Below, piece by piece: positions 1 through 52,115 of a stretch of 52,115 nt of DNA. Source of the DNA: an uncultured Pseudomonadota bacterium (GTDB lineage Bacteria > Pseudomonadota > Gammaproteobacteria > Ga0077536); NCBI GenBank assembly GCA_903825645.1, contig CAIKBL010000065.1, positions 1-52,115 on the forward strand, given 5' to 3'. Every line of letters starts with the position of its first letter. Positions within the stretch are counted from its first letter, which is position 1. The notes beneath the pieces are model-generated. The model saw nothing but the letters and a program-made list of their open reading frames with translations. It had not been told where the DNA came from and ran no database searches. The translations under genes and the position numbers were made by a program.

Positions 1-135
1 AAGCAAAAACCTAGTAACCTTGCGGCGTTTCGCTGGTTTGCTAGCTTCTGGGGCCGTAATTGATAGTTGATTTGATAGTCAAAAATTTCTTAAGAACATA
101 AAACTGCATAGAATCATAGGCTTGTATGTTGTTAC
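1..135. other. Left-end AT-rich stretch without a recognisable gene
   Basis: No open frame of meaningful length is seen in either direction. The stretch is AT-rich compared with the rest of the window and holds a short direct repeat, TTGATAGT at 60-67 and 72-79. It follows the 3' end of the serine tRNA, so it may hold that transcript's 3' end or the start of another intergenic region. I see no T-tract hairpin. Confidence 0.4.
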
Positions 136-226
136 TGGCGGAGAGGGCGGGATTCGAACCCGCGATAGGCTTTTAACCCATACACACTTTCCAGGCGTGC
201 TCCTTAAGCCACTCGGACACCTCTCC
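136..226 (-). tRNA. tRNA-Ser (anticodon GGA)
   Basis: On the minus strand the acceptor arm GGAGAGG pairs with CCTCTCC, followed by discriminator G and an encoded CCA. The anticodon loop reads CTGGAAA, giving anticodon GGA, which decodes UCC. The length of 91 nt and the long variable arm fit a class II serine tRNA, and the T-loop GGTTCGAATCC is intact. It lies downstream of the last chemotaxis gene in the same orientation and forms the left border of the flagellar cluster. Confidence 0.97.
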
Positions 227-480
227 TACGGCAACAGATAACGGGTGCGACTCTTGCCTTGCAGAGACAGCAGACAAGCCATCCCCGGGCCCTATAACCT
301 CGCAAGGTTAAACTACTCGGGTCTGGAGACGCAATCGAATCCGTTCCAAATTTATGGCCACAACCGAACTCGATACCAAGTTCTGCATCACGCGAGATAG
401 TTCAACACGTATCCTGGAAGCAGAAATTAGGCTAAAGCAATACACGGTTCGAATTTTAGAAGTCGCCCTATGACGGCGAA

Positions 481-873
481 TCAACCCGTTGCACGCCGCG
501 CGCTCCAGCGGGATAGGAGCGCGGCTTCTCCCTGGGAAAGTTCGCAGATAGACGCCACTTTTTCTACCTCCAGCCCTTCTTTCAGCAGTCGATGGGCGTC
601 TCCATAGTTACTAGCTGACTCAGCATGCCGCACGATAGATTGCAACTGGCTACCGAAAGCCTGTGCCCTGACGTCTTGTTCCCTAACCCGAGACCCAAGT
701 TTAAGTGAACATTCTAGAAGTGCGTTGATTTGTTGCTCTAGTTGAGCGCGCGCGGCAGTCTCCTTCTCGAGCGCTTTCCGTAATCTAGTCACACCTCTCG
801 ATTGGCAAAATGCGGCAACGGCAAGCAGCAGCGCACTTCCGACGATAAGGGACTTAACGATCAGGGCAAACAC
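481..873 (-). CDS. DUF2802 family membrane-anchored chemotaxis-cluster protein
   Basis: A 130-residue protein with one N-terminal hydrophobic segment (about residues 4-23), then a charged coiled-coil-like stretch (about 28-70). A C-terminal part contains LLKEGLEVEKVASICELSQGE, the typical DUF2802 signature region, which resembles a small helix-turn-helix. DUF2802 genes sit next to cheW in Pseudomonas-type flagellar clusters, and here it is likewise last in the operon, 41 bp after cheW. The start is GTG at 873, with an AGG element about 8 nt upstream. The biochemical function is not known; membrane localisation with a cytoplasmic domain is inferred from the sequence. Confidence 0.8.
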   Translation of the reverse strand: MFALIVKSLIVGSALLLAVAAFCQSRGVTRLRKALEKETAARAQLEQQINALLECSLKLGSRVREQDVRAQAFGSQLQSIVRHAESASNYGDAHRLLKEGLEVEKVASICELSQGEAALLSRWSARRATG

Positions 874-914
874 GTGGAAGGCCTTTCATGAACAACGTAA
901 ATTCAACGCCGCGT

Positions 915-1385
915 TCAGTTTCGGACGCCTTGACCATCGACGTCCACCAACTTATCGAGGTCGACGAGGATCAAGATTTCTCCGTTTATGTTGTAAACCC
1001 CTTGGATATAGCGCGAATTCTCGACACTCCCCAAACTAGGCGCTGCATCAATATGGTCATTATCGATGTTGACGACTTCGGCGACGCCATCGACTAATAG
1101 TCCTAGCGTCGTCTTCTTACATTCCACAATCATGATGCGGGTCTGCTCTGTAAACTCACGCATCGATAAACCGAACAATTCGCGTGCATCAACCACGGTC
1201 ACGATGTTACCGCGCAAGTTAATGATGCCGATCACAGACGACGGGGCTCCCGGAACCGGCGCAATCTCGGTCATGCGAAGCACTTCTTGTACCTGCATGA
1301 CATTGATTCCGTAAACTTCGTCCGCCACCTGAAACGTAACCCAGCGATAAACACGCTTTTCCTGGGGCTGCATCCTCGCATTCAT
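915..1385 (-). CDS. cheW: Chemotaxis coupling protein CheW
   Basis: A 156-residue single-domain CheW, the SH3-like adaptor that links methyl-accepting chemoreceptors to the CheA kinase in polar arrays. Visible family features are EVYGINVMQVQEVLR near the N terminus, the PGAPSSVIGIINLRG loop, and VDARELFGL. The length is normal. The ATG at 1385 is preceded by a strong ribosome site, GGAGGG, with 6-nt spacing. A sigma-54-type promoter lies about 75-90 bp upstream in the gap after the CheW-like gene, so cheW and the DUF2802 gene may be transcribed separately from the cheA-parC stretch. Confidence 0.97.
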   Translation of the reverse strand: MNARMQPQEKRVYRWVTFQVADEVYGINVMQVQEVLRMTEIAPVPGAPSSVIGIINLRGNIVTVVDARELFGLSMREFTEQTRIMIVECKKTTLGLLVDGVAEVVNIDNDHIDAAPSLGSVENSRYIQGVYNINGEILILVDLDKLVDVDGQGVRN

Positions 1386-1460
1386 ACCGATCCCTCCGCT
1401 AAAGCTAACGCTCGAGGTGCGTCAAAAACTGGTCACGCACGCATGGTTCGATTAAGAATA

Positions 1461-1477
1461 AGCATTGTTCGTGCCAA
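1461..1477 (-). promoter_or_regulatory. Sigma-54 promoter of cheW
   Basis: The minus strand reads TTGGCACGAACAATGCT. The -24 half (TTGGCACG) is a full consensus match, the -12 half is ATGCT, and GG and GC are separated by exactly 10 nt. Transcription would start near 1450, leaving a leader of about 65 nt before the cheW ATG. Confidence 0.75.
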
Positions 1478-1511
1478 TGTTCTAAAGCCCGGCCAGCACT
1501 TCTCCAAAGAT

Positions 1512-2003
1512 TCATCCAAAATGCAATTGTAAGGCGTCACAATCGAGCAGGAAGCTCGGGGGCTGCTGAAGGCTACCAACAATCCAAGGCGCATCTGCTA
1601 GTGCAACGCGATGGATGATATTGGTAGGGAAAAGTGCCAGGTCTGGGTAGCGCGTACATCCCATGATTTCGATAGCACCCTCTCTGAGAGATACGGTATC
1701 GCCGCCCTGCCCGTTAACTCGACTCAACTGCTCGCGGTAACGCTCGGGGACAAGTTCCACCCCTTTGATCCGAAAATGAGGTGCCGACAGGCTAGGCGCC
1801 TGACCGCAAGACGCAACCTGCACGACAAATTGGAACGGCCCAACTTTGAAATGGACAAATGATTCCGGCTGCATTTCCATAGTGAGATCGTAACTTGCGG
1901 CAGGATCGACAAGTTCATCTTCCGTTAGATGTTCGTCGATATATTGCTCAAGTAACTGATTGGTATAGTCAGATACCAGAGGGAGTTGCCTCAGCTGACG
2001 CAT
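1512..2003 (-). CDS. Divergent CheW-like protein
   Basis: A 163-residue protein in the position that a second, diverged CheW-domain gene occupies in Pseudomonas-type clusters, between the ParA-like gene and cheW. The stretch ESFVHFKVGPFQFVVQVAS resembles the opening strands of a CheW domain. A later LREGAIEIMGCTRYPDLALFP region replaces the canonical IGIINLRG loop. An N-terminal extension of about 45 residues (LLEQYIDEHLTEDELVDP) precedes the domain. The ATG at 2003 has GAGGA 7 nt upstream and overlaps the preceding gene by 13 bp, which implies translational coupling. A role as an array accessory is inferred from position, and binding residues are not conserved enough to assert CheA interaction. 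Confidence 0.75.
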   Translation of the reverse strand: MRQLRQLPLVSDYTNQLLEQYIDEHLTEDELVDPAASYDLTMEMQPESFVHFKVGPFQFVVQVASCGQAPSLSAPHFRIKGVELVPERYREQLSRVNGQGGDTVSLREGAIEIMGCTRYPDLALFPTNIIHRVALADAPWIVGSLQQPPSFLLDCDALQLHFG

Positions 2004-2788
2004 TCTTCAGTCCTCATCGTCTGCTCTTGCATCAGTTCACTAGCCAAATTTAGATAAGCTTGGCTACCCCGAGCCTGGGGTTGGAAAAGCGTGAGCGGCT
2101 GCCCCACGCGACTGGCTTCACGGAAAAGGGTGTCTACCGGAATCACCCCAGACCAGAGATTAAGATCCGGGCGTGCTCTCAGTGCCGTCAAGGTGTCAAC
2201 CGAGGCCCGCGTGCGGCGATCGAACATGGTCGGTACGGCGAGATAAGGTAACGGAATTTTTCGGGAGCGTTCGATCATATGCACTGTATGCAGCATCCTA
2301 TCGACGGCTTGGGCGGAGAGCGGATCTGTCTGCACCGGGACCACTAGAAGATCGGCGGCTACAAGCGCGTTGACGACTAACACCCCTAATGTGGGCGGAC
2401 AATCCAGTACGCAAAAATCATACTGCGCTGCGATACCCATCAGCGCCCGCTTGAGCACTAGACCCATGCCTTGGCGCTGCCCATGACGCCGTTCTAACGT
2501 CACCAAAGCCGTCGAGCTGGGGATGAGTGTCAGGTTCCTGACGCTCATCCGAAGTACTAACGTATTCAATGGATGGGTCAGTTGCTGCGTGGCCGCTTCA
2601 AAAATCGCGTGAATGCTGGGTTCGACCGTGTTTGAGTCGTATCCGAAATACCCGGTCATTGAACCGTGCGGATCCAAGTCCACCATCAGCACCCGCGCGC
2701 CCTGCGACACCAGTGCGCCAGCGAGACTAACCGCCGTCGTCGTCTTACCGACCCCCCCTTTTTGTGCGGCAATCGCCCAAACCTTCAT
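1991..2788 (-). CDS. parC: ParA/Soj-family ATPase, ParC-type chemotaxis array positioner
   Basis: A 265-residue ParA-superfamily ATPase. The deviant Walker A, QKGGVGKTTT, lies at about residues 9-18. VDLDPHGSMTGY follows, and the Walker B-like LDCPPTLGVLVVNAL has the usual spacing. In Vibrio and Pseudomonas the ParC protein at this locus places chemoreceptor arrays at the flagellated pole. The position between the stator genes and the CheW-like gene supports that role over plasmid or chromosome partition, and no parB lies nearby. Its ATG overlaps the motD stop by 4 bp (ATGA). Confidence 0.88.
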   Translation of the reverse strand: MKVWAIAAQKGGVGKTTTAVSLAGALVSQGARVLMVDLDPHGSMTGYFGYDSNTVEPSIHAIFEAATQQLTHPLNTLVLRMSVRNLTLIPSSTALVTLERRHGQRQGMGLVLKRALMGIAAQYDFCVLDCPPTLGVLVVNALVAADLLVVPVQTDPLSAQAVDRMLHTVHMIERSRKIPLPYLAVPTMFDRRTRASVDTLTALRARPDLNLWSGVIPVDTLFREASRVGQPLTLFQPQARGSQAYLNLASELMQEQTMRTEECVS

Positions 2789-3690
2789 CGTCCAATCTCT
2801 GCAGGTAAGGGAAGTATTTCTATCCGCTTCAGCGTCCGCCCCGCACCCGGTCCCGAATTACCTGAAACTCCGACACCGGCGCCGGCATGCTTGGCGATCG
2901 CGATGACGACCCTCCTGTTCTTGACTCGCCCCTCCTCCGTCGCATTATCCGCAACCGGTCGGTACTCTCCATAGCCTACCGCCGAGAGCCGCTCTGGCGG
3001 TACATGAGAAATAGCCAATTGCTCGGCAATCGTCGCGGCTCGGGCTGCTGAAAGATGCCAATTTGACGGGAAAGCGCTCACACTGAGCGGAACGTTGTCT
3101 GTATGGCCCTCGATCCGCACCGTCTTCCCAATGGTTAGCGCAATCGCCGCGATCTGACGAATCGCTGGAAGCGAACGGGGCTTGAGATCCGCGCTCCCGC
3201 TGCGGAAAAGAAGCTCGTTCGAGAGTTCAATTTCAGTCCACTCTGGCGTATCTCGTATCCTCATGTCATTGTTTTTGACCAGTGGCCCTAAGGCCATCTG
3301 GAGTCGCTCTACTGCCGTCCCCTGCCTTGGAACAGGCTCCAGATCGATCGGTGCGGAGGTGCCGTCCGCGCTCGCCGCGGCCGAGTCGAGCAAAGCCGTG
3401 TTCTGGGGGGGTATTTTTGCATCAGCAGGCGACTGTACCGCGCCCCCGAGATCGATCGGCACAACACGTGTGACGTTATCACTCGTGGTTTTGGCGTTGA
3501 AGCCAGTGCCAATCGAGTTAGAAAGTACTCGAAATTTACCATTATTAACCGACGAAATCGAATACATAACGACGAAAAAGGCGAACAATAGGGTGATGAA
3601 ATCCGCGTACGAGACCAACCAACGGCCATGATCCGCGGTTTCGTCCGTCGAATCGCTCCGGTCCCGATAAGGATTGAAGGGTTGGCTCAT
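2785..3690 (-). CDS. motD: Flagellar stator protein MotD (MotB family)
   Basis: A 301-residue MotB-type stator subunit. A short cytoplasmic N terminus precedes one transmembrane helix that carries the essential proton-binding aspartate in SYADFITLLFAFFVVMYS. A long periplasmic linker (residues about 60-140) leads to a C-terminal OmpA-like peptidoglycan-binding domain with FRSGSADLKP, IEGHTDNVPL and AVGYGEYRPVADN. It would pair with MotC to form the ion-conducting stator. The gene starts within the motC stop (ATGA overlap) and ends within the ParC start, so all three are translationally coupled. Confidence 0.95.
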   Translation of the reverse strand: MSQPFNPYRDRSDSTDETADHGRWLVSYADFITLLFAFFVVMYSISSVNNGKFRVLSNSIGTGFNAKTTSDNVTRVVPIDLGGAVQSPADAKIPPQNTALLDSAAASADGTSAPIDLEPVPRQGTAVERLQMALGPLVKNNDMRIRDTPEWTEIELSNELLFRSGSADLKPRSLPAIRQIAAIALTIGKTVRIEGHTDNVPLSVSAFPSNWHLSAARAATIAEQLAISHVPPERLSAVGYGEYRPVADNATEEGRVKNRRVVIAIAKHAGAGVGVSGNSGPGAGRTLKRIEILPLPAEIGR

Positions 3691-4424
3691 ACAAGCCCTT
3701 GCAAACGCGATTCGACAATCCGAGGATTTTCGCCATCCGCGATGGACACCACACCGACCGTGATCATGTCTTGAAGTTTCGATTCTGCACGAACGAGCGC
3801 CTTTAACTTCGAGGCTATCGGCAGTAGCAGAACGTTCGCAATCCCAACGCCGTAGACGGTTGCCACAAAAGCCACCCCGATGCCCTGTCCGAGCAGTGCT
3901 GGGTCGGAAAGATTATTCATCACGTGGATCAGTCCGATAACGGCGCCTAGAATGCCGAGAGTCGGCGCATAGCCACCCATCGCCTCGAAAACGCGCGCCG
4001 CCTGCAAGTCACGTGATTCGCGGGCCGCACTATCCATCTGCAAGGTCTCGCGGATCACCACCGGATCATTCCCGTCAATCAGTAACTGGAGCGCCTTACG
4101 GCCAAAATCATAAGTAACCGCATCAACGATACCTTCCAGACCGAGCAATCCATCCCGCCGCGCCGTACGACACCAAAGTAGAATTTCCGCCAAGGTCCCC
4201 GCGGCATTTCTGACCGGCGGGCGAAATACCCAGCGCGACATCTGCGCGGCCCGCAAAAAAACATCGAGCGGCGATTGCACCATCGTCGCCCCAAGCGTCC
4301 CCCCTACTACGATGAGCAGCGCCGGGCCGTTCAAGAGCATGGCGACCTGTCCGCCCTCAAGATACTGACCAAAAAGGACGGCAAGTACCGCGATCGCCAG
4401 ACCGACCAGACTCAAAGTATCCAT
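3687..4424 (-). CDS. motC: Flagellar stator protein MotC (MotA family)
   Basis: A 245-residue MotA/ExbB-family inner-membrane protein with four predicted membrane segments. Recognisable parts are the N-terminal helix pair with GPALLIVVGGTLGATMVQ, the cytoplasmic loop, and the paired helices GYAPTLGILGAVIGLIHVM and GVAFVATVYGVGIANVLLLP. It forms the channel with MotD and pushes on FliG. It lies 25 bp after cheA. In Pseudomonas cheB usually intervenes between cheA and motC, but it is absent here. Confidence 0.95.
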   Translation of the reverse strand: MDTLSLVGLAIAVLAVLFGQYLEGGQVAMLLNGPALLIVVGGTLGATMVQSPLDVFLRAAQMSRWVFRPPVRNAAGTLAEILLWCRTARRDGLLGLEGIVDAVTYDFGRKALQLLIDGNDPVVIRETLQMDSAARESRDLQAARVFEAMGGYAPTLGILGAVIGLIHVMNNLSDPALLGQGIGVAFVATVYGVGIANVLLLPIASKLKALVRAESKLQDMITVGVVSIADGENPRIVESRLQGLV

Positions 4425-4449
4425 TAGTTCAGGTGCGGCTCTCCGGCGC

Positions 4450-6534
4450 TCAGCGCCGGCTGTAAGTTTCGATTAAATCAGGCAAATCAAGTATCAACGC
4501 AATTCTGCCATTACCCGTAATGGTGGCACCGGACAGTCCCTTTATTCCGTGCAACAACGTTCCGAGTGGCTTTACGACCACCTCCTCTTGACCAATCAAT
4601 CCGTCGACCAAAAGGCCGACTAATTGGTTAGCCACAGAGACGATGATGACGTGTCCCTGGTCAACCAATGCGTCGTGTATCCCCCGCACCAGCCAGCGAG
4701 TCACATAGAAAAGTGGCAGCGCCTTATCTCGAACAAGGAGCGTTTTTCTGCCGTTTACATCCCGCGCGTCCTGCCGCTTGAAATCGATAATTTCTTTGAC
4801 GTTAATAAGCGGCAATGCGAACGCCTGGCGACCAAGCACGACCATCAGCGTGGGCATGATGGCGAGCGTCAGCGGGACGCTAATTTGAATCGTCGTCCCA
4901 TGCCCTAAACGAGATGAAATTTCGATCCCACCATTAAGCTGGGTAATTCTCGTCTTCACGACATCCATGCCGACCCCGCGGCCACTGACGTCGGAGATTT
5001 CGTCCTTAGTGGAGAATCCAGGCAGAAAGATCAATTCAAAGCATTCTCGTTCCGACAGACGAGCCGCGGCGTCTTCATCGAGCAGTCCCTTTTCGACTGC
5101 CTTGGCCCGCAGCACATCCGCATTCATCCCTTTGCCATCGTCCGCGATGGTCAGCACGATTTGATCGCCCACCTGCTCAGCACCGAGTCGAATCGTGCCG
5201 CCACGAACTTTTCCAGCGGCTTCGCGTGCGCTCGGAGGCTCAATGCCGTGGTCGCAGGAATTACGTACGAGATGCACCAACGGGTCGGCCAGTGCTTCGA
5301 CGAGATTCTTGTCCAGATCGGTTTCCTCGCCAACCATGACGAGGTTAATTTCCTTGTCCAGACTCCGAGCCAAATCCCGGACAACCCGCGGGAATCGACC
5401 AAAGACTTTCTTAATCGGCTGCATTCGCGTCTTCATCGCCGTCATCTGGAGGTCACTGGTGACAACATTGAGGTTTGCCACCGCTTGAGTCATCTCGGGA
5501 TTGCCGATTGATTCTTGCAGGTTGCCCAGTCGATTTCGGATCAGCACCAACTCGCCTACCATATTCATGATGCGGTCGAGCACACCGGTTGCAACCCTGA
5601 TAGTTGTCTCCCCTTCCGCCAACTCTGTTCTTTTACCAGAGGCCTCCGCATCTTTGGGGACTAAATCGCTTCGGCTATCCGACATCGATAGCACAACGGC
5701 TGGTGCACTCCCAACCCACTCTTGACCTAACTCAGCGCCGAAAATATCCTGAAATTCATTAACTCCCATGCCCGCAGTCTCAACTACTGCTGCTTTCGAC
5801 GAAGATCCAGTAGCGATCGGTGCGGTCGACCCGTTAAGATTATCCAGCAACACTTCGAATTCATCATCTGAGATCAGATCGACCGCAGGTTCGTGCTGCG
5901 CTTCACGCATCGCAACAGGCGATCCGGCCGCCTGCGGACGGTTTATTTTGTCCAGCAGCGCTTCGAATTCATCATCTGAAATAAGGTCCGGGCCATCGGT
6001 AGCTGCAGTCGACACTTTTTCTGCTTCGGCGTCATCCAGCATCGCGCGAACCACCGCATCGAATTCTGGATCCGGCTGCATTATTTTGCCCGCAGGCGCG
6101 GCGGTTACGACAGAAAGTGCGGGGACCTCTACAGCCCGCGCTGGCGCCACGTCGCCCCGGCTCACACGAACGAGTTGTTCGATAAGTAAAGGTGGCGCAA
6201 AAGCCGGAGCACCGCCGGCACGGACGGTATCGAACATCTCCCGGAGCACGTCCAATACACGCAGAAATAAATCCATAATGGGAGGCGTGATGCGACATTT
6301 CCCGGTGCGGAGCAAGTCAAAAACATCTTCAGCTTTGTGGGCCACTTGCACTAACGGATCTAGACTGAGAAAGCCGGCACCGCCTTTAATGGTGTGGAAA
6401 CCTCGAAATACCGTATTCAAGAGTTCCGGATTGGCGGGATCAGCCTCGAGCTCAACTAACTGAGAATCGAGCTTGTCGAGGATTTCCTGCGCCTCGACGA
6501 GAAAATCCTGCAGAATGTCATCATCCATTTCCAT
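4450..6534 (-). CDS. cheA: Chemotaxis histidine kinase CheA
   Basis: A 694-residue class II histidine kinase. The N-terminal Hpt domain has phosphoacceptor His47 in FRGFHTIKGG. A linker of about 190 residues contains a duplicated acidic motif, LISDDEFEALLD near 184-195 and LISDDEFEVLLD near 220-231. Then follow the dimerisation domain (about 312-375, VLDRIMNMVGELVLIRNRLG), the HATPase core with the N-box VHLVRNSCDHGIE and the G-box GRGVGMDVV, and a C-terminal CheW-like domain. It phosphorylates CheY, and would phosphorylate CheB if one exists elsewhere. The ATG at 6534 is preferred because an AGG element lies 9 nt upstream. Confidence 0.97.
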   Translation of the reverse strand: MEMDDDILQDFLVEAQEILDKLDSQLVELEADPANPELLNTVFRGFHTIKGGAGFLSLDPLVQVAHKAEDVFDLLRTGKCRITPPIMDLFLRVLDVLREMFDTVRAGGAPAFAPPLLIEQLVRVSRGDVAPARAVEVPALSVVTAAPAGKIMQPDPEFDAVVRAMLDDAEAEKVSTAATDGPDLISDDEFEALLDKINRPQAAGSPVAMREAQHEPAVDLISDDEFEVLLDNLNGSTAPIATGSSSKAAVVETAGMGVNEFQDIFGAELGQEWVGSAPAVVLSMSDSRSDLVPKDAEASGKRTELAEGETTIRVATGVLDRIMNMVGELVLIRNRLGNLQESIGNPEMTQAVANLNVVTSDLQMTAMKTRMQPIKKVFGRFPRVVRDLARSLDKEINLVMVGEETDLDKNLVEALADPLVHLVRNSCDHGIEPPSAREAAGKVRGGTIRLGAEQVGDQIVLTIADDGKGMNADVLRAKAVEKGLLDEDAAARLSERECFELIFLPGFSTKDEISDVSGRGVGMDVVKTRITQLNGGIEISSRLGHGTTIQISVPLTLAIMPTLMVVLGRQAFALPLINVKEIIDFKRQDARDVNGRKTLLVRDKALPLFYVTRWLVRGIHDALVDQGHVIIVSVANQLVGLLVDGLIGQEEVVVKPLGTLLHGIKGLSGATITGNGRIALILDLPDLIETYSRR

Positions 6535-6578
6535 GAGAGCAGACCTATCACGCTGACCGAGGCTGAAGGGAGATCAAT

Positions 6579-7268
6579 TCAAACACCAAGACTCGCAAGC
6601 AAATCATCCACATCGCTCTGGACGCTTACCACGTTGGCTTGTGCGCGCAATGCGGGGCCCTGAGGAGCAAGGGGATCAATCGGCGGCATTTGGGCCGACG
6701 CCTTATCAATCCATTCGTGGGTGATGAGCGTCACCAGCCCGCGTTCCAGCTCGCCCACGATTTCAATCGTGCGTTTGATGACCTGTCCGGTGAGATCCTG
6801 ATATTCCTGCGCCATGAGGACCTCAGTAAGTCCACTGTGTATGCGCTGACCGTGACTTTTGCTGGCGAAAAAAAAATCCTGTAGTCTTTCGACATCGACT
6901 GCTTGATCTTTCACCAGCAGTTCTTCCAGGCCCTGCACGTGCGCTAGCATGATGTCCGTGGCTGCCGTCATTTCTTCTACGGCCGCGAGCGTGCGATGCG
7001 CGGATTCCTCCGTCTTGACGATGACATAATGGAGACGCTCGCGGGCGTCTGGCATGGCATGCTGAGTAATTTCCACCAGCTTGGGATCGGAAACCACACC
7101 TGAAAATGATTCATGGACCTCGCGAGTCAGTTCGGCTATCTGCCGCAGAAGGCCGCGGGATCGTGGCTCGTTAAGCGCGGTCAGGAGGGAGTCCGCAGCC
7201 GATTGGTCGCCAGTCTCGAGCGCGTGGCAGAGCGCTCGGGCAGTGGTCAGCAGTGGTAACGGTTGCAC
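6579..7268 (-). CDS. cheZ: CheY-P phosphatase CheZ
   Basis: A 229-residue CheZ. The four-helix-bundle active-site segment AQEYQDLTGQVIKR is intact, and Asp158 and Gln162 correspond to the catalytic Asp143 and Gln147 of the E. coli protein. The extreme C terminus, QSDVDDLLASLGV, is the CheY-binding helix. CheZ ends the motor signal by dephosphorylating CheY-P. The GTG start at 7268 has GAGGT 7 nt upstream. The gene lies between cheY and cheA, as in polar-flagellate gammaproteobacteria. Confidence 0.96.
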   Translation of the reverse strand: MQPLPLLTTARALCHALETGDQSAADSLLTALNEPRSRGLLRQIAELTREVHESFSGVVSDPKLVEITQHAMPDARERLHYVIVKTEESAHRTLAAVEEMTAATDIMLAHVQGLEELLVKDQAVDVERLQDFFFASKSHGQRIHSGLTEVLMAQEYQDLTGQVIKRTIEIVGELERGLVTLITHEWIDKASAQMPPIDPLAPQGPALRAQANVVSVQSDVDDLLASLGV

Positions 7269-7328
7269 AGTCTGGACCTCGAGTTGGGTTATGGCGCGTT
7301 CGGTGACAAGATGGAAATTCCCGCTGTT

Positions 7329-7730
7329 TTAGGCCGCGGCGTGAAGTCGCTCGAATATTTTGTCGATTTTTTCCTTTAACGTCTGCGCGGTAAAGGGCTT
7401 GACGATATAGCCATTCACACCCGCCTCGGCGGCACTGATGATTTGTTCCCGACGCGCTTCGGCAGTTACTAACAGAACCGGCAAAGCAGCCAGTTTCGGA
7501 TCGGTCGGATCAGCGCGAATAGTCTTCAACAGATCAATGCCCTGCATACCCGGCATGTTCCAGTCAGTGACCAGGAAATCGAAAGCGCCAGACTTCAACA
7601 TCGGCAAGGCGGTGATCCCATCGTCAGCCTCATGCGTGTTCGTGTACCCGAGATCACGCATCAGGTTTTTAATGATCCGTCGCATCGTCGAAAAATCATC
7701 CACGATGAGGATCTTCATGTTTTTATCCAC
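7329..7730 (-). CDS. cheY: Chemotaxis response regulator CheY
   Basis: A single receiver domain of 133 residues. The acidic pocket is Asp11/Asp12, the phosphoacceptor is Asp56 (LVTDWNMPG), and the switch Thr and Lys lie in VTAEA and IVKPF. CheY-P binds FliM and FliN to change rotation. I start at GTG 7730 because GGAGG lies 5 nt upstream and the resulting N terminus ([12 protein letters not shown]) matches the family. A longer TTG-initiated reading to 7742 would begin within that ribosome site. A strong hairpin sits between fliA and this gene. Confidence 0.96.
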
Positions 7731-7756
7731 CGTCACCTCCAAGTTAATTCAAGAGC

Positions 7757-7787
7757 CGGCACGCGCGTCGCCGCGACGCGCGTGCCG
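7757..7787 (-). promoter_or_regulatory. Perfect 14-bp inverted repeat between fliA and cheY
   Basis: The arms CGGCACGCGCGTCG (7757-7770) and CGACGCGCGTGCCG (7774-7787) are exact reverse complements around a 3-nt centre. The hairpin follows the fliA stop by 13 nt and precedes the cheY ribosome site. No T-tract follows on the minus strand, so it is more likely a pause, processing or mRNA-stability element than a simple intrinsic terminator. Confidence 0.7.
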
Positions 7788-7800
7788 CGCCAAGCATGAC

Positions 7801-8541
7801 CTATACACACCAGTCTGACATCCGCGCGCGGAGACGAATCAGCGCCTGGGAGTGTATCTGGCAGACTCGGGATTCACTGACGCCGAGGACTTCTCCAGTC
7901 TCGCGTAGATTGAGTTCTTCCTTGTAATACAAGGACATCACCAGACGTTCGCGCTCAGGCAAACCATCAATCGCCTGGGCGAGTGCCTGCCGGAAGAGAT
8001 CTTTTTCGACGTTCTCTTGGGGTTCCAAGATGCGCGCCGTCAATCCTTCCGAGAGCGCTTCTTCCTTACTCGGCAATTCCTCGAAACTGAACACCTTGTG
8101 GGTGCTCGCGTCCTGCACGGTTTGATAATACGTATTCAAATCCATGCCGAGCCGTGCGGCGATCTCCGAGTCCCGGGCATCCCGACCCTGCTCATGCTCG
8201 ATTTCGGCAACAACCCGCGCGATTTCTCGGATTCGACGGTGTAGAGAGCGAGGCGCCCAGTCACCTTTGCGGATCTCATCGAGCATCGAGCCGCGGATCC
8301 GAATACCTGCATAGGTTTCGAAGCTTGCGCCCTGTGCCGCATCGTAATTACGGGAGGCCTCGAGCAGACCGATCATGCCGGACTGTACGAGATCGTCGAC
8401 TTGGACAGTTGGCGGTAAGCGACTCATCAGGTGATAAGCGATTCGCTTGACCAGCGGAGCGTGTTTACGCACCAACTCGTCCTGCTCTTGGGCTAGTAGA
8501 CTGGCCTTGGCCGTCTTCTTATATTTTGCTACAGGGTTCAT
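7801..8541 (-). CDS. fliA: Flagellar sigma factor FliA (sigma-28)
   Basis: A 246-residue sigma-70-family factor without region 1.1. Region 2 contains DDLVQSGMIGLLEASRNYD and SFETYAGIRIRGSMLDEIRKGDW. Region 3 follows, and region 4 ends with the helix-turn-helix LNLRETGEVLGVSESRVCQIH. It directs transcription of late flagellar genes such as fliC, whose promoter in this window matches the sigma-28 consensus, and is held in check by FlgM, also encoded here. Its ATG overlaps the flhG stop (ATGA). Confidence 0.97.
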   Translation of the reverse strand: MNPVAKYKKTAKASLLAQEQDELVRKHAPLVKRIAYHLMSRLPPTVQVDDLVQSGMIGLLEASRNYDAAQGASFETYAGIRIRGSMLDEIRKGDWAPRSLHRRIREIARVVAEIEHEQGRDARDSEIAARLGMDLNTYYQTVQDASTHKVFSFEELPSKEEALSEGLTARILEPQENVEKDLFRQALAQAIDGLPERERLVMSLYYKEELNLRETGEVLGVSESRVCQIHSQALIRLRARMSDWCV

Positions 8542-9395
8542 ACGCGGGCGTGCCTCCCTAAGACATCGGCTTGAATGAGTCTTTCCCAGAAAAACTCGGA
8601 ACGTCCGGTCGCGCCTTGTGGTCTAGGCCACATATCGGCATTTCCGGCTAATTTCTTAAATGAATTCGCGACCGTGCCGTGTGGTTGCGCGGTCATCACC
8701 GGCATCCGGCGACGGGCAGCACTGACGACCTCTCGAGCGAAGGGTACGCTACCGGCGTACTCCAACATGACATCGAGAAAGCGGTCGGTGGTCATCATCA
8801 GGCGCCTAAAGGTCGCGTGGGCTTCTTCTTCATCCCGGGTCATGTTGACCAGAACGCGAAACCGGCGTCGTCCATAGGTTCTATTCAGTACTTTGATGGT
8901 GGCGTAGGCGTCGGTCAGCGAGGCCGGATCGTCACACACCACCACCAGGACCTCTTGGGCGGCCTCGCAGAACTGGAGCGTGTTGGCGGCGATACCGGCT
9001 GCCGTGTCGATGATCAACCAGTCGCTCTCAAAATCGAGAGCACTGAACGCTTGAATCAGGCCAGCGCGCTCGGCGTTAGAGAGTTCGGACATGTGCTGCA
9101 CCCCGGAGGCAGCCGGCACGATACGGATTCCGGCTGGTCCGGTGAGGAGAATATCCTGGAGCTCACAGGTCCCTTCCAACACGTCTTGCAGTGTTTGCTT
9201 TGCCTTAAGCCCTAGCAACACATCGATATTAGCGAGCCCCAGATCGGCGTCGAGCAGGACGACACGATCTCCACGCAGGGCAAGTGCCGCGGCCAAATTG
9301 ATGGATATGGTTGATTTGCCTACTCCCCCTTTACCGCTGGTGACGGCGAGGACTCTGGTCGGCTCAGGTAACGTTCTTCGCGCAAGCGCACTCAT
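8538..9395 (-). CDS. flhG: Flagellar number regulator FlhG (FleN), MinD-like ATPase
   Basis: A 285-residue MinD/ParA-type ATPase with Walker A GKGGVGKS at about 21-28, DADLGLANIDVLLGL, and the Walker B region DWLIIDTAAGI. FlhG limits polar flagellum number and in Pseudomonas restrains FleQ. It works with FlhF, whose gene ends 22 bp upstream. I start at ATG 9395, with AGGA 9 nt upstream. A longer frame to 9440 would run into flhF and lacks a good ribosome site. The tail FFWERLIQADVLG matches the FleN family end. Confidence 0.95.
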   Translation of the reverse strand: MSALARRTLPEPTRVLAVTSGKGGVGKSTISINLAAALALRGDRVVLLDADLGLANIDVLLGLKAKQTLQDVLEGTCELQDILLTGPAGIRIVPAASGVQHMSELSNAERAGLIQAFSALDFESDWLIIDTAAGIAANTLQFCEAAQEVLVVVCDDPASLTDAYATIKVLNRTYGRRRFRVLVNMTRDEEEAHATFRRLMMTTDRFLDVMLEYAGSVPFAREVVSAARRRMPVMTAQPHGTVANSFKKLAGNADMWPRPQGATGRSEFFWERLIQADVLGRHARV

Positions 9396-9417
9396 CAGGT
9401 TGTTTCCTTTTCGACTT

Positions 9418-10590
9418 TCAGAGGGAGAGGACACGTTCAACGCCGGACCGCATAGAGGGCACGGGGTGTTGCGCGCTCAGAGTCTCGGCGCGCTGGATCA
9501 AACCCTGCAGGGAGATCTGGAGCGCATCATCTGGCACTTGCTGACCCTGACTGATGTAAGCCAGCGGAAGTCTGGACTCGTAAAGCATCGACAAGGCGGC
9601 ACCAACGGCGGCGGCCTCATCCAGCTTGGTGAGACAACATCCGGCGATAGGTAACCCGGACAGCGCTTTGACGACTCGATTCAAGGCAAGGTATTCGGTG
9701 GTTGCGGCGGCAACAAGATAGAGATCCACCGGAGTGCCGAGTTGGCTTGAATCAAGCGCAATCTGGCTAAATTGGGCGTCTTGCGGCGCGTAGCCGGGTA
9801 GATCGATGAGGACTAACGATTTGTCCTGGAGACTGTCAAGACACGTGCGCAAAGTCGCTTGGTCGCGGGCTGCCTCGACTTGAATCCCCAGCAGACGACC
9901 AAAGGTCTTTAGTTGATGATGGGCACCCAAGCGCTGCTCATCGGCCGAAATCAAGGCCACCGATTCGGTGCCATGACGCAACGCATAGCGCGCGGCGAGT
10001 TTACTGACGAGGGTGGTCTTGCCGACACCGGTCGCACCACAGAAAGCGGCTCGGCCGCCGTGACAAAGCGGATCGTCGATCGCGCGTAGACGAAGCTGCA
10101 GGGCCGTCAGGAGTTGCTGCCAAGCGGCGTCATATTCGCGTACGTTGTCGATGGTCTCGACGAGTTTGCGGCCGAGATGCGGCGCGAACCCAATCGCGGT
10201 CAGATCGTCCATCAATCGCGCATGGAGCGGGTGACGACCCCGGAAATCATGCCAGGCAAAACTGGATAACTGCTGTTCAATAAGTCCCTTGATCGCGCCC
10301 AGCTCCCGCTGCATCTGCGTGACGGTGTCGGGATGGGTCCACAAGGCGGTACTGCCCGCTGTCGTATTTTGCCGACCGGACTGAAAGACCTTCTCGGCGC
10401 TGTCCTCTCCTGTGCGAAGGGGCGGCATATCGGTAGAGACGGTCTGTCCGCCTTCACCGATGGCAATCATCAATTCGATGCCCCCCTCCACGTTGCGATT
10501 CGACAAAATCAAGGCGTCACTACCTTGGTCGCGGCGGACGGCTTCAAGTGCTTCACGCATGGAGCTGGCAAAATATCGGCGGACTTTCAT
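9418..10590 (-). CDS. flhF: Polar flagellum placement GTPase FlhF (SRP-type)
   Basis: A 390-residue FlhF. The N-terminal domain (MKVRRYFASSMREAL) is followed by a linker and an NG GTPase domain with P-loop GATGVGKTT at about 185-193, the helix segment GAHHQLKTFGRLLG, and the G4 motif TKLDE. The G3 position reads DLPG rather than the usual DT(A/V)G, which is a visible departure. FlhF marks the pole and recruits FliF, and FlhG stimulates its GTPase. The ATG at 10590 has AAGGA 8 nt upstream and is preferred over ATG 10599, which lies within that element. A sigma-54 promoter lies just upstream. Confidence 0.95.
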   Translation of the reverse strand: MKVRRYFASSMREALEAVRRDQGSDALILSNRNVEGGIELMIAIGEGGQTVSTDMPPLRTGEDSAEKVFQSGRQNTTAGSTALWTHPDTVTQMQRELGAIKGLIEQQLSSFAWHDFRGRHPLHARLMDDLTAIGFAPHLGRKLVETIDNVREYDAAWQQLLTALQLRLRAIDDPLCHGGRAAFCGATGVGKTTLVSKLAARYALRHGTESVALISADEQRLGAHHQLKTFGRLLGIQVEAARDQATLRTCLDSLQDKSLVLIDLPGYAPQDAQFSQIALDSSQLGTPVDLYLVAAATTEYLALNRVVKALSGLPIAGCCLTKLDEAAAVGAALSMLYESRLPLAYISQGQQVPDDALQISLQGLIQRAETLSAQHPVPSMRSGVERVLSL

Positions 10591-10625
10591 CGCGCACATC
10601 CTTGTGGGTTCTTGTTATTCATTGA

Positions 10626-10642
10626 TGCAAAACGCTTGCCAA
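10626..10642 (-). promoter_or_regulatory. Sigma-54 promoter of flhF
   Basis: The minus strand reads TTGGCAAGCGTTTTGCA, with GG and GC exactly 10 nt apart and a full TTTTGCA -12 element. It sits in the 84-bp gap between flhA and flhF. The predicted start near 10615 gives a leader of about 25 nt, and would drive flhF-flhG-fliA and possibly the downstream che genes. Confidence 0.82.
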
Positions 10643-10674
10643 CTTCTGGGCGACCCCGCCGAAAGTGGCCTGAT

Positions 10675-12777
10675 TCATCGCCCACCGGTATCGCCAACAC
10701 TCGCAATGATCCGGATCTGCTTGGAATCGGGCACTTCGTTGTAACTCAGCACGTGCAACCCCTTAATGTTGTGACGGACAAACCGAGAGAGAAATTCCCT
10801 AAGGGGTGCCGGCACCAGCAGGACGGACGCCTGACCGGCACGCTCCTGCCGCTGGTGAACGTCACGAAGGGATTGGAGGAGCCGATTAGCCAGTCCGGGC
10901 TCAATAGCACTCCCTCCTTCATTTCCCCCCTCAAGAGACTTCTGCAATATCTGTTCCAACGAGTATTCCAAGGTCATTACGGGCAGATCTTCTTCCAACC
11001 CATTGATTTGTTGAATAATTAACCGAGAGAGCGCTTCCCGCACTGCGGCTGTCAGGACGACCGGATCTTGACTCTTGCCGATGCGGTCGGCCAAAACCTC
11101 GAGGATCGTACGGACGTCTCGGATCGGCACCTGCTCACGCAGCAGGTTTTGCATAATCCGTACTAGCGTGCTGATGCTGACCTGCTTGGGCACGATGTCT
11201 TCGACCAACTTGGGATTTGTTTTGGCGAGACCTTCGAGGAGTTTCTGGACTTCGTCATGACCTAGGAGATCATGGGCGTTGTCCTGCACAATCTGACTGA
11301 GATGGGTGGCAACCACCGTGCTGGCGTCGACGACGGTATAGCCGAGCGCCTGCGCCTGCTCGCGTTGCTCCTCGCCAATCCAGACCGCTTCCAAATTGAA
11401 GACCGGATCTTTGACGGTCGCGCCACGTAATTGACCATAAACCTGACCTGGATTCAGGGCGAGCTCTCGTCCTGGTTGGAGCTGCGCTTGCGCAATCGTC
11501 GCGCCCTGGAGCGTGATTCGGTAGGTATTGGGTTCGAGATCAAGATTGTCCCGAATATGTACCGACGGGATCAGAAACCCGAGCTCTTGGGAAAGTTTCT
11601 TCCGCACGCCGCGCAGGCGACTGAGAAGTTGTCCGTTCTGGTTCCGATCCACTAGCGGAATCAGCCGATAGCCGACTTCAAGCCCGATGACGTCAAGCGG
11701 CTGCAGTTCGTCCCAGGTCAACTCCTTATTTTCAACCGGGGGCGGGGGCGGGGGGGCAACCAAGTCGCTCGAGGCTCGCTGTTTCGCTCGTTTCTCCAAC
11801 CAGCGTGCCCCGTAGGTCGCGCCACCCGCCGCCGCCAGGAAGACGATGTTCGGCATCCCCGGGACGAGCCCCATCAACCCCAACACCACCCCTGTGACCG
11901 CGAGGGTCTTGGGATTCGCGAACAACTGCGTCGCAATTTGGTCGCCAATGTCGGAATCCGAAGATACCCGGGTGACCATAATGGCGGAGGCAGTCGCGAG
12001 TAATAACCCCGGCAACTGGGCGACGAGGCCGTCACCGATGGTGAGCAGTGCAAAGACCTGCGCCGCAACACCGACAGGCATACCATGTTGCAGCACGCCA
12101 ATCACCAGTCCGCCGATGATATTAATCATCAGCACCAGGATCCCGGCCACCGCATCCCCGCGCACAAACTTGCTCGCGCCGTCCATCGCCCCGTAGAAAT
12201 CTGCTTCCTGGGACACTTCGGTGCGCCGCTTTTTAGCATCCTCTTGGGTAATGATCCCGGCATTCAGATCGGCATCGATAGCCATCTGCTTCCCCGGCAT
12301 AGCGTCCAAGGTAAACCGGGCACTCACTTCCGAAATTCGGCCGGCACCCTTGGTCACGACCACGAAATTAATAATCACCAAAATCGCAAAAACAACGAGA
12401 CCCACTGCGTAGTTACCGCCAACCACGAAGTCACCGAAGGCCTGAATGACTTTACCTGCCGCGCCGTGCCCATTATGCCCATGCAGCAAAATTACGCGTG
12501 TCGAGGCAATGTTAAGTGCCAAGCGCAGCAGCGTCGCGACCAACAGCACCGTCGGGAATGCCGGGAAATCAAGCGGTCGGCGGCTGTAAACCGCCGCTAG
12601 CAAGACAATCAGTGACAGCGCGATATTGAAGGTAAAGAGCAGATCGAGGATGAACGGCGGCAACGGCAATACCATCATCGACAACACAATCAGCACCAGC
12701 AAAGGAACACCGATGCCGCTCGTCAATGTGCTGATCAGAAAGGCTCGATTGAAGCCAGGGTTCGCTAATGTCGCCAT
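10675..12777 (-). CDS. flhA: Flagellar export gate protein FlhA
   Basis: A 700-residue type III export gate protein. The N-terminal half carries about eight membrane helices, including the FHIPEP family region with RISEVSARFTLDAMPGKQMAIDADLNAG. A linker rich in proline (PPPPPPVENKELTWDELQPLD) joins the C-terminal cytoplasmic domain, which docks chaperone-substrate complexes and switches specificity with FlhB. I start at ATG 12777. A TTG-initiated form five codons longer overlaps the flhB stop and has poor ribosome spacing. Confidence 0.97.
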   Translation of the reverse strand: MATLANPGFNRAFLISTLTSGIGVPLLVLIVLSMMVLPLPPFILDLLFTFNIALSLIVLLAAVYSRRPLDFPAFPTVLLVATLLRLALNIASTRVILLHGHNGHGAAGKVIQAFGDFVVGGNYAVGLVVFAILVIINFVVVTKGAGRISEVSARFTLDAMPGKQMAIDADLNAGIITQEDAKKRRTEVSQEADFYGAMDGASKFVRGDAVAGILVLMINIIGGLVIGVLQHGMPVGVAAQVFALLTIGDGLVAQLPGLLLATASAIMVTRVSSDSDIGDQIATQLFANPKTLAVTGVVLGLMGLVPGMPNIVFLAAAGGATYGARWLEKRAKQRASSDLVAPPPPPPVENKELTWDELQPLDVIGLEVGYRLIPLVDRNQNGQLLSRLRGVRKKLSQELGFLIPSVHIRDNLDLEPNTYRITLQGATIAQAQLQPGRELALNPGQVYGQLRGATVKDPVFNLEAVWIGEEQREQAQALGYTVVDASTVVATHLSQIVQDNAHDLLGHDEVQKLLEGLAKTNPKLVEDIVPKQVSISTLVRIMQNLLREQVPIRDVRTILEVLADRIGKSQDPVVLTAAVREALSRLIIQQINGLEEDLPVMTLEYSLEQILQKSLEGGNEGGSAIEPGLANRLLQSLRDVHQRQERAGQASVLLVPAPLREFLSRFVRHNIKGLHVLSYNEVPDSKQIRIIASVGDTGGR

Positions 12778-12788
12778 GGGAATACTGC

Positions 12789-13916
12789 TCAATCCTGTAG
12801 TTCAGGGGGGATCGGTAGGACACTCGGCAACACCGGTGCCGACCCACCAGAAGTCGTTCGCCGAAGCTGAAAGACGTAGGCCAAAACCTGTGCGACCGCG
12901 ACATATAGCCCCGCGGGAATCTCGTGATCCAGCTTGGTCGACCGAAAAATAGCCCGCGCCAGTGGCGGGGCTTCAATTGTGGTTACGTGATGCAATCGTG
13001 CGATCTCCCGAATACGCATCGCCACCTCGTCCGCACCTTTCGCGATGAGCACGGGGGCCGCCATTTTTTCGGGATCGAAACGTAAGGCAACCGCAAAGTG
13101 GGTCGGGTTGGTAATGACCACATCGGCCTTCGGGATCTCCTGCATCATCCGCCGTCTGGACATCTGCTGCTGCATTTGCCGAATACGCCGGCGCGTATGC
13201 GGCGACCCCTCGCTTTCTTTGTGCTCTTCACGCAGATCTTGTCGGGACATGCGCAGCGTGCGCTGGTGCTCCCACCACTGATACGGCACATCGATAAGCG
13301 CGATCACCACTGTCCCACCGGTCGCCGCCATAAACGTCCAAAAAGAAAGCGATAGACCGCTCGCGATACCGGCCTGCAGGTCGAGGCTACTCAGATTTTT
13401 GATGGCATCGAATTCGCTATAGAGAACGCCGATGCCGCAGGACAATAACAGACCAAATTTCGCAAGTGCCTTACCAAGTTCAACCACGCTACGTAAGGAA
13501 AACATGCGCGCTATCCCTTGAAGCGGATCAATGCGATCCCACTTAAAGCCAATCGCCTCGGTGGAAAAATTAAGGCCCCCCAGCAAGAGGCTGCCACCAA
13601 TCGACGCGATTACGGTCACGATAAAAAGAGGTCCACATGCCGAGAATGCCGCACTTAGCCCCTCGCAAAGTAAGGTCATCATCGCCGCCGGATCGGTAAT
13701 TTGGTCACGGCCAAACACAAAAGTATGTTGCATGGTATGGCGAATCGCCCCCACCAAGTCACTGCCCGTCGACCACAGGGTAATCCCAGATCCACCAAGC
13801 AACAGCATCGTCCCCAGTTCTCGGGAACGTGGCAGTTGACCCCGCTCACGCGCCTCGCTGAGGCGCTTTGCACTAGCCTGCTCTGTCCGTTCCTGTCCTG
13901 ATTCTTCGTCAGCCAT
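12789..13916 (-). CDS. flhB: Flagellar export switch protein FlhB
   Basis: A 375-residue export apparatus component. Four membrane segments are followed by a cytoplasmic domain with the autocleavage motif NPTH at 270-273 (Asn270-Pro271), so self-processing that switches export from hook to filament substrates should be possible. The N terminus ESGQERTEQASAKRLSEARE is typical. The start chosen is ATG 13916, one base after the fliR stop. The longer open frame extends into fliR and is not needed for the family alignment. Confidence 0.96.
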   Translation of the reverse strand: MADEESGQERTEQASAKRLSEARERGQLPRSRELGTMLLLGGSGITLWSTGSDLVGAIRHTMQHTFVFGRDQITDPAAMMTLLCEGLSAAFSACGPLFIVTVIASIGGSLLLGGLNFSTEAIGFKWDRIDPLQGIARMFSLRSVVELGKALAKFGLLLSCGIGVLYSEFDAIKNLSSLDLQAGIASGLSLSFWTFMAATGGTVVIALIDVPYQWWEHQRTLRMSRQDLREEHKESEGSPHTRRRIRQMQQQMSRRRMMQEIPKADVVITNPTHFAVALRFDPEKMAAPVLIAKGADEVAMRIREIARLHHVTTIEAPPLARAIFRSTKLDHEIPAGLYVAVAQVLAYVFQLRRTTSGGSAPVLPSVLPIPPELQD

Positions 13917-13917
13917 G

Positions 13918-14715
13918 CTAGTGCTGCCCGAGAATCGCGTAGGCGGTTGTGAAACCGGCTTCCATCGCCTCACCTACTTCTTGACTGAAGGAGGGCACGC
14001 TTAACAGCATGATCACGACGCCAAAAAGAAGCGTGACGGGGAATCCGATCGCAAAAACATTCAGTTGTGGCGCGGCGCGGGTCATGACCGCAAAAATGAG
14101 ATTGACGGCGAGCAGCCCGATAATCACCGGCAACATCATGACGACCGCGAGCGATAGAAGTTCGCCGCTCCACTGCACCACGCCACTCAGCATGTTGCGG
14201 TCAATCGACCGTCCGACCGGCAGTAGCTGAAAGCTATCCGACAGCAACTGAACCATTTTAAGGTGGAGATTCGTCCCAAAAAAAATCAAGGTGGCTAAGA
14301 CGTTATAAAACTGCCCGACAACCGGCACTTGGACGCCTGAGGACGGATCAACCATAGATGCAAAACCCAGCCCCATCTGCTGGGCTACGATTTGACCGGC
14401 AAATTCGAACACCACGAAGACCATTCGTAGCACCAGGCCCATGGAAAGCCCGACGGCGATTTGCTGAGCGACGACCATGAGACCGGTCGTGCTGAGCGGC
14501 TCCAACGAAGAAAGCGCTGGGTCGAGTGAAAGCGTCGGCGCCAGCACACCAGTCATGATCAGCGCGAATAGCAGCCGAAGCCGACGTGGCAGATCCTTGG
14601 TTCCGATGATGGGTGCCGCCATCAGAAAACTGGAGATACGCAAGAATGGCCACCAGAAGGTTCTCACCATCCCCATCACGACCGGTATGGAAAGCTCAAT
14701 AGCCACGGACGTCAT
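13918..14715 (-). CDS. fliR: Flagellar export gate protein FliR
   Basis: A 265-residue inner-membrane protein with about six hydrophobic segments, including WWPFLRISSFLMAAPIIGTK near the N terminus and AVNLIFAVMTRAAPQLNVFAIGFPV in the second half. With FliP and FliQ it forms the helical export gate core. The gene is packed between fliQ (27 bp) and flhB (1 bp) in the standard fliPQR-flhB order. Confidence 0.95.
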   Translation of the reverse strand: MTSVAIELSIPVVMGMVRTFWWPFLRISSFLMAAPIIGTKDLPRRLRLLFALIMTGVLAPTLSLDPALSSLEPLSTTGLMVVAQQIAVGLSMGLVLRMVFVVFEFAGQIVAQQMGLGFASMVDPSSGVQVPVVGQFYNVLATLIFFGTNLHLKMVQLLSDSFQLLPVGRSIDRNMLSGVVQWSGELLSLAVVMMLPVIIGLLAVNLIFAVMTRAAPQLNVFAIGFPVTLLFGVVIMLLSVPSFSQEVGEAMEAGFTTAYAILGQH

Positions 14716-14742
14716 CCCAATCGACTACGTCCGTGTGCGACC

Positions 14743-15012
14743 TTACTGGGCGACCGACGGAATCGACATCAGCACCTGGCGCAGATAGTCGGTCAGCGTT
14801 GACAGCATAAAAGGCCCGGCAATCACGAGCGTCATGGCCGTCACCAAAAGCTTGGGGATGAATGTCAGGGTGGATTCGTTGATCTGCGTCGCCGCCTGAA
14901 ACACGCTGACGAGTAGGCCGACGGCGAGAGCGGGCAGCAGAGTAATGGCCATGAGCAGTAGCGCAATTTCCAAGGCGTGGCGACCAATTTCCATAACCAA
15001 TTCTGGACCCAT
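14743..15012 (-). CDS. fliQ: Flagellar export gate protein FliQ
   Basis: An 89-residue protein with two membrane helices, of normal FliQ length. The signature QAATQINESTLTFIPK lies in the loop between the helices. Four copies assemble around the FliP-FliR core. It lies 26 bp after fliP. Confidence 0.95.
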   Translation of the reverse strand: MGPELVMEIGRHALEIALLLMAITLLPALAVGLLVSVFQAATQINESTLTFIPKLLVTAMTLVIAGPFMLSTLTDYLRQVLMSIPSVAQ

Positions 15013-15038
15013 CGGACGAACTCCTTATTGCGTGGGGT

Positions 15039-15785
15039 TTAGGCATAAAAACTAGTGGCAAGGCTGCCAATCACAAGCGCCCAGCCATCAACCAACACAA
15101 ACAACATGATTTTAAAAGGCAGTGAGATGACGAGCGGCGACAACATCATCATGCCCATCGACATCAGCAAGCTCGCCACCACAAGATCGATGACCAGGAA
15201 TGGAATGAAGATCAGGAAACCAATTTGGAAACCTGTTTTGAGCTCGCTTGTCACAAACGCAGGGACCAAGAGTGTAAAAGGTGTCTCTGCCGGCGTATTA
15301 ATTTTCTGGCGATGCGCCAAGTCCGCGAACAATCGCAGATCGGTTTCGCGGGTCTGCGCCAGCATGAATTCGCGCAGTGGCGCCTGTGCTCGTTCGAGCG
15401 CCTGCGTGATGTCCTCTTTCCCATCCATGTAGGGCGTCACAGCGTCGCGGTAAATCGTATCCATGACCGGGGCCATGATGAACGCGGTCATGAACAAAGC
15501 GAGCGCCACTAGCACCTGACTGGATGGCGTGGTCGAAGTCCCGAGTGCCTGCCGCAAAAGAGACAGCACAATGATAATGCGGGTGAATGAGGTCATGGCA
15601 AGCACGAGCGAAGGAAGTAGCGTCAGTGCTGTCATCAGCACCAATACCTGCAAGGTCAAACTATACGTTTGTGCGCCATTAGCATTCGTGGTGACTGACA
15701 ACGCCTCAAAGCCACCTTGGGCATAAGCGACGCTCGGGAGCCACAACAAAACGCCGACGAAAGCCACCCACGAAGATAAACGCAT
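15039..15785 (-). CDS. fliP: Flagellar export gate protein FliP
   Basis: A 248-residue protein that begins with a cleavable signal sequence (about residues 1-22, ending in VAYA), as is usual for FliP. Four membrane helices and a periplasmic domain follow. Family segments are [20 protein letters not shown] and [16 protein letters not shown]. Five subunits form the gate pore with FliR. The ATG at 15785 overlaps the fliO stop (TGATG) and has GGGG 8 nt upstream. A GTG one codon earlier is less likely. Confidence 0.95.
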
Positions 15786-16186
15786 CACAACATCCCCGCT
15801 TGGCCGCCGCTCGCCTGCAGTAGCGCGGCTTCAAAGGTGTTTGCCTCGCGTATTTTATTTGACAAGATATGTAAAGGCTGAATTCTCCCCGGAGTCACGC
15901 CAACCAGAAGACGCTCGCCGTCGATTTCGATAAGCAGAATGCGTTCGCGCGTCCCAACCGACAAAGCGTCCGCTATTTTCAGCGCATTGCCGGTCCGCGC
16001 AGTGAAACCCGGAACACGACGAATGAGGTAGGCGAGCCCGAAGATAACCGCAACGATTGCCGTCAGGGCAGCCAGCGTCTGGCCGATTCGCGCGGCGGTC
16101 AACACGTCGGTCGTCGCATAGCTGGCGGGCGCAGCCACCACCAATCCGAACGCAACAGCTGAGGTTATGCGTTGGCTCACCATCAT
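15785..16186 (-). CDS. fliO: Flagellar export assembly factor FliO
   Basis: A 133-residue protein with a signal-like N terminus (through PASYA), one membrane helix ([21 protein letters not shown]) and a small cytoplasmic domain containing [24 protein letters not shown], the FliO signature. It helps the FliP ring to assemble. I start at ATG 16186, with AAGGAA 8 nt upstream; a GTG eight codons earlier precedes that ribosome site. A double hairpin separates it from fliN. Confidence 0.92.
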
Positions 16187-16221
16187 GGGCGGAATTTTCC
16201 TTATTAGCACATCAAGAAAGA

Positions 16222-16253
16222 GAGGCTGGGCCTCAAAAATCGCAGCGATTTTT
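16222..16253 (-). terminator. Tandem hairpins between fliN and fliO, terminator-like
   Basis: Just after the fliN stop the minus-strand transcript first forms an A-arm/T-arm hairpin (AAAAATCGC and GCGATTTTT around one base, 16235-16253). A second hairpin, GAGGC-CCA-GCCTC (16222-16234), follows directly, with TCTTTCTT after it. This looks like a leaky intrinsic terminator inside the fliLMNOPQR operon that could lower fliO-P-Q-R expression relative to fliM and fliN. Confidence 0.5.
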
Positions 16254-16257
16254 CGGA

Positions 16258-16716
16258 TTATTTCAATTTCCGAACGCGCTCCTGGGCACTCACGACATCT
16301 GTCAGGCGTATGCCAAGTTTTTCGTTCACCACCACGACTTCGCCGTGCGCGACCAGCATGCCATTGATCATCACGTCGAGCGGCTCGCCCGCCATGCGGT
16401 CGAGCTCGACAACCGAACCCTGGTTGAGCTGGAGAAGATTGCGAATGGTCAGACGGCTTTTCCCGATCTCAACACTCAACGTAATCGGGATGTCGAGAAT
16501 GCTATCCAGATCAGCGGGCTTGCCCTGTCCATTTGCGCCCTGCAACGTTTCAAAAGGTGCCGGAGTAACCTGGCGCGCATTGCCTATCGAAGGCTCACTG
16601 GCACGCTGCTCCGCGAGTGCCGCGCCCCAGTCATCCGTGCCACCCGCTCCGGCGGCGCCCTGCTCAGCGAGCGCTGCGGCCCAATCATCTGTTTCTGTGG
16701 TTTGCGTGTTGCTCAT
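16258..16716 (-). CDS. fliN: Flagellar switch C-ring protein FliN
   Basis: A 152-residue FliN. The C-terminal SpoA domain (about 70-150) includes LDSILDIPITLSVEIGKSRLTIRNLLQL and LDVMINGMLVAHGEVVVVNEKLGIR. The N terminus carries a tandem repeat, TDDWAAALAEQ and TDDWGAALAEQ, separated by seven residues. Such acidic N-terminal helices in FliN are thought to contact FliH. FliN forms most of the lower C-ring with FliM. Its ATG overlaps the fliM stop (ATGA). Confidence 0.97.
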   Translation of the reverse strand: MSNTQTTETDDWAAALAEQGAAGAGGTDDWGAALAEQRASEPSIGNARQVTPAPFETLQGANGQGKPADLDSILDIPITLSVEIGKSRLTIRNLLQLNQGSVVELDRMAGEPLDVMINGMLVAHGEVVVVNEKLGIRLTDVVSAQERVRKLK

Positions 16717-17729
16717 GGTTTGACTCCTAGATCGGTTGCACGGGGGGTGATATCAGAATGACGGAGCAAGGTGTCGACCTGCAGGGCATAATTGCCGCGT
16801 GAGACTCCGTATTTGGCTCGGAACACCGGCACATCATCGATAAAAGCGAGCGCGGTCTCGGGCAGATCTATGCGCAGCACATCGCCTGCTTTGAAATTAA
16901 TCAGATCGCCGACCGTAATTTCTGCCGTGGTGAGGCGCGTACGCAGTTCAACTTCCGCGCTTTTCACTTCGTCCTGGAGAAGTGTGCACCAGCGCGTGTC
17001 TTTTTCCGCCGTGTCACTCTGCGTACCCGCATCCAGTAATTCTCGGATGGGTTCGATCATCGAATAAGGCATGGTGACGTGCAGGTATCCGGCGCCACCT
17101 TCGAGATCAATATGAAAAGTAGAGACGACGACAACTTCGCTTGGATTGACGATATTCGCGAAATGCGGATTCACTTCCGATCCCACATATTCAAATTCCA
17201 GGGGCAATACCGGCTCCCAAGCTTCGGCGAGTGATTCGAAGGACATGTCGATCACTTTGCGCACGATCCGCATCTCCGTGCCCGTGAAATCGCGTCCCTC
17301 AATTTTGGTATGGAAGCGACCATCGCCACCAAAGAAACAATCGACCAGCGAATATACGAGTTTGGGGTTGCAGACGAGGAGCGCGGAGCCGCGGAGCGGC
17401 TTTATCTTGATCACGTTGAGGTTGGACGGCAACAGCAACGTGTGCACGTATTCGCCAAACTTGATCATCTGAATACCTTCCACCGAAACGACGGGGGAGC
17501 GACGGAGCAAATTAAACAGCCTGACCCTCAGATTACGCGCGAAACGTTCGTTGATCATCTCGAGCGTCGGCATGCGCCCGCGGACGATTCGGTCCTGGCT
17601 GGCAAAGTTGTAGGATCTAACGCCATCCGCCGTACCATCGGCCGTCGCGGCGATATCGACATCGCCGCTATCAACGCCCGACAGCAGGGCGTCTATTTCG
17701 TCTTGTGAGAGCAGATCTTTGGTCGACAT
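16713..17729 (-). CDS. fliM: Flagellar switch protein FliM
   Basis: A 338-residue switch protein. The N-terminal peptide LLSQDEIDALLSGVD is the CheY-P docking motif. The middle CheC-like domain follows (DRIVRGRMPTLEMINERFAR and so on), and a C-terminal SpoA domain begins near 250. It links CheY-P binding to FliG orientation. Length and motifs are standard. It lies 9 bp after fliL and overlaps fliN. Confidence 0.97.
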   Translation of the reverse strand: MSTKDLLSQDEIDALLSGVDSGDVDIAATADGTADGVRSYNFASQDRIVRGRMPTLEMINERFARNLRVRLFNLLRRSPVVSVEGIQMIKFGEYVHTLLLPSNLNVIKIKPLRGSALLVCNPKLVYSLVDCFFGGDGRFHTKIEGRDFTGTEMRIVRKVIDMSFESLAEAWEPVLPLEFEYVGSEVNPHFANIVNPSEVVVVSTFHIDLEGGAGYLHVTMPYSMIEPIRELLDAGTQSDTAEKDTRWCTLLQDEVKSAEVELRTRLTTAEITVGDLINFKAGDVLRIDLPETALAFIDDVPVFRAKYGVSRGNYALQVDTLLRHSDITPRATDLGVKP

Positions 17730-17738
17730 GGCGGTCGG

Positions 17739-18281
17739 CTACTGCATCACGAGACTGGAGAAGAAGAGATCTTTTATCCCTTCAGCAACTTTGTCGCCGG
17801 CCTGCTGCTTGATAACCTCCCGGACCGCCGTCAGCGCATCCGCGCGCAGCTTTTCTTTCCCTTCACCGGTGGTCAAGGCTTCAAAAACCTGGCGGCTGAG
17901 CAGCATGACAAGACTGTTGCGCACTGCTGGGGTGTGCAGGGTCATGGCTTCCTGAGCCTTCGCCGTATTTACTTCGACGCTGATCTCAGCTTTGAGAAAC
18001 TTGGTGTGCTTTTTTTCGTCCTGAAAGTTGACGACGAAAGGCGGCGCTAGCGAGACATAGGTGGAGGCCTCGGCGTGTCCCTCTTTGCCTTCGCCCGCAT
18101 TCTTATCCTCGGCAGCCTCCGTCTTCTTCTCGCTCGCCGAAACTTCCTTGTCCTTGCCGGACTTCAGAACCAACGTGACGCCTACGGCGCCGCTGATTGC
18201 CAGCAGTGCCGTGATGGAAATGATGATGATGAGCTTTTTTTTACTGCCCACCTTCGGTTCGGTAACGGCGACGTCTGCCAT
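17739..18281 (-). CDS. fliL: Flagellar basal body-associated protein FliL
   Basis: A 180-residue protein with a short cytoplasmic N terminus, one membrane helix (IIIISITALLAISGAVGVTLVL), a charged linker (about residues 45-70, rich in K/E/G) and a periplasmic stomatin-like domain containing YVSLAPPFVVNFQDEKK. FliL associates with stator units around the motor. I start at ATG 18281, with GGAGG 5 nt upstream; the ATG four codons earlier overlaps that element. It is the first gene of the fliLMNOPQR-flhBA transcript, under the sigma-54 site at 18312-18328. Confidence 0.95.
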   Translation of the reverse strand: MADVAVTEPKVGSKKKLIIIISITALLAISGAVGVTLVLKSGKDKEVSASEKKTEAAEDKNAGEGKEGHAEASTYVSLAPPFVVNFQDEKKHTKFLKAEISVEVNTAKAQEAMTLHTPAVRNSLVMLLSRQVFEALTTGEGKEKLRADALTAVREVIKQQAGDKVAEGIKDLFFSSLVMQ

Positions 18282-18311
18282 GGCAACCTCCATTGATGTT
18301 GATGGAGATTA

Positions 18312-18328
18312 TGCAAAGGGCGTGCCGG
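18312..18328 (-). promoter_or_regulatory. Sigma-54 promoter of the fliL operon
   Basis: The minus strand reads CCGGCACGCCCTTTGCA, with -24 CCGGCACG, -12 TTTGCA and exactly 10 nt between GG and GC. The predicted start is near 18301, about 20 nt before the fliL ATG, in the 166-bp gap after fliK. Confidence 0.85.
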
Positions 18329-18447
18329 AAAATTAATATAGGGAATTCAATGGATTAAGAATTCTGTGGTGCATGTGAAGTCAATCCTTTGACCGCACAG
18401 CCTGATTGACTTCAGCGTCCCGTCAGTTTCTTGACGGATACGCGAAA

Positions 18448-19587
18448 TCAAACATAGGCATCCACGAGACGCAGCGCCCGAGGCGCCATGGAGGACGCCG
18501 CCACCGGAGTCTCACCCCAATTGTCCACGGGCGGCGCCGGTCTATGGGAAGACGATCCGGCTCCTTGGTCGTACCCGCGGCTCTCGTGCTGCGGTAACTG
18601 GGAGAAGACGCCGGAGTCGCTCAGTTGCATGCCGGCATTTTGGAGCATGTCTCGTAGTTGTGGCATGGCGTTCGTCATGGCCTCGCGCACCACGCCGTGG
18701 GGCGAGGCCATCTGGACGTTCGCTTGGCCGTCATTCAGCGAAATCCGCACTTCGATTGGCCCCAAATCCGGCGGACTCAGACTCATCATGGCATGCTGGA
18801 TCCCGTGATCGACGAGGACCGTGACCTGTTGCGCAAGCTGATCGCCGAACTGCGGACTCGCGATCGGCAACCGGCTATCGACCGCCGTCGGCAGACCGGC
18901 TGTGGGCGCCGCGTGTGGGGCTGCGGCGGCCTGACCTTGTAACGCTACCAGCGTCGCGTCGCTTGGGTTGCTCTGTCCCGCGGTAGGCCCTGCCGCGGCC
19001 AGTTCTGCCGGGTTAGCGCCGCTGCTCCGGGTCGTCGCCTCTTCGATAATCGAGTTGAAATAGTGGGCAACCGGCGCCTCGGGACCGGCACCAGCCGGAT
19101 CGACATCCGTGGCCGCTGTAGACGATCCGTCCGCAGTCGCGCCGCCGGTCGTGACGGACAACGCGGAAAGACGTGGTCCCGACGGCGCGTTCGCCGCACC
19201 GCTCGGCAGACGCGAAAGGCCGGCTTGCGCCGCGTCCATCGCCGAGGCTTGCGGGGTTCCTGTGGCGGACGCGGCCGACGTCGGCGCGAGCGCCAGTACC
19301 GTCTGTGCCTGTGCTGCCGCCGCCGCAGCAGCAGCCGCGGCGGCTGAATCGTCCGCTGGCTTGCCTGCGGCATCCGGCAACGAGGATCCCTCGCCCGGCA
19401 AATGCCCGCCGCCGGCGGACGTTGCCGCGCCCTTTGATTTCCCCACCAATGAAATCACCAGCGCCGAAAAGCCCGCGGTGGCCATCGCCTTGGGGTCGCT
19501 TCCACTTAGCCTACTTGCCTGATCTGGCTGGTTTTTTATTGGCGGCACAGCGGCCGGTGCCGGTGCAATCGCAACTGTTTCTGTCAT
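18448..19587 (-). CDS. fliK: Flagellar hook-length control protein FliK
   Basis: A 379-residue FliK. A low-complexity, Ala/Gly/Ser/Pro-rich N-terminal ruler region includes an 11-alanine run (DNA 19312-19344). The conserved C-terminal switch domain follows (LSPPDLGPIEVRISLNDGQA through MPQLRDMLQNAGMQL). FliK measures the hook and triggers the FlhB switch. I start at ATG 19587, with AGGAAGG 8 nt upstream. It has its own sigma-54 promoter and is cut off from fliJ by a plus-strand sugar-nucleotide gene, which is unusual. Confidence 0.93.
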   Translation of the reverse strand: MTETVAIAPAPAAVPPIKNQPDQASRLSGSDPKAMATAGFSALVISLVGKSKGAATSAGGGHLPGEGSSLPDAAGKPADDSAAAAAAAAAAAQAQTVLALAPTSAASATGTPQASAMDAAQAGLSRLPSGAANAPSGPRLSALSVTTGGATADGSSTAATDVDPAGAGPEAPVAHYFNSIIEEATTRSSGANPAELAAAGPTAGQSNPSDATLVALQGQAAAAPHAAPTAGLPTAVDSRLPIASPQFGDQLAQQVTVLVDHGIQHAMMSLSPPDLGPIEVRISLNDGQANVQMASPHGVVREAMTNAMPQLRDMLQNAGMQLSDSGVFSQLPQHESRGYDQGAGSSSHRPAPPVDNWGETPVAASSMAPRALRLVDAYV

Positions 19588-19636
19588 ATCGATGGCCTTC
19601 CTGAAAATCACACAATCAATCCCGATAACGAAGCCC

Positions 19637-19653
19637 TGCAATCACTATGCCAG
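19637..19653 (-). promoter_or_regulatory. Sigma-54 promoter of fliK
   Basis: The minus strand reads CTGGCATAGTGATTGCA, with -24 CTGGCAT, -12 ATTGCA and exactly 10 nt between GG and GC. The start would be near 19626, about 39 nt before the fliK ATG. This explains how fliK is transcribed despite the inserted plus-strand gene upstream. Confidence 0.85.
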
Positions 19654-19795
19654 ACGTCAGTCGCCGAGCGTCTGTTGAACGTGCCGCCAGACCAGCCACC
19701 CCGCGACCGGCACTTGGCGCCCCCCGCGAGGTGGTTTATGGTGACTTGCTTTATTCGCCCATCCTTCGGTCCGCCACCGAGAGCAGGTTTCCCGC

Positions 19796-20767
19796 ATGAC
19801 GAAACAATCCCATTCCATGTCTGCCTCATGTGCCCGCATCCTCGTCACCGGTGGCGCAGGTTTCTTAGGTTCCCACCTCTGCGAGGCTTTGCTCGCACAG
19901 GGGCACGAAGTGCTGTGCGTCGATAACTATTTCACCGGCAGTAAGGAAAACATTTCGCACCTACTCGCGAATCCTCGCTTCGAGATCATGCGACACGACG
20001 TGACGTTCCCGCTCCACATCGAGTGTGACCAAATCTACAATCTCGCCTGCCCGGCTTCGCCGGTGCACTACCAGTTCAACCCCGTGCAGACCGTCAAAAC
20101 GAGCGTCCACGGCGCCATCAATATGCTCGGGCTCGCCAAGCGCGTGCGCGCTCGCATCCTGCAAGCCTCTACCAGCGAGGTATACGGCGATCCGGGCGTC
20201 CATCCCCAGGATGAATCCTACTGGGGCAACACCAATCCTATCGGTCTGCGGGCCTGTTACGACGAAGGCAAGCGCTGCGCGGAGACACTCTTCTTCGACT
20301 ACCGCCGGCAGCATGCGCTCGAAATCAAAGTCGCGCGCATCTTCAATACTTACGGGCCGCGTATGCACCCGAACGACGGACGGGTGGTCTCAAATTTCAT
20401 CATGCAAGCCTTGCGTCACCAGCCCATCACGCTGTACGGCGACGGGCAACAAACACGCTCATTCTGTTACGTGGACGATCTCATCCGAGGGCTTATCGCG
20501 CTGATGAATACGCCTGACGAGGTGATCGGTCCTATCAACCTAGGCAATCCTGACGAATTCACGATCGAGGAGCTCGCGCGCCTCGTCATCGAGCTCACCG
20601 GTTCGCGCTCTTCGCTTACCTACCAACCACTGCCGAGCGATGATCCGCGACAGCGCTGCCCGGTAATCTCAAAAGCGCGTGACACCCTAGGATGGGTACC
20701 GCAGGTAAAACTGCGCGAAGGACTGACGAAAACGATCGAATTCTTTGCAGGGCGCCTCACGCCGTAA
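19796..20767 (+). CDS. NAD-dependent sugar-nucleotide SDR, probable UDP-glucuronate decarboxylase (UDP-xylose synthase)
   Basis: A 323-residue extended short-chain dehydrogenase. The NAD motif GGAGFLG is at 19-25, the catalytic Thr-Ser-Glu at 126-128 (STSEVYGDP), and Tyr155-x3-Lys159 in CYDEGKR. The segments [30 protein letters not shown] and [12 protein letters not shown] are characteristic of UDP-xylose synthase, which converts UDP-glucuronate to UDP-xylose through a 4-keto intermediate. The protein is soluble and cytoplasmic. It sits alone on the plus strand between fliJ and fliK, with AGG 8 nt before the ATG. A role in flagellar or surface glycan supply is inferred from position only. Another sugar-nucleotide dehydratase or epimerase of the same family is possible. 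Confidence 0.85.
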
Positions 20768-20824
20768 TCGCGGCGCAAAGACCGCGTCTGCTCAGGATAG
20801 GCAGCAACACCTAGAGCACTCGCC

Positions 20825-21253
20825 TCAGTCCGCCTGCCGCACCTGCGGGAGATCGTCGATGGCGTTTTGGAGGCGATTTTCGGCTTGCTTGAATTCCAAA
20901 CTACGGGTGCGGCTAGCGACTGCACCGAGCGCGTGGCCTCGCTGCTTATGCACGACCAGGCGCTCCCGTTCTCGCTCCCGGCGTTGGTTCGCTTGGCGTA
21001 ATTTATACTCCAGTGTCGCAATCACTTTTTCGATGCGCTGCACGAAGACACGCAGCTTCTGTGCTTCGTAACCCGGGAGCGAGCCCCCATCACCCAGACG
21101 CTTTAAGTATTCGGCCTGGTAGGCACGCAGGCTGACGAGTTGCGCCTCCTGCGTTGAAACGTCACGTTGGGCGGCCAGGAATGCCTGCTCTACCAAATGC
21201 TGCCGGAGATCCGACAGTTGCGTGAGGCGCTCCATGCGTTGAGATTTTTTCAT
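20825..21253 (-). CDS. fliJ: Flagellar export chaperone FliJ
   Basis: A 142-residue, highly charged protein predicted to be mostly alpha-helical antiparallel coiled coil, the FliJ hallmark (for example RRERERERLVVHKQRG). It resembles the stalk subunit of F-type ATPases, binds the FliI ring and FlhA, and promotes export. It lies 24 bp after fliI. Its 3' end faces the convergent plus-strand sugar-nucleotide gene 57 bp away. Confidence 0.9.
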   Translation of the reverse strand: MKKSQRMERLTQLSDLRQHLVEQAFLAAQRDVSTQEAQLVSLRAYQAEYLKRLGDGGSLPGYEAQKLRVFVQRIEKVIATLEYKLRQANQRRERERERLVVHKQRGHALGAVASRTRSLEFKQAENRLQNAIDDLPQVRQAD

Positions 21254-21277
21254 CAGTCACGCTCCCCGCCCTATCCG

Positions 21278-22621
21278 TTATTGCAACACCAGCCCCAAGG
21301 TCGCGATCGCGGCATCCAGATTCACCGCCTCATGGGGATCCTGCTTGAGGAAGCTCACGAGTTTTGCCCGCATCGCGATTGCCCGATCTAGCTCCGGATT
21401 TGAGCCCGTCTGGTAGGCGCCAACGTTGAAGAGATCTTGATTCTGCTCATACAAAGAATAGTAGTGTCGAAAAGTTCTGGAGGCATCGAGGTGTGGGCGT
21501 TGCGTGACTTGCGGCATCGTACGGCTAATGGACGCTTCGATATCGATGGCCGGATATTGCCCGCGCTCAGCGATAGCGCGGGACAGGATGATGTGGCCGT
21601 CAAGAATGGCACGTGCATTCTCCGCCACCGGATCTGATCCATCATCGCCTTCAGTAAGCACCGTATAAAAAGCGGTGATAGAGCCCTGCCCCGCGCGTCC
21701 GTTACCGGCACGCTCGACCAGTTGAGGTAGACGGGCAAACACCGACGGCGGATAACCGCGCGTCGCGGGGGGCTCGCCTATCGTCAGGGCAATTTCGCGA
21801 TTGGCCTGTGCATAGCGTGTGAGAGAATCCATGAGTAACAGGACATTTCGGCCCTGATCTCTAAAATATTCAGCAATAGAAGTGGCTAGCGTCGCGCCGT
21901 GCATGCGCATCAACGGCGGCGTGTCGGCAGGGGTGGCGACCACTACAGCCCGTGCGCGCCCTTCAGGCCCCAGACTGTCGTCGATGAACTCCTTAACTTC
22001 ACGACCCCGCTCCCCCACCAAGCCGACCACGATGACATCCGCATCGGTGTAGCGCGTCATCATGCCGAGCAACACACTCTTACCCACCCCAGCAGGCGCG
22101 AATAAGCCAATGCGCTGACCGCGTCCGACGGTCAGCAGCGCGTTGATCGCACGTACCCCGACATCGAGCGGCGCGCGAATCGGCTCTCGATCCAGCGGGT
22201 TAATGGGCGTCCCCTGTAACGGCTGACGATGCGTCAGGCGGAGCGGCCCAAGCCCATCCAACGGTTGTCCCGCCCCGTCGATGACCCGTCCGAGCAGATT
22301 GTCTCCGACGGCCACGTCCCCGGCCCCGCCCTGTGGAATCACCCGTGCGTTTGGCGCGAGCCCTCGGGTGCTGCCAGTCGGCATCAAAAACACACGCTCA
22401 CCGGAAAAGCCCACGACCTCGGTATCCAGCGGCTGCCCGTCCCGGTTGAGAACCACACAACGATCCCCTACCGCGGCCTCGCAGCCCACGGCTTCGAGGG
22501 TCAGTCCGACCATACGGGTGAGTTTGCCCTCGACCACGAGAGGCACCGGCTCATGCAACCGATCCGCATAAGAGCGTAGACGCGGGACCCAACGTACACT
22601 CTGCGTTTGTTCAACGGTCAC
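21278..22621 (-). CDS. fliI: Flagellar export ATPase FliI
   Basis: A 447-residue F1-beta-like ATPase with Walker A GLFAPAGVGKS, DSLTRYAQANREIALTIGEPPATRGYPP-type family segments and a C-terminal helical region. It hexamerises at the export gate with FliH and FliJ. I start at GTG 22621, because GAGGAG lies 6 nt upstream. This leaves an 11-bp overlap with fliH. A GTG seven codons earlier is open but lies before the ribosome site. Confidence 0.95.
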   Translation of the reverse strand: MTVEQTQSVRWVPRLRSYADRLHEPVPLVVEGKLTRMVGLTLEAVGCEAAVGDRCVVLNRDGQPLDTEVVGFSGERVFLMPTGSTRGLAPNARVIPQGGAGDVAVGDNLLGRVIDGAGQPLDGLGPLRLTHRQPLQGTPINPLDREPIRAPLDVGVRAINALLTVGRGQRIGLFAPAGVGKSVLLGMMTRYTDADVIVVGLVGERGREVKEFIDDSLGPEGRARAVVVATPADTPPLMRMHGATLATSIAEYFRDQGRNVLLLMDSLTRYAQANREIALTIGEPPATRGYPPSVFARLPQLVERAGNGRAGQGSITAFYTVLTEGDDGSDPVAENARAILDGHIILSRAIAERGQYPAIDIEASISRTMPQVTQRPHLDASRTFRHYYSLYEQNQDLFNVGAYQTGSNPELDRAIAMRAKLVSFLKQDPHEAVNLDAAIATLGLVLQ

Positions 22622-23249
22622 GATCAGCTCCTCGTTCGTCACCCATCATTTTCGAGATCAGTGCGGCGATGCGGCTTTCCACTTGCGCGTCGACCCGAGA
22701 AGATTCGGTTTCGACGACGCAGCCGCCGCGTGAAATCAAGGGATCTGCCTCCAACTGCCAGGTTGTATCAGAACGAACTGCCAGCGCCTCTTGGACGAGC
22801 ACGAGATCATCGGGATGAAGATAGATCCGTGCACGACGGGCCGCGAGGGGAAGACTGCGCATCGCTTCGCGAACAATCCCGACCACCTCACCTGGGGTAT
22901 GTTTGAGTTCGCGGCGGATGAGATGTTTGGCGATCATGATCGCGAGATCGGTGACCGACTCCACCACGCCGTCGTCAACGCTCGCCAAGGGGGTCGATAG
23001 TTGATCACAAATACTGCACAGCCGCGCCGCCTCCTCCTTCACGCGTTGGGCGGTTTCTGCATACGCGCGCGCCAGGCCCTCGGCGTAAGCCGCTTGATAA
23101 GCCTGCTCTCGGAATTTCGCAATATCTTGCGCCGTTGGCGCGTTGGGCGCCTCCGGACGACGATCACCCAGAATAGGGCCTGAAATGGTTGGCATGGCAT
23201 GCCGGGAAAACGCCCCGACCCGTTCGCTGGGGACGACAATGGTCGTCAT
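22611..23249 (-). CDS. fliH: Flagellar export stator protein FliH
   Basis: A 212-residue protein with a Pro/Ala-rich N terminus, a coiled-coil middle (EQAYQAAYAEGLARAYAETAQ, with small residues at helix-packing spacing) and a C-terminal domain (ESVTDLAIMIAKHLIRREL onward) that resembles the F-type ATPase peripheral stalk. It dimerises, regulates FliI and tethers it to FliN. It lies between fliG (37 bp) and fliI (overlapping). Confidence 0.93.
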   Translation of the reverse strand: MTTIVVPSERVGAFSRHAMPTISGPILGDRRPEAPNAPTAQDIAKFREQAYQAAYAEGLARAYAETAQRVKEEAARLCSICDQLSTPLASVDDGVVESVTDLAIMIAKHLIRRELKHTPGEVVGIVREAMRSLPLAARRARIYLHPDDLVLVQEALAVRSDTTWQLEADPLISRGGCVVETESSRVDAQVESRIAALISKMMGDERGADRDR

Positions 23250-23286
23250 CGCACTGGATTCAGCTTGGCCGCGTCAATAAAAAACA

Positions 23287-24297
23287 TCAGACCATCTCCT
23301 CGCCGCCGGCACCACCGAGATTAATCTGCCCTTCTTCGGCTAAGCGGCGCGCAATGGTGATGATTTCCTTCTGTGCGCCTTCGACTTCGGAAAGTTTGAC
23401 GGGTCCTTTATTTTCCAAATCATCCTTGAGCATTTCCGCGGCACGCTGGGACATGTTCTTGAAAATCTTTGACTTGATGCTGTCATCCGTGCCTTTCAGC
23501 GCGAGCACCAAATTCTCCGAAGAGACTTCCCGCAACAGGGTCTGAATACCCCGATCATCGACTTCGCTAAGATTGTCGAAGGTGAACATCAGATCTTGGA
23601 TTTTGATGGACAGATCGGCATCCAGATCCGCTATCTGTTCCGAGATTTTCGCTTCTGCGCTGCGATCGACGAAATTCAGTATATTCGCAACGCATTTGAC
23701 GCCACCCAACCCCGAGGTCGGCCCGGCACCGCCGCCCCGCAACTGGCTCTCGAGCATGTCATTCAGCTCATTCATGGCCGCCGGTTGGACTCCTTCAATC
23801 GCCGCGACCCGCATCATAAGATCGGCCCGCGTATTCTCGGGGAGCAGTCCTAAGACTTGCGCCGCCTGGTCGCTATCGAGATAGGACAAAACAATGGCGA
23901 GGATCTGTGGGTGTTCGAAGCGTATGAGTTCGACGATGCTTCTTGCATCCATCCACTTAAGTGAGTCGAGTCCCTTGGTGTTTCCTCCCATGAGGATCCG
24001 GTCAATCATGCCCTTGGCTTTTTCTTCCCCTAGCGCATCATTGAGCACCTTGCGGACATACTCATCATTGCCGATGCCGAGCGGCGTTTGACGCTCCATC
24101 CGCGAAATAAAATCATCGACGGTCGATTTCACCATTTCACGCGAGACATTCTGCATGGCCGACATCGCCGAGCCTATCTTCTGGACTTCCCGGGGTCCGA
24201 GGTGTTTGATGATCTGGGCCGCTGTCTCTTCCCCCAGCGTCATCAGGAAGACCGCTGCCTTGTCGATGCCGCTCATCGCTGCGCTTGGTTCTGCCAT
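23287..24297 (-). CDS. fliG: Flagellar motor switch protein FliG
   Basis: A 336-residue C-ring protein. The N-terminal domain that binds FliF (KAAVFLMTLGEETAAQIIKHLGPREVQKIG) is followed by the middle armadillo domain with FEHPQILAIVLSYLD. The C-terminal torque domain contains DLMFTFDNLSEVDDRGIQTLLREV, with the charged residues that contact the stator. It begins 2 bp after fliF. Confidence 0.97.
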   Translation of the reverse strand: MAEPSAAMSGIDKAAVFLMTLGEETAAQIIKHLGPREVQKIGSAMSAMQNVSREMVKSTVDDFISRMERQTPLGIGNDEYVRKVLNDALGEEKAKGMIDRILMGGNTKGLDSLKWMDARSIVELIRFEHPQILAIVLSYLDSDQAAQVLGLLPENTRADLMMRVAAIEGVQPAAMNELNDMLESQLRGGGAGPTSGLGGVKCVANILNFVDRSAEAKISEQIADLDADLSIKIQDLMFTFDNLSEVDDRGIQTLLREVSSENLVLALKGTDDSIKSKIFKNMSQRAAEMLKDDLENKGPVKLSEVEGAQKEIITIARRLAEEGQINLGGAGGEEMV

Positions 24298-24299
24298 CG

Positions 24300-26003
24300 T
24301 TATTCTCCTACCCAGCCTTTAATTACCTGTGCCGCAACGCGCGGATCCTGTGCCACGATATTCTTGATCTGGTCAAGATTCGCATGCGGTGCGCCCTGAG
24401 ACGTCAAAAGGGGCATGTCCACCGCCGGACTACCCGCAGCGCCCGCCAGCGCGAGTTGACCGCCGGGTCCGGGTAACGCCGACACCGCTGCGGCATTCGC
24501 CGGAACGGGCTTGGTCAGCATGGACTTAATGGTGGGTCGTAGCACGCCCAGCGCAAGGAAGAGGACGAAAGCCACGCCCCCGGCCTGCTTCGCGACGTTC
24601 CAAACCCAAGGCTGTTTCCAAAGTGGCAGTTCAGGTAACGCCTCCGGCGTGGGGGGTACCTGAAAAGTCGCTCCACTGACGCTCACCGTATCGCCACGGG
24701 CCGCATCGAACCCGATCGATTCTCTGACCAGTTGCGTCATCCGCTCGATTTGTTCCGGCGTGTACTCAACGAGCTTGACGGGCTGCGTCTGCTTGGCGTC
24801 TTTGCCGATCACCGACTCCTTAGCCGCCTCAACAGGCGCCGGATTACGGACTACCACAGCGACGGACAACCGGCGAATGGCACCAGGCGATGGCTTGGTA
24901 TGACTTATCGTGCGATCGAGTTCGTAGTTGCGCGTGGTTTGCTTGCGTCTATTTTCGGAATTCTTAGTCTCGTTAGTTTGCGGCTTCGGAGCACCAGGCG
25001 CTTGCGCACCCGCGCCCTGCGCGTTCTGCTGATTAGCCGCCGTGGTTTCAGGTGCACTCGCCGCATCAGGCGGAGAGTTCGATAAGGCGCCTGGCACCCC
25101 ACCAGCACTCGGACCAGCATGGTCCTCCTCGATGAGTCGTTCGCTGCGTACAGCCGCATCATCGGGGTTAAAGCTCTCGCGGGTTTGTTCGGTCATCGTG
25201 AAATCAAGATCAGCATTGACCTGCGCGCGCACCCCGTCAGAGCCGACCAGCGGCGAGAGGATCTGCTCGATACGTGCGGCGTAGGCCTGTTCGAGATGTC
25301 GCGTGTAATCATAGCGTTGCGCGGTGAGCGTCATAGTCTTGTCGCTGTTCTCCGTCACCAGCAAATTGCCGCGGCTATCGACGATGGTGACCCTCCCGGC
25401 CGGTAGATTCGGGACGCTCGCCGCCACCAGATGCGTAATGGCATTAATCTGGTTCGGATCCAGCAGATGGCCGGGGTATAGATCAATGATGACTGAGGCG
25501 CTGGGATCGCGGTGCTGACGGGCAAAGACCGACTCTGTCGGCATCGCAAGATGCACGCGTGCGCCCCGCACATTATCAATCCGGGCGATCGAGCGCGAGA
25601 GCTCCTCCTCGACCGCATGCTGATACCGTGCGCGCTCTAAAAATTGACTGGTCCCAAACGATTCTTTTTCATCCAGCAGTTCAAAGCCACGGGCGCCGCC
25701 CTTTGGCAGCCCCGCCGAGGCGAGTTTGAGACGCGCATCGTCCACTTTGCTGGCCTCGACCATGATCGTTCCCGCACCGGACTCGATCTGGTAGGGGATC
25801 TGGGTGCTTTTCAAGGCATCCGCAACCTGGCTCAGATCTCTTTCAGAAAGATCGGTGTACAGCAACACATAGCTGGGCGTACGCGACCACATCACAACAT
25901 AGATGCCGAGTGCAACGCTCGCGGCGATGCCAAGCATGACCACCACCTGACGGATGATCGCGGCAGGCGATGTCTGCTCGACGTATACGGTGTTTTCAGC
26001 CAT
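24300..26003 (-). CDS. fliF: Flagellar MS-ring protein FliF
   Basis: A 567-residue MS-ring protein. Two membrane helices lie near residues 18-40 and about 455-475. Between them are the ring-building motifs (YVLLYTDLSERDLSQVADALK; ARYQHAVEEELSRSIARIDNVRGARVHLAMP) and a long low-complexity loop rich in Ala/Pro/Gln/Asn (about 300-345). The cytoplasmic tail ending in NIVAQDPRVAAQVIKGW is the FliG-binding segment. It is the platform for the C-ring and export gate. Confidence 0.97.
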   Translation of the reverse strand: MAENTVYVEQTSPAAIIRQVVVMLGIAASVALGIYVVMWSRTPSYVLLYTDLSERDLSQVADALKSTQIPYQIESGAGTIMVEASKVDDARLKLASAGLPKGGARGFELLDEKESFGTSQFLERARYQHAVEEELSRSIARIDNVRGARVHLAMPTESVFARQHRDPSASVIIDLYPGHLLDPNQINAITHLVAASVPNLPAGRVTIVDSRGNLLVTENSDKTMTLTAQRYDYTRHLEQAYAARIEQILSPLVGSDGVRAQVNADLDFTMTEQTRESFNPDDAAVRSERLIEEDHAGPSAGGVPGALSNSPPDAASAPETTAANQQNAQGAGAQAPGAPKPQTNETKNSENRRKQTTRNYELDRTISHTKPSPGAIRRLSVAVVVRNPAPVEAAKESVIGKDAKQTQPVKLVEYTPEQIERMTQLVRESIGFDAARGDTVSVSGATFQVPPTPEALPELPLWKQPWVWNVAKQAGGVAFVLFLALGVLRPTIKSMLTKPVPANAAAVSALPGPGGQLALAGAAGSPAVDMPLLTSQGAPHANLDQIKNIVAQDPRVAAQVIKGWVGE

Positions 26004-26053
26004 GAGGAACCGACCTGTTGTGTGTTGTCATAAGAGTCATGCGATCAGGCGAA

Positions 26054-26074
26054 GGCGCACGGCGTTCGTGCGCC
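26054..26074 (-). promoter_or_regulatory. Inverted repeat between fliE and fliF
   Basis: The arms GGCGCACG and CGTGCGCC flank a 5-nt loop, 12 nt after the fliE stop. No T-tract follows in the fliE-to-fliF direction, so it is probably an mRNA-stability or attenuation element separating the abundant rod adaptor transcript from fliF. Confidence 0.5.
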
Positions 26075-26085
26075 GCGTCCGTGGC

Positions 26086-26409
26086 CTAAATCGGCATGTT
26101 CATGATGTCCTGATAGGCGGACACCAGTTTATTCCGTACCTGGGTAATCGCCTGGAAAGAAACATTCGCCTTCTGTGAGGCAATCATGACTTCCGACAAA
26201 TCCACCTTGGGATCATTATGCTCAAACCGCGCACTCAGGCTTGCCGCCTGTTGCTGGGTCTGATTCACGCTGGCCAGTGCTTTGGTCAACATGCCTTGAA
26301 AATCGCTCTGCTTTACGGTCGAATTCCCCGCAATACCTTGCGTGCCTTCTGCGCGGGTCGCCAACGCCCGTAACTGAACCATTAAGCCACTGGGATCGAT
26401 TGTGTTCAT
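26086..26409 (-). CDS. fliE: Flagellar hook-basal body adaptor FliE
   Basis: A 107-residue protein linking the MS ring to the rod. The C-terminal half has the FliE signature VDLSEVMIASQKANVSFQA followed by VRNKLVSAYQDIMNMP. I start at ATG 26409, with AAGGAAG upstream; the longer open frame to 26430 begins before this ribosome site. It follows fleR by 21 bp, and I could not find a convincing sigma-54 site of its own. Confidence 0.93.
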   Translation of the reverse strand: MNTIDPSGLMVQLRALATRAEGTQGIAGNSTVKQSDFQGMLTKALASVNQTQQQAASLSARFEHNDPKVDLSEVMIASQKANVSFQAITQVRNKLVSAYQDIMNMPI

Positions 26410-26430
26410 GTGTCTTCCTTGCGATACCAA

Positions 26431-27798
26431 TTAGAGACTCGGGACCGATAGACCGTGGTCCCGCATCCGCGCCAGTTTGTAGCGCAGCGTGCGTGGGCTG
26501 ATCCCCAACTTCTCGGCCGCAAATTTGCGACTGCCGCGGCCTTCATCGAGCGCGTCGAGGATCAGACGTCGCTCGTGATCACGCAAATCTTCTCCCAACG
26601 AATCTTGGGTCAGATCTTCCGGGTCGGCGGCGGCCACTGGCGGCACGACCGACAGACGCATCGTCGCCCCGGACTCAAATAACAGATCTTCCGCTTCGAT
26701 CGCCGTACCGGTATGGACGATGAGGGCGCGTTGCATCACGTTGTCGAGCTCGCGGATATTGCCCGGCCAGTCATAGGCCAGCAGCGCGTCACGCGCGTGT
26801 GCGCCGATCACCGGAACCGGACAGTCCGCGTGCTGCGCGGCACGACCCAGGAGAAAACGCGCAAGCGGCACAATATCGAGGCGACGTTCCCTAAGTGGGG
26901 GAACATGGAGGGGGAAAACATTCAGGCGGTAGTAAAGATCTTCCCTGAAACGTCCAGCGCGCACCTCGTTCAGCAGATCACGGTTGGACGTGGCAATCAC
27001 CCGCACGTCGAGTTCGATGAGTGTGCTACCACCGACTCGCTCCACCTGTCGTTCCTGCAGCACGCGCAACAGCTTCGCCTGTAGTGGCAGGCTCATCTCA
27101 GAGACTTCGTCCAGCAGAAGCGTGCTGTGTTGCGCTTGTTCGAATTTTCCAGGGCATGATTTGTAGGCACCGGTAAAGGCACCTTTTTCATGACCGAACA
27201 GCACCGCTTCAAGCATATTGTCCGGAATTGCCGCGCAATTGATGGCGAGCGGTTCGTGCTGCGCCCGTCGCGAGCTGCGGTGGACAAGCCGGAAGAAAAC
27301 TTCTTTACCGACGCCCGATTCGCCGGTAATCATGACGGAGGTATCGGTTTTGGCAACCCGTCGCGCGAGATCAGCTACACGGTGAGTGGCTGGATCTTCG
27401 GCAATCATCGCGTGAGAATTATCACGAGTCTTAGGGCTCAGCCATTGGCCAAGGCTGGCGACCAGCACTTCTGCCTCGAAGGGCTTTAACAGGTAATCGG
27501 TTGCCCCTTGCTTCATCGCCTCAATCGCGGTCTGGACCGAGCCGTAGGCCGTCATCATCAGTACCGGAATGTCGCGATTCCGACGTCGGATTTCACGGAG
27601 CAGGTCGAGGCCGTTCATGGGGGCCATCTGGACGTCGCTGATCACCAATTCGATATCGCCGTCACGCATCGCGTCCAAACAACTCGCCCCATCAGTGCAG
27701 GCCCGTACCCGATAGCCGGCTAATTCGGCCGTTTCGCACAGCGCTTCGCGCAGCGCGCTATCGTCTTCGACTATGGCAATCTGGGCGACTGGGTTCAT
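26431..27798 (-). CDS. fleR: Sigma-54-dependent response regulator FleR (FlrC)
   Basis: A 455-residue NtrC-class activator. The receiver domain has phosphoacceptor Asp55 (LVISDVQM). The AAA+ domain has Walker A GESGVGKE, and the sigma-54 contact motif GAFTGA is intact. A C-terminal Fis-type helix-turn-helix follows (RKFAAEKLGISPRTLRYKLARM). It is activated by FleS and turns on the hook/basal-body class of genes. The ATG overlaps the fleS stop by 4 bp. Confidence 0.95.
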   Translation of the reverse strand: MNPVAQIAIVEDDSALREALCETAELAGYRVRACTDGASCLDAMRDGDIELVISDVQMAPMNGLDLLREIRRRNRDIPVLMMTAYGSVQTAIEAMKQGATDYLLKPFEAEVLVASLGQWLSPKTRDNSHAMIAEDPATHRVADLARRVAKTDTSVMITGESGVGKEVFFRLVHRSSRRAQHEPLAINCAAIPDNMLEAVLFGHEKGAFTGAYKSCPGKFEQAQHSTLLLDEVSEMSLPLQAKLLRVLQERQVERVGGSTLIELDVRVIATSNRDLLNEVRAGRFREDLYYRLNVFPLHVPPLRERRLDIVPLARFLLGRAAQHADCPVPVIGAHARDALLAYDWPGNIRELDNVMQRALIVHTGTAIEAEDLLFESGATMRLSVVPPVAAADPEDLTQDSLGEDLRDHERRLILDALDEGRGSRKFAAEKLGISPRTLRYKLARMRDHGLSVPSL

Positions 27799-29018
27799 GA
27801 CAGCGTTTCCTCAGGGATTTCGGGGGTTCGGGCGGAGGACTGGGCCGTCAGCGACGGCAAGGTGAGAACGAAGCTCGCGCCGGTCTCGGCCGTTGGGTCT
27901 AGCGACAAATCGCCGCCGTGCGCCCGTGCCACGGCCCGGGCAGCCGACAGGCCAAGGCCCGTGCCCTGCGTACGAGTGGTGAAAAAGGGCTCAAAAATCT
28001 GGCTTTGCAGCGCTGGCGGGATCCCCGCACCGCGATCGGTCACGCGAATTTCGAGGTGGCCGCCGATTTCCGCCGCGGAAATGAGACATTCGCCGGCACT
28101 TTGCTGGGCTTCGCGAGCGTTGTTGATCAAATTGAGCAGGATACTGACAAGCGCGTTGCGGTTGCCCAGGGTGTGAAGCGCGGCATCGGGCTCCCCAAAC
28201 TTGAGCACAAAGGTTTCTTCGCCTGCGGCAGCGGCATGGGTCCGGCTCACGTCCTGGAGCAGGACCGCAACGCTGAGAGGTTGGGGATCAACGACCGTCC
28301 CGCGGGCGAACGACAGCATGTCATTGACGAGATGTTCAATTTGCCGAATCGAATCCAGCGCCCGGGTTCGCGCGCGCTGCTGCAGCGCCAGATCGATGTT
28401 CGGGCGATTCAGGTTGCCGAGCTGAAGCAATGCGGCCGCCAGGGGAGTTCTTATCTGATGTGCAAGCACCGCCGCGAGCTCGGTTTTCGCCGACAGCCGA
28501 CGGTGATGGTTCAGCTGCTCCTGCAGATGCCGGGTCTCCGTGACATCCTTGATCAACAGGATTTGCCCCGGCTCGTGCGGCAGGGCTGCGGTTGCCACAT
28601 TCACTCGGCGACCATCCTGGACCGAAATGTCATGTCCATCATCCAAGCGGGGCGCAAACGCGCGCGCAACGACATCGATCCAGGGCTCGCCGCAGCGCAT
28701 AGGTCCGAGCAGGTCGCTCGCTGCGGGGTTGAACTCACGCACCTTCCCTTGAGCATCAAGTCCGACCACGCCGCCCGGCAGGGCTTCGAGGAGAACGCTG
28801 AGGCGGGTCGCGAGTCGTTCCTTCTCCGCGAGTTCGGCTTGAAGGGCCTGGTGGGATTGGCCGAGGGCCGCGGTGAGCTCTGCCACTCGTCCCTCTAGGT
28901 TTGCGTAGAAATTCGCCAGATGTTGGGAGGTCTGCTCAAATTCAGCAAAAGCGGCCTGCAACTGCGCCGGTTGCCAGCGTGCCGACGCCATTTGAAGAAC
29001 GCTTTCTTCAGATCCCAT
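27795..29018 (-). CDS. fleS: Flagellar sensor histidine kinase FleS (FlrB)
   Basis: A 407-residue soluble kinase with no membrane segment. An N-terminal coiled coil (about 20-70) leads to a PAS domain (about 72-160, VLLEALPGGVVGLDAQGKV). The H-box LAHQIRTPLAAALL carries His187, followed by an N-box (LLNLINNAREAQQ) and G-boxes (DRGAGIPP, GTGLGLSAAR). It phosphorylates FleR. I start at ATG 29018 (GGAGA 9 nt upstream); a GTG two codons earlier is possible. A sigma-54 promoter lies upstream in a 275-bp gap, consistent with FleQ control. Confidence 0.93.
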   Translation of the reverse strand: MGSEESVLQMASARWQPAQLQAAFAEFEQTSQHLANFYANLEGRVAELTAALGQSHQALQAELAEKERLATRLSVLLEALPGGVVGLDAQGKVREFNPAASDLLGPMRCGEPWIDVVARAFAPRLDDGHDISVQDGRRVNVATAALPHEPGQILLIKDVTETRHLQEQLNHHRRLSAKTELAAVLAHQIRTPLAAALLQLGNLNRPNIDLALQQRARTRALDSIRQIEHLVNDMLSFARGTVVDPQPLSVAVLLQDVSRTHAAAAGEETFVLKFGEPDAALHTLGNRNALVSILLNLINNAREAQQSAGECLISAAEIGGHLEIRVTDRGAGIPPALQSQIFEPFFTTRTQGTGLGLSAARAVARAHGGDLSLDPTAETGASFVLTLPSLTAQSSARTPEIPEETLS

Positions 29019-29072
29019 GGCCACGTTTCTCCGTTCTGTTCAGTGTTCGCACGAGGTGCTTGAACAGGACTG

Positions 29073-29089
29073 AGCAAGGAGCATGCCAT
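29073..29089 (-). promoter_or_regulatory. Sigma-54 promoter of fleSR
   Basis: The minus strand reads ATGGCATGCTCCTTGCT, with -24 TGGCAT, -12 CTTGCT and exactly 10 nt between GG and GC. The start would be near 29062, with a leader of about 44 nt. An AT-rich stretch (29150-29200) lies 60-110 bp further upstream and could be a bend or activator region. Confidence 0.82.
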
Positions 29090-29293
29090 CATCGGTCTGA
29101 GCACGCAGGGCGCTCGAATCGCACGCAGAAAACACCGGCAGAAAGGAAGGGATTATTTTTTTTTATCTTAATTTCAATGTGTTGCGTAATTTTTAAGCGG
29201 CGACACGTTAAAACGCCACTCACGCGCAAAGACACCATAGACGTGATTTAACCGCCGGATTGAGCGCCAGCTTTCCGACGCCCGGGTATAACG

Positions 29294-30739
29294 TCAGAGG
29301 TCCGACGCTTCTTCTTGACGGTTTAGACCCAGTTTTCGCATTTTCTCTACCAGCGTAGTCCGCCCCATTTGCAAACGTTTCGCGGCGTGGGCGACCACCC
29401 AGCTCTCCTCTTCCAGGGCTTGGATAATCAGAGAACTTTCGATTTGTGTCAGGTGCTCCTTAAGATCGAGCCCGCGCCGGGGAAGTTGGGCCACCGGCAA
29501 GCCGCCCGCCGATCCTTCGTCTTGCCTCGCCACGGCCGTGATCGCCGACGGTGGCGTTCCGAACCGAGAAAAATCCGCCTCGCTGTGGTATTTGCCGGGC
29601 AAATCGTGCCCATCGATGACGCCGTTGGGGTACAAGATAGATAACCGTTCGATGAGGTTGGCGAGCTCCCGGACATTGCCTGGCCAGGTGTAACGGGAAA
29701 GGGCCTCGATACAGGCATCCGTCAGCCGGATATTGCCCCGCCCTTCATGGCCCATGCGTTGCACGAGATCGTTCACCAGCAGAGGTAGATCTTCGACTCG
29801 CTCCCGCAACGGCGGTGTTTCGATCGGAAAAACATTCAAGCGATAGAATAAGTCCTCGCGGAATCGCCCCTCTTCGATCGCGCGCTCGAGGTTTACATGG
29901 GTCGCCGCGATGATCCGTACATTCACCGTAATGCTCTTGCTGCTCCCCACCCGCTCGAAGGTCCGCTCCTGCAGTACCCGTAAGAGCTTGACCTGCATCG
30001 GCAAGCTCATGTCACCAATCTCATCGAGAAATAATGTCCCGCCATCGGCGGTCTCGAAACGGCCCTGTCGGCTCGTGATAGCGCCCGTAAAGGCCCCTTT
30101 TTCGTGGCCAAACAATTCACTTTCCAGGAGGTCGGGTGGAATCGCCCCGCAATTGATGGGGACAAACGGCTGACTGCGACGCATCGAGTGATGATGGATG
30201 TGCCGCGCGACCACTTCCTTGCCGGTCCCGGAATCGCCGATGACGAGAACGTTGGCATCGCTCTTGGCCACCATCTCAATCATGTTGCGTACCCGCTGGA
30301 TCCCTTTGCTGCTCCCCACCAGATTCCGGAAAAGCTCCGGATTGCGCGCTTTCCCCTCTAACTGTCTGTTTTCTCTATAGGTTTCTACTTTTTCAAGCAA
30401 CTTTTCGAACTGCCCATGACGAACCGGGACCCGAATTCGACCGAAAACGCCCACTTCGATGTCTTCGCCAAAGGACTTGTCATCGTCCCGATCGACGATC
30501 AATAAGGGGGAATATGGGAAAATATCCCGAAGCTCCTCGAAGGTCGCTCGCCGGCTCTCAGCCTCACCGCAATGACCGAGCAAGATAAAATAGGGCTTGT
30601 GCTGGGCGCCCGGTGGGGCTCGCCACGGGCCTTCGCTTTTAAAAGCAAACGGTTGCAGGTCTAGATAGCCGAGGATTTCGCTGAGGTGACGGGAAATCTC
30701 CCCATCGTCCTCAACCACGAGCACGGGTAGGTCTGCCAT
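29294..30739 (-). CDS. fleQ: Flagellar master regulator FleQ (FlrA), sigma-54 enhancer-binding protein
   Basis: A 481-residue activator with three parts. The N-terminal FleQ receiver-like domain (1-120) lacks a standard phosphoacceptor arrangement. The AAA+ domain has Walker A GDSGTGKE at 168-175 and GAFTGA at 215-220. A C-terminal Fis-type helix-turn-helix follows (VAHAAKRLQMGRTTLVEKM). The LFRN motif (136-139) lies where Pseudomonas FleQ has LFRS, a region involved in c-di-GMP binding, so nucleotide control is plausible but not shown. It should switch on the sigma-54 promoters listed here. Confidence 0.95.
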   Translation of the reverse strand: MADLPVLVVEDDGEISRHLSEILGYLDLQPFAFKSEGPWRAPPGAQHKPYFILLGHCGEAESRRATFEELRDIFPYSPLLIVDRDDDKSFGEDIEVGVFGRIRVPVRHGQFEKLLEKVETYRENRQLEGKARNPELFRNLVGSSKGIQRVRNMIEMVAKSDANVLVIGDSGTGKEVVARHIHHHSMRRSQPFVPINCGAIPPDLLESELFGHEKGAFTGAITSRQGRFETADGGTLFLDEIGDMSLPMQVKLLRVLQERTFERVGSSKSITVNVRIIAATHVNLERAIEEGRFREDLFYRLNVFPIETPPLRERVEDLPLLVNDLVQRMGHEGRGNIRLTDACIEALSRYTWPGNVRELANLIERLSILYPNGVIDGHDLPGKYHSEADFSRFGTPPSAITAVARQDEGSAGGLPVAQLPRRGLDLKEHLTQIESSLIIQALEEESWVVAHAAKRLQMGRTTLVEKMRKLGLNRQEEASDL

Positions 30740-30753
30740 AGGAATGATCCTTG

Positions 30754-30773
30754 AGCGCCAAGAATTTGGCGCT
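30754..30773 (-). promoter_or_regulatory. Perfect 8-bp hairpin in the fleQ leader
   Basis: The arms AGCGCCAA and TTGGCGCT flank a 4-nt loop. It ends 14 nt before the fleQ ATG and lies immediately upstream of the ribosome site AAGGA. As DNA it could be an operator, and as RNA it could stabilise the transcript or affect ribosome access. No further evidence separates these. Confidence 0.5.
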
Positions 30774-30869
30774 TTTCAGGACGCCATTGTCTAGTAGCAA
30801 CACAAGTCTGGACAAGGCTTTTTTAGGGTGTGGTCTCGACAGCCTCGACGTGGGCGGGCAATCCGCGGC

Positions 30870-31241
30870 CTAACGCCCGCCGGCAACCGAAAGGTATTTC
30901 GACGCCGCGCGCGCGCCTTGATCGATGTCTAGAAGCGCCTGATGACTCGCCTGGCGGGCCTGACTGACAGTGCGGGCGATTTCCTGCGTGGCCCGCAAGG
31001 CATCCCGCAGCACGGCACCAACGGCGCTGCGGGACAGCGGCGCCGGCGCATGGGCGAAGGCCTGGATGGGGAGCTCTGCCAACAACCGATGACGCGCCTC
31101 CTCAAGGGTGGCGAGGCCAGACCAATCTGCCATCGCGGCGGCTTCAGACATCTCGCGGGTCAACCGTTCAACCCCGCGTAGTGCGGCCAATGCGGTGGGT
31201 ACCGCAGCATCGGCCGATATCGGCTCAGGCGGACGTTGCAT
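30870..31241 (-). CDS. fliT: FliT-like flagellar chaperone
   Basis: A 123-residue, helix-rich, charged protein directly after fliS and overlapping its end by 17 bp. This is the position and size of FliT, the export chaperone of the FliD cap protein. Helical segments such as AAMADWSGLATLEEARHRLLAELP match the FliT pattern, but the family is poorly conserved, so the call rests partly on context. It is separated here from its presumed client fliD by the accessory plus-strand block. Confidence 0.75.
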   Translation of the reverse strand: MQRPPEPISADAAVPTALAALRGVERLTREMSEAAAMADWSGLATLEEARHRLLAELPIQAFAHAPAPLSRSAVGAVLRDALRATQEIARTVSQARQASHQALLDIDQGARAASKYLSVAGGR

Positions 31242-31647
31242 CGCCGATCACTTTGGGCGCGATGCCGTTCCAGCCGATCAAAATCTCCTTCAGGAGCCGG
31301 ACCACCTCTTCCAGAATCGCCGTATCGTTATAGTAATTCGCGATGATAAGCCGACGTCCCACATAGTCGTACAAGGCGTCGAGATTCGCGGCAATCTGAC
31401 CGCCCGCTTTGAGATTGAGCGCGGATTTCAGACCATTGATAATCGCCAACGCGCGCTCGATATGTTCGCATTTCGGTCCAATCTGACGATTATCCATTAA
31501 TACGCGAGCCACCTGAATCTTGCTGATCGCGCCTTCAAGAAGCAGCTGAATCAATTTATGCGGAGATGCGCCTTTCACGGACGACTCGACGTCGACCAAT
31601 CGATATTGCGCGGCACCGTTTTTGATATTGCGCTGCGTCATACTCAT
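31225..31647 (-). CDS. fliS: Flagellin export chaperone FliS
   Basis: A 140-residue four-helix-bundle chaperone. The signature SSVKGASPHKLIQLLLEGAI lies near the N terminus, with helices containing ALAIINGLKSALNLKAGGQIAANLDALYDYVGRRL. It binds the flagellin C terminus before export. The ATG at 31647 has GGGGA 7 nt upstream. It is first in a minus-strand fliS-fliT-fleQ arrangement and is diverged from its client gene fliC, which lies on the plus strand beyond two unrelated genes. Confidence 0.95.
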   Translation of the reverse strand: MSMTQRNIKNGAAQYRLVDVESSVKGASPHKLIQLLLEGAISKIQVARVLMDNRQIGPKCEHIERALAIINGLKSALNLKAGGQIAANLDALYDYVGRRLIIANYYNDTAILEEVVRLLKEILIGWNGIAPKVIGDATSA

Positions 31648-32048
31648 TCATTTATCCCCTTGCGTATTCCTTGGCGAAGATCGTGTGGCTGCCACCCGGC
31701 AGCCGATCCTGAACACAACCCCGTTAGCGTTAGCTCTCAACATCGATGAAACCAAGCTCGGCGATGGCTCATGACTCAAAAGCACATAGCGGCGCACACA
31801 CATTTCACTTGAACCTATTTTTAGCGGCTCACCCAAGGAGGTCGAGCGCATCCACGAAGCGTACGGGCATCGGCGGCCACGCGCGGGCTCCGAGACGCAG
31901 CACGGGGATTGATACGGCCAGTACCCGAGGTTTTGCCTAGCCGAGTCAGCGCGCGGTGGGACACCACACGCGAGCGCTGCTCCGGCGCGATTGCGTTTCT
32001 TCTAGTCGAGCGTTATTTTCAGTTCACTTTATTTGGCGGCAATTTGTC
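31648..32048. other. 401-bp divergent intergenic region between fliS and the thiolase-like gene
   Basis: No gene is seen. The fliS-proximal side holds the hairpin at 31679-31708 and a short direct repeat, GTTAGC-GTTAGC (31723-31734). The thiolase-proximal side ends in an AT-richer stretch (32000-32035) that could hold a promoter. I found no convincing sigma-54 or sigma-28 site for either gene, so they may use housekeeping promoters. Confidence 0.5.
31679..31708 (-). promoter_or_regulatory. Hairpin in the fliS upstream region
   Basis: An inner stem GGCTGCC/GGCAGCC around ACCC is extended by outer GATCG/CGATC arms with a small bulge. It lies 32-61 bp upstream of the fliS ATG. It could be a leader stem or an operator; no transcription start is evident. 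Confidence 0.4.
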
Positions 32049-33200
32049 ATGCCCTTACATCGTCAAGGCGTCATCAGCGGCATCGGGGAAACCGCCTATT
32101 CCAAACTCTCCCGCAAAAGCGTGCTTGCGCTGCATCTCGAGGCTTCCCTTGCCGCCATTGCGGACGCCGGCCTGCATCCGACGGATATCGACGGGATCCT
32201 GCCCTATGGTGGGGTTGGGGTAGTCGCGGAGGACTTCATTACGAATTTCGGCCTGAGGGATGTCCGCCTCTCGGCGAATACGCCGTTGGGTGGCGCGAGC
32301 CCTGTGGCCGCAGTCCAGACCGCATTGGCCGCCGTCGCCAGCGGCATCTGTCGTCACGTGCTGATTCCCATCGGCCGTAACGGCGCCTCTGGTGGACGGA
32401 TCTCGACGCGGTTGCGCGAAATGCCGCAGTTTCGGGCGCAGGCCGAGTTCGAACTGCCCATGGGCGCCTTTGCGCCGGCACAAATCTATGCGCCGATGGC
32501 GCGTCGCCACATGGAGCTCTACGGCACAACCTCGCGTCATTTTGCGGAAATAGCCGTTTCGACGCGTGATAACGCGCTCTTGAATGGGAACGCGATGATG
32601 ACGACGCCCCTGACCGTCGAGGCGCACCAATCCTCCCGCTTAATTGCCGATCCCTTCCATCTGTACGACTGCAGTCTTGAGAGTGATGGCGGCGCGGCTG
32701 TGATCGTGTCACGTGCGGATTGTGCGCGTGATCTGCGGCAACCGCTGATCGAAATTCTGGGCGTGGCAGAAGGTCATCCGGATTCCCCTAGTTCCATTAC
32801 CCAGCGCCCCGACCTTATCCCAATAGGTCTCGACAAGGCGGCGCCCCGTGCCTTCGCGATGGCGGGCGTAACGCACAAGGATATTGATGTGGCCGAAATC
32901 TACGACTGTTTCACCTATGTCGTATTACGACAATTAGAAGCGCTTGGTTTTTGCGGGCTCGGCGAAGGCGGGCCTTTTGTGGCTTCCGGCGCTATCCGGC
33001 TGAAGGGCGCGCTTCCCATTAACACCCATGGCGGTCTGCTCTCACAGGCCCACCTAGTCGGCATGAATCACATTGTCGAGCTGGTACGGCAACTACGCGG
33101 CACAGCAGGTCGTGCGCAAGTTAAAGAGGCGCGCATTGGTCTCGTCACGGGTTACGGCGACATGGGTGATGGCAGCATTGCGATTCTGGCACGCGCATGA
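32049..33200 (+). CDS. Thiolase-fold protein (SCP2-thiolase/lipid-transfer type) without nucleophilic Cys
   Basis: A 383-residue thiolase-superfamily protein. Family segments in the second half are DVAEIYDCFTYVVLRQLEALG, NTHGGLLSQAHLVGMNH, ELVRQLRGTAGRAQV and GYGDMGDGS. In the first half, where thiolases carry the acyl-accepting cysteine, this protein reads NTPLGGASPVAAV and has none. Ordinary thiolysis or condensation is therefore unlikely. Members paired with a DUF35 protein include aldolase-type enzymes (Ltp2 with ChsH2), so acyl-CoA retro-aldol chemistry is a fair inference. The start is ATG 32049; the frame is open further upstream, but that part does not resemble the family. The stop overlaps the DUF35 gene. 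Confidence 0.85.
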   Translation: MPLHRQGVISGIGETAYSKLSRKSVLALHLEASLAAIADAGLHPTDIDGILPYGGVGVVAEDFITNFGLRDVRLSANTPLGGASPVAAVQTALAAVASGICRHVLIPIGRNGASGGRISTRLREMPQFRAQAEFELPMGAFAPAQIYAPMARRHMELYGTTSRHFAEIAVSTRDNALLNGNAMMTTPLTVEAHQSSRLIADPFHLYDCSLESDGGAAVIVSRADCARDLRQPLIEILGVAEGHPDSPSSITQRPDLIPIGLDKAAPRAFAMAGVTHKDIDVAEIYDCFTYVVLRQLEALGFCGLGEGGPFVASGAIRLKGALPINTHGGLLSQAHLVGMNHIVELVRQLRGTAGRAQVKEARIGLVTGYGDMGDGSIAILARA

Positions 33201-33607
33201 ATACACCACTCCCCCCCCGTCCTTCACCGGAGCCAACCGTCGATTCCCTGCCTTACTGGACCGGCTTGCGGGAACATCGACTTTGTTTACAACAGTGTGC
33301 CGCATGCGGTACGACACGGCATTATCCCCGTCCCCTTTGTGCGACGTGTTTTTCCAGCGCGGTCACCTGGATAAACGCGCAGGGAACTGGCGAAGTACAC
33401 AGCTGGACAGTCGCCCATCACGCGTTCCATCCGGCTTTCAAAAGCGAACTGCCCTACACACTCGTCACGGTTGATCTACCCGAAGGGGTGCGGATCCTGG
33501 CGCCGTTCCGAGGCGACTCGGCAGACTTGCGTCTCGGCTTGCCGGTGCGACTAATCTTTGAAGAAATATTGCCAGAGTTGACACTTCCGGCCTTTATAAG
33601 GGGGTAA
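33197..33607 (+). CDS. DUF35 zinc-ribbon/OB-fold acyl-CoA-associated protein
   Basis: A 136-residue protein with an N-terminal rubredoxin-like zinc ribbon (Cys34-x2-Cys37 and Cys48-x2-Cys51), followed by an OB-fold (GTGEVHSWTVAHHAFHP, VTVDLPEGVRILAPF). DUF35 proteins partner with thiolase-fold enzymes, often helping acyl-CoA binding. The ATG overlaps the thiolase stop by 4 bp, which strongly suggests a complex of the two products. A strong hairpin follows its stop. Presence between fliS and fliC is not typical of flagellar clusters I know. Confidence 0.88.
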   Translation: MNTPLPPRPSPEPTVDSLPYWTGLREHRLCLQQCAACGTTRHYPRPLCATCFSSAVTWINAQGTGEVHSWTVAHHAFHPAFKSELPYTLVTVDLPEGVRILAPFRGDSADLRLGLPVRLIFEEILPELTLPAFIRG

Positions 33608-33613
33608 CGTCTT

Positions 33614-33649
33614 CGCGGGACGAGCCAACCATTCGGCTCAAGTCTCGCG
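33614..33649 (+). terminator. Hairpin after the thiolase/DUF35 operon
   Basis: An 8-bp outer stem (CGCGGGAC with GTCTCGCG, one G-U pair) encloses a 5-bp inner stem GAGCC/GGCTC. It begins 7 nt after the DUF35 stop. There is no T-tract, so termination would need Rho or be incomplete, but it probably insulates this operon from fliC. Confidence 0.5.
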
Positions 33650-33762
33650 CACCGACAGACGCCATTACCTATTCGTGTCTCGGCGCGCCGCGCCGGACGT
33701 TGGCTGGCACGCACGCAAAATGCGCACTCCGTCACAACGTTCAAATCTCCGTGATTTCCCCT

Positions 33763-33789
33763 TAAGAAATTTCCCCGTCGCGCCGATAA
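33763..33789 (+). promoter_or_regulatory. Sigma-28 (FliA) promoter of fliC
   Basis: The -35 element TAAG (33763-33766) and the -10 element GCCGATAA (33782-33789) are separated by exactly 15 nt. The -10 is a perfect match to the sigma-28 consensus and the -35 differs at one base. The start would be near 33796, giving a leader of about 97 nt. Confidence 0.88.
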
Positions 33790-33800
33790 GGTTTTCGGGA

Positions 33801-33832
33801 GGCGGTGAATGTTCATTTCGAACATGTCCGCC
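33801..33832 (+). promoter_or_regulatory. 5'-terminal stem-loop of the fliC mRNA
   Basis: The outer stem GGCGG/CCGCC and inner stem ATGTTC/GAACAT surround a 5-nt loop, with a small asymmetric internal loop. It begins about 5 nt after the predicted start of transcription. A 5' stem-loop in this place is a known way to protect abundant mRNAs from decay. Confidence 0.6.
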
Positions 33833-33892
33833 AAATAAAATCCGGCTCCGGAACGCGCCACCCACGCGAAAGGAGCCACGAGGAGACTTCTC

Positions 33893-35377
33893 ATGCTTGG
33901 CAACAGTATTCTTACGAATTCCAATTCATTTATCACCCAGCAAAATCTCTCTAGCTCTGAGGCCGCACTGTCGGCCTCAATGCAGCGCCTGTCCTCCGGT
34001 CTAAAAATCAATAGTGCAGCGGATGATCCGGCGGGATATGCCATTGCGGCCCGCATGCAGACCCAGATCGGCGGTCTCGGTGTCTCCACCCAAAACGCGA
34101 ATCAGGCCTTGTCCATTGCGCAGACCGCCCAGGGGTCAATGCAGGACATGCTGAACGACATGAACAGTGCGCACAATCTGGCCGTCCAAGCAGCGAGTTT
34201 CAATACGGCAACTGATCGCACCTCACTCAACGCTCAGGTATCACAGCTGACCCAGGAAATGGGTCGCGTGGTCCAGCAGACCACCTATAACGGCTCCACC
34301 TTGCTGGACGGGTCTTTCACCGGTCAATTCCAGATTGGTGCCTCCGTCGGTCAAACGTTCAGCATGGGGATCCAGAATCTCTCCACGAGCGCGCTGGGTG
34401 TCTCGAGCAACTATGCGACGATCGCGAACCAGACCTCTGCGCAGCTGGCCACGCAAATAGCCGGTGCCTATAACGGCTCCTATGCCGCTATCGATACAAT
34501 CGGCGGCATTGCGTTGGGTAATGCGGAGAGCGCAAATACAAACTCTTCTGCCAAAATCTCAGATATCAACGCGCTGACCGCACAAACAGGGATCACCGCA
34601 TTCAGTGTGGGAAATGGACTCGTTGGCGCAAGTGCGGTTAGCGCAACCTTGAACTCGTTGGGCATTGCCGCCGGTGCGCTGACCATCAATGGTGTTTCCA
34701 TCGGGGCCACGTCCGCCGGTACCGACAACGGAACGCTCGCCACTAATCTTGCGACGGCAATCAATGCCGCCACAAGCCAAACCGGCGTAACCGCCGATAC
34801 AGTGGTAACGGGCACCGGGACCCAGCTGGTACTGACAAACACCACGGGCGCAGCCATCACTGCGCAAGCGAATCTGGGTGTCGATGCCAACATCGGGACA
34901 TTCTTCGCCTCTGGCACGACGACAATGGCCGCAGGCGCCAACGGCGCCATTGCCCTTAGCGATTCCGCCCTAGGTACCCCGACTGTGGGCTTCAACACAA
35001 CGACTACTGGGGCTGCCATCTCTGGTACCGCCGCAACAACGACCGCGCTAAGCAACGAAACGCTCGCCAGTCAAAACGTCTCAACCGCTTCAAACGCCAA
35101 TATGGCGATGCTCGTGTTGGAGAACGCGATGAACACCCTGACCTCGGCCGCTAGCACCCTCGGCGCCCAGGCGGGTCGCCTTCAGGCGGTGGTGACGGAC
35201 TTAGGTAACATGAAGACCAACACGCAAAATGCGCAAGGGACGATTACGAATACCGACTTTGCGGCTGAGACGGCGAACATGACTCGAGCTCAGATTCTGG
35301 TGCAGGCCGGGACCGCGATGGTGTCACAGGCTAACCAGACGCCGAACTTGGTTTTGACACTGCTCAAGAACGCGTAA
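33893..35377 (+). CDS. fliC: Flagellin FliC
   Basis: A 494-residue flagellin. The N-terminal D0/D1 helices contain ASMQRLSSGLKINSAADDPAG and the C-terminal helices contain ADETAN-like FAAETANMTRAQILVQAGTAM. Between them is a Thr/Ala/Ser-rich variable region (about 180-390) that would be surface-exposed and could be a glycosylation target. It lacks Cys and Trp. The last residues are NLVLTLLKNA, a variant of the usual VLSLLR end. The ATG is preceded by GAGGAG at 7 nt. It is transcribed from a sigma-28 promoter, with flaG downstream, and is inverted relative to the fliS chaperone gene. Confidence 0.97.
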   Translation: MLGNSILTNSNSFITQQNLSSSEAALSASMQRLSSGLKINSAADDPAGYAIAARMQTQIGGLGVSTQNANQALSIAQTAQGSMQDMLNDMNSAHNLAVQAASFNTATDRTSLNAQVSQLTQEMGRVVQQTTYNGSTLLDGSFTGQFQIGASVGQTFSMGIQNLSTSALGVSSNYATIANQTSAQLATQIAGAYNGSYAAIDTIGGIALGNAESANTNSSAKISDINALTAQTGITAFSVGNGLVGASAVSATLNSLGIAAGALTINGVSIGATSAGTDNGTLATNLATAINAATSQTGVTADTVVTGTGTQLVLTNTTGAAITAQANLGVDANIGTFFASGTTTMAAGANGAIALSDSALGTPTVGFNTTTTGAAISGTAATTTALSNETLASQNVSTASNANMAMLVLENAMNTLTSAASTLGAQAGRLQAVVTDLGNMKTNTQNAQGTITNTDFAAETANMTRAQILVQAGTAMVSQANQTPNLVLTLLKNA

Positions 35378-35418
35378 CACAAAGACGACGGCATCATCAT
35401 AAAATAGATAGGAAAAGA

Positions 35419-35446
35419 CGCGGTGGGGTCGAAATATCCTGCCGCG
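35419..35446 (+). promoter_or_regulatory. Hairpin between fliC and flaG
   Basis: The arms CGCGG and CCGCG enclose a partly pairing GGG/TCC inner stem. It follows the fliC stop by about 40 nt and is followed by TGTCTTCCTT. It may act as a leaky terminator that keeps flaG and fliD below fliC expression. Confidence 0.4.
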
Positions 35447-35476
35447 TGTCTTCCTTGGTCTAAGAGGGCCGTTCTT

Positions 35477-35842
35477 ATGTTAGACGTAGAATTAGCCTGG
35501 GTTTCAGACTTAACGCAACCAAAGTCGACGGAAATACCCCCGACTGCTCTGGCCAACATTAGTAATGTGAGGCTGGCTGACGTGAGCCAATCGACGCCCT
35601 CATCGGCGCCGATGGCCACCTCGCCCCACCTTGAAATGGCACTGGGTAACGTTACCGCGCATGTTCAAAGTATTCATCGCAGCTTGGTTTTCAATATTGA
35701 TCATATTTCCGGTCAGACGGTAGTGCGCGTAGTCGATAGCAACACCCATCAGGTGATTCGCCAGATGCCATCAGAAGAAATGATGGCACTCGCGGAAAAC
35801 CAACCTTCCTCAACCGGCACACTGCTGGATGAGCAGGTCTAG
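35477..35842 (+). CDS. flaG: FlaG family protein
   Basis: A 121-residue protein. The C-terminal FlaG domain reads SLVFNIDHISGQTVVRVVDSNTHQVIRQMPSEEMM and the N-terminal part is disordered and Ser/Pro/Thr-rich. FlaG sits between fliC and fliD in polar flagellates and affects filament length or stability; its mechanism is unclear. I start at ATG 35477, with GAGGG 8 nt upstream, rather than 18 codons earlier. Confidence 0.93.
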   Translation: MLDVELAWVSDLTQPKSTEIPPTALANISNVRLADVSQSTPSSAPMATSPHLEMALGNVTAHVQSIHRSLVFNIDHISGQTVVRVVDSNTHQVIRQMPSEEMMALAENQPSSTGTLLDEQV

Positions 35843-35852
35843 AAGATCCAAC

Positions 35853-35884
35853 CCGATGCGATACACAAGCGTGTATCGCATCGG
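35853..35884 (+). promoter_or_regulatory. Perfect 14-bp hairpin between flaG and fliD
   Basis: The arms CCGATGCGATACAC (35853-35866) and GTGTATCGCATCGG (35871-35884) are exact complements around AAGC. It begins 10 nt after the flaG stop. No T-tract follows. It probably blocks 3' decay of the fliC-flaG message or reduces read-through into fliD. Confidence 0.7.
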
Positions 35885-35947
35885 ACTGTAACGATACCCT
35901 ATCAGTCTGGGTGAAAGGCCAGCCCAACTGCGCTCGGAGACGAAACA

Positions 35948-37360
35948 ATGACCGGCATTACGAGCAGTACGCCCCCCATCAACTCCCCCGGGATCGGTTC
36001 AGGCATTAACATCTCAAGCATTGTTTCCCAATTGATGGCGGTCAATTCACAACCGTTGACCCAACTGCAGACGCAAGGCACCACGCTTCAATCCGAAATC
36101 AGCGCATACGGACAAATAAAAGCTGCCGTGTCCACTTTCAACGATGCCATCAGCAGTCTAAGCGACCCCACTAAATTTGCGGCTTTTACCGCCAACTCCT
36201 CCGATTCAACGATCGTCGGTGCGACCACATCCGCCGGCGCTGCGAGCGGCGTCTATAACATTACCGTCAACCAACTCGCCACCAACCATCAGATGGCGTC
36301 CAACAGCACCTTTGTCGACACCAATACGACGGCGATCGGTGCTGCAGGTGATGCCATGACGGTAACTGTTGGGACCAAGCCCTTCTCTGTCCAATATGGC
36401 GGCATGACGCTTAGCCAACTCAGCAGCGCCATCAATAGCAACAGCAACAATACGGGTGTCACCGCCTCAATTATCAAGGACGACGCCGGCTATAGACTTT
36501 CGCTAACCAGTAATCAAACCGGAAGTGCCAACGCGATCAGCCTGTCCTACAGTGGGAGCGATCCGTTCGCCATGACCACGTTGAATGTCCTACCCCCGAA
36601 CACCAGCGCATTTACACCCGCCAATCTGGACGCCAGCGTGACGCTGGACGGGCAGTATAAGGTCACGAGTAGCTCCAATACCTTGAGCGAGACCATTCAG
36701 GGCGTGTCATTGACGCTTCAAAAACCAGGCACCGTGACCGTGACTGTCGGACAAAGTAGTTCGACTGTACAGACTTCGGTGCAGAATCTTGTCTCCGCCT
36801 ACAATGCGTTAATGGCGACAGTCCAGCAAGCGGGCGCGGGAGCCCTTCAAACTGACACTGGCGCCATTTACAATCTGGAAAGTCAAATGCGAGCCGCGCT
36901 CAGCACCGCGGGCACCATTCCAAATAGCGGTTTTTCGAACGTGTTTCAGGTCGGGATCAGCACGAACTCCAAAGATGGTAGTCTGTCGCTCAATTCGGAC
37001 ATATTGACGGGCGCCATCGCCCAAGATTATCAGGGCGTGGCAAATCTCTTTACGGATCCGAGCAAGGGCATTGCAGTCCAACTCAAAAATCTAGCCAATA
37101 ATTTCTTGAGCACCGATGGCCCGATCGCATCTAAAATTCAAGGCCTTACCAATCAGGTCAGTCAAAACCAGTCGCAACAAAAAAGTCTGCAGACCCAGCT
37201 TACGTCCGTGCAGGATCGTTTGACGGCGCAGTATCAGGCACTCGATACGCTGGTGGCGAAGCTTCAGCAGTCCGATACCTTGTTGAATTCGCAGTTGGCA
37301 TCCCTCTACGCAAACGAGGGCATCACCACCAATAGCACCAGCACGACCAAGATCGGTTAA
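35948..37360 (+). CDS. fliD: Filament cap protein FliD
   Basis: A 470-residue hook-associated protein 2. The N-terminal segment GIGSGINISSIVSQLMAVNSQPLTQL and the C-terminal coiled coil (NQVSQNQSQQKSLQTQLT, RLTAQYQALDTLVAKLQQSDTLL) are the conserved FliD parts; the middle is a variable cap domain rich in Ser/Thr/Asn. It forms the pentamer that guides flagellin folding at the tip. GGAG lies 8 nt before the ATG. Its chaperone candidate fliT is not adjacent but lies on the other strand beyond fliS. Confidence 0.95.
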   Translation: MTGITSSTPPINSPGIGSGINISSIVSQLMAVNSQPLTQLQTQGTTLQSEISAYGQIKAAVSTFNDAISSLSDPTKFAAFTANSSDSTIVGATTSAGAASGVYNITVNQLATNHQMASNSTFVDTNTTAIGAAGDAMTVTVGTKPFSVQYGGMTLSQLSSAINSNSNNTGVTASIIKDDAGYRLSLTSNQTGSANAISLSYSGSDPFAMTTLNVLPPNTSAFTPANLDASVTLDGQYKVTSSSNTLSETIQGVSLTLQKPGTVTVTVGQSSSTVQTSVQNLVSAYNALMATVQQAGAGALQTDTGAIYNLESQMRAALSTAGTIPNSGFSNVFQVGISTNSKDGSLSLNSDILTGAIAQDYQGVANLFTDPSKGIAVQLKNLANNFLSTDGPIASKIQGLTNQVSQNQSQQKSLQTQLTSVQDRLTAQYQALDTLVAKLQQSDTLLNSQLASLYANEGITTNSTSTTKIG

Positions 37361-37965
37361 TGTGCGGCCTGACAATATGAGACTGACTGCCTGACAGAAT
37401 CCCGGCACTCGCCAGGCTGCGCACTGCCCCTCCTTTCGATAATTCTCGCTGTTTATTTCTATTCCGATAAAAAAGATCGCCAAACCGTTCCTTCGAGAGC
37501 CCAGCGCTTGTGTACCCCGACCTATGGCAAAGCTACTTGCTCGTCTGCGACGTAAAAAAATTATGCGCTAGCAGAACACATCGAAATGGCGCTGAGGCAT
37601 GAAAGAATAATCCGATTACTGATCGAGCGTTTATTTAGACTCGCCACTTGACTCATCTCATTGCCCATATGGATGGCGCGGGCAATCAAGAGGTCTGCAC
37701 ACACGAACTTAAGCGTCGTAATCAAGTCCTATGGATTAAACCACTCTTGACCTAGATCAAAGCAGATCATGATCGGACGCAGCGAAGGACTGAGGGCGCT
37801 GGGTACGCCGGGCGGCACCGGGGGCGGAAACAGGAAAAAAAACTGGCCGACTCTCTCAATCAACAGGGCTGAAAATAGGCCAAAATTAAGATTTTAGACG
37901 ACGACTATTCGATACCCCAGGTGTCTTTTGACTGAGGAGAACGCGTATCCCGCAGAGCGGACATA
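37361..37965. other. 605-bp gap between convergent fliD and flgL
   Basis: Both flanking genes end here, so ordinary promoters are not expected. I see no protein gene. A 15-codon open frame at 37524 (cationic) lacks a ribosome site. Notable elements are an FNR/ANR-like box at 37747-37760, a TCCGATAA sequence near 37463 that resembles a sigma-28 -10 without a proper -35, a GATCATGATC palindrome near 37766, and an eight-adenine run near 37835. No clear T-tract terminator was found for either gene. A small RNA or the scar of a lost gene is possible. Confidence 0.5.
37747..37760. promoter_or_regulatory. FNR/ANR-like box
   Basis: TTGACCTAGATCAA matches the FNR-family consensus TTGAT-N4-ATCAA at all but one position and is nearly palindromic. 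It lies in the convergent fliD/flgL gap, with no obvious target promoter on either side. The match may be chance, or may mark an unannotated small RNA. Confidence 0.4.
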
Positions 37966-39174
37966 TCAACCCTTGATGTAGTTGAACAGGGAGAGTCCTT
38001 GGACGCTCACAAACGTTTGTTGCGCGGCCTGCAAGGCTTGGGTTTCCTGTGCTAGTTGACTGACCGCCTGCACGGTGTTCGTATCCTGCAGATTCGATAG
38101 CATGGTCTGTAGCTGCGTACTCAGCTGACTATTCGTGGTCAATTGGGATTGGATGGCGTTCTGACGCGCTCCGATGGTCGTCAGTGTCGAGGTCAATCCA
38201 CTCATCGCGTTATCGATGGCATTCAGATCATTAGCCAACTGGGCGCTGAACTGCGCTGCACTCTGCGGCGAATTCGAGACCGCCGCAATATCTTGTTGGA
38301 CATTCGATAGGGTGGTAAAGACAGATTGATTCTGACTCGGTGAAATCTGGAAGGTATCTCCTGCCACCGGCGCGCCCGTAATGCCCAGTGAAATGCCATT
38401 GAAACTAATCGGGGCCCCGTCGGTGTAGGGCTGTGCAATGGCAATGGTGGTGCCCGTAGTCGTGTCGATCACGTTATAGGTGCTCGCCGCGGAGAACTGG
38501 ATACTGAATGAATCTGTACTGACCCCAGCAGCATTGGTCACCGCTTCATTGACGGGTTGTCCGGTACCGGCATTCGCAGCTCCGGCAGTCGCTAAAAAGG
38601 TGCCGTTGCCGTTCGGAACCGCCATAAAAACATCCGATCCCGTGACGTTCACACCAACCGTCCGGTTCTCTGCGATGACCATGTTTTGGGCGTTCTGGTT
38701 TCCGTTATAGACCACGTTACCCGTAGCATCGGTAGAGAACGGCTTCGTCTGTACCGCGGTGCCCGAGAAGATATACTCGTTGCTAGCGTTTTGCGTATTC
38801 GCTTGGCTAAGAATTTGACCGAGCTGCTGTCCCACTAAGGCGGCCAGATTTTTGCGATCGGCCAACGACAATGAAGGATTCTGAGCCTGCAGCACCGTTT
38901 CACGGACCTTTTCCATTGAGCTCTGTACCGAAGTCAACGCGGTTTGTTGGTCTTGAAGAGTCAACATGGCTGCATTCGAATTCGTGGTGTACTGCGCCAG
39001 TGCGCCGATTTGATCTGAGAGGGTGATCGATTGCGCCGCAGCTACCGGGTCAACCGATGCGCTCGTGAGTCGATTACCGGACGACACCTGCGCCTGATTG
39101 CTGTTGATCGCCTGTTGCAGATTAGACATCGCCGCCATGGATCCGCCAAAAATTTCACCATTGGTAATACGCAT
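37966..39174 (-). CDS. flgL: Hook-filament junction protein FlgL (HAP3)
   Basis: A 402-residue flagellin-like protein. The N-terminal helix contains SNLQQAINSNQAQVSSGNRLTSASVDP and the C-terminal helices contain TLTTIGARQNAIQSQLTTN. It joins the hook (through FlgK) to the filament. The middle contains a GITGAPVAGDTFQISPS-type module that recurs in FlgK. It begins 2 bp after flgK and is the last gene of the flg operon on this strand. Confidence 0.95.
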   Translation of the reverse strand: MRITNGEIFGGSMAAMSNLQQAINSNQAQVSSGNRLTSASVDPVAAAQSITLSDQIGALAQYTTNSNAAMLTLQDQQTALTSVQSSMEKVRETVLQAQNPSLSLADRKNLAALVGQQLGQILSQANTQNASNEYIFSGTAVQTKPFSTDATGNVVYNGNQNAQNMVIAENRTVGVNVTGSDVFMAVPNGNGTFLATAGAANAGTGQPVNEAVTNAAGVSTDSFSIQFSAASTYNVIDTTTGTTIAIAQPYTDGAPISFNGISLGITGAPVAGDTFQISPSQNQSVFTTLSNVQQDIAAVSNSPQSAAQFSAQLANDLNAIDNAMSGLTSTLTTIGARQNAIQSQLTTNSQLSTQLQTMLSNLQDTNTVQAVSQLAQETQALQAAQQTFVSVQGLSLFNYIKG

Positions 39175-39176
39175 GA

Positions 39177-41048
39177 CTATGCTCCTCCGAGTGCCTGGAT
39201 AAGCGATCTGAACGTTGAACTCGCGATTTGAACAAGCTGTGCGGCTGCCTGATAGGACTGCTGATAGCGCACAAGGTTTCCTGCTTCTTCGTCCATATTA
39301 ACGCCCGAGATAGAATCCCGCGTAGTCTGCGCATTGCTTTGTTGCGCCGCTAACGCGCTGCTGTTGATCTGGGCCTGCTGGGCGAGCGATCCGACCGTGC
39401 CCACCATCTGACTGAACGTATCTTGGTAGGTCGAGGTGCCCCCATTCAGGAGACCGGTGGTGCCGAGCGCGGCCATGGCCAGCCCATTCGTATTATCGCC
39501 CGGCGCATTGGCGTTGGGCCCTACCTGAAAGGTATCACCAACCGCCGGGGCGCCTGAAATGGCTACCGTCCAGCCACTACCCGCGATAGTCGTCCCGCTA
39601 ACGTAAGGGGTTGCCGCGCCGCCATTGATTGAATAGGTACTGGCCGTCGTAAACACGATCGACGTCGGCGTAGCAAAACCGGGACTCGCCGTGTTGGTGA
39701 CTTGCGGCGCGCTGATCGTGGCGTTGCCAGCGTTGGATAGCGACGTGCTTGTCTTCAGGGGCGCGGCGATCGCTACTTTTGCAGGATCCGTGATAAGCGT
39801 CGTCATCGTCATCGCGAGATTGCGTGTCGGCTGAATCAGATACTGATCGCCTGCCGCCGGTGGTGTGCCGACATTGAGCGTCATCCCGGCAACCGACAGC
39901 GGACTGACGCCGTTCCAGGAGGTCTGAGTTCCGGTCGTCAAGTCAGTCAGCATGAAGCTCGCGCCATTGGAAGTCAGTTTATAGTCATCGTTGGTCAGAT
40001 TACCCACCGCCGTCGGATCAAGCGCCGCGGTGATCGTGCCTTGGTTGGTGGCTGCGGCGTTGACCGTCGGACTCCCGATGCTCAATAGATTCGTGCCCGC
40101 AGCGCCTTTCAAATCTATCCCGAGCGCCTGTTGCGCATTTAGGGTTTCGCTCAAGCCTGCGGCGAGTTGCCCCAACGAATTATGCGTCGGATTGAGAAGC
40201 TGGGTGCGGAAGGACAACAAGCCGCCCAATGCCCCACCCGTGATGGTGTTGCTGATAACGTTGGTCGTCGCTCCCAAAGAAATGTCGAGACTGGAGGTGT
40301 CCAGCGGGTTGGGCGTCGCAACGAGCGGCGTCGCGCCATTTCCGTTCACAACCGACTGGCCATTGCCAATGGATACATTCACGACACCATTACCAGCGGT
40401 CAGCGTTGTGATATTCGCCAGTTGCGACATCTGGTTCAGCAATTGATCGCGCTGATCGAGCAAATTATTGGGCGTCTGGCCCTGCGTCGCCGCGTACGCT
40501 TGCGCTATCGTTTGGTTCAAGTTGGCGAGTGTTGTGGCATCCGTATTGAATTGAGAAATTTGTTGAGTGATCCCCTGATTGACTTCGCTATTCATCTGGC
40601 TGAGCTGCGTGCTCATGTTCTTGAATTGGTTGGTCATGGTCCCTGCCGCAGACAGAAAAGCCGTCCGGGCCGTCGTCGAGGCAGGATCGTTATTCACGCT
40701 CTGCAGGGTCGAAAAAAAATTGGTGATCGCGGGTTGGAAAGTACCCGAACTGACGAGCGCGTCGACCTGACTCGCCAAGGACTCGTAGGTTGACGCGGCA
40801 GCGGCGCTGCTCATACTGGACTGCAGTTGAGCGGTCAAAAACTGGTCGACATTCCGGGAGACCGCGGATACATCGACGCCGCTCCCGGCAAAACCACCCG
40901 ACACGCCATTTGCACCCGCCGCCGTCAGTTGGACCGTCTGACGAGAATACCCGGGCGTATTAACGTTCGAAATATTCTGACTGGTCGCGTTGAGCTGGGC
41001 CTGATTCGCTAGGAGCGCCGAGAGCCCAATTTGCAGTGAATCTGACAT
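39177..41048 (-). CDS. flgK: Hook-filament junction protein FlgK (HAP1)
   Basis: A 623-residue HAP1. The N-terminal rod-type segment is LLANQAQLNATSQNISNVNTPGYSRQTV, and the C-terminal segment includes VNMDEEAGNLVRYQQSYQAAAQLVQ. It is longer than the enteric form (about 550 residues), with an extended central region carrying GAPAVGDTFQVGP-type modules, as is common in polar flagellates. It lies 6 bp after flgJ and just before flgL. Confidence 0.96.
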   Translation of the reverse strand: MSDSLQIGLSALLANQAQLNATSQNISNVNTPGYSRQTVQLTAAGANGVSGGFAGSGVDVSAVSRNVDQFLTAQLQSSMSSAAAASTYESLASQVDALVSSGTFQPAITNFFSTLQSVNNDPASTTARTAFLSAAGTMTNQFKNMSTQLSQMNSEVNQGITQQISQFNTDATTLANLNQTIAQAYAATQGQTPNNLLDQRDQLLNQMSQLANITTLTAGNGVVNVSIGNGQSVVNGNGATPLVATPNPLDTSSLDISLGATTNVISNTITGGALGGLLSFRTQLLNPTHNSLGQLAAGLSETLNAQQALGIDLKGAAGTNLLSIGSPTVNAAATNQGTITAALDPTAVGNLTNDDYKLTSNGASFMLTDLTTGTQTSWNGVSPLSVAGMTLNVGTPPAAGDQYLIQPTRNLAMTMTTLITDPAKVAIAAPLKTSTSLSNAGNATISAPQVTNTASPGFATPTSIVFTTASTYSINGGAATPYVSGTTIAGSGWTVAISGAPAVGDTFQVGPNANAPGDNTNGLAMAALGTTGLLNGGTSTYQDTFSQMVGTVGSLAQQAQINSSALAAQQSNAQTTRDSISGVNMDEEAGNLVRYQQSYQAAAQLVQIASSTFRSLIQALGGA

Positions 41049-41054
41049 GGTGGT

Positions 41055-41993
41055 TTACTCCGCGCGCCCGGCGCTTGGCGCCAGAGTCGCGATCTGTTCG
41101 TGGATCTGAATGACCTTGTGTGCGTACTGTGGGTCGCTGGCATAGCCCGCCTTCTGCAGCGCCGCGGCGTAGGCCTTCGGATCGTCGGCCTGCTGAAGCG
41201 CGGACTGATAACGCGGATTAGACGTGATGAACTGGGCATAGTCGTCGAATGCCGCACCGAAACCCTCATAACTCCGAAAGGCCGCTTTGACTCGCACCGG
41301 TCGGCCACCATAGTACTCGAGCGTCTCACGAGTCACGGTTTGCCCTGTCCAGCTCGGATCTGCCTTGATCCCGAAGAGGTTGTGGGAGCTCTGCCCATCC
41401 GATCCGGACATGACATGTCGTCCCCAACCCGTCTCAAGGGCTGCCTGGGCAATCAACACTTCAGGCGTCGTACCCAAACGGTCTGCGGCACGCGCGGCAT
41501 CTGCCAGCAGACTCTCCGCAAATTCGCGCTGACCGTCGAGCTGACCTCTGTTCGTGACGCGCGCTTTCCAACTCCGTGCATCCACGACTTCCTCATCTGA
41601 CGAGGCGGCTGTTGGCGCGAGTGGAACGGCACGGAGATGTTCGGGGAATAGTCGTCGCTCCGGAAGGGTCATCTTGGCAGGGCCCTCATTGGCTGCCGAG
41701 GCCTGCGGGATCTGCCGTTTAATCATGTCTGCAATACCGAGTCGCCCGCCGTGCGAAATCTGCATCGCGACCTGTTTGTCAAACATTTCCTGATACAGCT
41801 GCATTTCATGGGAATCAAATTCTCCACCCGAGGGGCTCGCATCACGGGCAGCTTTCAACATCATCTGCACAAGCATGGCCTCAAATTCCTGGGCGACTTT
41901 ATCAATGGCACCCGCTGAGTCGTTGTGGGCTTGCGCACGTATCCCGGAGAATCGACTGAAATCGGTGTAGCTCGGCGCGGTTGAAGGGGTCAT
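41055..41993 (-). CDS. flgJ: Rod-cap peptidoglycan hydrolase FlgJ
   Basis: A 312-residue two-domain protein. The N-terminal rod-scaffold domain (about 25-95) contains KVAQEFEAMLVQMMLKAARD. The C-terminal glucosaminidase-type muramidase domain (about 150-300) has catalytic Glu187 in AALETGWG and the segment SHNLFGIKAD. It caps the growing rod and opens the cell wall. A 201-bp gap separates it from flgI. That gap carries a palindrome pair and a sigma-54-like promoter, so flgJKL may form a separate transcript. Confidence 0.95.
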   Translation of the reverse strand: MTPSTAPSYTDFSRFSGIRAQAHNDSAGAIDKVAQEFEAMLVQMMLKAARDASPSGGEFDSHEMQLYQEMFDKQVAMQISHGGRLGIADMIKRQIPQASAANEGPAKMTLPERRLFPEHLRAVPLAPTAASSDEEVVDARSWKARVTNRGQLDGQREFAESLLADAARAADRLGTTPEVLIAQAALETGWGRHVMSGSDGQSSHNLFGIKADPSWTGQTVTRETLEYYGGRPVRVKAAFRSYEGFGAAFDDYAQFITSNPRYQSALQQADDPKAYAAALQKAGYASDPQYAHKVIQIHEQIATLAPSAGRAE

Positions 41994-42031
41994 GAGGGAT
42001 ACGACTTAATTAGGGCTCTGCCTATCGCATA

Positions 42032-42048
42032 TGCATATGCAATGCCAA
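42032..42048 (-). promoter_or_regulatory. Sigma-54-like promoter of flgJKL
   Basis: The minus strand reads TTGGCATTGCATATGCA, with -24 TTGGCAT, -12 ATGCA and exactly 10 nt between GG and GC. It overlaps the palindrome GCATATGCATATGC (42027-42040). The start would be near 42021, with a leader of about 28 nt before the flgJ ATG. Confidence 0.65.
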
Positions 42049-42144
42049 CCCGTCGTCCGATGCCAGAATAGCCTGCTGCGGCGGCTTTCGAACCGAATAA
42101 CGTGAGCGGCATCACAGTACGGCCGTGCCGCCGCTCCTCGATCC

Positions 42145-42178
42145 GGCAATCAATTGCCACCCTGGGCAATCGATTGCC
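42145..42178 (-). terminator. Paired palindromes after flgI (hairpin or twin operator)
   Basis: Two 14-bp palindromic units, GGCAATCAATTGCC (42145-42158) and GGCAATCGATTGCC (42165-42178), are 6 bp apart with centres exactly 20 bp apart. In RNA they can pair with each other into a 14-bp stem with a 6-nt loop. They begin 16 nt after the flgI stop. No T-tract follows, so this may be a terminator-like structure or a DNA-binding site upstream of the flgJ promoter. Confidence 0.5.
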
Positions 42179-42194
42179 TTGTCTGTCCAGAGCA

Positions 42195-43310
42195 CTAGAT
42201 GACTATCAGCTCGGCCTTGAGGGCCCCGGCTTCCTTGAGTGCCTCTAGAATCGCCACCAGATCGCCTGGTGCTGCGCCCACCTTGTTCACCGCCTCGACG
42301 ATGTCATTAAGCGAAACGCCGGGATTGAATAGAAACATCTTGTTTTTCTCCTGCTTGACCGCGATCTGCGACCGCGGGACTACCGCCGTCGTCCCACCGG
42401 AGAAAGCCCCGGGTTGACTGACAATCGGATCGTTCGAGATCGTGACCGTCAAACTCCCGTGCGTAACCGCAGCGGCGTTGACATGGACGTTCTGACCAAT
42501 CACGACGGTGCCCGTGCGGGAATTCACAATCACCCGCGCTGGCGGTTCGGCCGCCGAGAGTTCAATGTTCTCGACAATTGACATAAAAGCGGTACGTTGC
42601 GCCGCATCCCGGGGTGCAGTGATACTGACCGAAGATCCATCGAGGGGATGTGCGGAGCCCTGACCCAAGACTTTATTCACCGCTTGGGCCATCCGAGTGG
42701 CCGTGGTGAAATCTGCACTGTGCAGGTTCATCACGATCTGCGGGCTGGTCTGAAACGGTGTTTCGACTTCGCGCTCTACCGTTGCCCCATTCGGGATCCG
42801 CCCGACACTCGGCACGTTGACGGTGATGCTCGAGCCATCCTTGCTTTCAGCGCCGAAACCGCCGACCACCAAGTTACCCTGAGCCATCGCGTAGACCTGA
42901 CCGTCCGCGCCTTTCAAGGGCGTCATAATCAAGCTTCCGCCTCGCAGGCTCTTCGCGTTACCCATGGACGAGACGGTGACATCGATGGTGTTGCCCTGCT
43001 TTGCAAACGGCGGTAAATCGGCATGCACCATGACTGCGGCCACGTTTTTTAACTGAGGACTGACGTTGGCAGGAACGGACACGCCCATCTGATTGAGCAT
43101 GTTGATAATCGATTGAATCGTGAAAGGTGTCTGGCTCGTTTGGTCGCCCGTACCCGGGAGTCCAAAAACGAGACCATAACCCACCAATTGGTTGTCCCTG
43201 ACGCCAGCAACGGCGGCCAGATCTTTGATGCGCTCGGCGTGTGCCGGTGCACCTAGACCGCCGAAACCACACATTACCACGAGCACCAGAAGAGAGTGAA
43301 GTCGACGCAT
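42195..43310 (-). CDS. flgI: Flagellar P-ring protein FlgI
   Basis: A 371-residue periplasmic protein with a cleavable signal peptide (about residues 1-25, ending in APAHA). The mature start [32 protein letters not shown] is strongly conserved in P-ring proteins. It forms the bushing at the peptidoglycan layer. I start at ATG 43310, with AGGA 8 nt upstream; the ATG three codons earlier overlaps that spacing. Confidence 0.96.
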
Positions 43311-43322
43311 GAAATACATCCT

Positions 43323-44072
43323 TTAATAAGGCATCCAGGGACTATTAAAGAAGCGCGCGAGCCACCCCATCTTGCTGGAGTCCGCCTCGGCACCTTCCGC
43401 GTTATAAACGATGGTGGCATCTGCCACGCGGTTTGAAAGCACACTATTGTCGGTCTGGATATCGACCGGACGGACTATCCCCGACACCTTGACATACTCG
43501 TTACCGGCATTGAGATTAATCCGTTTTTCGCCACGCACCACCAGATTGCCATTGGGGAGCACATCCGCGATGGTGACCGTAATATCCCCGGTCAAACTAT
43601 TGGTTTGGGCCGTTTTTGTGCCGCCGGCGAAAGCGCCGGAAGAGCTCAGGCTACTGCCTAGGTTGTTGCCGCCCGCGACAGCCGCAAGTGGCAGAAATCC
43701 AGGCAACGCAAAGCTCGGCGAAGCGCCGAAAATCGTGGGATTCGCGATGGTCGTGTTTTGGGCTTTATTGATGCTGTTGCTGGAATTTTTTGAGGCGTTG
43801 GTCGATTCGGTGAGCACGATCGTCAGCGTATCCCCAACCCGCCTTGCTTTAGAGTCCTGGAAAAGCACCACATCGCGCCCCGCTTGGTAGATCGATCCAC
43901 TGGAGGCTTGCTGCTGTGGTGTGGTCGCCAGGGGCGCGGGATAGGACGCCGCGAAACTGGGATCCCGATGGGGCATCGTGTCGCAGCCAGTGAGCAGCAG
44001 CATAAACAGGCTCAGTACAGCCACTGGCGAGATCGTAGATTTAAACATGGGGTGCGCGGTGCGTTGCGTCAT
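43323..44072 (-). CDS. flgH: Flagellar L-ring lipoprotein FlgH
   Basis: A 249-residue outer-membrane lipoprotein. The lipobox LLTGC gives Cys30 as the lipidated residue. Conserved parts are GRDVVLFQDSKARRVGDTLTIVLTES and GNLVVRGEKRINLN. It forms the L ring. The ATG at 44072 has GGA 7 nt upstream. An internal ATG eight codons later would give a shorter signal peptide but has no ribosome site. Confidence 0.95.
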   Translation of the reverse strand: MTQRTAHPMFKSTISPVAVLSLFMLLLTGCDTMPHRDPSFAASYPAPLATTPQQQASSGSIYQAGRDVVLFQDSKARRVGDTLTIVLTESTNASKNSSNSINKAQNTTIANPTIFGASPSFALPGFLPLAAVAGGNNLGSSLSSSGAFAGGTKTAQTNSLTGDITVTIADVLPNGNLVVRGEKRINLNAGNEYVKVSGIVRPVDIQTDNSVLSNRVADATIVYNAEGAEADSSKMGWLARFFNSPWMPY

Positions 44073-44087
44073 GTGCTTATCCGTCGC

Positions 44088-44873
44088 TTAAAGGTTCTGA
44101 GCCAGGAACTGCATCATTTGGTCTACGGTCTGAACTGCTTTGGAATTCATTTCGTAGGTCCGTTGCGTCTCTATCATGTCAACCATTTCCTGGACAACGT
44201 TGACGTTGGAACCCTCCAGGTTGCCCTGCAGAACCGTACCAATGCCATTGAGTCCCGGGGTGCCGGTCTGTGGACTTCCGCTGGAAACGGTTTCCTTGTA
44301 AAGATTCTCGCCAGCGGGCTGCAGACCCTGCGGATTAATGAAATCAGCAAGCTGTACCGATCCCACTTGTGTCGGGGTAGTGCTGCCCGCCACTAAGGCG
44401 GAGACCGTGCCATCCGTACCGATGGTCACGCTCTGCGTCTTGGCCGGTACCGTAATAGAGGGCTGTAATTGATAGCCGGAGCTCGTCACCAGCTGACCCT
44501 GCGCATTCATTGAGAACGTACCGTCGCGGGTATACGAGGTTGATCCATCCGGCATCAAGATCTGGAAGAAACCGTTGCCCTGAATCGCCATGTCGAGTGA
44601 ATTGTCGGTCTGGCTCAGGGTTCCCTGCGTGAAGATTTTTCCCGCCGCAACGGTCCGCACACCGGTACCGAGCATGAGACCCGAAGGCAATTCCGTATTC
44701 TGTGAAGAAGCCGCGCCCGGTTGACTCACCGTTTGGTAAAGTAAATCTTGGAATGCCGGTCGATCTTTTTTGAATCCGGTCGTGCTGGCATTCGCCAGGT
44801 TGTTCGAGATCAAAGAAATGCGCGTTTGCTGGGCGTCTAAGCCGGTTTTCGCAATTTGCAAGGCAGAAGGCAT
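44088..44873 (-). CDS. flgG: Distal rod protein FlgG
   Basis: A 261-residue rod protein. The N terminus, ALQIAKTGLDAQQTRISLISNNLANASTTGFKKDRPAFQDLLYQ, is of the rod type. The C terminus, LEGSNVNVVQEMVDMIETQRTYEMNSKAVQTVDQM, is the conserved rod/hook helix. It forms the distal drive shaft. It is in the standard order between flgF and flgH. Confidence 0.97.
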   Translation of the reverse strand: MPSALQIAKTGLDAQQTRISLISNNLANASTTGFKKDRPAFQDLLYQTVSQPGAASSQNTELPSGLMLGTGVRTVAAGKIFTQGTLSQTDNSLDMAIQGNGFFQILMPDGSTSYTRDGTFSMNAQGQLVTSSGYQLQPSITVPAKTQSVTIGTDGTVSALVAGSTTPTQVGSVQLADFINPQGLQPAGENLYKETVSSGSPQTGTPGLNGIGTVLQGNLEGSNVNVVQEMVDMIETQRTYEMNSKAVQTVDQMMQFLAQNL

Positions 44874-44906
44874 GATAGCTCCCGAAAATTATCTGATAAG
44901 GTCTGA

Positions 44907-45647
44907 CTAATTCAGCTTCACGACGCCGGAACCCGCAGCGTCATTCTGCTCCGCGGTATGCATGGCCTTGACGGCCAGGTCATAACGTCGCGAGGTTTCG
45001 ATCATCTGAATCATTTCGCTGATGGGATTCACATTGCTACCCTCAAGCGCGCCACTCGTGATTTTTACCGAGGCATCAGGCTCCGCGGTGGTGCCGTCAC
45101 TGTTCCGGAAGAGTCCGTCGCCTCCTTTAATCAAAGTCGACAGCGCTGGCCGGACTAAGCGGATACGATCCGCCTGGGCCACGGTGTTCGGCTGCTGGCC
45201 ATTGCCAAGCGACGAAATTGTGCCGTCCGCGCCAATCTGGATCCGCTGTGAAGGCGGCAGTGCGATAGGTCCGCTATTGCCGAGGACCGGGTAACCCGCG
45301 CCGGTCGTCAGCACGCCGTTGGCGTCCAGCTTGAGATCGCCCGCGCGGGTATACGCGGTCGTGCCATCCGGCGCCTGGACCGCGATGAATCCTTCGCCGG
45401 CAATGGCCACATCCAGTGGATTGCCGGTGGTCTGGATTGAACCCGTCGAAAAATCGACCCCGGGACGCTCCTGCATCGCGAAAACCCGCGTTGGCTGGCC
45501 ATCTCCAAAGAGCGGCATTGAACGGTAGGCTTCGAAGTCGGCCTTGAATCCCGTCGTACTGGCGTTGGCCAGATTGTGTGCCGCAGCGGCCTGCCCATTC
45601 ATCATCTGGCTGGCCGCGGACATGGCGAGATAGATCATCTGATCCAT
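44907..45647 (-). CDS. flgF: Proximal rod protein FlgF
   Basis: A 246-residue rod protein. The N-terminal AAAHNLANASTTGFKADFEAYRSMPLFGDG and C-terminal LEGSNVNPISEMIQMIETSRRYDLAVKAMHTAEQN mark FlgF. It sits between flgE and flgG with short spacers. No sigma-54 site was found in the 31-bp gap after flgE. Confidence 0.96.
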   Translation of the reverse strand: MDQMIYLAMSAASQMMNGQAAAAHNLANASTTGFKADFEAYRSMPLFGDGQPTRVFAMQERPGVDFSTGSIQTTGNPLDVAIAGEGFIAVQAPDGTTAYTRAGDLKLDANGVLTTGAGYPVLGNSGPIALPPSQRIQIGADGTISSLGNGQQPNTVAQADRIRLVRPALSTLIKGGDGLFRNSDGTTAEPDASVKITSGALEGSNVNPISEMIQMIETSRRYDLAVKAMHTAEQNDAAGSGVVKLN

Positions 45648-45678
45648 GGTAGAAAATGCTCTAGCTTACGTGGATGAC

Positions 45679-46875
45679 TTAACCGATTTGCATGATCGAT
45701 TGGATAACCGCATCTTCAGTTTTAATCGCCTGCGAACTGGCCTGGAAGTTCCGCTGGGCGACGATTAGCTGGACAAGTTCGCTTGAGACATCCACGTTAG
45801 ATGCCTCGAGCGCGCCGGATTGAAGCGTTCCGATGCTGCCGGAGCCGGCCGCGCCGATCACCGGAGATCCGGAAGATGTCGTCGAGGCCCAATTGTTATT
45901 GCCGACGTTGGTCAGACCTTGGGGATTCGTGAAGTTCGCGAGCGCCACCTGACCCTGCACGACCGCCTGCCCATTGGTGTAGGTGGCGTTGACATTGCCT
46001 TTGGCATCGATGGTGACACCCGACAAGGTACCCGTGGTATAGCCATTCTGGTTGATGGAATTAACGGCAAAGGAGTTGCCGTACTGGGTCGTCTGGGCAA
46101 GATTGACGGTCACACTCATCGCCGCGCCACCACCGGCTGGCGTAAACGCCAGCGGCGGTACCACACCGCCCACCGGGGTTGTCAGCGTACCACTGGCGTT
46201 AAATGCCAGCGCCGTCGTGCCCACGGACGTTCCGTCAACATAGGTGTCCATGTTCCAGGTACCAGCCCCGGTGTTCGTGAAGTAACACTGCATCTGGTGA
46301 GATCCACCAAGAGAATCATAAATAGTCTCGGAGGTCGTATTGTTGTAGGACGTCGAATCCGCTGGATTGAACGGGCTCGTCGCCGGCGGGGTCGCGGCGG
46401 AATTCAGATTGGCGCCGAGCGCAACGGTGGTGGTGGCAAAAGGTGCACTGTTTGCGGCGCTAACCTGAATGGGGCCCGTGGCACCCGTAAGGTGGCCACT
46501 GCCATCCGTGCTGAAGCCCACGAGCTCTTCGCCACTGCTGTTAACGATATCGCCATTCTGGTTGAGACCAAAGGCACCATCGCGGGTGTACATTTGCGTA
46601 CCCCCGTTGTTGACGACGAAAAATCCTTGCCCATTGATCGCCATATCCATCGGGTTTCCGGTGGTCGTCACATCACCTTGTGTGAAACTCTGGGCGACTT
46701 TCGCAGTCGCGACTCCGCCGCCACCGCCCTGCTGATAAATATTGGCGAGGACATCCTGAAACTGGGCTGTCGAGCCCTTAAAACCAGTCGTGCCGGCGTT
46801 TGCGATGTTGTTGCCGAGCACGTTCAGTTGGGTTTGGGCTGCATTCAAGCCGCTAATTGCCGTTTCGAAAGCCAT
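45679..46875 (-). CDS. flgE: Hook protein FlgE
   Basis: A 398-residue hook subunit. The N-terminal ISGLNAAQTQLNVLGNNIANAGTTGFKGSTAQFQD and C-terminal LEASNVDVSSELVQLIVAQRNFQASSQAIKTEDAV are conserved; the middle is variable and Gly/Thr/Asn-rich. It polymerises under the FlgD cap to a length set by FliK. A long antisense frame covers it but is a mirror of its codon bias. Confidence 0.97.
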   Translation of the reverse strand: MAFETAISGLNAAQTQLNVLGNNIANAGTTGFKGSTAQFQDVLANIYQQGGGGGVATAKVAQSFTQGDVTTTGNPMDMAINGQGFFVVNNGGTQMYTRDGAFGLNQNGDIVNSSGEELVGFSTDGSGHLTGATGPIQVSAANSAPFATTTVALGANLNSAATPPATSPFNPADSTSYNNTTSETIYDSLGGSHQMQCYFTNTGAGTWNMDTYVDGTSVGTTALAFNASGTLTTPVGGVVPPLAFTPAGGGAAMSVTVNLAQTTQYGNSFAVNSINQNGYTTGTLSGVTIDAKGNVNATYTNGQAVVQGQVALANFTNPQGLTNVGNNNWASTTSSGSPVIGAAGSGSIGTLQSGALEASNVDVSSELVQLIVAQRNFQASSQAIKTEDAVIQSIMQIG

Positions 46876-46911
46876 TCTGAGATCTCCTGAAATTTAAAAT
46901 TGACGACAGTG

Positions 46912-47601
46912 TCAAAATACTTCTTTGACGGCGCCAAGACCGACGGTGCCATAGTTCGTAAGATTCAGCTGAGGCGCGACACCGTTACCGGACATGCTGA
47001 CGCTTTCGACCGGTGCTAGGGCACAGGTTGTCAAGGATTGCGCTTGACCGGCGATGATCCCGGCAGCTGTCATTGTGTAGCCACCGGCAGGGACCTGCGT
47101 GCCATTTGCATTTTTCCCATCCCAGCTCACATGGGCCGTTCCGGCCGCGGTGGGCCCAAGCGAAAGCTGACGGACGAGTTGCCCAGAAGCGTCCGTGATG
47201 GATACCTGGACCGCGCCCGCTTCAGCGGGTAGTTCTAAGCCAAAACTGGTCGGGTTAGTCCCGTCAGTCTGCACGGTGCTGCTTTCGATCATCACCTGTC
47301 GCCCCACCATCGTAGAGGCCTGCAAGGCCTGATTAGACTGGAGGCTAGTCGCCAGGGACGAAAACGACGACTGCAGCTTGTTGATCCCTTGTGACGAACT
47401 GATCTGCGCCATTTGGGTCAGGAAAGTCCCCGTATCCATCGGCTGACTGGGATCCTGATTCTGTAGCTGAGAGACCATGAGCTGCAGAAATTGGTCCGGG
47501 CTCACCTGAGCCGACGCACTAGCCGGCGCCGTACTTGCCGTCGAGATATTCGACGCACTTAAACTGGCGGGTAGTCCGGTGAACCCGCTCAAGCTACTCA
47601 T
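46912..47601 (-). CDS. flgD: Hook cap/assembly protein FlgD
   Basis: A 229-residue hook scaffolding protein. The conserved N-terminal motif VSPDQFLQLMVSQLQNQDPSQPMDTGTFLTQMAQ is followed by a FlgD Ig-like/tudor region (SWDGKNANGTQVPAGGYTMTAAG). It caps the growing hook. It lies between flgC and flgE. Confidence 0.96.
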   Translation of the reverse strand: MSSLSGFTGLPASLSASNISTASTAPASASAQVSPDQFLQLMVSQLQNQDPSQPMDTGTFLTQMAQISSSQGINKLQSSFSSLATSLQSNQALQASTMVGRQVMIESSTVQTDGTNPTSFGLELPAEAGAVQVSITDASGQLVRQLSLGPTAAGTAHVSWDGKNANGTQVPAGGYTMTAAGIIAGQAQSLTTCALAPVESVSMSGNGVAPQLNLTNYGTVGLGAVKEVF

Positions 47602-47670
47602 CGTGGTGTCCTTTCAGTAGCAACGGGCGGGTGGCTGTTAGAACGTTTCATTGGCTTAATCCTTTCGTGA

Positions 47671-47687
47671 AATCGCATCAGGCGATT
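47671..47687 (-). promoter_or_regulatory. Short hairpin after flgC
   Basis: The arms AATCGC and GCGATT flank a 5-nt loop immediately after the flgC stop and before flgD. It is short, with no strong T-tract, so it is at most a weak pause or stability element. Confidence 0.3.
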
Positions 47688-47689
47688 GT

Positions 47690-48109
47690 TTATTGTCCGA
47701 GCGCCAGCGTGCGCGTCAGCATCTGTTTTGAAGCGTCGATGATGTCGACGTTGGTCTGGTAACTGCGTGAAGCGGAAATCATGTTTGCCATTTCTTCCAC
47801 TACATTGACATTGGGCATGTAGACATAACCGTCTTTATCCGCTAACGGATGTCCGGGTTGGTATTCCTTGCGCAGCTGGGCGTTACTCTCAATCACCCCC
47901 GCCACGCGGACACCCGCGTTACTGGCACCTTGGTCATTCCATGCGTCCAGTGCCTGCGCCTGGAAAACCGGGTGACGTGCTCGATAGGTCTTCTCGAGAC
48001 TACTCGCGGCGCTATCCGCATTCGCCAGATTGCTGGCCGTCACATTCAGACGCATGGTCTGCGCGGTGAGCGCCGAACCCGCGATATTCATGACCGAGAA
48101 AAGCGACAT
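47690..48109 (-). CDS. flgC: Proximal rod protein FlgC
   Basis: A 139-residue rod protein. The N-terminal SALTAQTMRLNVTASNLANADSAAS and C-terminal VYMPNVNVVEEMANMISASRSYQTNVDIIDASKQM are diagnostic of FlgC. It starts 5 bp after flgB. Confidence 0.96.
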   Translation of the reverse strand: MSLFSVMNIAGSALTAQTMRLNVTASNLANADSAASSLEKTYRARHPVFQAQALDAWNDQGASNAGVRVAGVIESNAQLRKEYQPGHPLADKDGYVYMPNVNVVEEMANMISASRSYQTNVDIIDASKQMLTRTLALGQ

Positions 48110-48114
48110 ATCGG

Positions 48115-48504
48115 TTATTCTCCCTTGAAGGCGCTGATGAGGCCGCTGAATTGGTCACCTAGGAAGCGCAAGCCCGCCTGGTAGCGCATAGCGTTGTCTA
48201 GAAATGCCGCGCGCTCGGCCTGGACGTCCACCGTGTTCTGATCGAGAGAAGCCTGGGTGGGGATCCGATACATCGACTCGTAGTCGGTATTTCCAATCTC
48301 TTCGGCACCGAGCGGATCGGCACTCGAACGCGTCAAAGACGCGGCGTCCATCTCGTGGTCGAGGAGCGCCGAGAAGTCAAGATCGCGGGCCTTATAATTC
48401 GGGGTGTCGGCATTAGCGAGATTGGTCGCGAGAATTTCGGCGCGGTGTGCCCGCAGCACGGTCGCATCGGCATGTAAACTGACGGCCTGATTGATGTCGA
48501 ACAC
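48115..48504 (-). CDS. flgB: Proximal rod protein FlgB
   Basis: A 129-residue rod protein that opens the flg operon. The motif LRAHRAEILATNLANADTPNYKARDLDF and the C-terminal helix with ERAAFLDNAMRYQAGLRFL mark FlgB. The start is GTG 48504 with GAGG 8 nt upstream. A good sigma-54 promoter lies 38-54 bp upstream. Confidence 0.96.
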   Translation of the reverse strand: MFDINQAVSLHADATVLRAHRAEILATNLANADTPNYKARDLDFSALLDHEMDAASLTRSSADPLGAEEIGNTDYESMYRIPTQASLDQNTVDVQAERAAFLDNAMRYQAGLRFLGDQFSGLISAFKGE

Positions 48505-48541
48505 GGTAGAAGCCTCGTCGTAGTTGCGTCGAACGAACTAA

Positions 48542-48558
48542 TGCGAAACTCGTGCCAA
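48542..48558 (-). promoter_or_regulatory. Sigma-54 promoter of the flgB operon
   Basis: The minus strand reads TTGGCACGAGTTTCGCA, with a perfect -24 TTGGCACG, -12 TTCGCA and exactly 10 nt between GG and GC. The start would be near 48531, about 27 nt before the flgB GTG. Confidence 0.83.
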
Positions 48559-48805
48559 CTTCGGATTTATTTTTAATTTATTGTTTTTTATAATTAAATT
48601 ATCTTGCCCTTCTTGTTCTTGCCGGCAACGTCGGCCGTTTTGCGGCAAAGGTCTGCCCTTAGAGATACTGAACCGGCAAGCGACGACTCGGTGTCATGCC
48701 GCCGCGACAAGTCGAGGACGCGCATCATCTAAGCGACATCGGCGCGCCGAGCCTTTGTCGGTCCATCGACCTCGCCAGAGTGACTTATGCGTAACCGGTT
48801 TTTGA
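48559..48805. other. Divergent flgB/flgA control region with AT-rich core
   Basis: No gene is seen. A run from about 48564 to 48602 is made almost only of A and T, in a GC-rich neighbourhood, directly upstream of the flgB sigma-54 site and about 200 bp from the flgA sigma-54 site. It is a natural candidate for a bend (IHF-type) or activator site serving both promoters. I did not find a full IHF consensus. Confidence 0.5.
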
Positions 48806-48822
48806 CTGGTCCAGATTTTGCA
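48806..48822 (+). promoter_or_regulatory. Sigma-54 promoter of flgA
   Basis: The plus strand reads CTGGTCCAGATTTTGCA, with -24 CTGGTCC, a perfect -12 TTTTGCA and exactly 10 nt between GG and GC. The start would be near 48833, about 25 nt before the flgA ATG. Confidence 0.72.
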
Positions 48823-48857
48823 TTGTTTTGGACACACACAAGATCTGGACCGACACC

Positions 48858-49568
48858 ATGCGAAAACGGCCAAGCCCGTGGCTCCCACTCCTGCTCCTCA
48901 CACTGATGCGCGTGCCCACCACGACCGCTACGGGCAATAGTTACGAGACATTGCCGGCGATCAAGCTCGCCGCGGAAACCTTTTTCCGCGCGAACCGATC
49001 GCAAACGACCGCTGAGCGCGCCATCAGCGTTGGCAGGCTCGATCCGAACCTACGTCTTGTTGCCTGCGACGAACCACTACAAACCAGCCAGCCCCCAGGC
49101 GCTCGCGCGCTCGGCGCGACCAGCGTCAATGTCCGCTGCGAGGGAAGCCAACATTGGTCGATCTTCATCCCGGTCCAGGTGCGCGAGCGGCGCCGGGTCA
49201 TGGTCGCGACCCGAACGCTCACGCCAGGCACTGTGATCGCTGTAAGCGATGTGGTCATGGGCGATATTTGGATCACTGATGCCGCTGGCGACTATGTCGA
49301 GGAGCCGGCTTCCCTGGTGGGCAAGAAAGTCCTGCGCGTCATAGGCGCGGGAAGCCCACTCCCGATGTCTGGTTTACATTATCCGCGAACGATTCAGCGC
49401 GGAGCACCTGTCACGCTCGCGATTGAAATCGGCACTCTCGCAGTCAAAATGAGTGGCGTTGCCATGCAGGACGGGGCGATCGGCGACCGTATTCAGGCGC
49501 GTAACAATACCTCCCAGCGCGTTGTTGAGGGCGTCATCAGCGCAGAGGGCACCATCGTCCTTAACTAA
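48858..49568 (+). CDS. flgA: P-ring assembly chaperone FlgA
   Basis: A 236-residue periplasmic protein. The signal peptide (MRKRPSPWLPLLLLTLMRV and following) precedes the mature domain. A SAF-type region contains VATRTLTPGTVIAVSDVVMGDIW, and the C-terminal FlgA domain has IGDRIQARNNTSQRVVEGVISAEGTI. It assists FlgI ring formation. The start is ATG 48858 (GGA 8 nt upstream); a TTG-initiated longer frame would overlap the predicted promoter. It is divergent from flgB and heads the flgA-flgM-flgN side. Confidence 0.94.
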   Translation: MRKRPSPWLPLLLLTLMRVPTTTATGNSYETLPAIKLAAETFFRANRSQTTAERAISVGRLDPNLRLVACDEPLQTSQPPGARALGATSVNVRCEGSQHWSIFIPVQVRERRRVMVATRTLTPGTVIAVSDVVMGDIWITDAAGDYVEEPASLVGKKVLRVIGAGSPLPMSGLHYPRTIQRGAPVTLAIEIGTLAVKMSGVAMQDGAIGDRIQARNNTSQRVVEGVISAEGTIVLN

Positions 49569-49594
49569 AGCCAGCTGGCCTGTGCCTTTTTTCG

Positions 49595-49617
49595 GCAAGG
49601 TGCGCATCGAGCCTTGC
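49595..49617 (+). terminator. Weak hairpin after flgA
   Basis: GCAAGG and CCTTGC form a 6-bp stem with an 11-nt loop, preceded by a six-T run. It lies 27 nt past the flgA stop. The layout is not that of a classic intrinsic terminator, so termination here is only a suggestion. Confidence 0.3.
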
Positions 49618-49800
49618 ATAAAGCGCGTCAAGCGTGCGGCATGATGGTGGTAGTGGCCACTTTGCAGGATCTGAGGCGGGAACGATGAAATCAGCCGAGA
49701 TAAACATACGTTTTTAAGCTCTGCGGGGGCATTGATAAGTTTTCCTCAAGGACTCCCTTCGTTCGGTCGCTAAACGGCTAGGGTAATCGGAGTAAAACTG

Positions 49801-50112
49801 ATGGTTTCAGAGATCAATGGGTTGGGCGGTGGCGTACTCTCGGGCCTTAACGGGCCAGCGGCAGGAGCCCCCAGCGCGCCACCGGCGCAAATTAATCAAC
49901 CGCCCAGTGGGTTAAGTGCAAACGTCCATCTCACGGATGTGGGCACGCAACTACAGGCGCTAACCGCGGCCGTCGCCGATCAGCTGCAGGTCGATCCGAC
50001 GCGAGTGACCGATGTCCGCCAGAGCTTGACGCAAGGCACCTATCAAATCGAGCCGCAAGTGACGGCAGACAAACTGATTGCAGTGGAGAATCTGATGGGT
50101 TCAGGACATTAG
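49801..50112 (+). CDS. flgM: Anti-sigma-28 factor FlgM
   Basis: A 103-residue protein with a disordered Gly/Pro/Ala-rich N-terminal half and a C-terminal sigma-binding part, VDPTRVTDVRQSLTQGTYQI then TADKLIAVENLM. It inhibits FliA until it is exported through the finished hook, which releases fliC transcription. The ATG has CGGAG 8 nt upstream. A clear sigma-28 or sigma-54 promoter was not found in the 232-bp gap after flgA. Confidence 0.95.
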   Translation: MVSEINGLGGGVLSGLNGPAAGAPSAPPAQINQPPSGLSANVHLTDVGTQLQALTAAVADQLQVDPTRVTDVRQSLTQGTYQIEPQVTADKLIAVENLMGSGH

Positions 50113-50114
50113 AA

Positions 50115-50531
50115 ATGGGTGCGCTCAACGAACAACACCCGCAGCTTCAGCTGCGGGCTCTGTTAAGTCGATTCGAAATCGTCCTCGCAACCGAATACGA
50201 AGCCTTGCGCACGCGCGATACCGAGGCGCTCTATGACGTTATCGAAGAGAAGATGCGCCTCGCGGCCGAAATCGAGCAATTGACGCCGACGATCAAGATC
50301 CCGACGCCGCAAAGTCCCGCGGCCGAACAGGCCGAATGGGAAACAATTCGGAAACTGCTGGCGAAATGTGAACTCGAAAATAGAACGAATGGCGCGACCA
50401 TCAGCGCCAATCAAAAATTCGCGACCTCGATGCTGGATATCATCACCGGCCGACGAGCGGTCGAACGCACCTATGGCGCCTCTGGCCGACTCAGCAACCA
50501 AGCCGCTCGGCTGCGTTTTGAGCGCGTCTGA
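50115..50531 (+). CDS. flgN: FlgK/FlgL export chaperone FlgN
   Basis: A 138-residue helical protein 2 bp after flgM. The helices contain LRALLSRFEIVLATEYEALRTRD and the C-terminal part contains GRRAVERTYGASGRLSNQA, similar to the family's GR..TYG.(S)G ending. It escorts FlgK and FlgL to the export gate. AGGA lies 8 nt before the ATG. Confidence 0.92.
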   Translation: MGALNEQHPQLQLRALLSRFEIVLATEYEALRTRDTEALYDVIEEKMRLAAEIEQLTPTIKIPTPQSPAAEQAEWETIRKLLAKCELENRTNGATISANQKFATSMLDIITGRRAVERTYGASGRLSNQAARLRFERV

Positions 50532-50561
50532 GTAACGTAACCCATCATCCCCAGCTAACGC

Positions 50562-51299
50562 ATGGCACTGGAGCGGAACAATTTATCCGAGGCGAGTTTT
50601 GAGCCCACGGACACCACCCACTCGACCTTGAGGATCGGACAGATCCTCCAACGCCTGTTAGACAAGCATTGCCTTCTAGCGGTCCAAATCGGAAAAACAG
50701 GAGGCACCTACACCAGTGCAATTCTCGAAATCGTGCGCCAAGGGAGCTATCTCATCTTAGATGGGCAAGTACCCTCTGTGGGGCATGCGCGTCTACAAGA
50801 CAATACGGAGATCCATCTGCGTGCCATGATCGAAGGATTGGAGATCCGCTTCTCGACAAAAATCGTTGAAATTCACACGAAAAACGGTCCGCCGTTCTAC
50901 AAAGTAGCCCTCCCCACCCAAATCGGTTCCCGACAACGGCGTCAGCTTTATCGCGTACCGGTCCCACTGAGTAAAGGCTGTGTGGTGACACTACAGCTAT
51001 CGGAAGCACACCAAGTAATAGGCGAACTGCGGGACGTTTCGCCCGAGGGCCTCGGGCTACGGATCTCCAGCGGCGTGCTACATGTTGAGCAGGATCGGGG
51101 CCGTCAAGCGATCTACGAAATTCAACAGGGACAGGGCCGCACACTGCGGGGAAGTATCGAGATCTGTCACATCGATCTGCCCGCCAGGGACCGTGTCCTA
51201 CGCGTCGGCGCTCGTTTCGTCGACGTGGATGTCAGCATTTCGCGACGCATTGAACAATTTTGTGCGGAGCTCGCACGCGCCCAACGCCGCATCGCCTAA
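50562..51299 (+). CDS. YcgR-like PilZ-domain flagellar brake protein
   Basis: A 245-residue protein with two parts: an N-terminal YcgR-type beta domain (about 20-115) and a C-terminal PilZ domain. The c-di-GMP-binding RxxxR motif lies in RQRRQLYRVP and the D-x-S-x-x-G motif in DVSPEGLGLRIS. Such proteins slow the motor by contacting FliG or the stator when c-di-GMP is high. It follows flgN by 30 bp. The ribosome site before the ATG is weak, so it may depend on coupling. Confidence 0.93.
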   Translation: MALERNNLSEASFEPTDTTHSTLRIGQILQRLLDKHCLLAVQIGKTGGTYTSAILEIVRQGSYLILDGQVPSVGHARLQDNTEIHLRAMIEGLEIRFSTKIVEIHTKNGPPFYKVALPTQIGSRQRRQLYRVPVPLSKGCVVTLQLSEAHQVIGELRDVSPEGLGLRISSGVLHVEQDRGRQAIYEIQQGQGRTLRGSIEICHIDLPARDRVLRVGARFVDVDVSISRRIEQFCAELARAQRRIA

Positions 51300-51306
51300 C
51301 CCGTTC

Positions 51307-51333
51307 GGTTCCCTCGAAGATCCGAGGGGTACC
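51307..51333 (+). terminator. Hairpin after the flgM-flgN-ycgR operon
   Basis: CCCTCG and CGAGGG pair around a 6-nt loop, extended through a bulge by outer GGT/ACC arms. It begins 7 nt after the stop. It lacks a T-tract but is well placed to end the operon. Confidence 0.5.
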
Positions 51334-51921
51334 AATACCCTGACAATCGCGCAGCGCGGCGCCGCCCACGCGGGCTCTCCTGCTCGAAGCATTGCTGTCG
51401 CCTGTAGATAGACCCCCTACATGCCCAGCGGGATATCCCGGAAAATTGCCGGCATGTCGGGGCTAAATCGAACACCAAGCAAACGAGCCTCGGCACTGCG
51501 GCTTCGTGCCGATTCTCACCGTTGGCATTCTTGATTGACGAAGACGACTGCGCGCAGAACGCCGCCTGAACATGGGTTCGTGGCGAGGAGAGGTTGTGTC
51601 GCAGGAAGTCGACCCTTACTGGATGGTCACCTCAGTCATCAGCTGACCGCATGACGATGGTTATGGTCCGCGACCGAATTCAGGAACACCCCGAGCGCCA
51701 CGGTTAACCTGCTCGGTATCCTGCCAGTCGCGGCGCAGGGCCCCAAAGAGTCACTATGTTAGGCGCCGTAACCGGGCGTAAACGACCTCATGGGTGCGCA
51801 CGTGATGAAATGACACCCGAACTGTCGATATCTATACCGATGTCGGAGTCTAAATGGATGGCTTTAGACTTGGACTGGCGTTAGCCGCACCACTTCGTTA
51901 GAATCCCCAGCCATACGACAT
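51334..51921. other. 588-bp intergenic region before tRNA-Ala
   Basis: I see no convincing gene. Visible structure is limited to a 12-bp palindrome, CGGGATATCCCG (51429-51440), a 7-bp stem-loop with arms TCGGCAC and GTGCCGA (51490-51512), and a TAGAAT hexamer at 51899-51904 that could be the -10 element of the alanine tRNA. Small open frames on both strands lack family features and good starts. Confidence 0.45.
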
Positions 51922-51997
51922 GGGGCTGTAGCTCAGCTGGGAGAGCGCTGCGTTCGCAATGCAGAGGCCAGGGGTTCGATCCCCCTCAGCTCCACCA
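51922..51997 (+). tRNA. tRNA-Ala (anticodon CGC)
   Basis: A 76-nt tRNA with encoded CCA. The acceptor GGGGCTG pairs with CAGCTCC and includes the alanine identity pair G3-U70. The anticodon loop TTCGCAA gives CGC, which decodes GCG. D and T arms (GGTTCGATC) are intact. It forms the right border of the flagellar cluster. Confidence 0.97.
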
Positions 51998-52002
51998 CAA
52001 TC

Positions 52003-52115
52003 TTAAGGCCAGACGTGCTCCGGCTGTTCTCTCGCCCAGCGCAGCAGCCAGTGCTGGCGCGGTTTCATGGCCGGTGCGGATTCAAGTACCTCGCATTTTG
52101 GTCTAATTTCGGCCT
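52003..52115 (-). CDS. C-terminal fragment of an unrecognised protein (runs off the window)
   Basis: A minus-strand frame is open from the window edge to a TAA at 52003-52005 and would give about 36 C-terminal residues, including MKPRQHWLLRWAREQPEHVW. The composition looks protein-like, but I recognise no family. The stop lies 5 bp from the convergent tRNA-Ala 3' end. It could be chance. Confidence 0.4.
   Translation of the reverse strand, partial: AEIRPKCEVLESAPAMKPRQHWLLRWAREQPEHVWP

Follow-up and report, generated by a model that had tools for sequence, protein, structure and literature searches.

A thiolase-fold/DUF35 gene pair between fliS and fliC: a probable acyl-CoA lyase and metabolic passenger in a flagellar region

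Introduction

A thiolase-fold protein is paired with a DUF35 protein in the steroid aldolase Ltp2-ChsH2 (PDB 6ok1), in the bile-acid aldolase Sal-Shy (PDB 9myr), and in BbsAB (7pxp) and PhlBC (5m3k), which are named thiolase or acyltransferase. In CtSal, Tyr302 and Cys304 are essential and a glycine replaces the thiolase nucleophile, according to the available part of the Sal study, which also reports a YDCF motif for Sal-like/SLP enzymes (PMC12329534). A different kind of locus, the flagellin glycosylation island, is found beside fliC.

Here we analyse a thiolase-fold/DUF35 gene pair that shares its location with such islands: it lies between fliS and fliC in the genome of an uncultured gammaproteobacterium (the window, a stretch of 52,115 nucleotides). 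Relatives of this bacterium that lack flagellar genes serve as a natural deletion experiment, which separates location from function and illustrates that a striking neighbourhood can mislead.

Results

The original prediction described two overlapping plus-strand genes for a thiolase-like and a DUF35 protein, placed exactly between the flagellin chaperone and flagellin genes, and it was right in each respect. The first gene (32049..33200, plus strand) encodes a thiolase-fold protein of 383 amino acids, a putative acyl-CoA retro-aldolase subunit (Pfam Thiolase_C_1, 5.6e-49). The second (33197..33607, plus strand) encodes a DUF35 partner of the ChsH2 type with 136 amino acids (zf-ChsH2 7.7e-12, OB_ChsH2_C 1.9e-16). 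Their open reading frames share a real 4-bp overlap, ATGA (33197..33200, plus strand), that joins the thiolase stop to the DUF35 start and recurs in 5/8 orthologues of the genera g1 and g6. Pfam confirmed both direct neighbours, fliS (31225..31647, minus strand; PF02561, 3.4e-33) at a distance of 401 bp and fliC (33893..35377, plus strand; PF00669, PF00700) at 285 bp; the two are divergent.

The rest of the window is a cluster of flagellar and chemotaxis genes bounded by tRNA-Ser and tRNA-Ala, and includes genes that, from their position, we take to be those of FliD, FlaG, FlgL, FlgK, FleS, FleR and FliF. Acyl-CoA pathway genes had been reported missing around the pair, and indeed the Pfam scan of 34 window proteins revealed no acyl-CoA enzyme besides the pair. 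The other scanned proteins were flagellar, chemotaxis-related or regulatory, or compatible with such roles, with the exception of one sugar-nucleotide epimerase and one unmatched protein. The GC content of the pair is close to that of its surroundings, and an obvious compositional mark of recent transfer was not found. The epimerase/dehydratase gene (19796-20767, plus strand) is a second non-flagellar insert, on the opposite strand within the flagellar cluster and adjoining a fliK-like gene.

We modelled the thiolase-fold protein using 58 of the 100 distinct sequences (mean pLDDT 90.3), after an earlier nine-sequence model (pLDDT 44) had been set aside. TcLtp2 was nearest in both profile and structure. 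The best match of the predicted fold was 6ok1 (Foldseek TM 0.92-0.93; VIA Z 56.5, rmsd 1.7, 375 aligned), ahead of Sal (9myr, Z 52.9), archaeal and SCP2-type thiolases (Z 43-50) and biosynthetic thiolases (Z about 36). The 58-sequence profile ranked TcLtp2 6ok1 first (7e-117), followed by 4u4e and CtSal 9myr, while the uncharacterised 4u4e came first in a single-sequence search. In sequence closeness 4u4e, Ltp2 and Sal thus stand ahead of the thiolases; BbsB, PhlC and an archaeal thiolase are weaker matches.

Residues were counted over the 100 distinct sequences, the window's included, of a set of 126 in which 26 repeat another. The window protein carries the motif Y285-D286-C287-F288 and has Gly82 at the alignment position of the thiolase nucleophilic Cys. 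Tyr285 and Gly82 are invariant (100/100 each), and His335 (96/100) and Cys287 (95/100) are nearly so. By our counting on the alignments, Tyr285 and Cys287 correspond to Tyr302 and Cys304 of Sal, and Gly82 to the glycine at the nucleophile place of Sal. The protein therefore has the Tyr/Cys dyad of Sal within YDC as well as the glycine substitution. In contrast, Gln347 and Gln352 of Sal are replaced by Leu330 and His335, so that the proposed Cys-activating network is not the same; the DUF35 domain has a C4 zinc ribbon instead of the C3H1 zinc finger of Sal-Shy, and identity to Sal is 32-33%. Ltp2 is closer (38-40% identity) and shares the fold, YD-x-F and a four-Cys DUF35 partner. However, Cys287 takes the place of the His of its YDHF motif and His335 that of its second catalytic tyrosine, Tyr344; furthermore, the DUF35 protein stands alone here, without a MaoC domain, and no steroid gene was found nearby. 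Judged from the alignments, the window protein fits neither the full Ltp2 nor the full Sal definition and represents a third pattern, YDCF plus His. That is, the architecture is known and the active site is a variant. This subfamily is common, mostly in records titled Alphaproteobacteria here, and we found no member of it with a solved structure. A paralogue in the window genome, on contig C69, has His and Tyr at the places of the YDHF His and Tyr344.

The same fold, the same DUF35 partnership, the weaker matches to BbsB, PhlC and the archaeal thiolase, and the alignment of His335 with the histidine of the thiolase GHP motif would also suit a true thiolase or acyltransferase of the BbsAB or PhlBC type that performs Claisen chemistry. 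We nevertheless consider such an activity quite unlikely, as identity to these proteins is about 24%, YDCF is the motif described for Sal-like/SLP enzymes in the available part of PMC12329534, and the nucleophilic Cys in the N-terminal half that is a trait of catalytic SCP2-type thiolases is Gly82 here. With glycine where the nucleophile is expected, the protein should not be a thiolase. Thiolase function as such was rejected on account of the glycine at this place in all 100 sequences.

The DUF35 protein combines a four-Cys zinc ribbon (CxxC...CxxC, present in 99/102 DUF35 match rows examined) with an OB fold and has no MaoC/hydratase domain. Association of such a protein with the thiolase-fold gene is the rule: among 126 loci searched, 125 gave a thiolase-fold match of at least 330 residues, and 123 of these 125 had a DUF35 match directly downstream. 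Both loci without one are the C4 paralogue of the window genome, counted twice.

The fold nearest to 6ok1, the Tyr/Cys dyad and the DUF35 partner strengthen the earlier comparison with Ltp2/aldolase-like pairs acting on acyl-CoA, and we read the two proteins as an acyl-CoA retro-aldolase. On this reading the products of the pair would form a heteromeric lyase of the thiolase-fold/DUF35 class that splits a carbon-carbon bond in acyl-CoA. A beta-hydroxyacyl-CoA would be bound by the thiolase-fold subunit, where Tyr285 would deprotonate the beta-hydroxyl and Cys287 would donate a proton to the enolate; the products would be a short acyl-CoA together with an aldehyde or a ketone. The DUF35 subunit would give the substrate cleft its shape and lend stability to the presumed complex.

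We then compared 20 stretches of DNA from relatives, taken around fliS or fliC. Five genomes of the window's family (G008, G013, G016, G022, G035) have the region on one contig, and their fliS-fliC interval holds genes for a PseB-like dehydratase, two aminotransferases of the DegT family, an enzyme of the GNAT family and two glycosyltransferases of the TPR-GT41 type. This content looks like a flagellin glycosylation island. The thiolase/DUF35 pair was absent from the interval in all five. G010, G018 and G020 have fliC-flaG-fliD-fliS in a row instead.

Within the genus, the order in G004 is fliS, PseB, DegT, DegT, GNAT, TPR, thiolase, DUF35, photolyase. In G004 both the fliC contig and the fliS contig begin in GT41 sequence, the former inside a gene and the latter with the end of one; either a single split GT41 gene or two neighbouring ones would account for this. 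In G002, one contig reads fliC, GT41, GT41, HD-GYP, DUF35, thiolase and BtuF-like up to its end, and a second starts with GNAT, DegT, DegT, PseB, fliS. The pair thus sits in the fliS-fliC gap in the same orientation in the three flagellated species of the genus (G000, G002, G004), in G002 and G004 as inferred across contig breaks. It is located in the flagellar region in 5/5 genus orthologues.

In the window species (G000), the gap holds the pair alone. Genome-wide searches of the genus used DegT1, GT41 and FliG. The island DegT had no match in the G000 genome, and GT41 had only four (25-34% identity), none of them within the GT41 domain. A search for remnants of sugar genes next to the pair, in the window and in the congener stretches L043 and L044, gave no match at E <0.2. 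The window species has lost the tested sugar genes and kept the pair.

These arrangements bear on whether the pair is a functional island part that provides the flagellin glycan with an acyl group or trims that group. Its place beside the TPR gene and the island GNAT in G004, and beyond the GT41 genes in G002, would agree with such a role. A filament-modifying role is also conceivable, since other loci for flagellin modification contain acyl genes: the available parts of two papers describe vioS, vioR and acp, thiolase-fold/acyl genes, in the Pseudomonas syringae system (PMC3927599), and genes for fatty-acid synthesis in the flagellin islands of enterobacteria (PMC4875605). However, neither protein of the pair contains a sugar or glycosyltransferase domain, the residues are those of a CoA-type lyase, five intact islands lack the pair, and it outlives the island in G000, where DegT and GT41 are gone. 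The co-occurrence with both flagellin and sugar island that marks flagellin-modification genes was not found for the pair. G001 and G003 keep it without FliS, flagellin and FliG, and a flagellar promoter before it does not stand out. No publication linking DUF35 or thiolase with flagellin modification was evident in PMC among the matches listed. An acyl-glycan function is thus unlikely.

FliS, Flagellin_C and FliG were not found in G001 and G003, two draft genomes of the same genus (97% and 90% completeness). In both, fleQ is followed directly by the thiolase and DUF35 genes and then by flgM. The window has homologues of both bordering genes, a fleQ-like sigma-54 activator gene (29294..30739, minus strand) and flgM (49801..50112, plus strand), and its stretch from the pair to flgM comprises about 16 kb of flagellar genes. 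We call G001 and G003 aflagellate on the strength of three families missing from drafts, a pattern that suggests flagellar loss. Because G001 and G003 are sister genomes and are arranged alike, this was probably a single loss that preceded their divergence. The reading frames of the pair are open in both, and dN/dS between them is 0.057 for the thiolase gene, with synonymous sites near saturation (pS 0.64), and 0.18 for DUF35. Purifying selection keeps the pair without a filament. G005, a congener without FliS and FliG, has no close orthologue of the pair, which is therefore dispensable there and not indispensable to the genus.

Despite the missing FliG, FliS and flagellin, G001 and G003 retain fleQ-, fliA-, flhG- and flgM-like genes (L043:4439-10936, L044), and these regulators may have another role there. 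With the tested structural genes gone, the pair lies directly between fleQ and flgM and near the fliA- and flhG-like genes. It might thus be under FleQ/FliA and make motility or biofilm formation respond to acyl-CoA or lipid status while the filament itself is unmodified. We regard this as improbable. The regulators left in these genomes may mark no more than the edges of the deletion, no flagellar genes lie near the pair in the stretches read from genus g6, and a sigma-28 or sigma-54 site scoring above shuffles precedes the thiolase gene in 0/5 genomes.

For sigma-28, the best score before the thiolase gene was reached by 63-100 of 100 shuffles in all five genus genomes; taking sigma-28 and sigma-54 together, scores were ordinary, with 33-100/100 shuffles as good. 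Flagellar sigma-28/sigma-54 control of the pair was dropped as a candidate, nothing having exceeded the shuffles. Among the fliC controls for sigma-28, the window's was reached by 2/100 shuffles and the other six by 0-18/100, so the promoter test has only moderate sensitivity. The window control is a sigma-28-like site that lies beyond the pair and ahead of fliC (33764..33789, plus strand); its octamer GCCGATAA alone is not significant (it occurs in 79/100 shuffles). With this site of its own, fliC need not depend on the pair.

Folding against shuffles revealed a strong RNA hairpin after the pair (33614..33649, plus strand), and the 111-nt stretch that holds it (33590-33700) folds better than 200/200 shuffles (z -3.3). 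The hairpin that the original prediction had called insulating is therefore real and stable. Its insulating role is at most putative: the hairpin has no T-tract, and a terminator scan after the pair found nothing.

Outside the genus, the gene is found elsewhere. In the stretches read, no flagellar genes were detected near the orthologues of genus g6 (G010, G018, G024; 79-80% identity). Two of these orthologues adjoin a MoxR/DUF58/VWA cluster, and the annotated neighbours in g6 do not form an acyl-CoA pathway. A homologue with 72% identity in G013 is on a different contig from the island of that genome. Of 80 titled GTDB loci among the matches listed, three belong to congeners (G001, G003, G004). 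Near the pair in the other 77, no flagellar structural protein was found, and seven loci gave FleQ- or FleS-type cross-hits only, in a test (30 window queries, E 1e-6) whose sensitivity is limited by short contigs and by divergence of flagellar proteins.

Across 88 stretches compared, the families of neighbouring genes, named from one annotated representative for each of ten families, included CoA transferase III (32), amidase (25), methyltransferase (23), TctC receptor (18), 2OG oxygenase (18), two acyl-CoA dehydrogenase families (13 each), FMO (12) and MaoC-like hydratase (10). An acyl-CoA context is thus present but not general, such neighbours being a minority. FAS1-type dehydratase genes often lie beside the pair in a more distant group (62-68% identity) in the window's family, and the C4 copy in the window genome adjoins enoyl-CoA hydratase and acyl-CoA dehydrogenase genes. 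In a FastTree phylogeny, the eight sequences of g1 and g6 formed a clade (support 1.0) within a 38-member clade (0.918) of mostly records titled Alphaproteobacteria, a placement that hints at transfer; the order inside the clade is weakly supported (0.21).

Discussion

Taken together, the pair is probably an acyl-CoA lyase and a genus-old metabolic passenger without a flagellar job. Retention after loss of the sugar genes and without a filament, together with the non-flagellar places outside the genus, underlies this reading of a passenger in a flagellin island, and above all close relatives that lost flagella still keep the pair. The original prediction had offered two options. Cargo at an insertion hotspot gains support from persistence after loss of the tested sugar genes in G000 and of FliS, flagellin and FliG in G001 and G003. 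An acyl-modification or sensing unit tied to the filament is not supported, as the pair outlives island and structural genes, lacks a standout promoter and is absent from five islands; a filament role is unlikely.

As to adjacency to fliC and fliS across species, the location proved common to the genus and did not extend beyond it. Cargo had been expected to show as a site particular to this strain, with close relatives carrying the pair in a catabolic locus. The result lies between these poles, with a genus-wide location and other places outside the genus.

The passenger reading suggests the following course of events. In the ancestor of the genus, the pair would have entered the flagellin-glycosylation interval between fliS and fliC and been kept for its metabolic function. 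Deletions around it would later have removed the sugar genes in the window species and the flagellar structural genes in the two sister congeners, with the pair staying in place. As a counter-point, its 5/5 retention in the flagellar region could reflect a useful linkage. A bolder possibility is that the pair, as a lyase dependent on CoA, creates or strips off an acyl decoration of the filament or cell surface, that it is the sole remnant of the island here, and that it was re-used for another surface target in the aflagellate relatives; we consider this very unlikely.

Some further features of the region deserve mention. The pair is enclosed by the arms of a perfect 12-nt inverted repeat, TTTATTTGGCGG, one immediately upstream of the thiolase start (32028-32039) and the other ahead of fliC (33828-33839). 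It has no exact copy in the congener stretches fetched, and could be chance (about 0.2 expected in the region by our estimate), an operator or a scar. In G004, a Mu-like prophage on contig C47 (L042:2934-8764, L218, L219) is inserted in the photolyase gene within the fliC-fliS interval and makes up most of the length of that interval; the photolyase, cytochrome b5-like and flavodoxin-like genes of this contig share the strand of the pair. Next to fliC, the five genomes represented by L200, L201, L202, L203 and L204 share two neighbouring TPR-GT41 (OGT-like) genes that look like flagellin glycosyltransferase genes.

Finally, we compared the flagellin region of the window (31225-39174) with L038, L042, L198, L199, L200, L202 and L206. 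In the window species, FliC shares only 51-55% identity with that of its relatives, which share 65-83% with each other, and its conserved ends have diverged too. FliD (45-50%, versus 51-63% among the relatives) and FlgL (47-51% versus 55-64%) behave alike, and FliS is less clearly diverged. FleQ is not diverged in the window species, and FleR and FliG are 86% and 82% identical, both in comparison with G002 only. The divergence of FliC, FliD and FlgL in the window species coincides with the loss of the sugar island.
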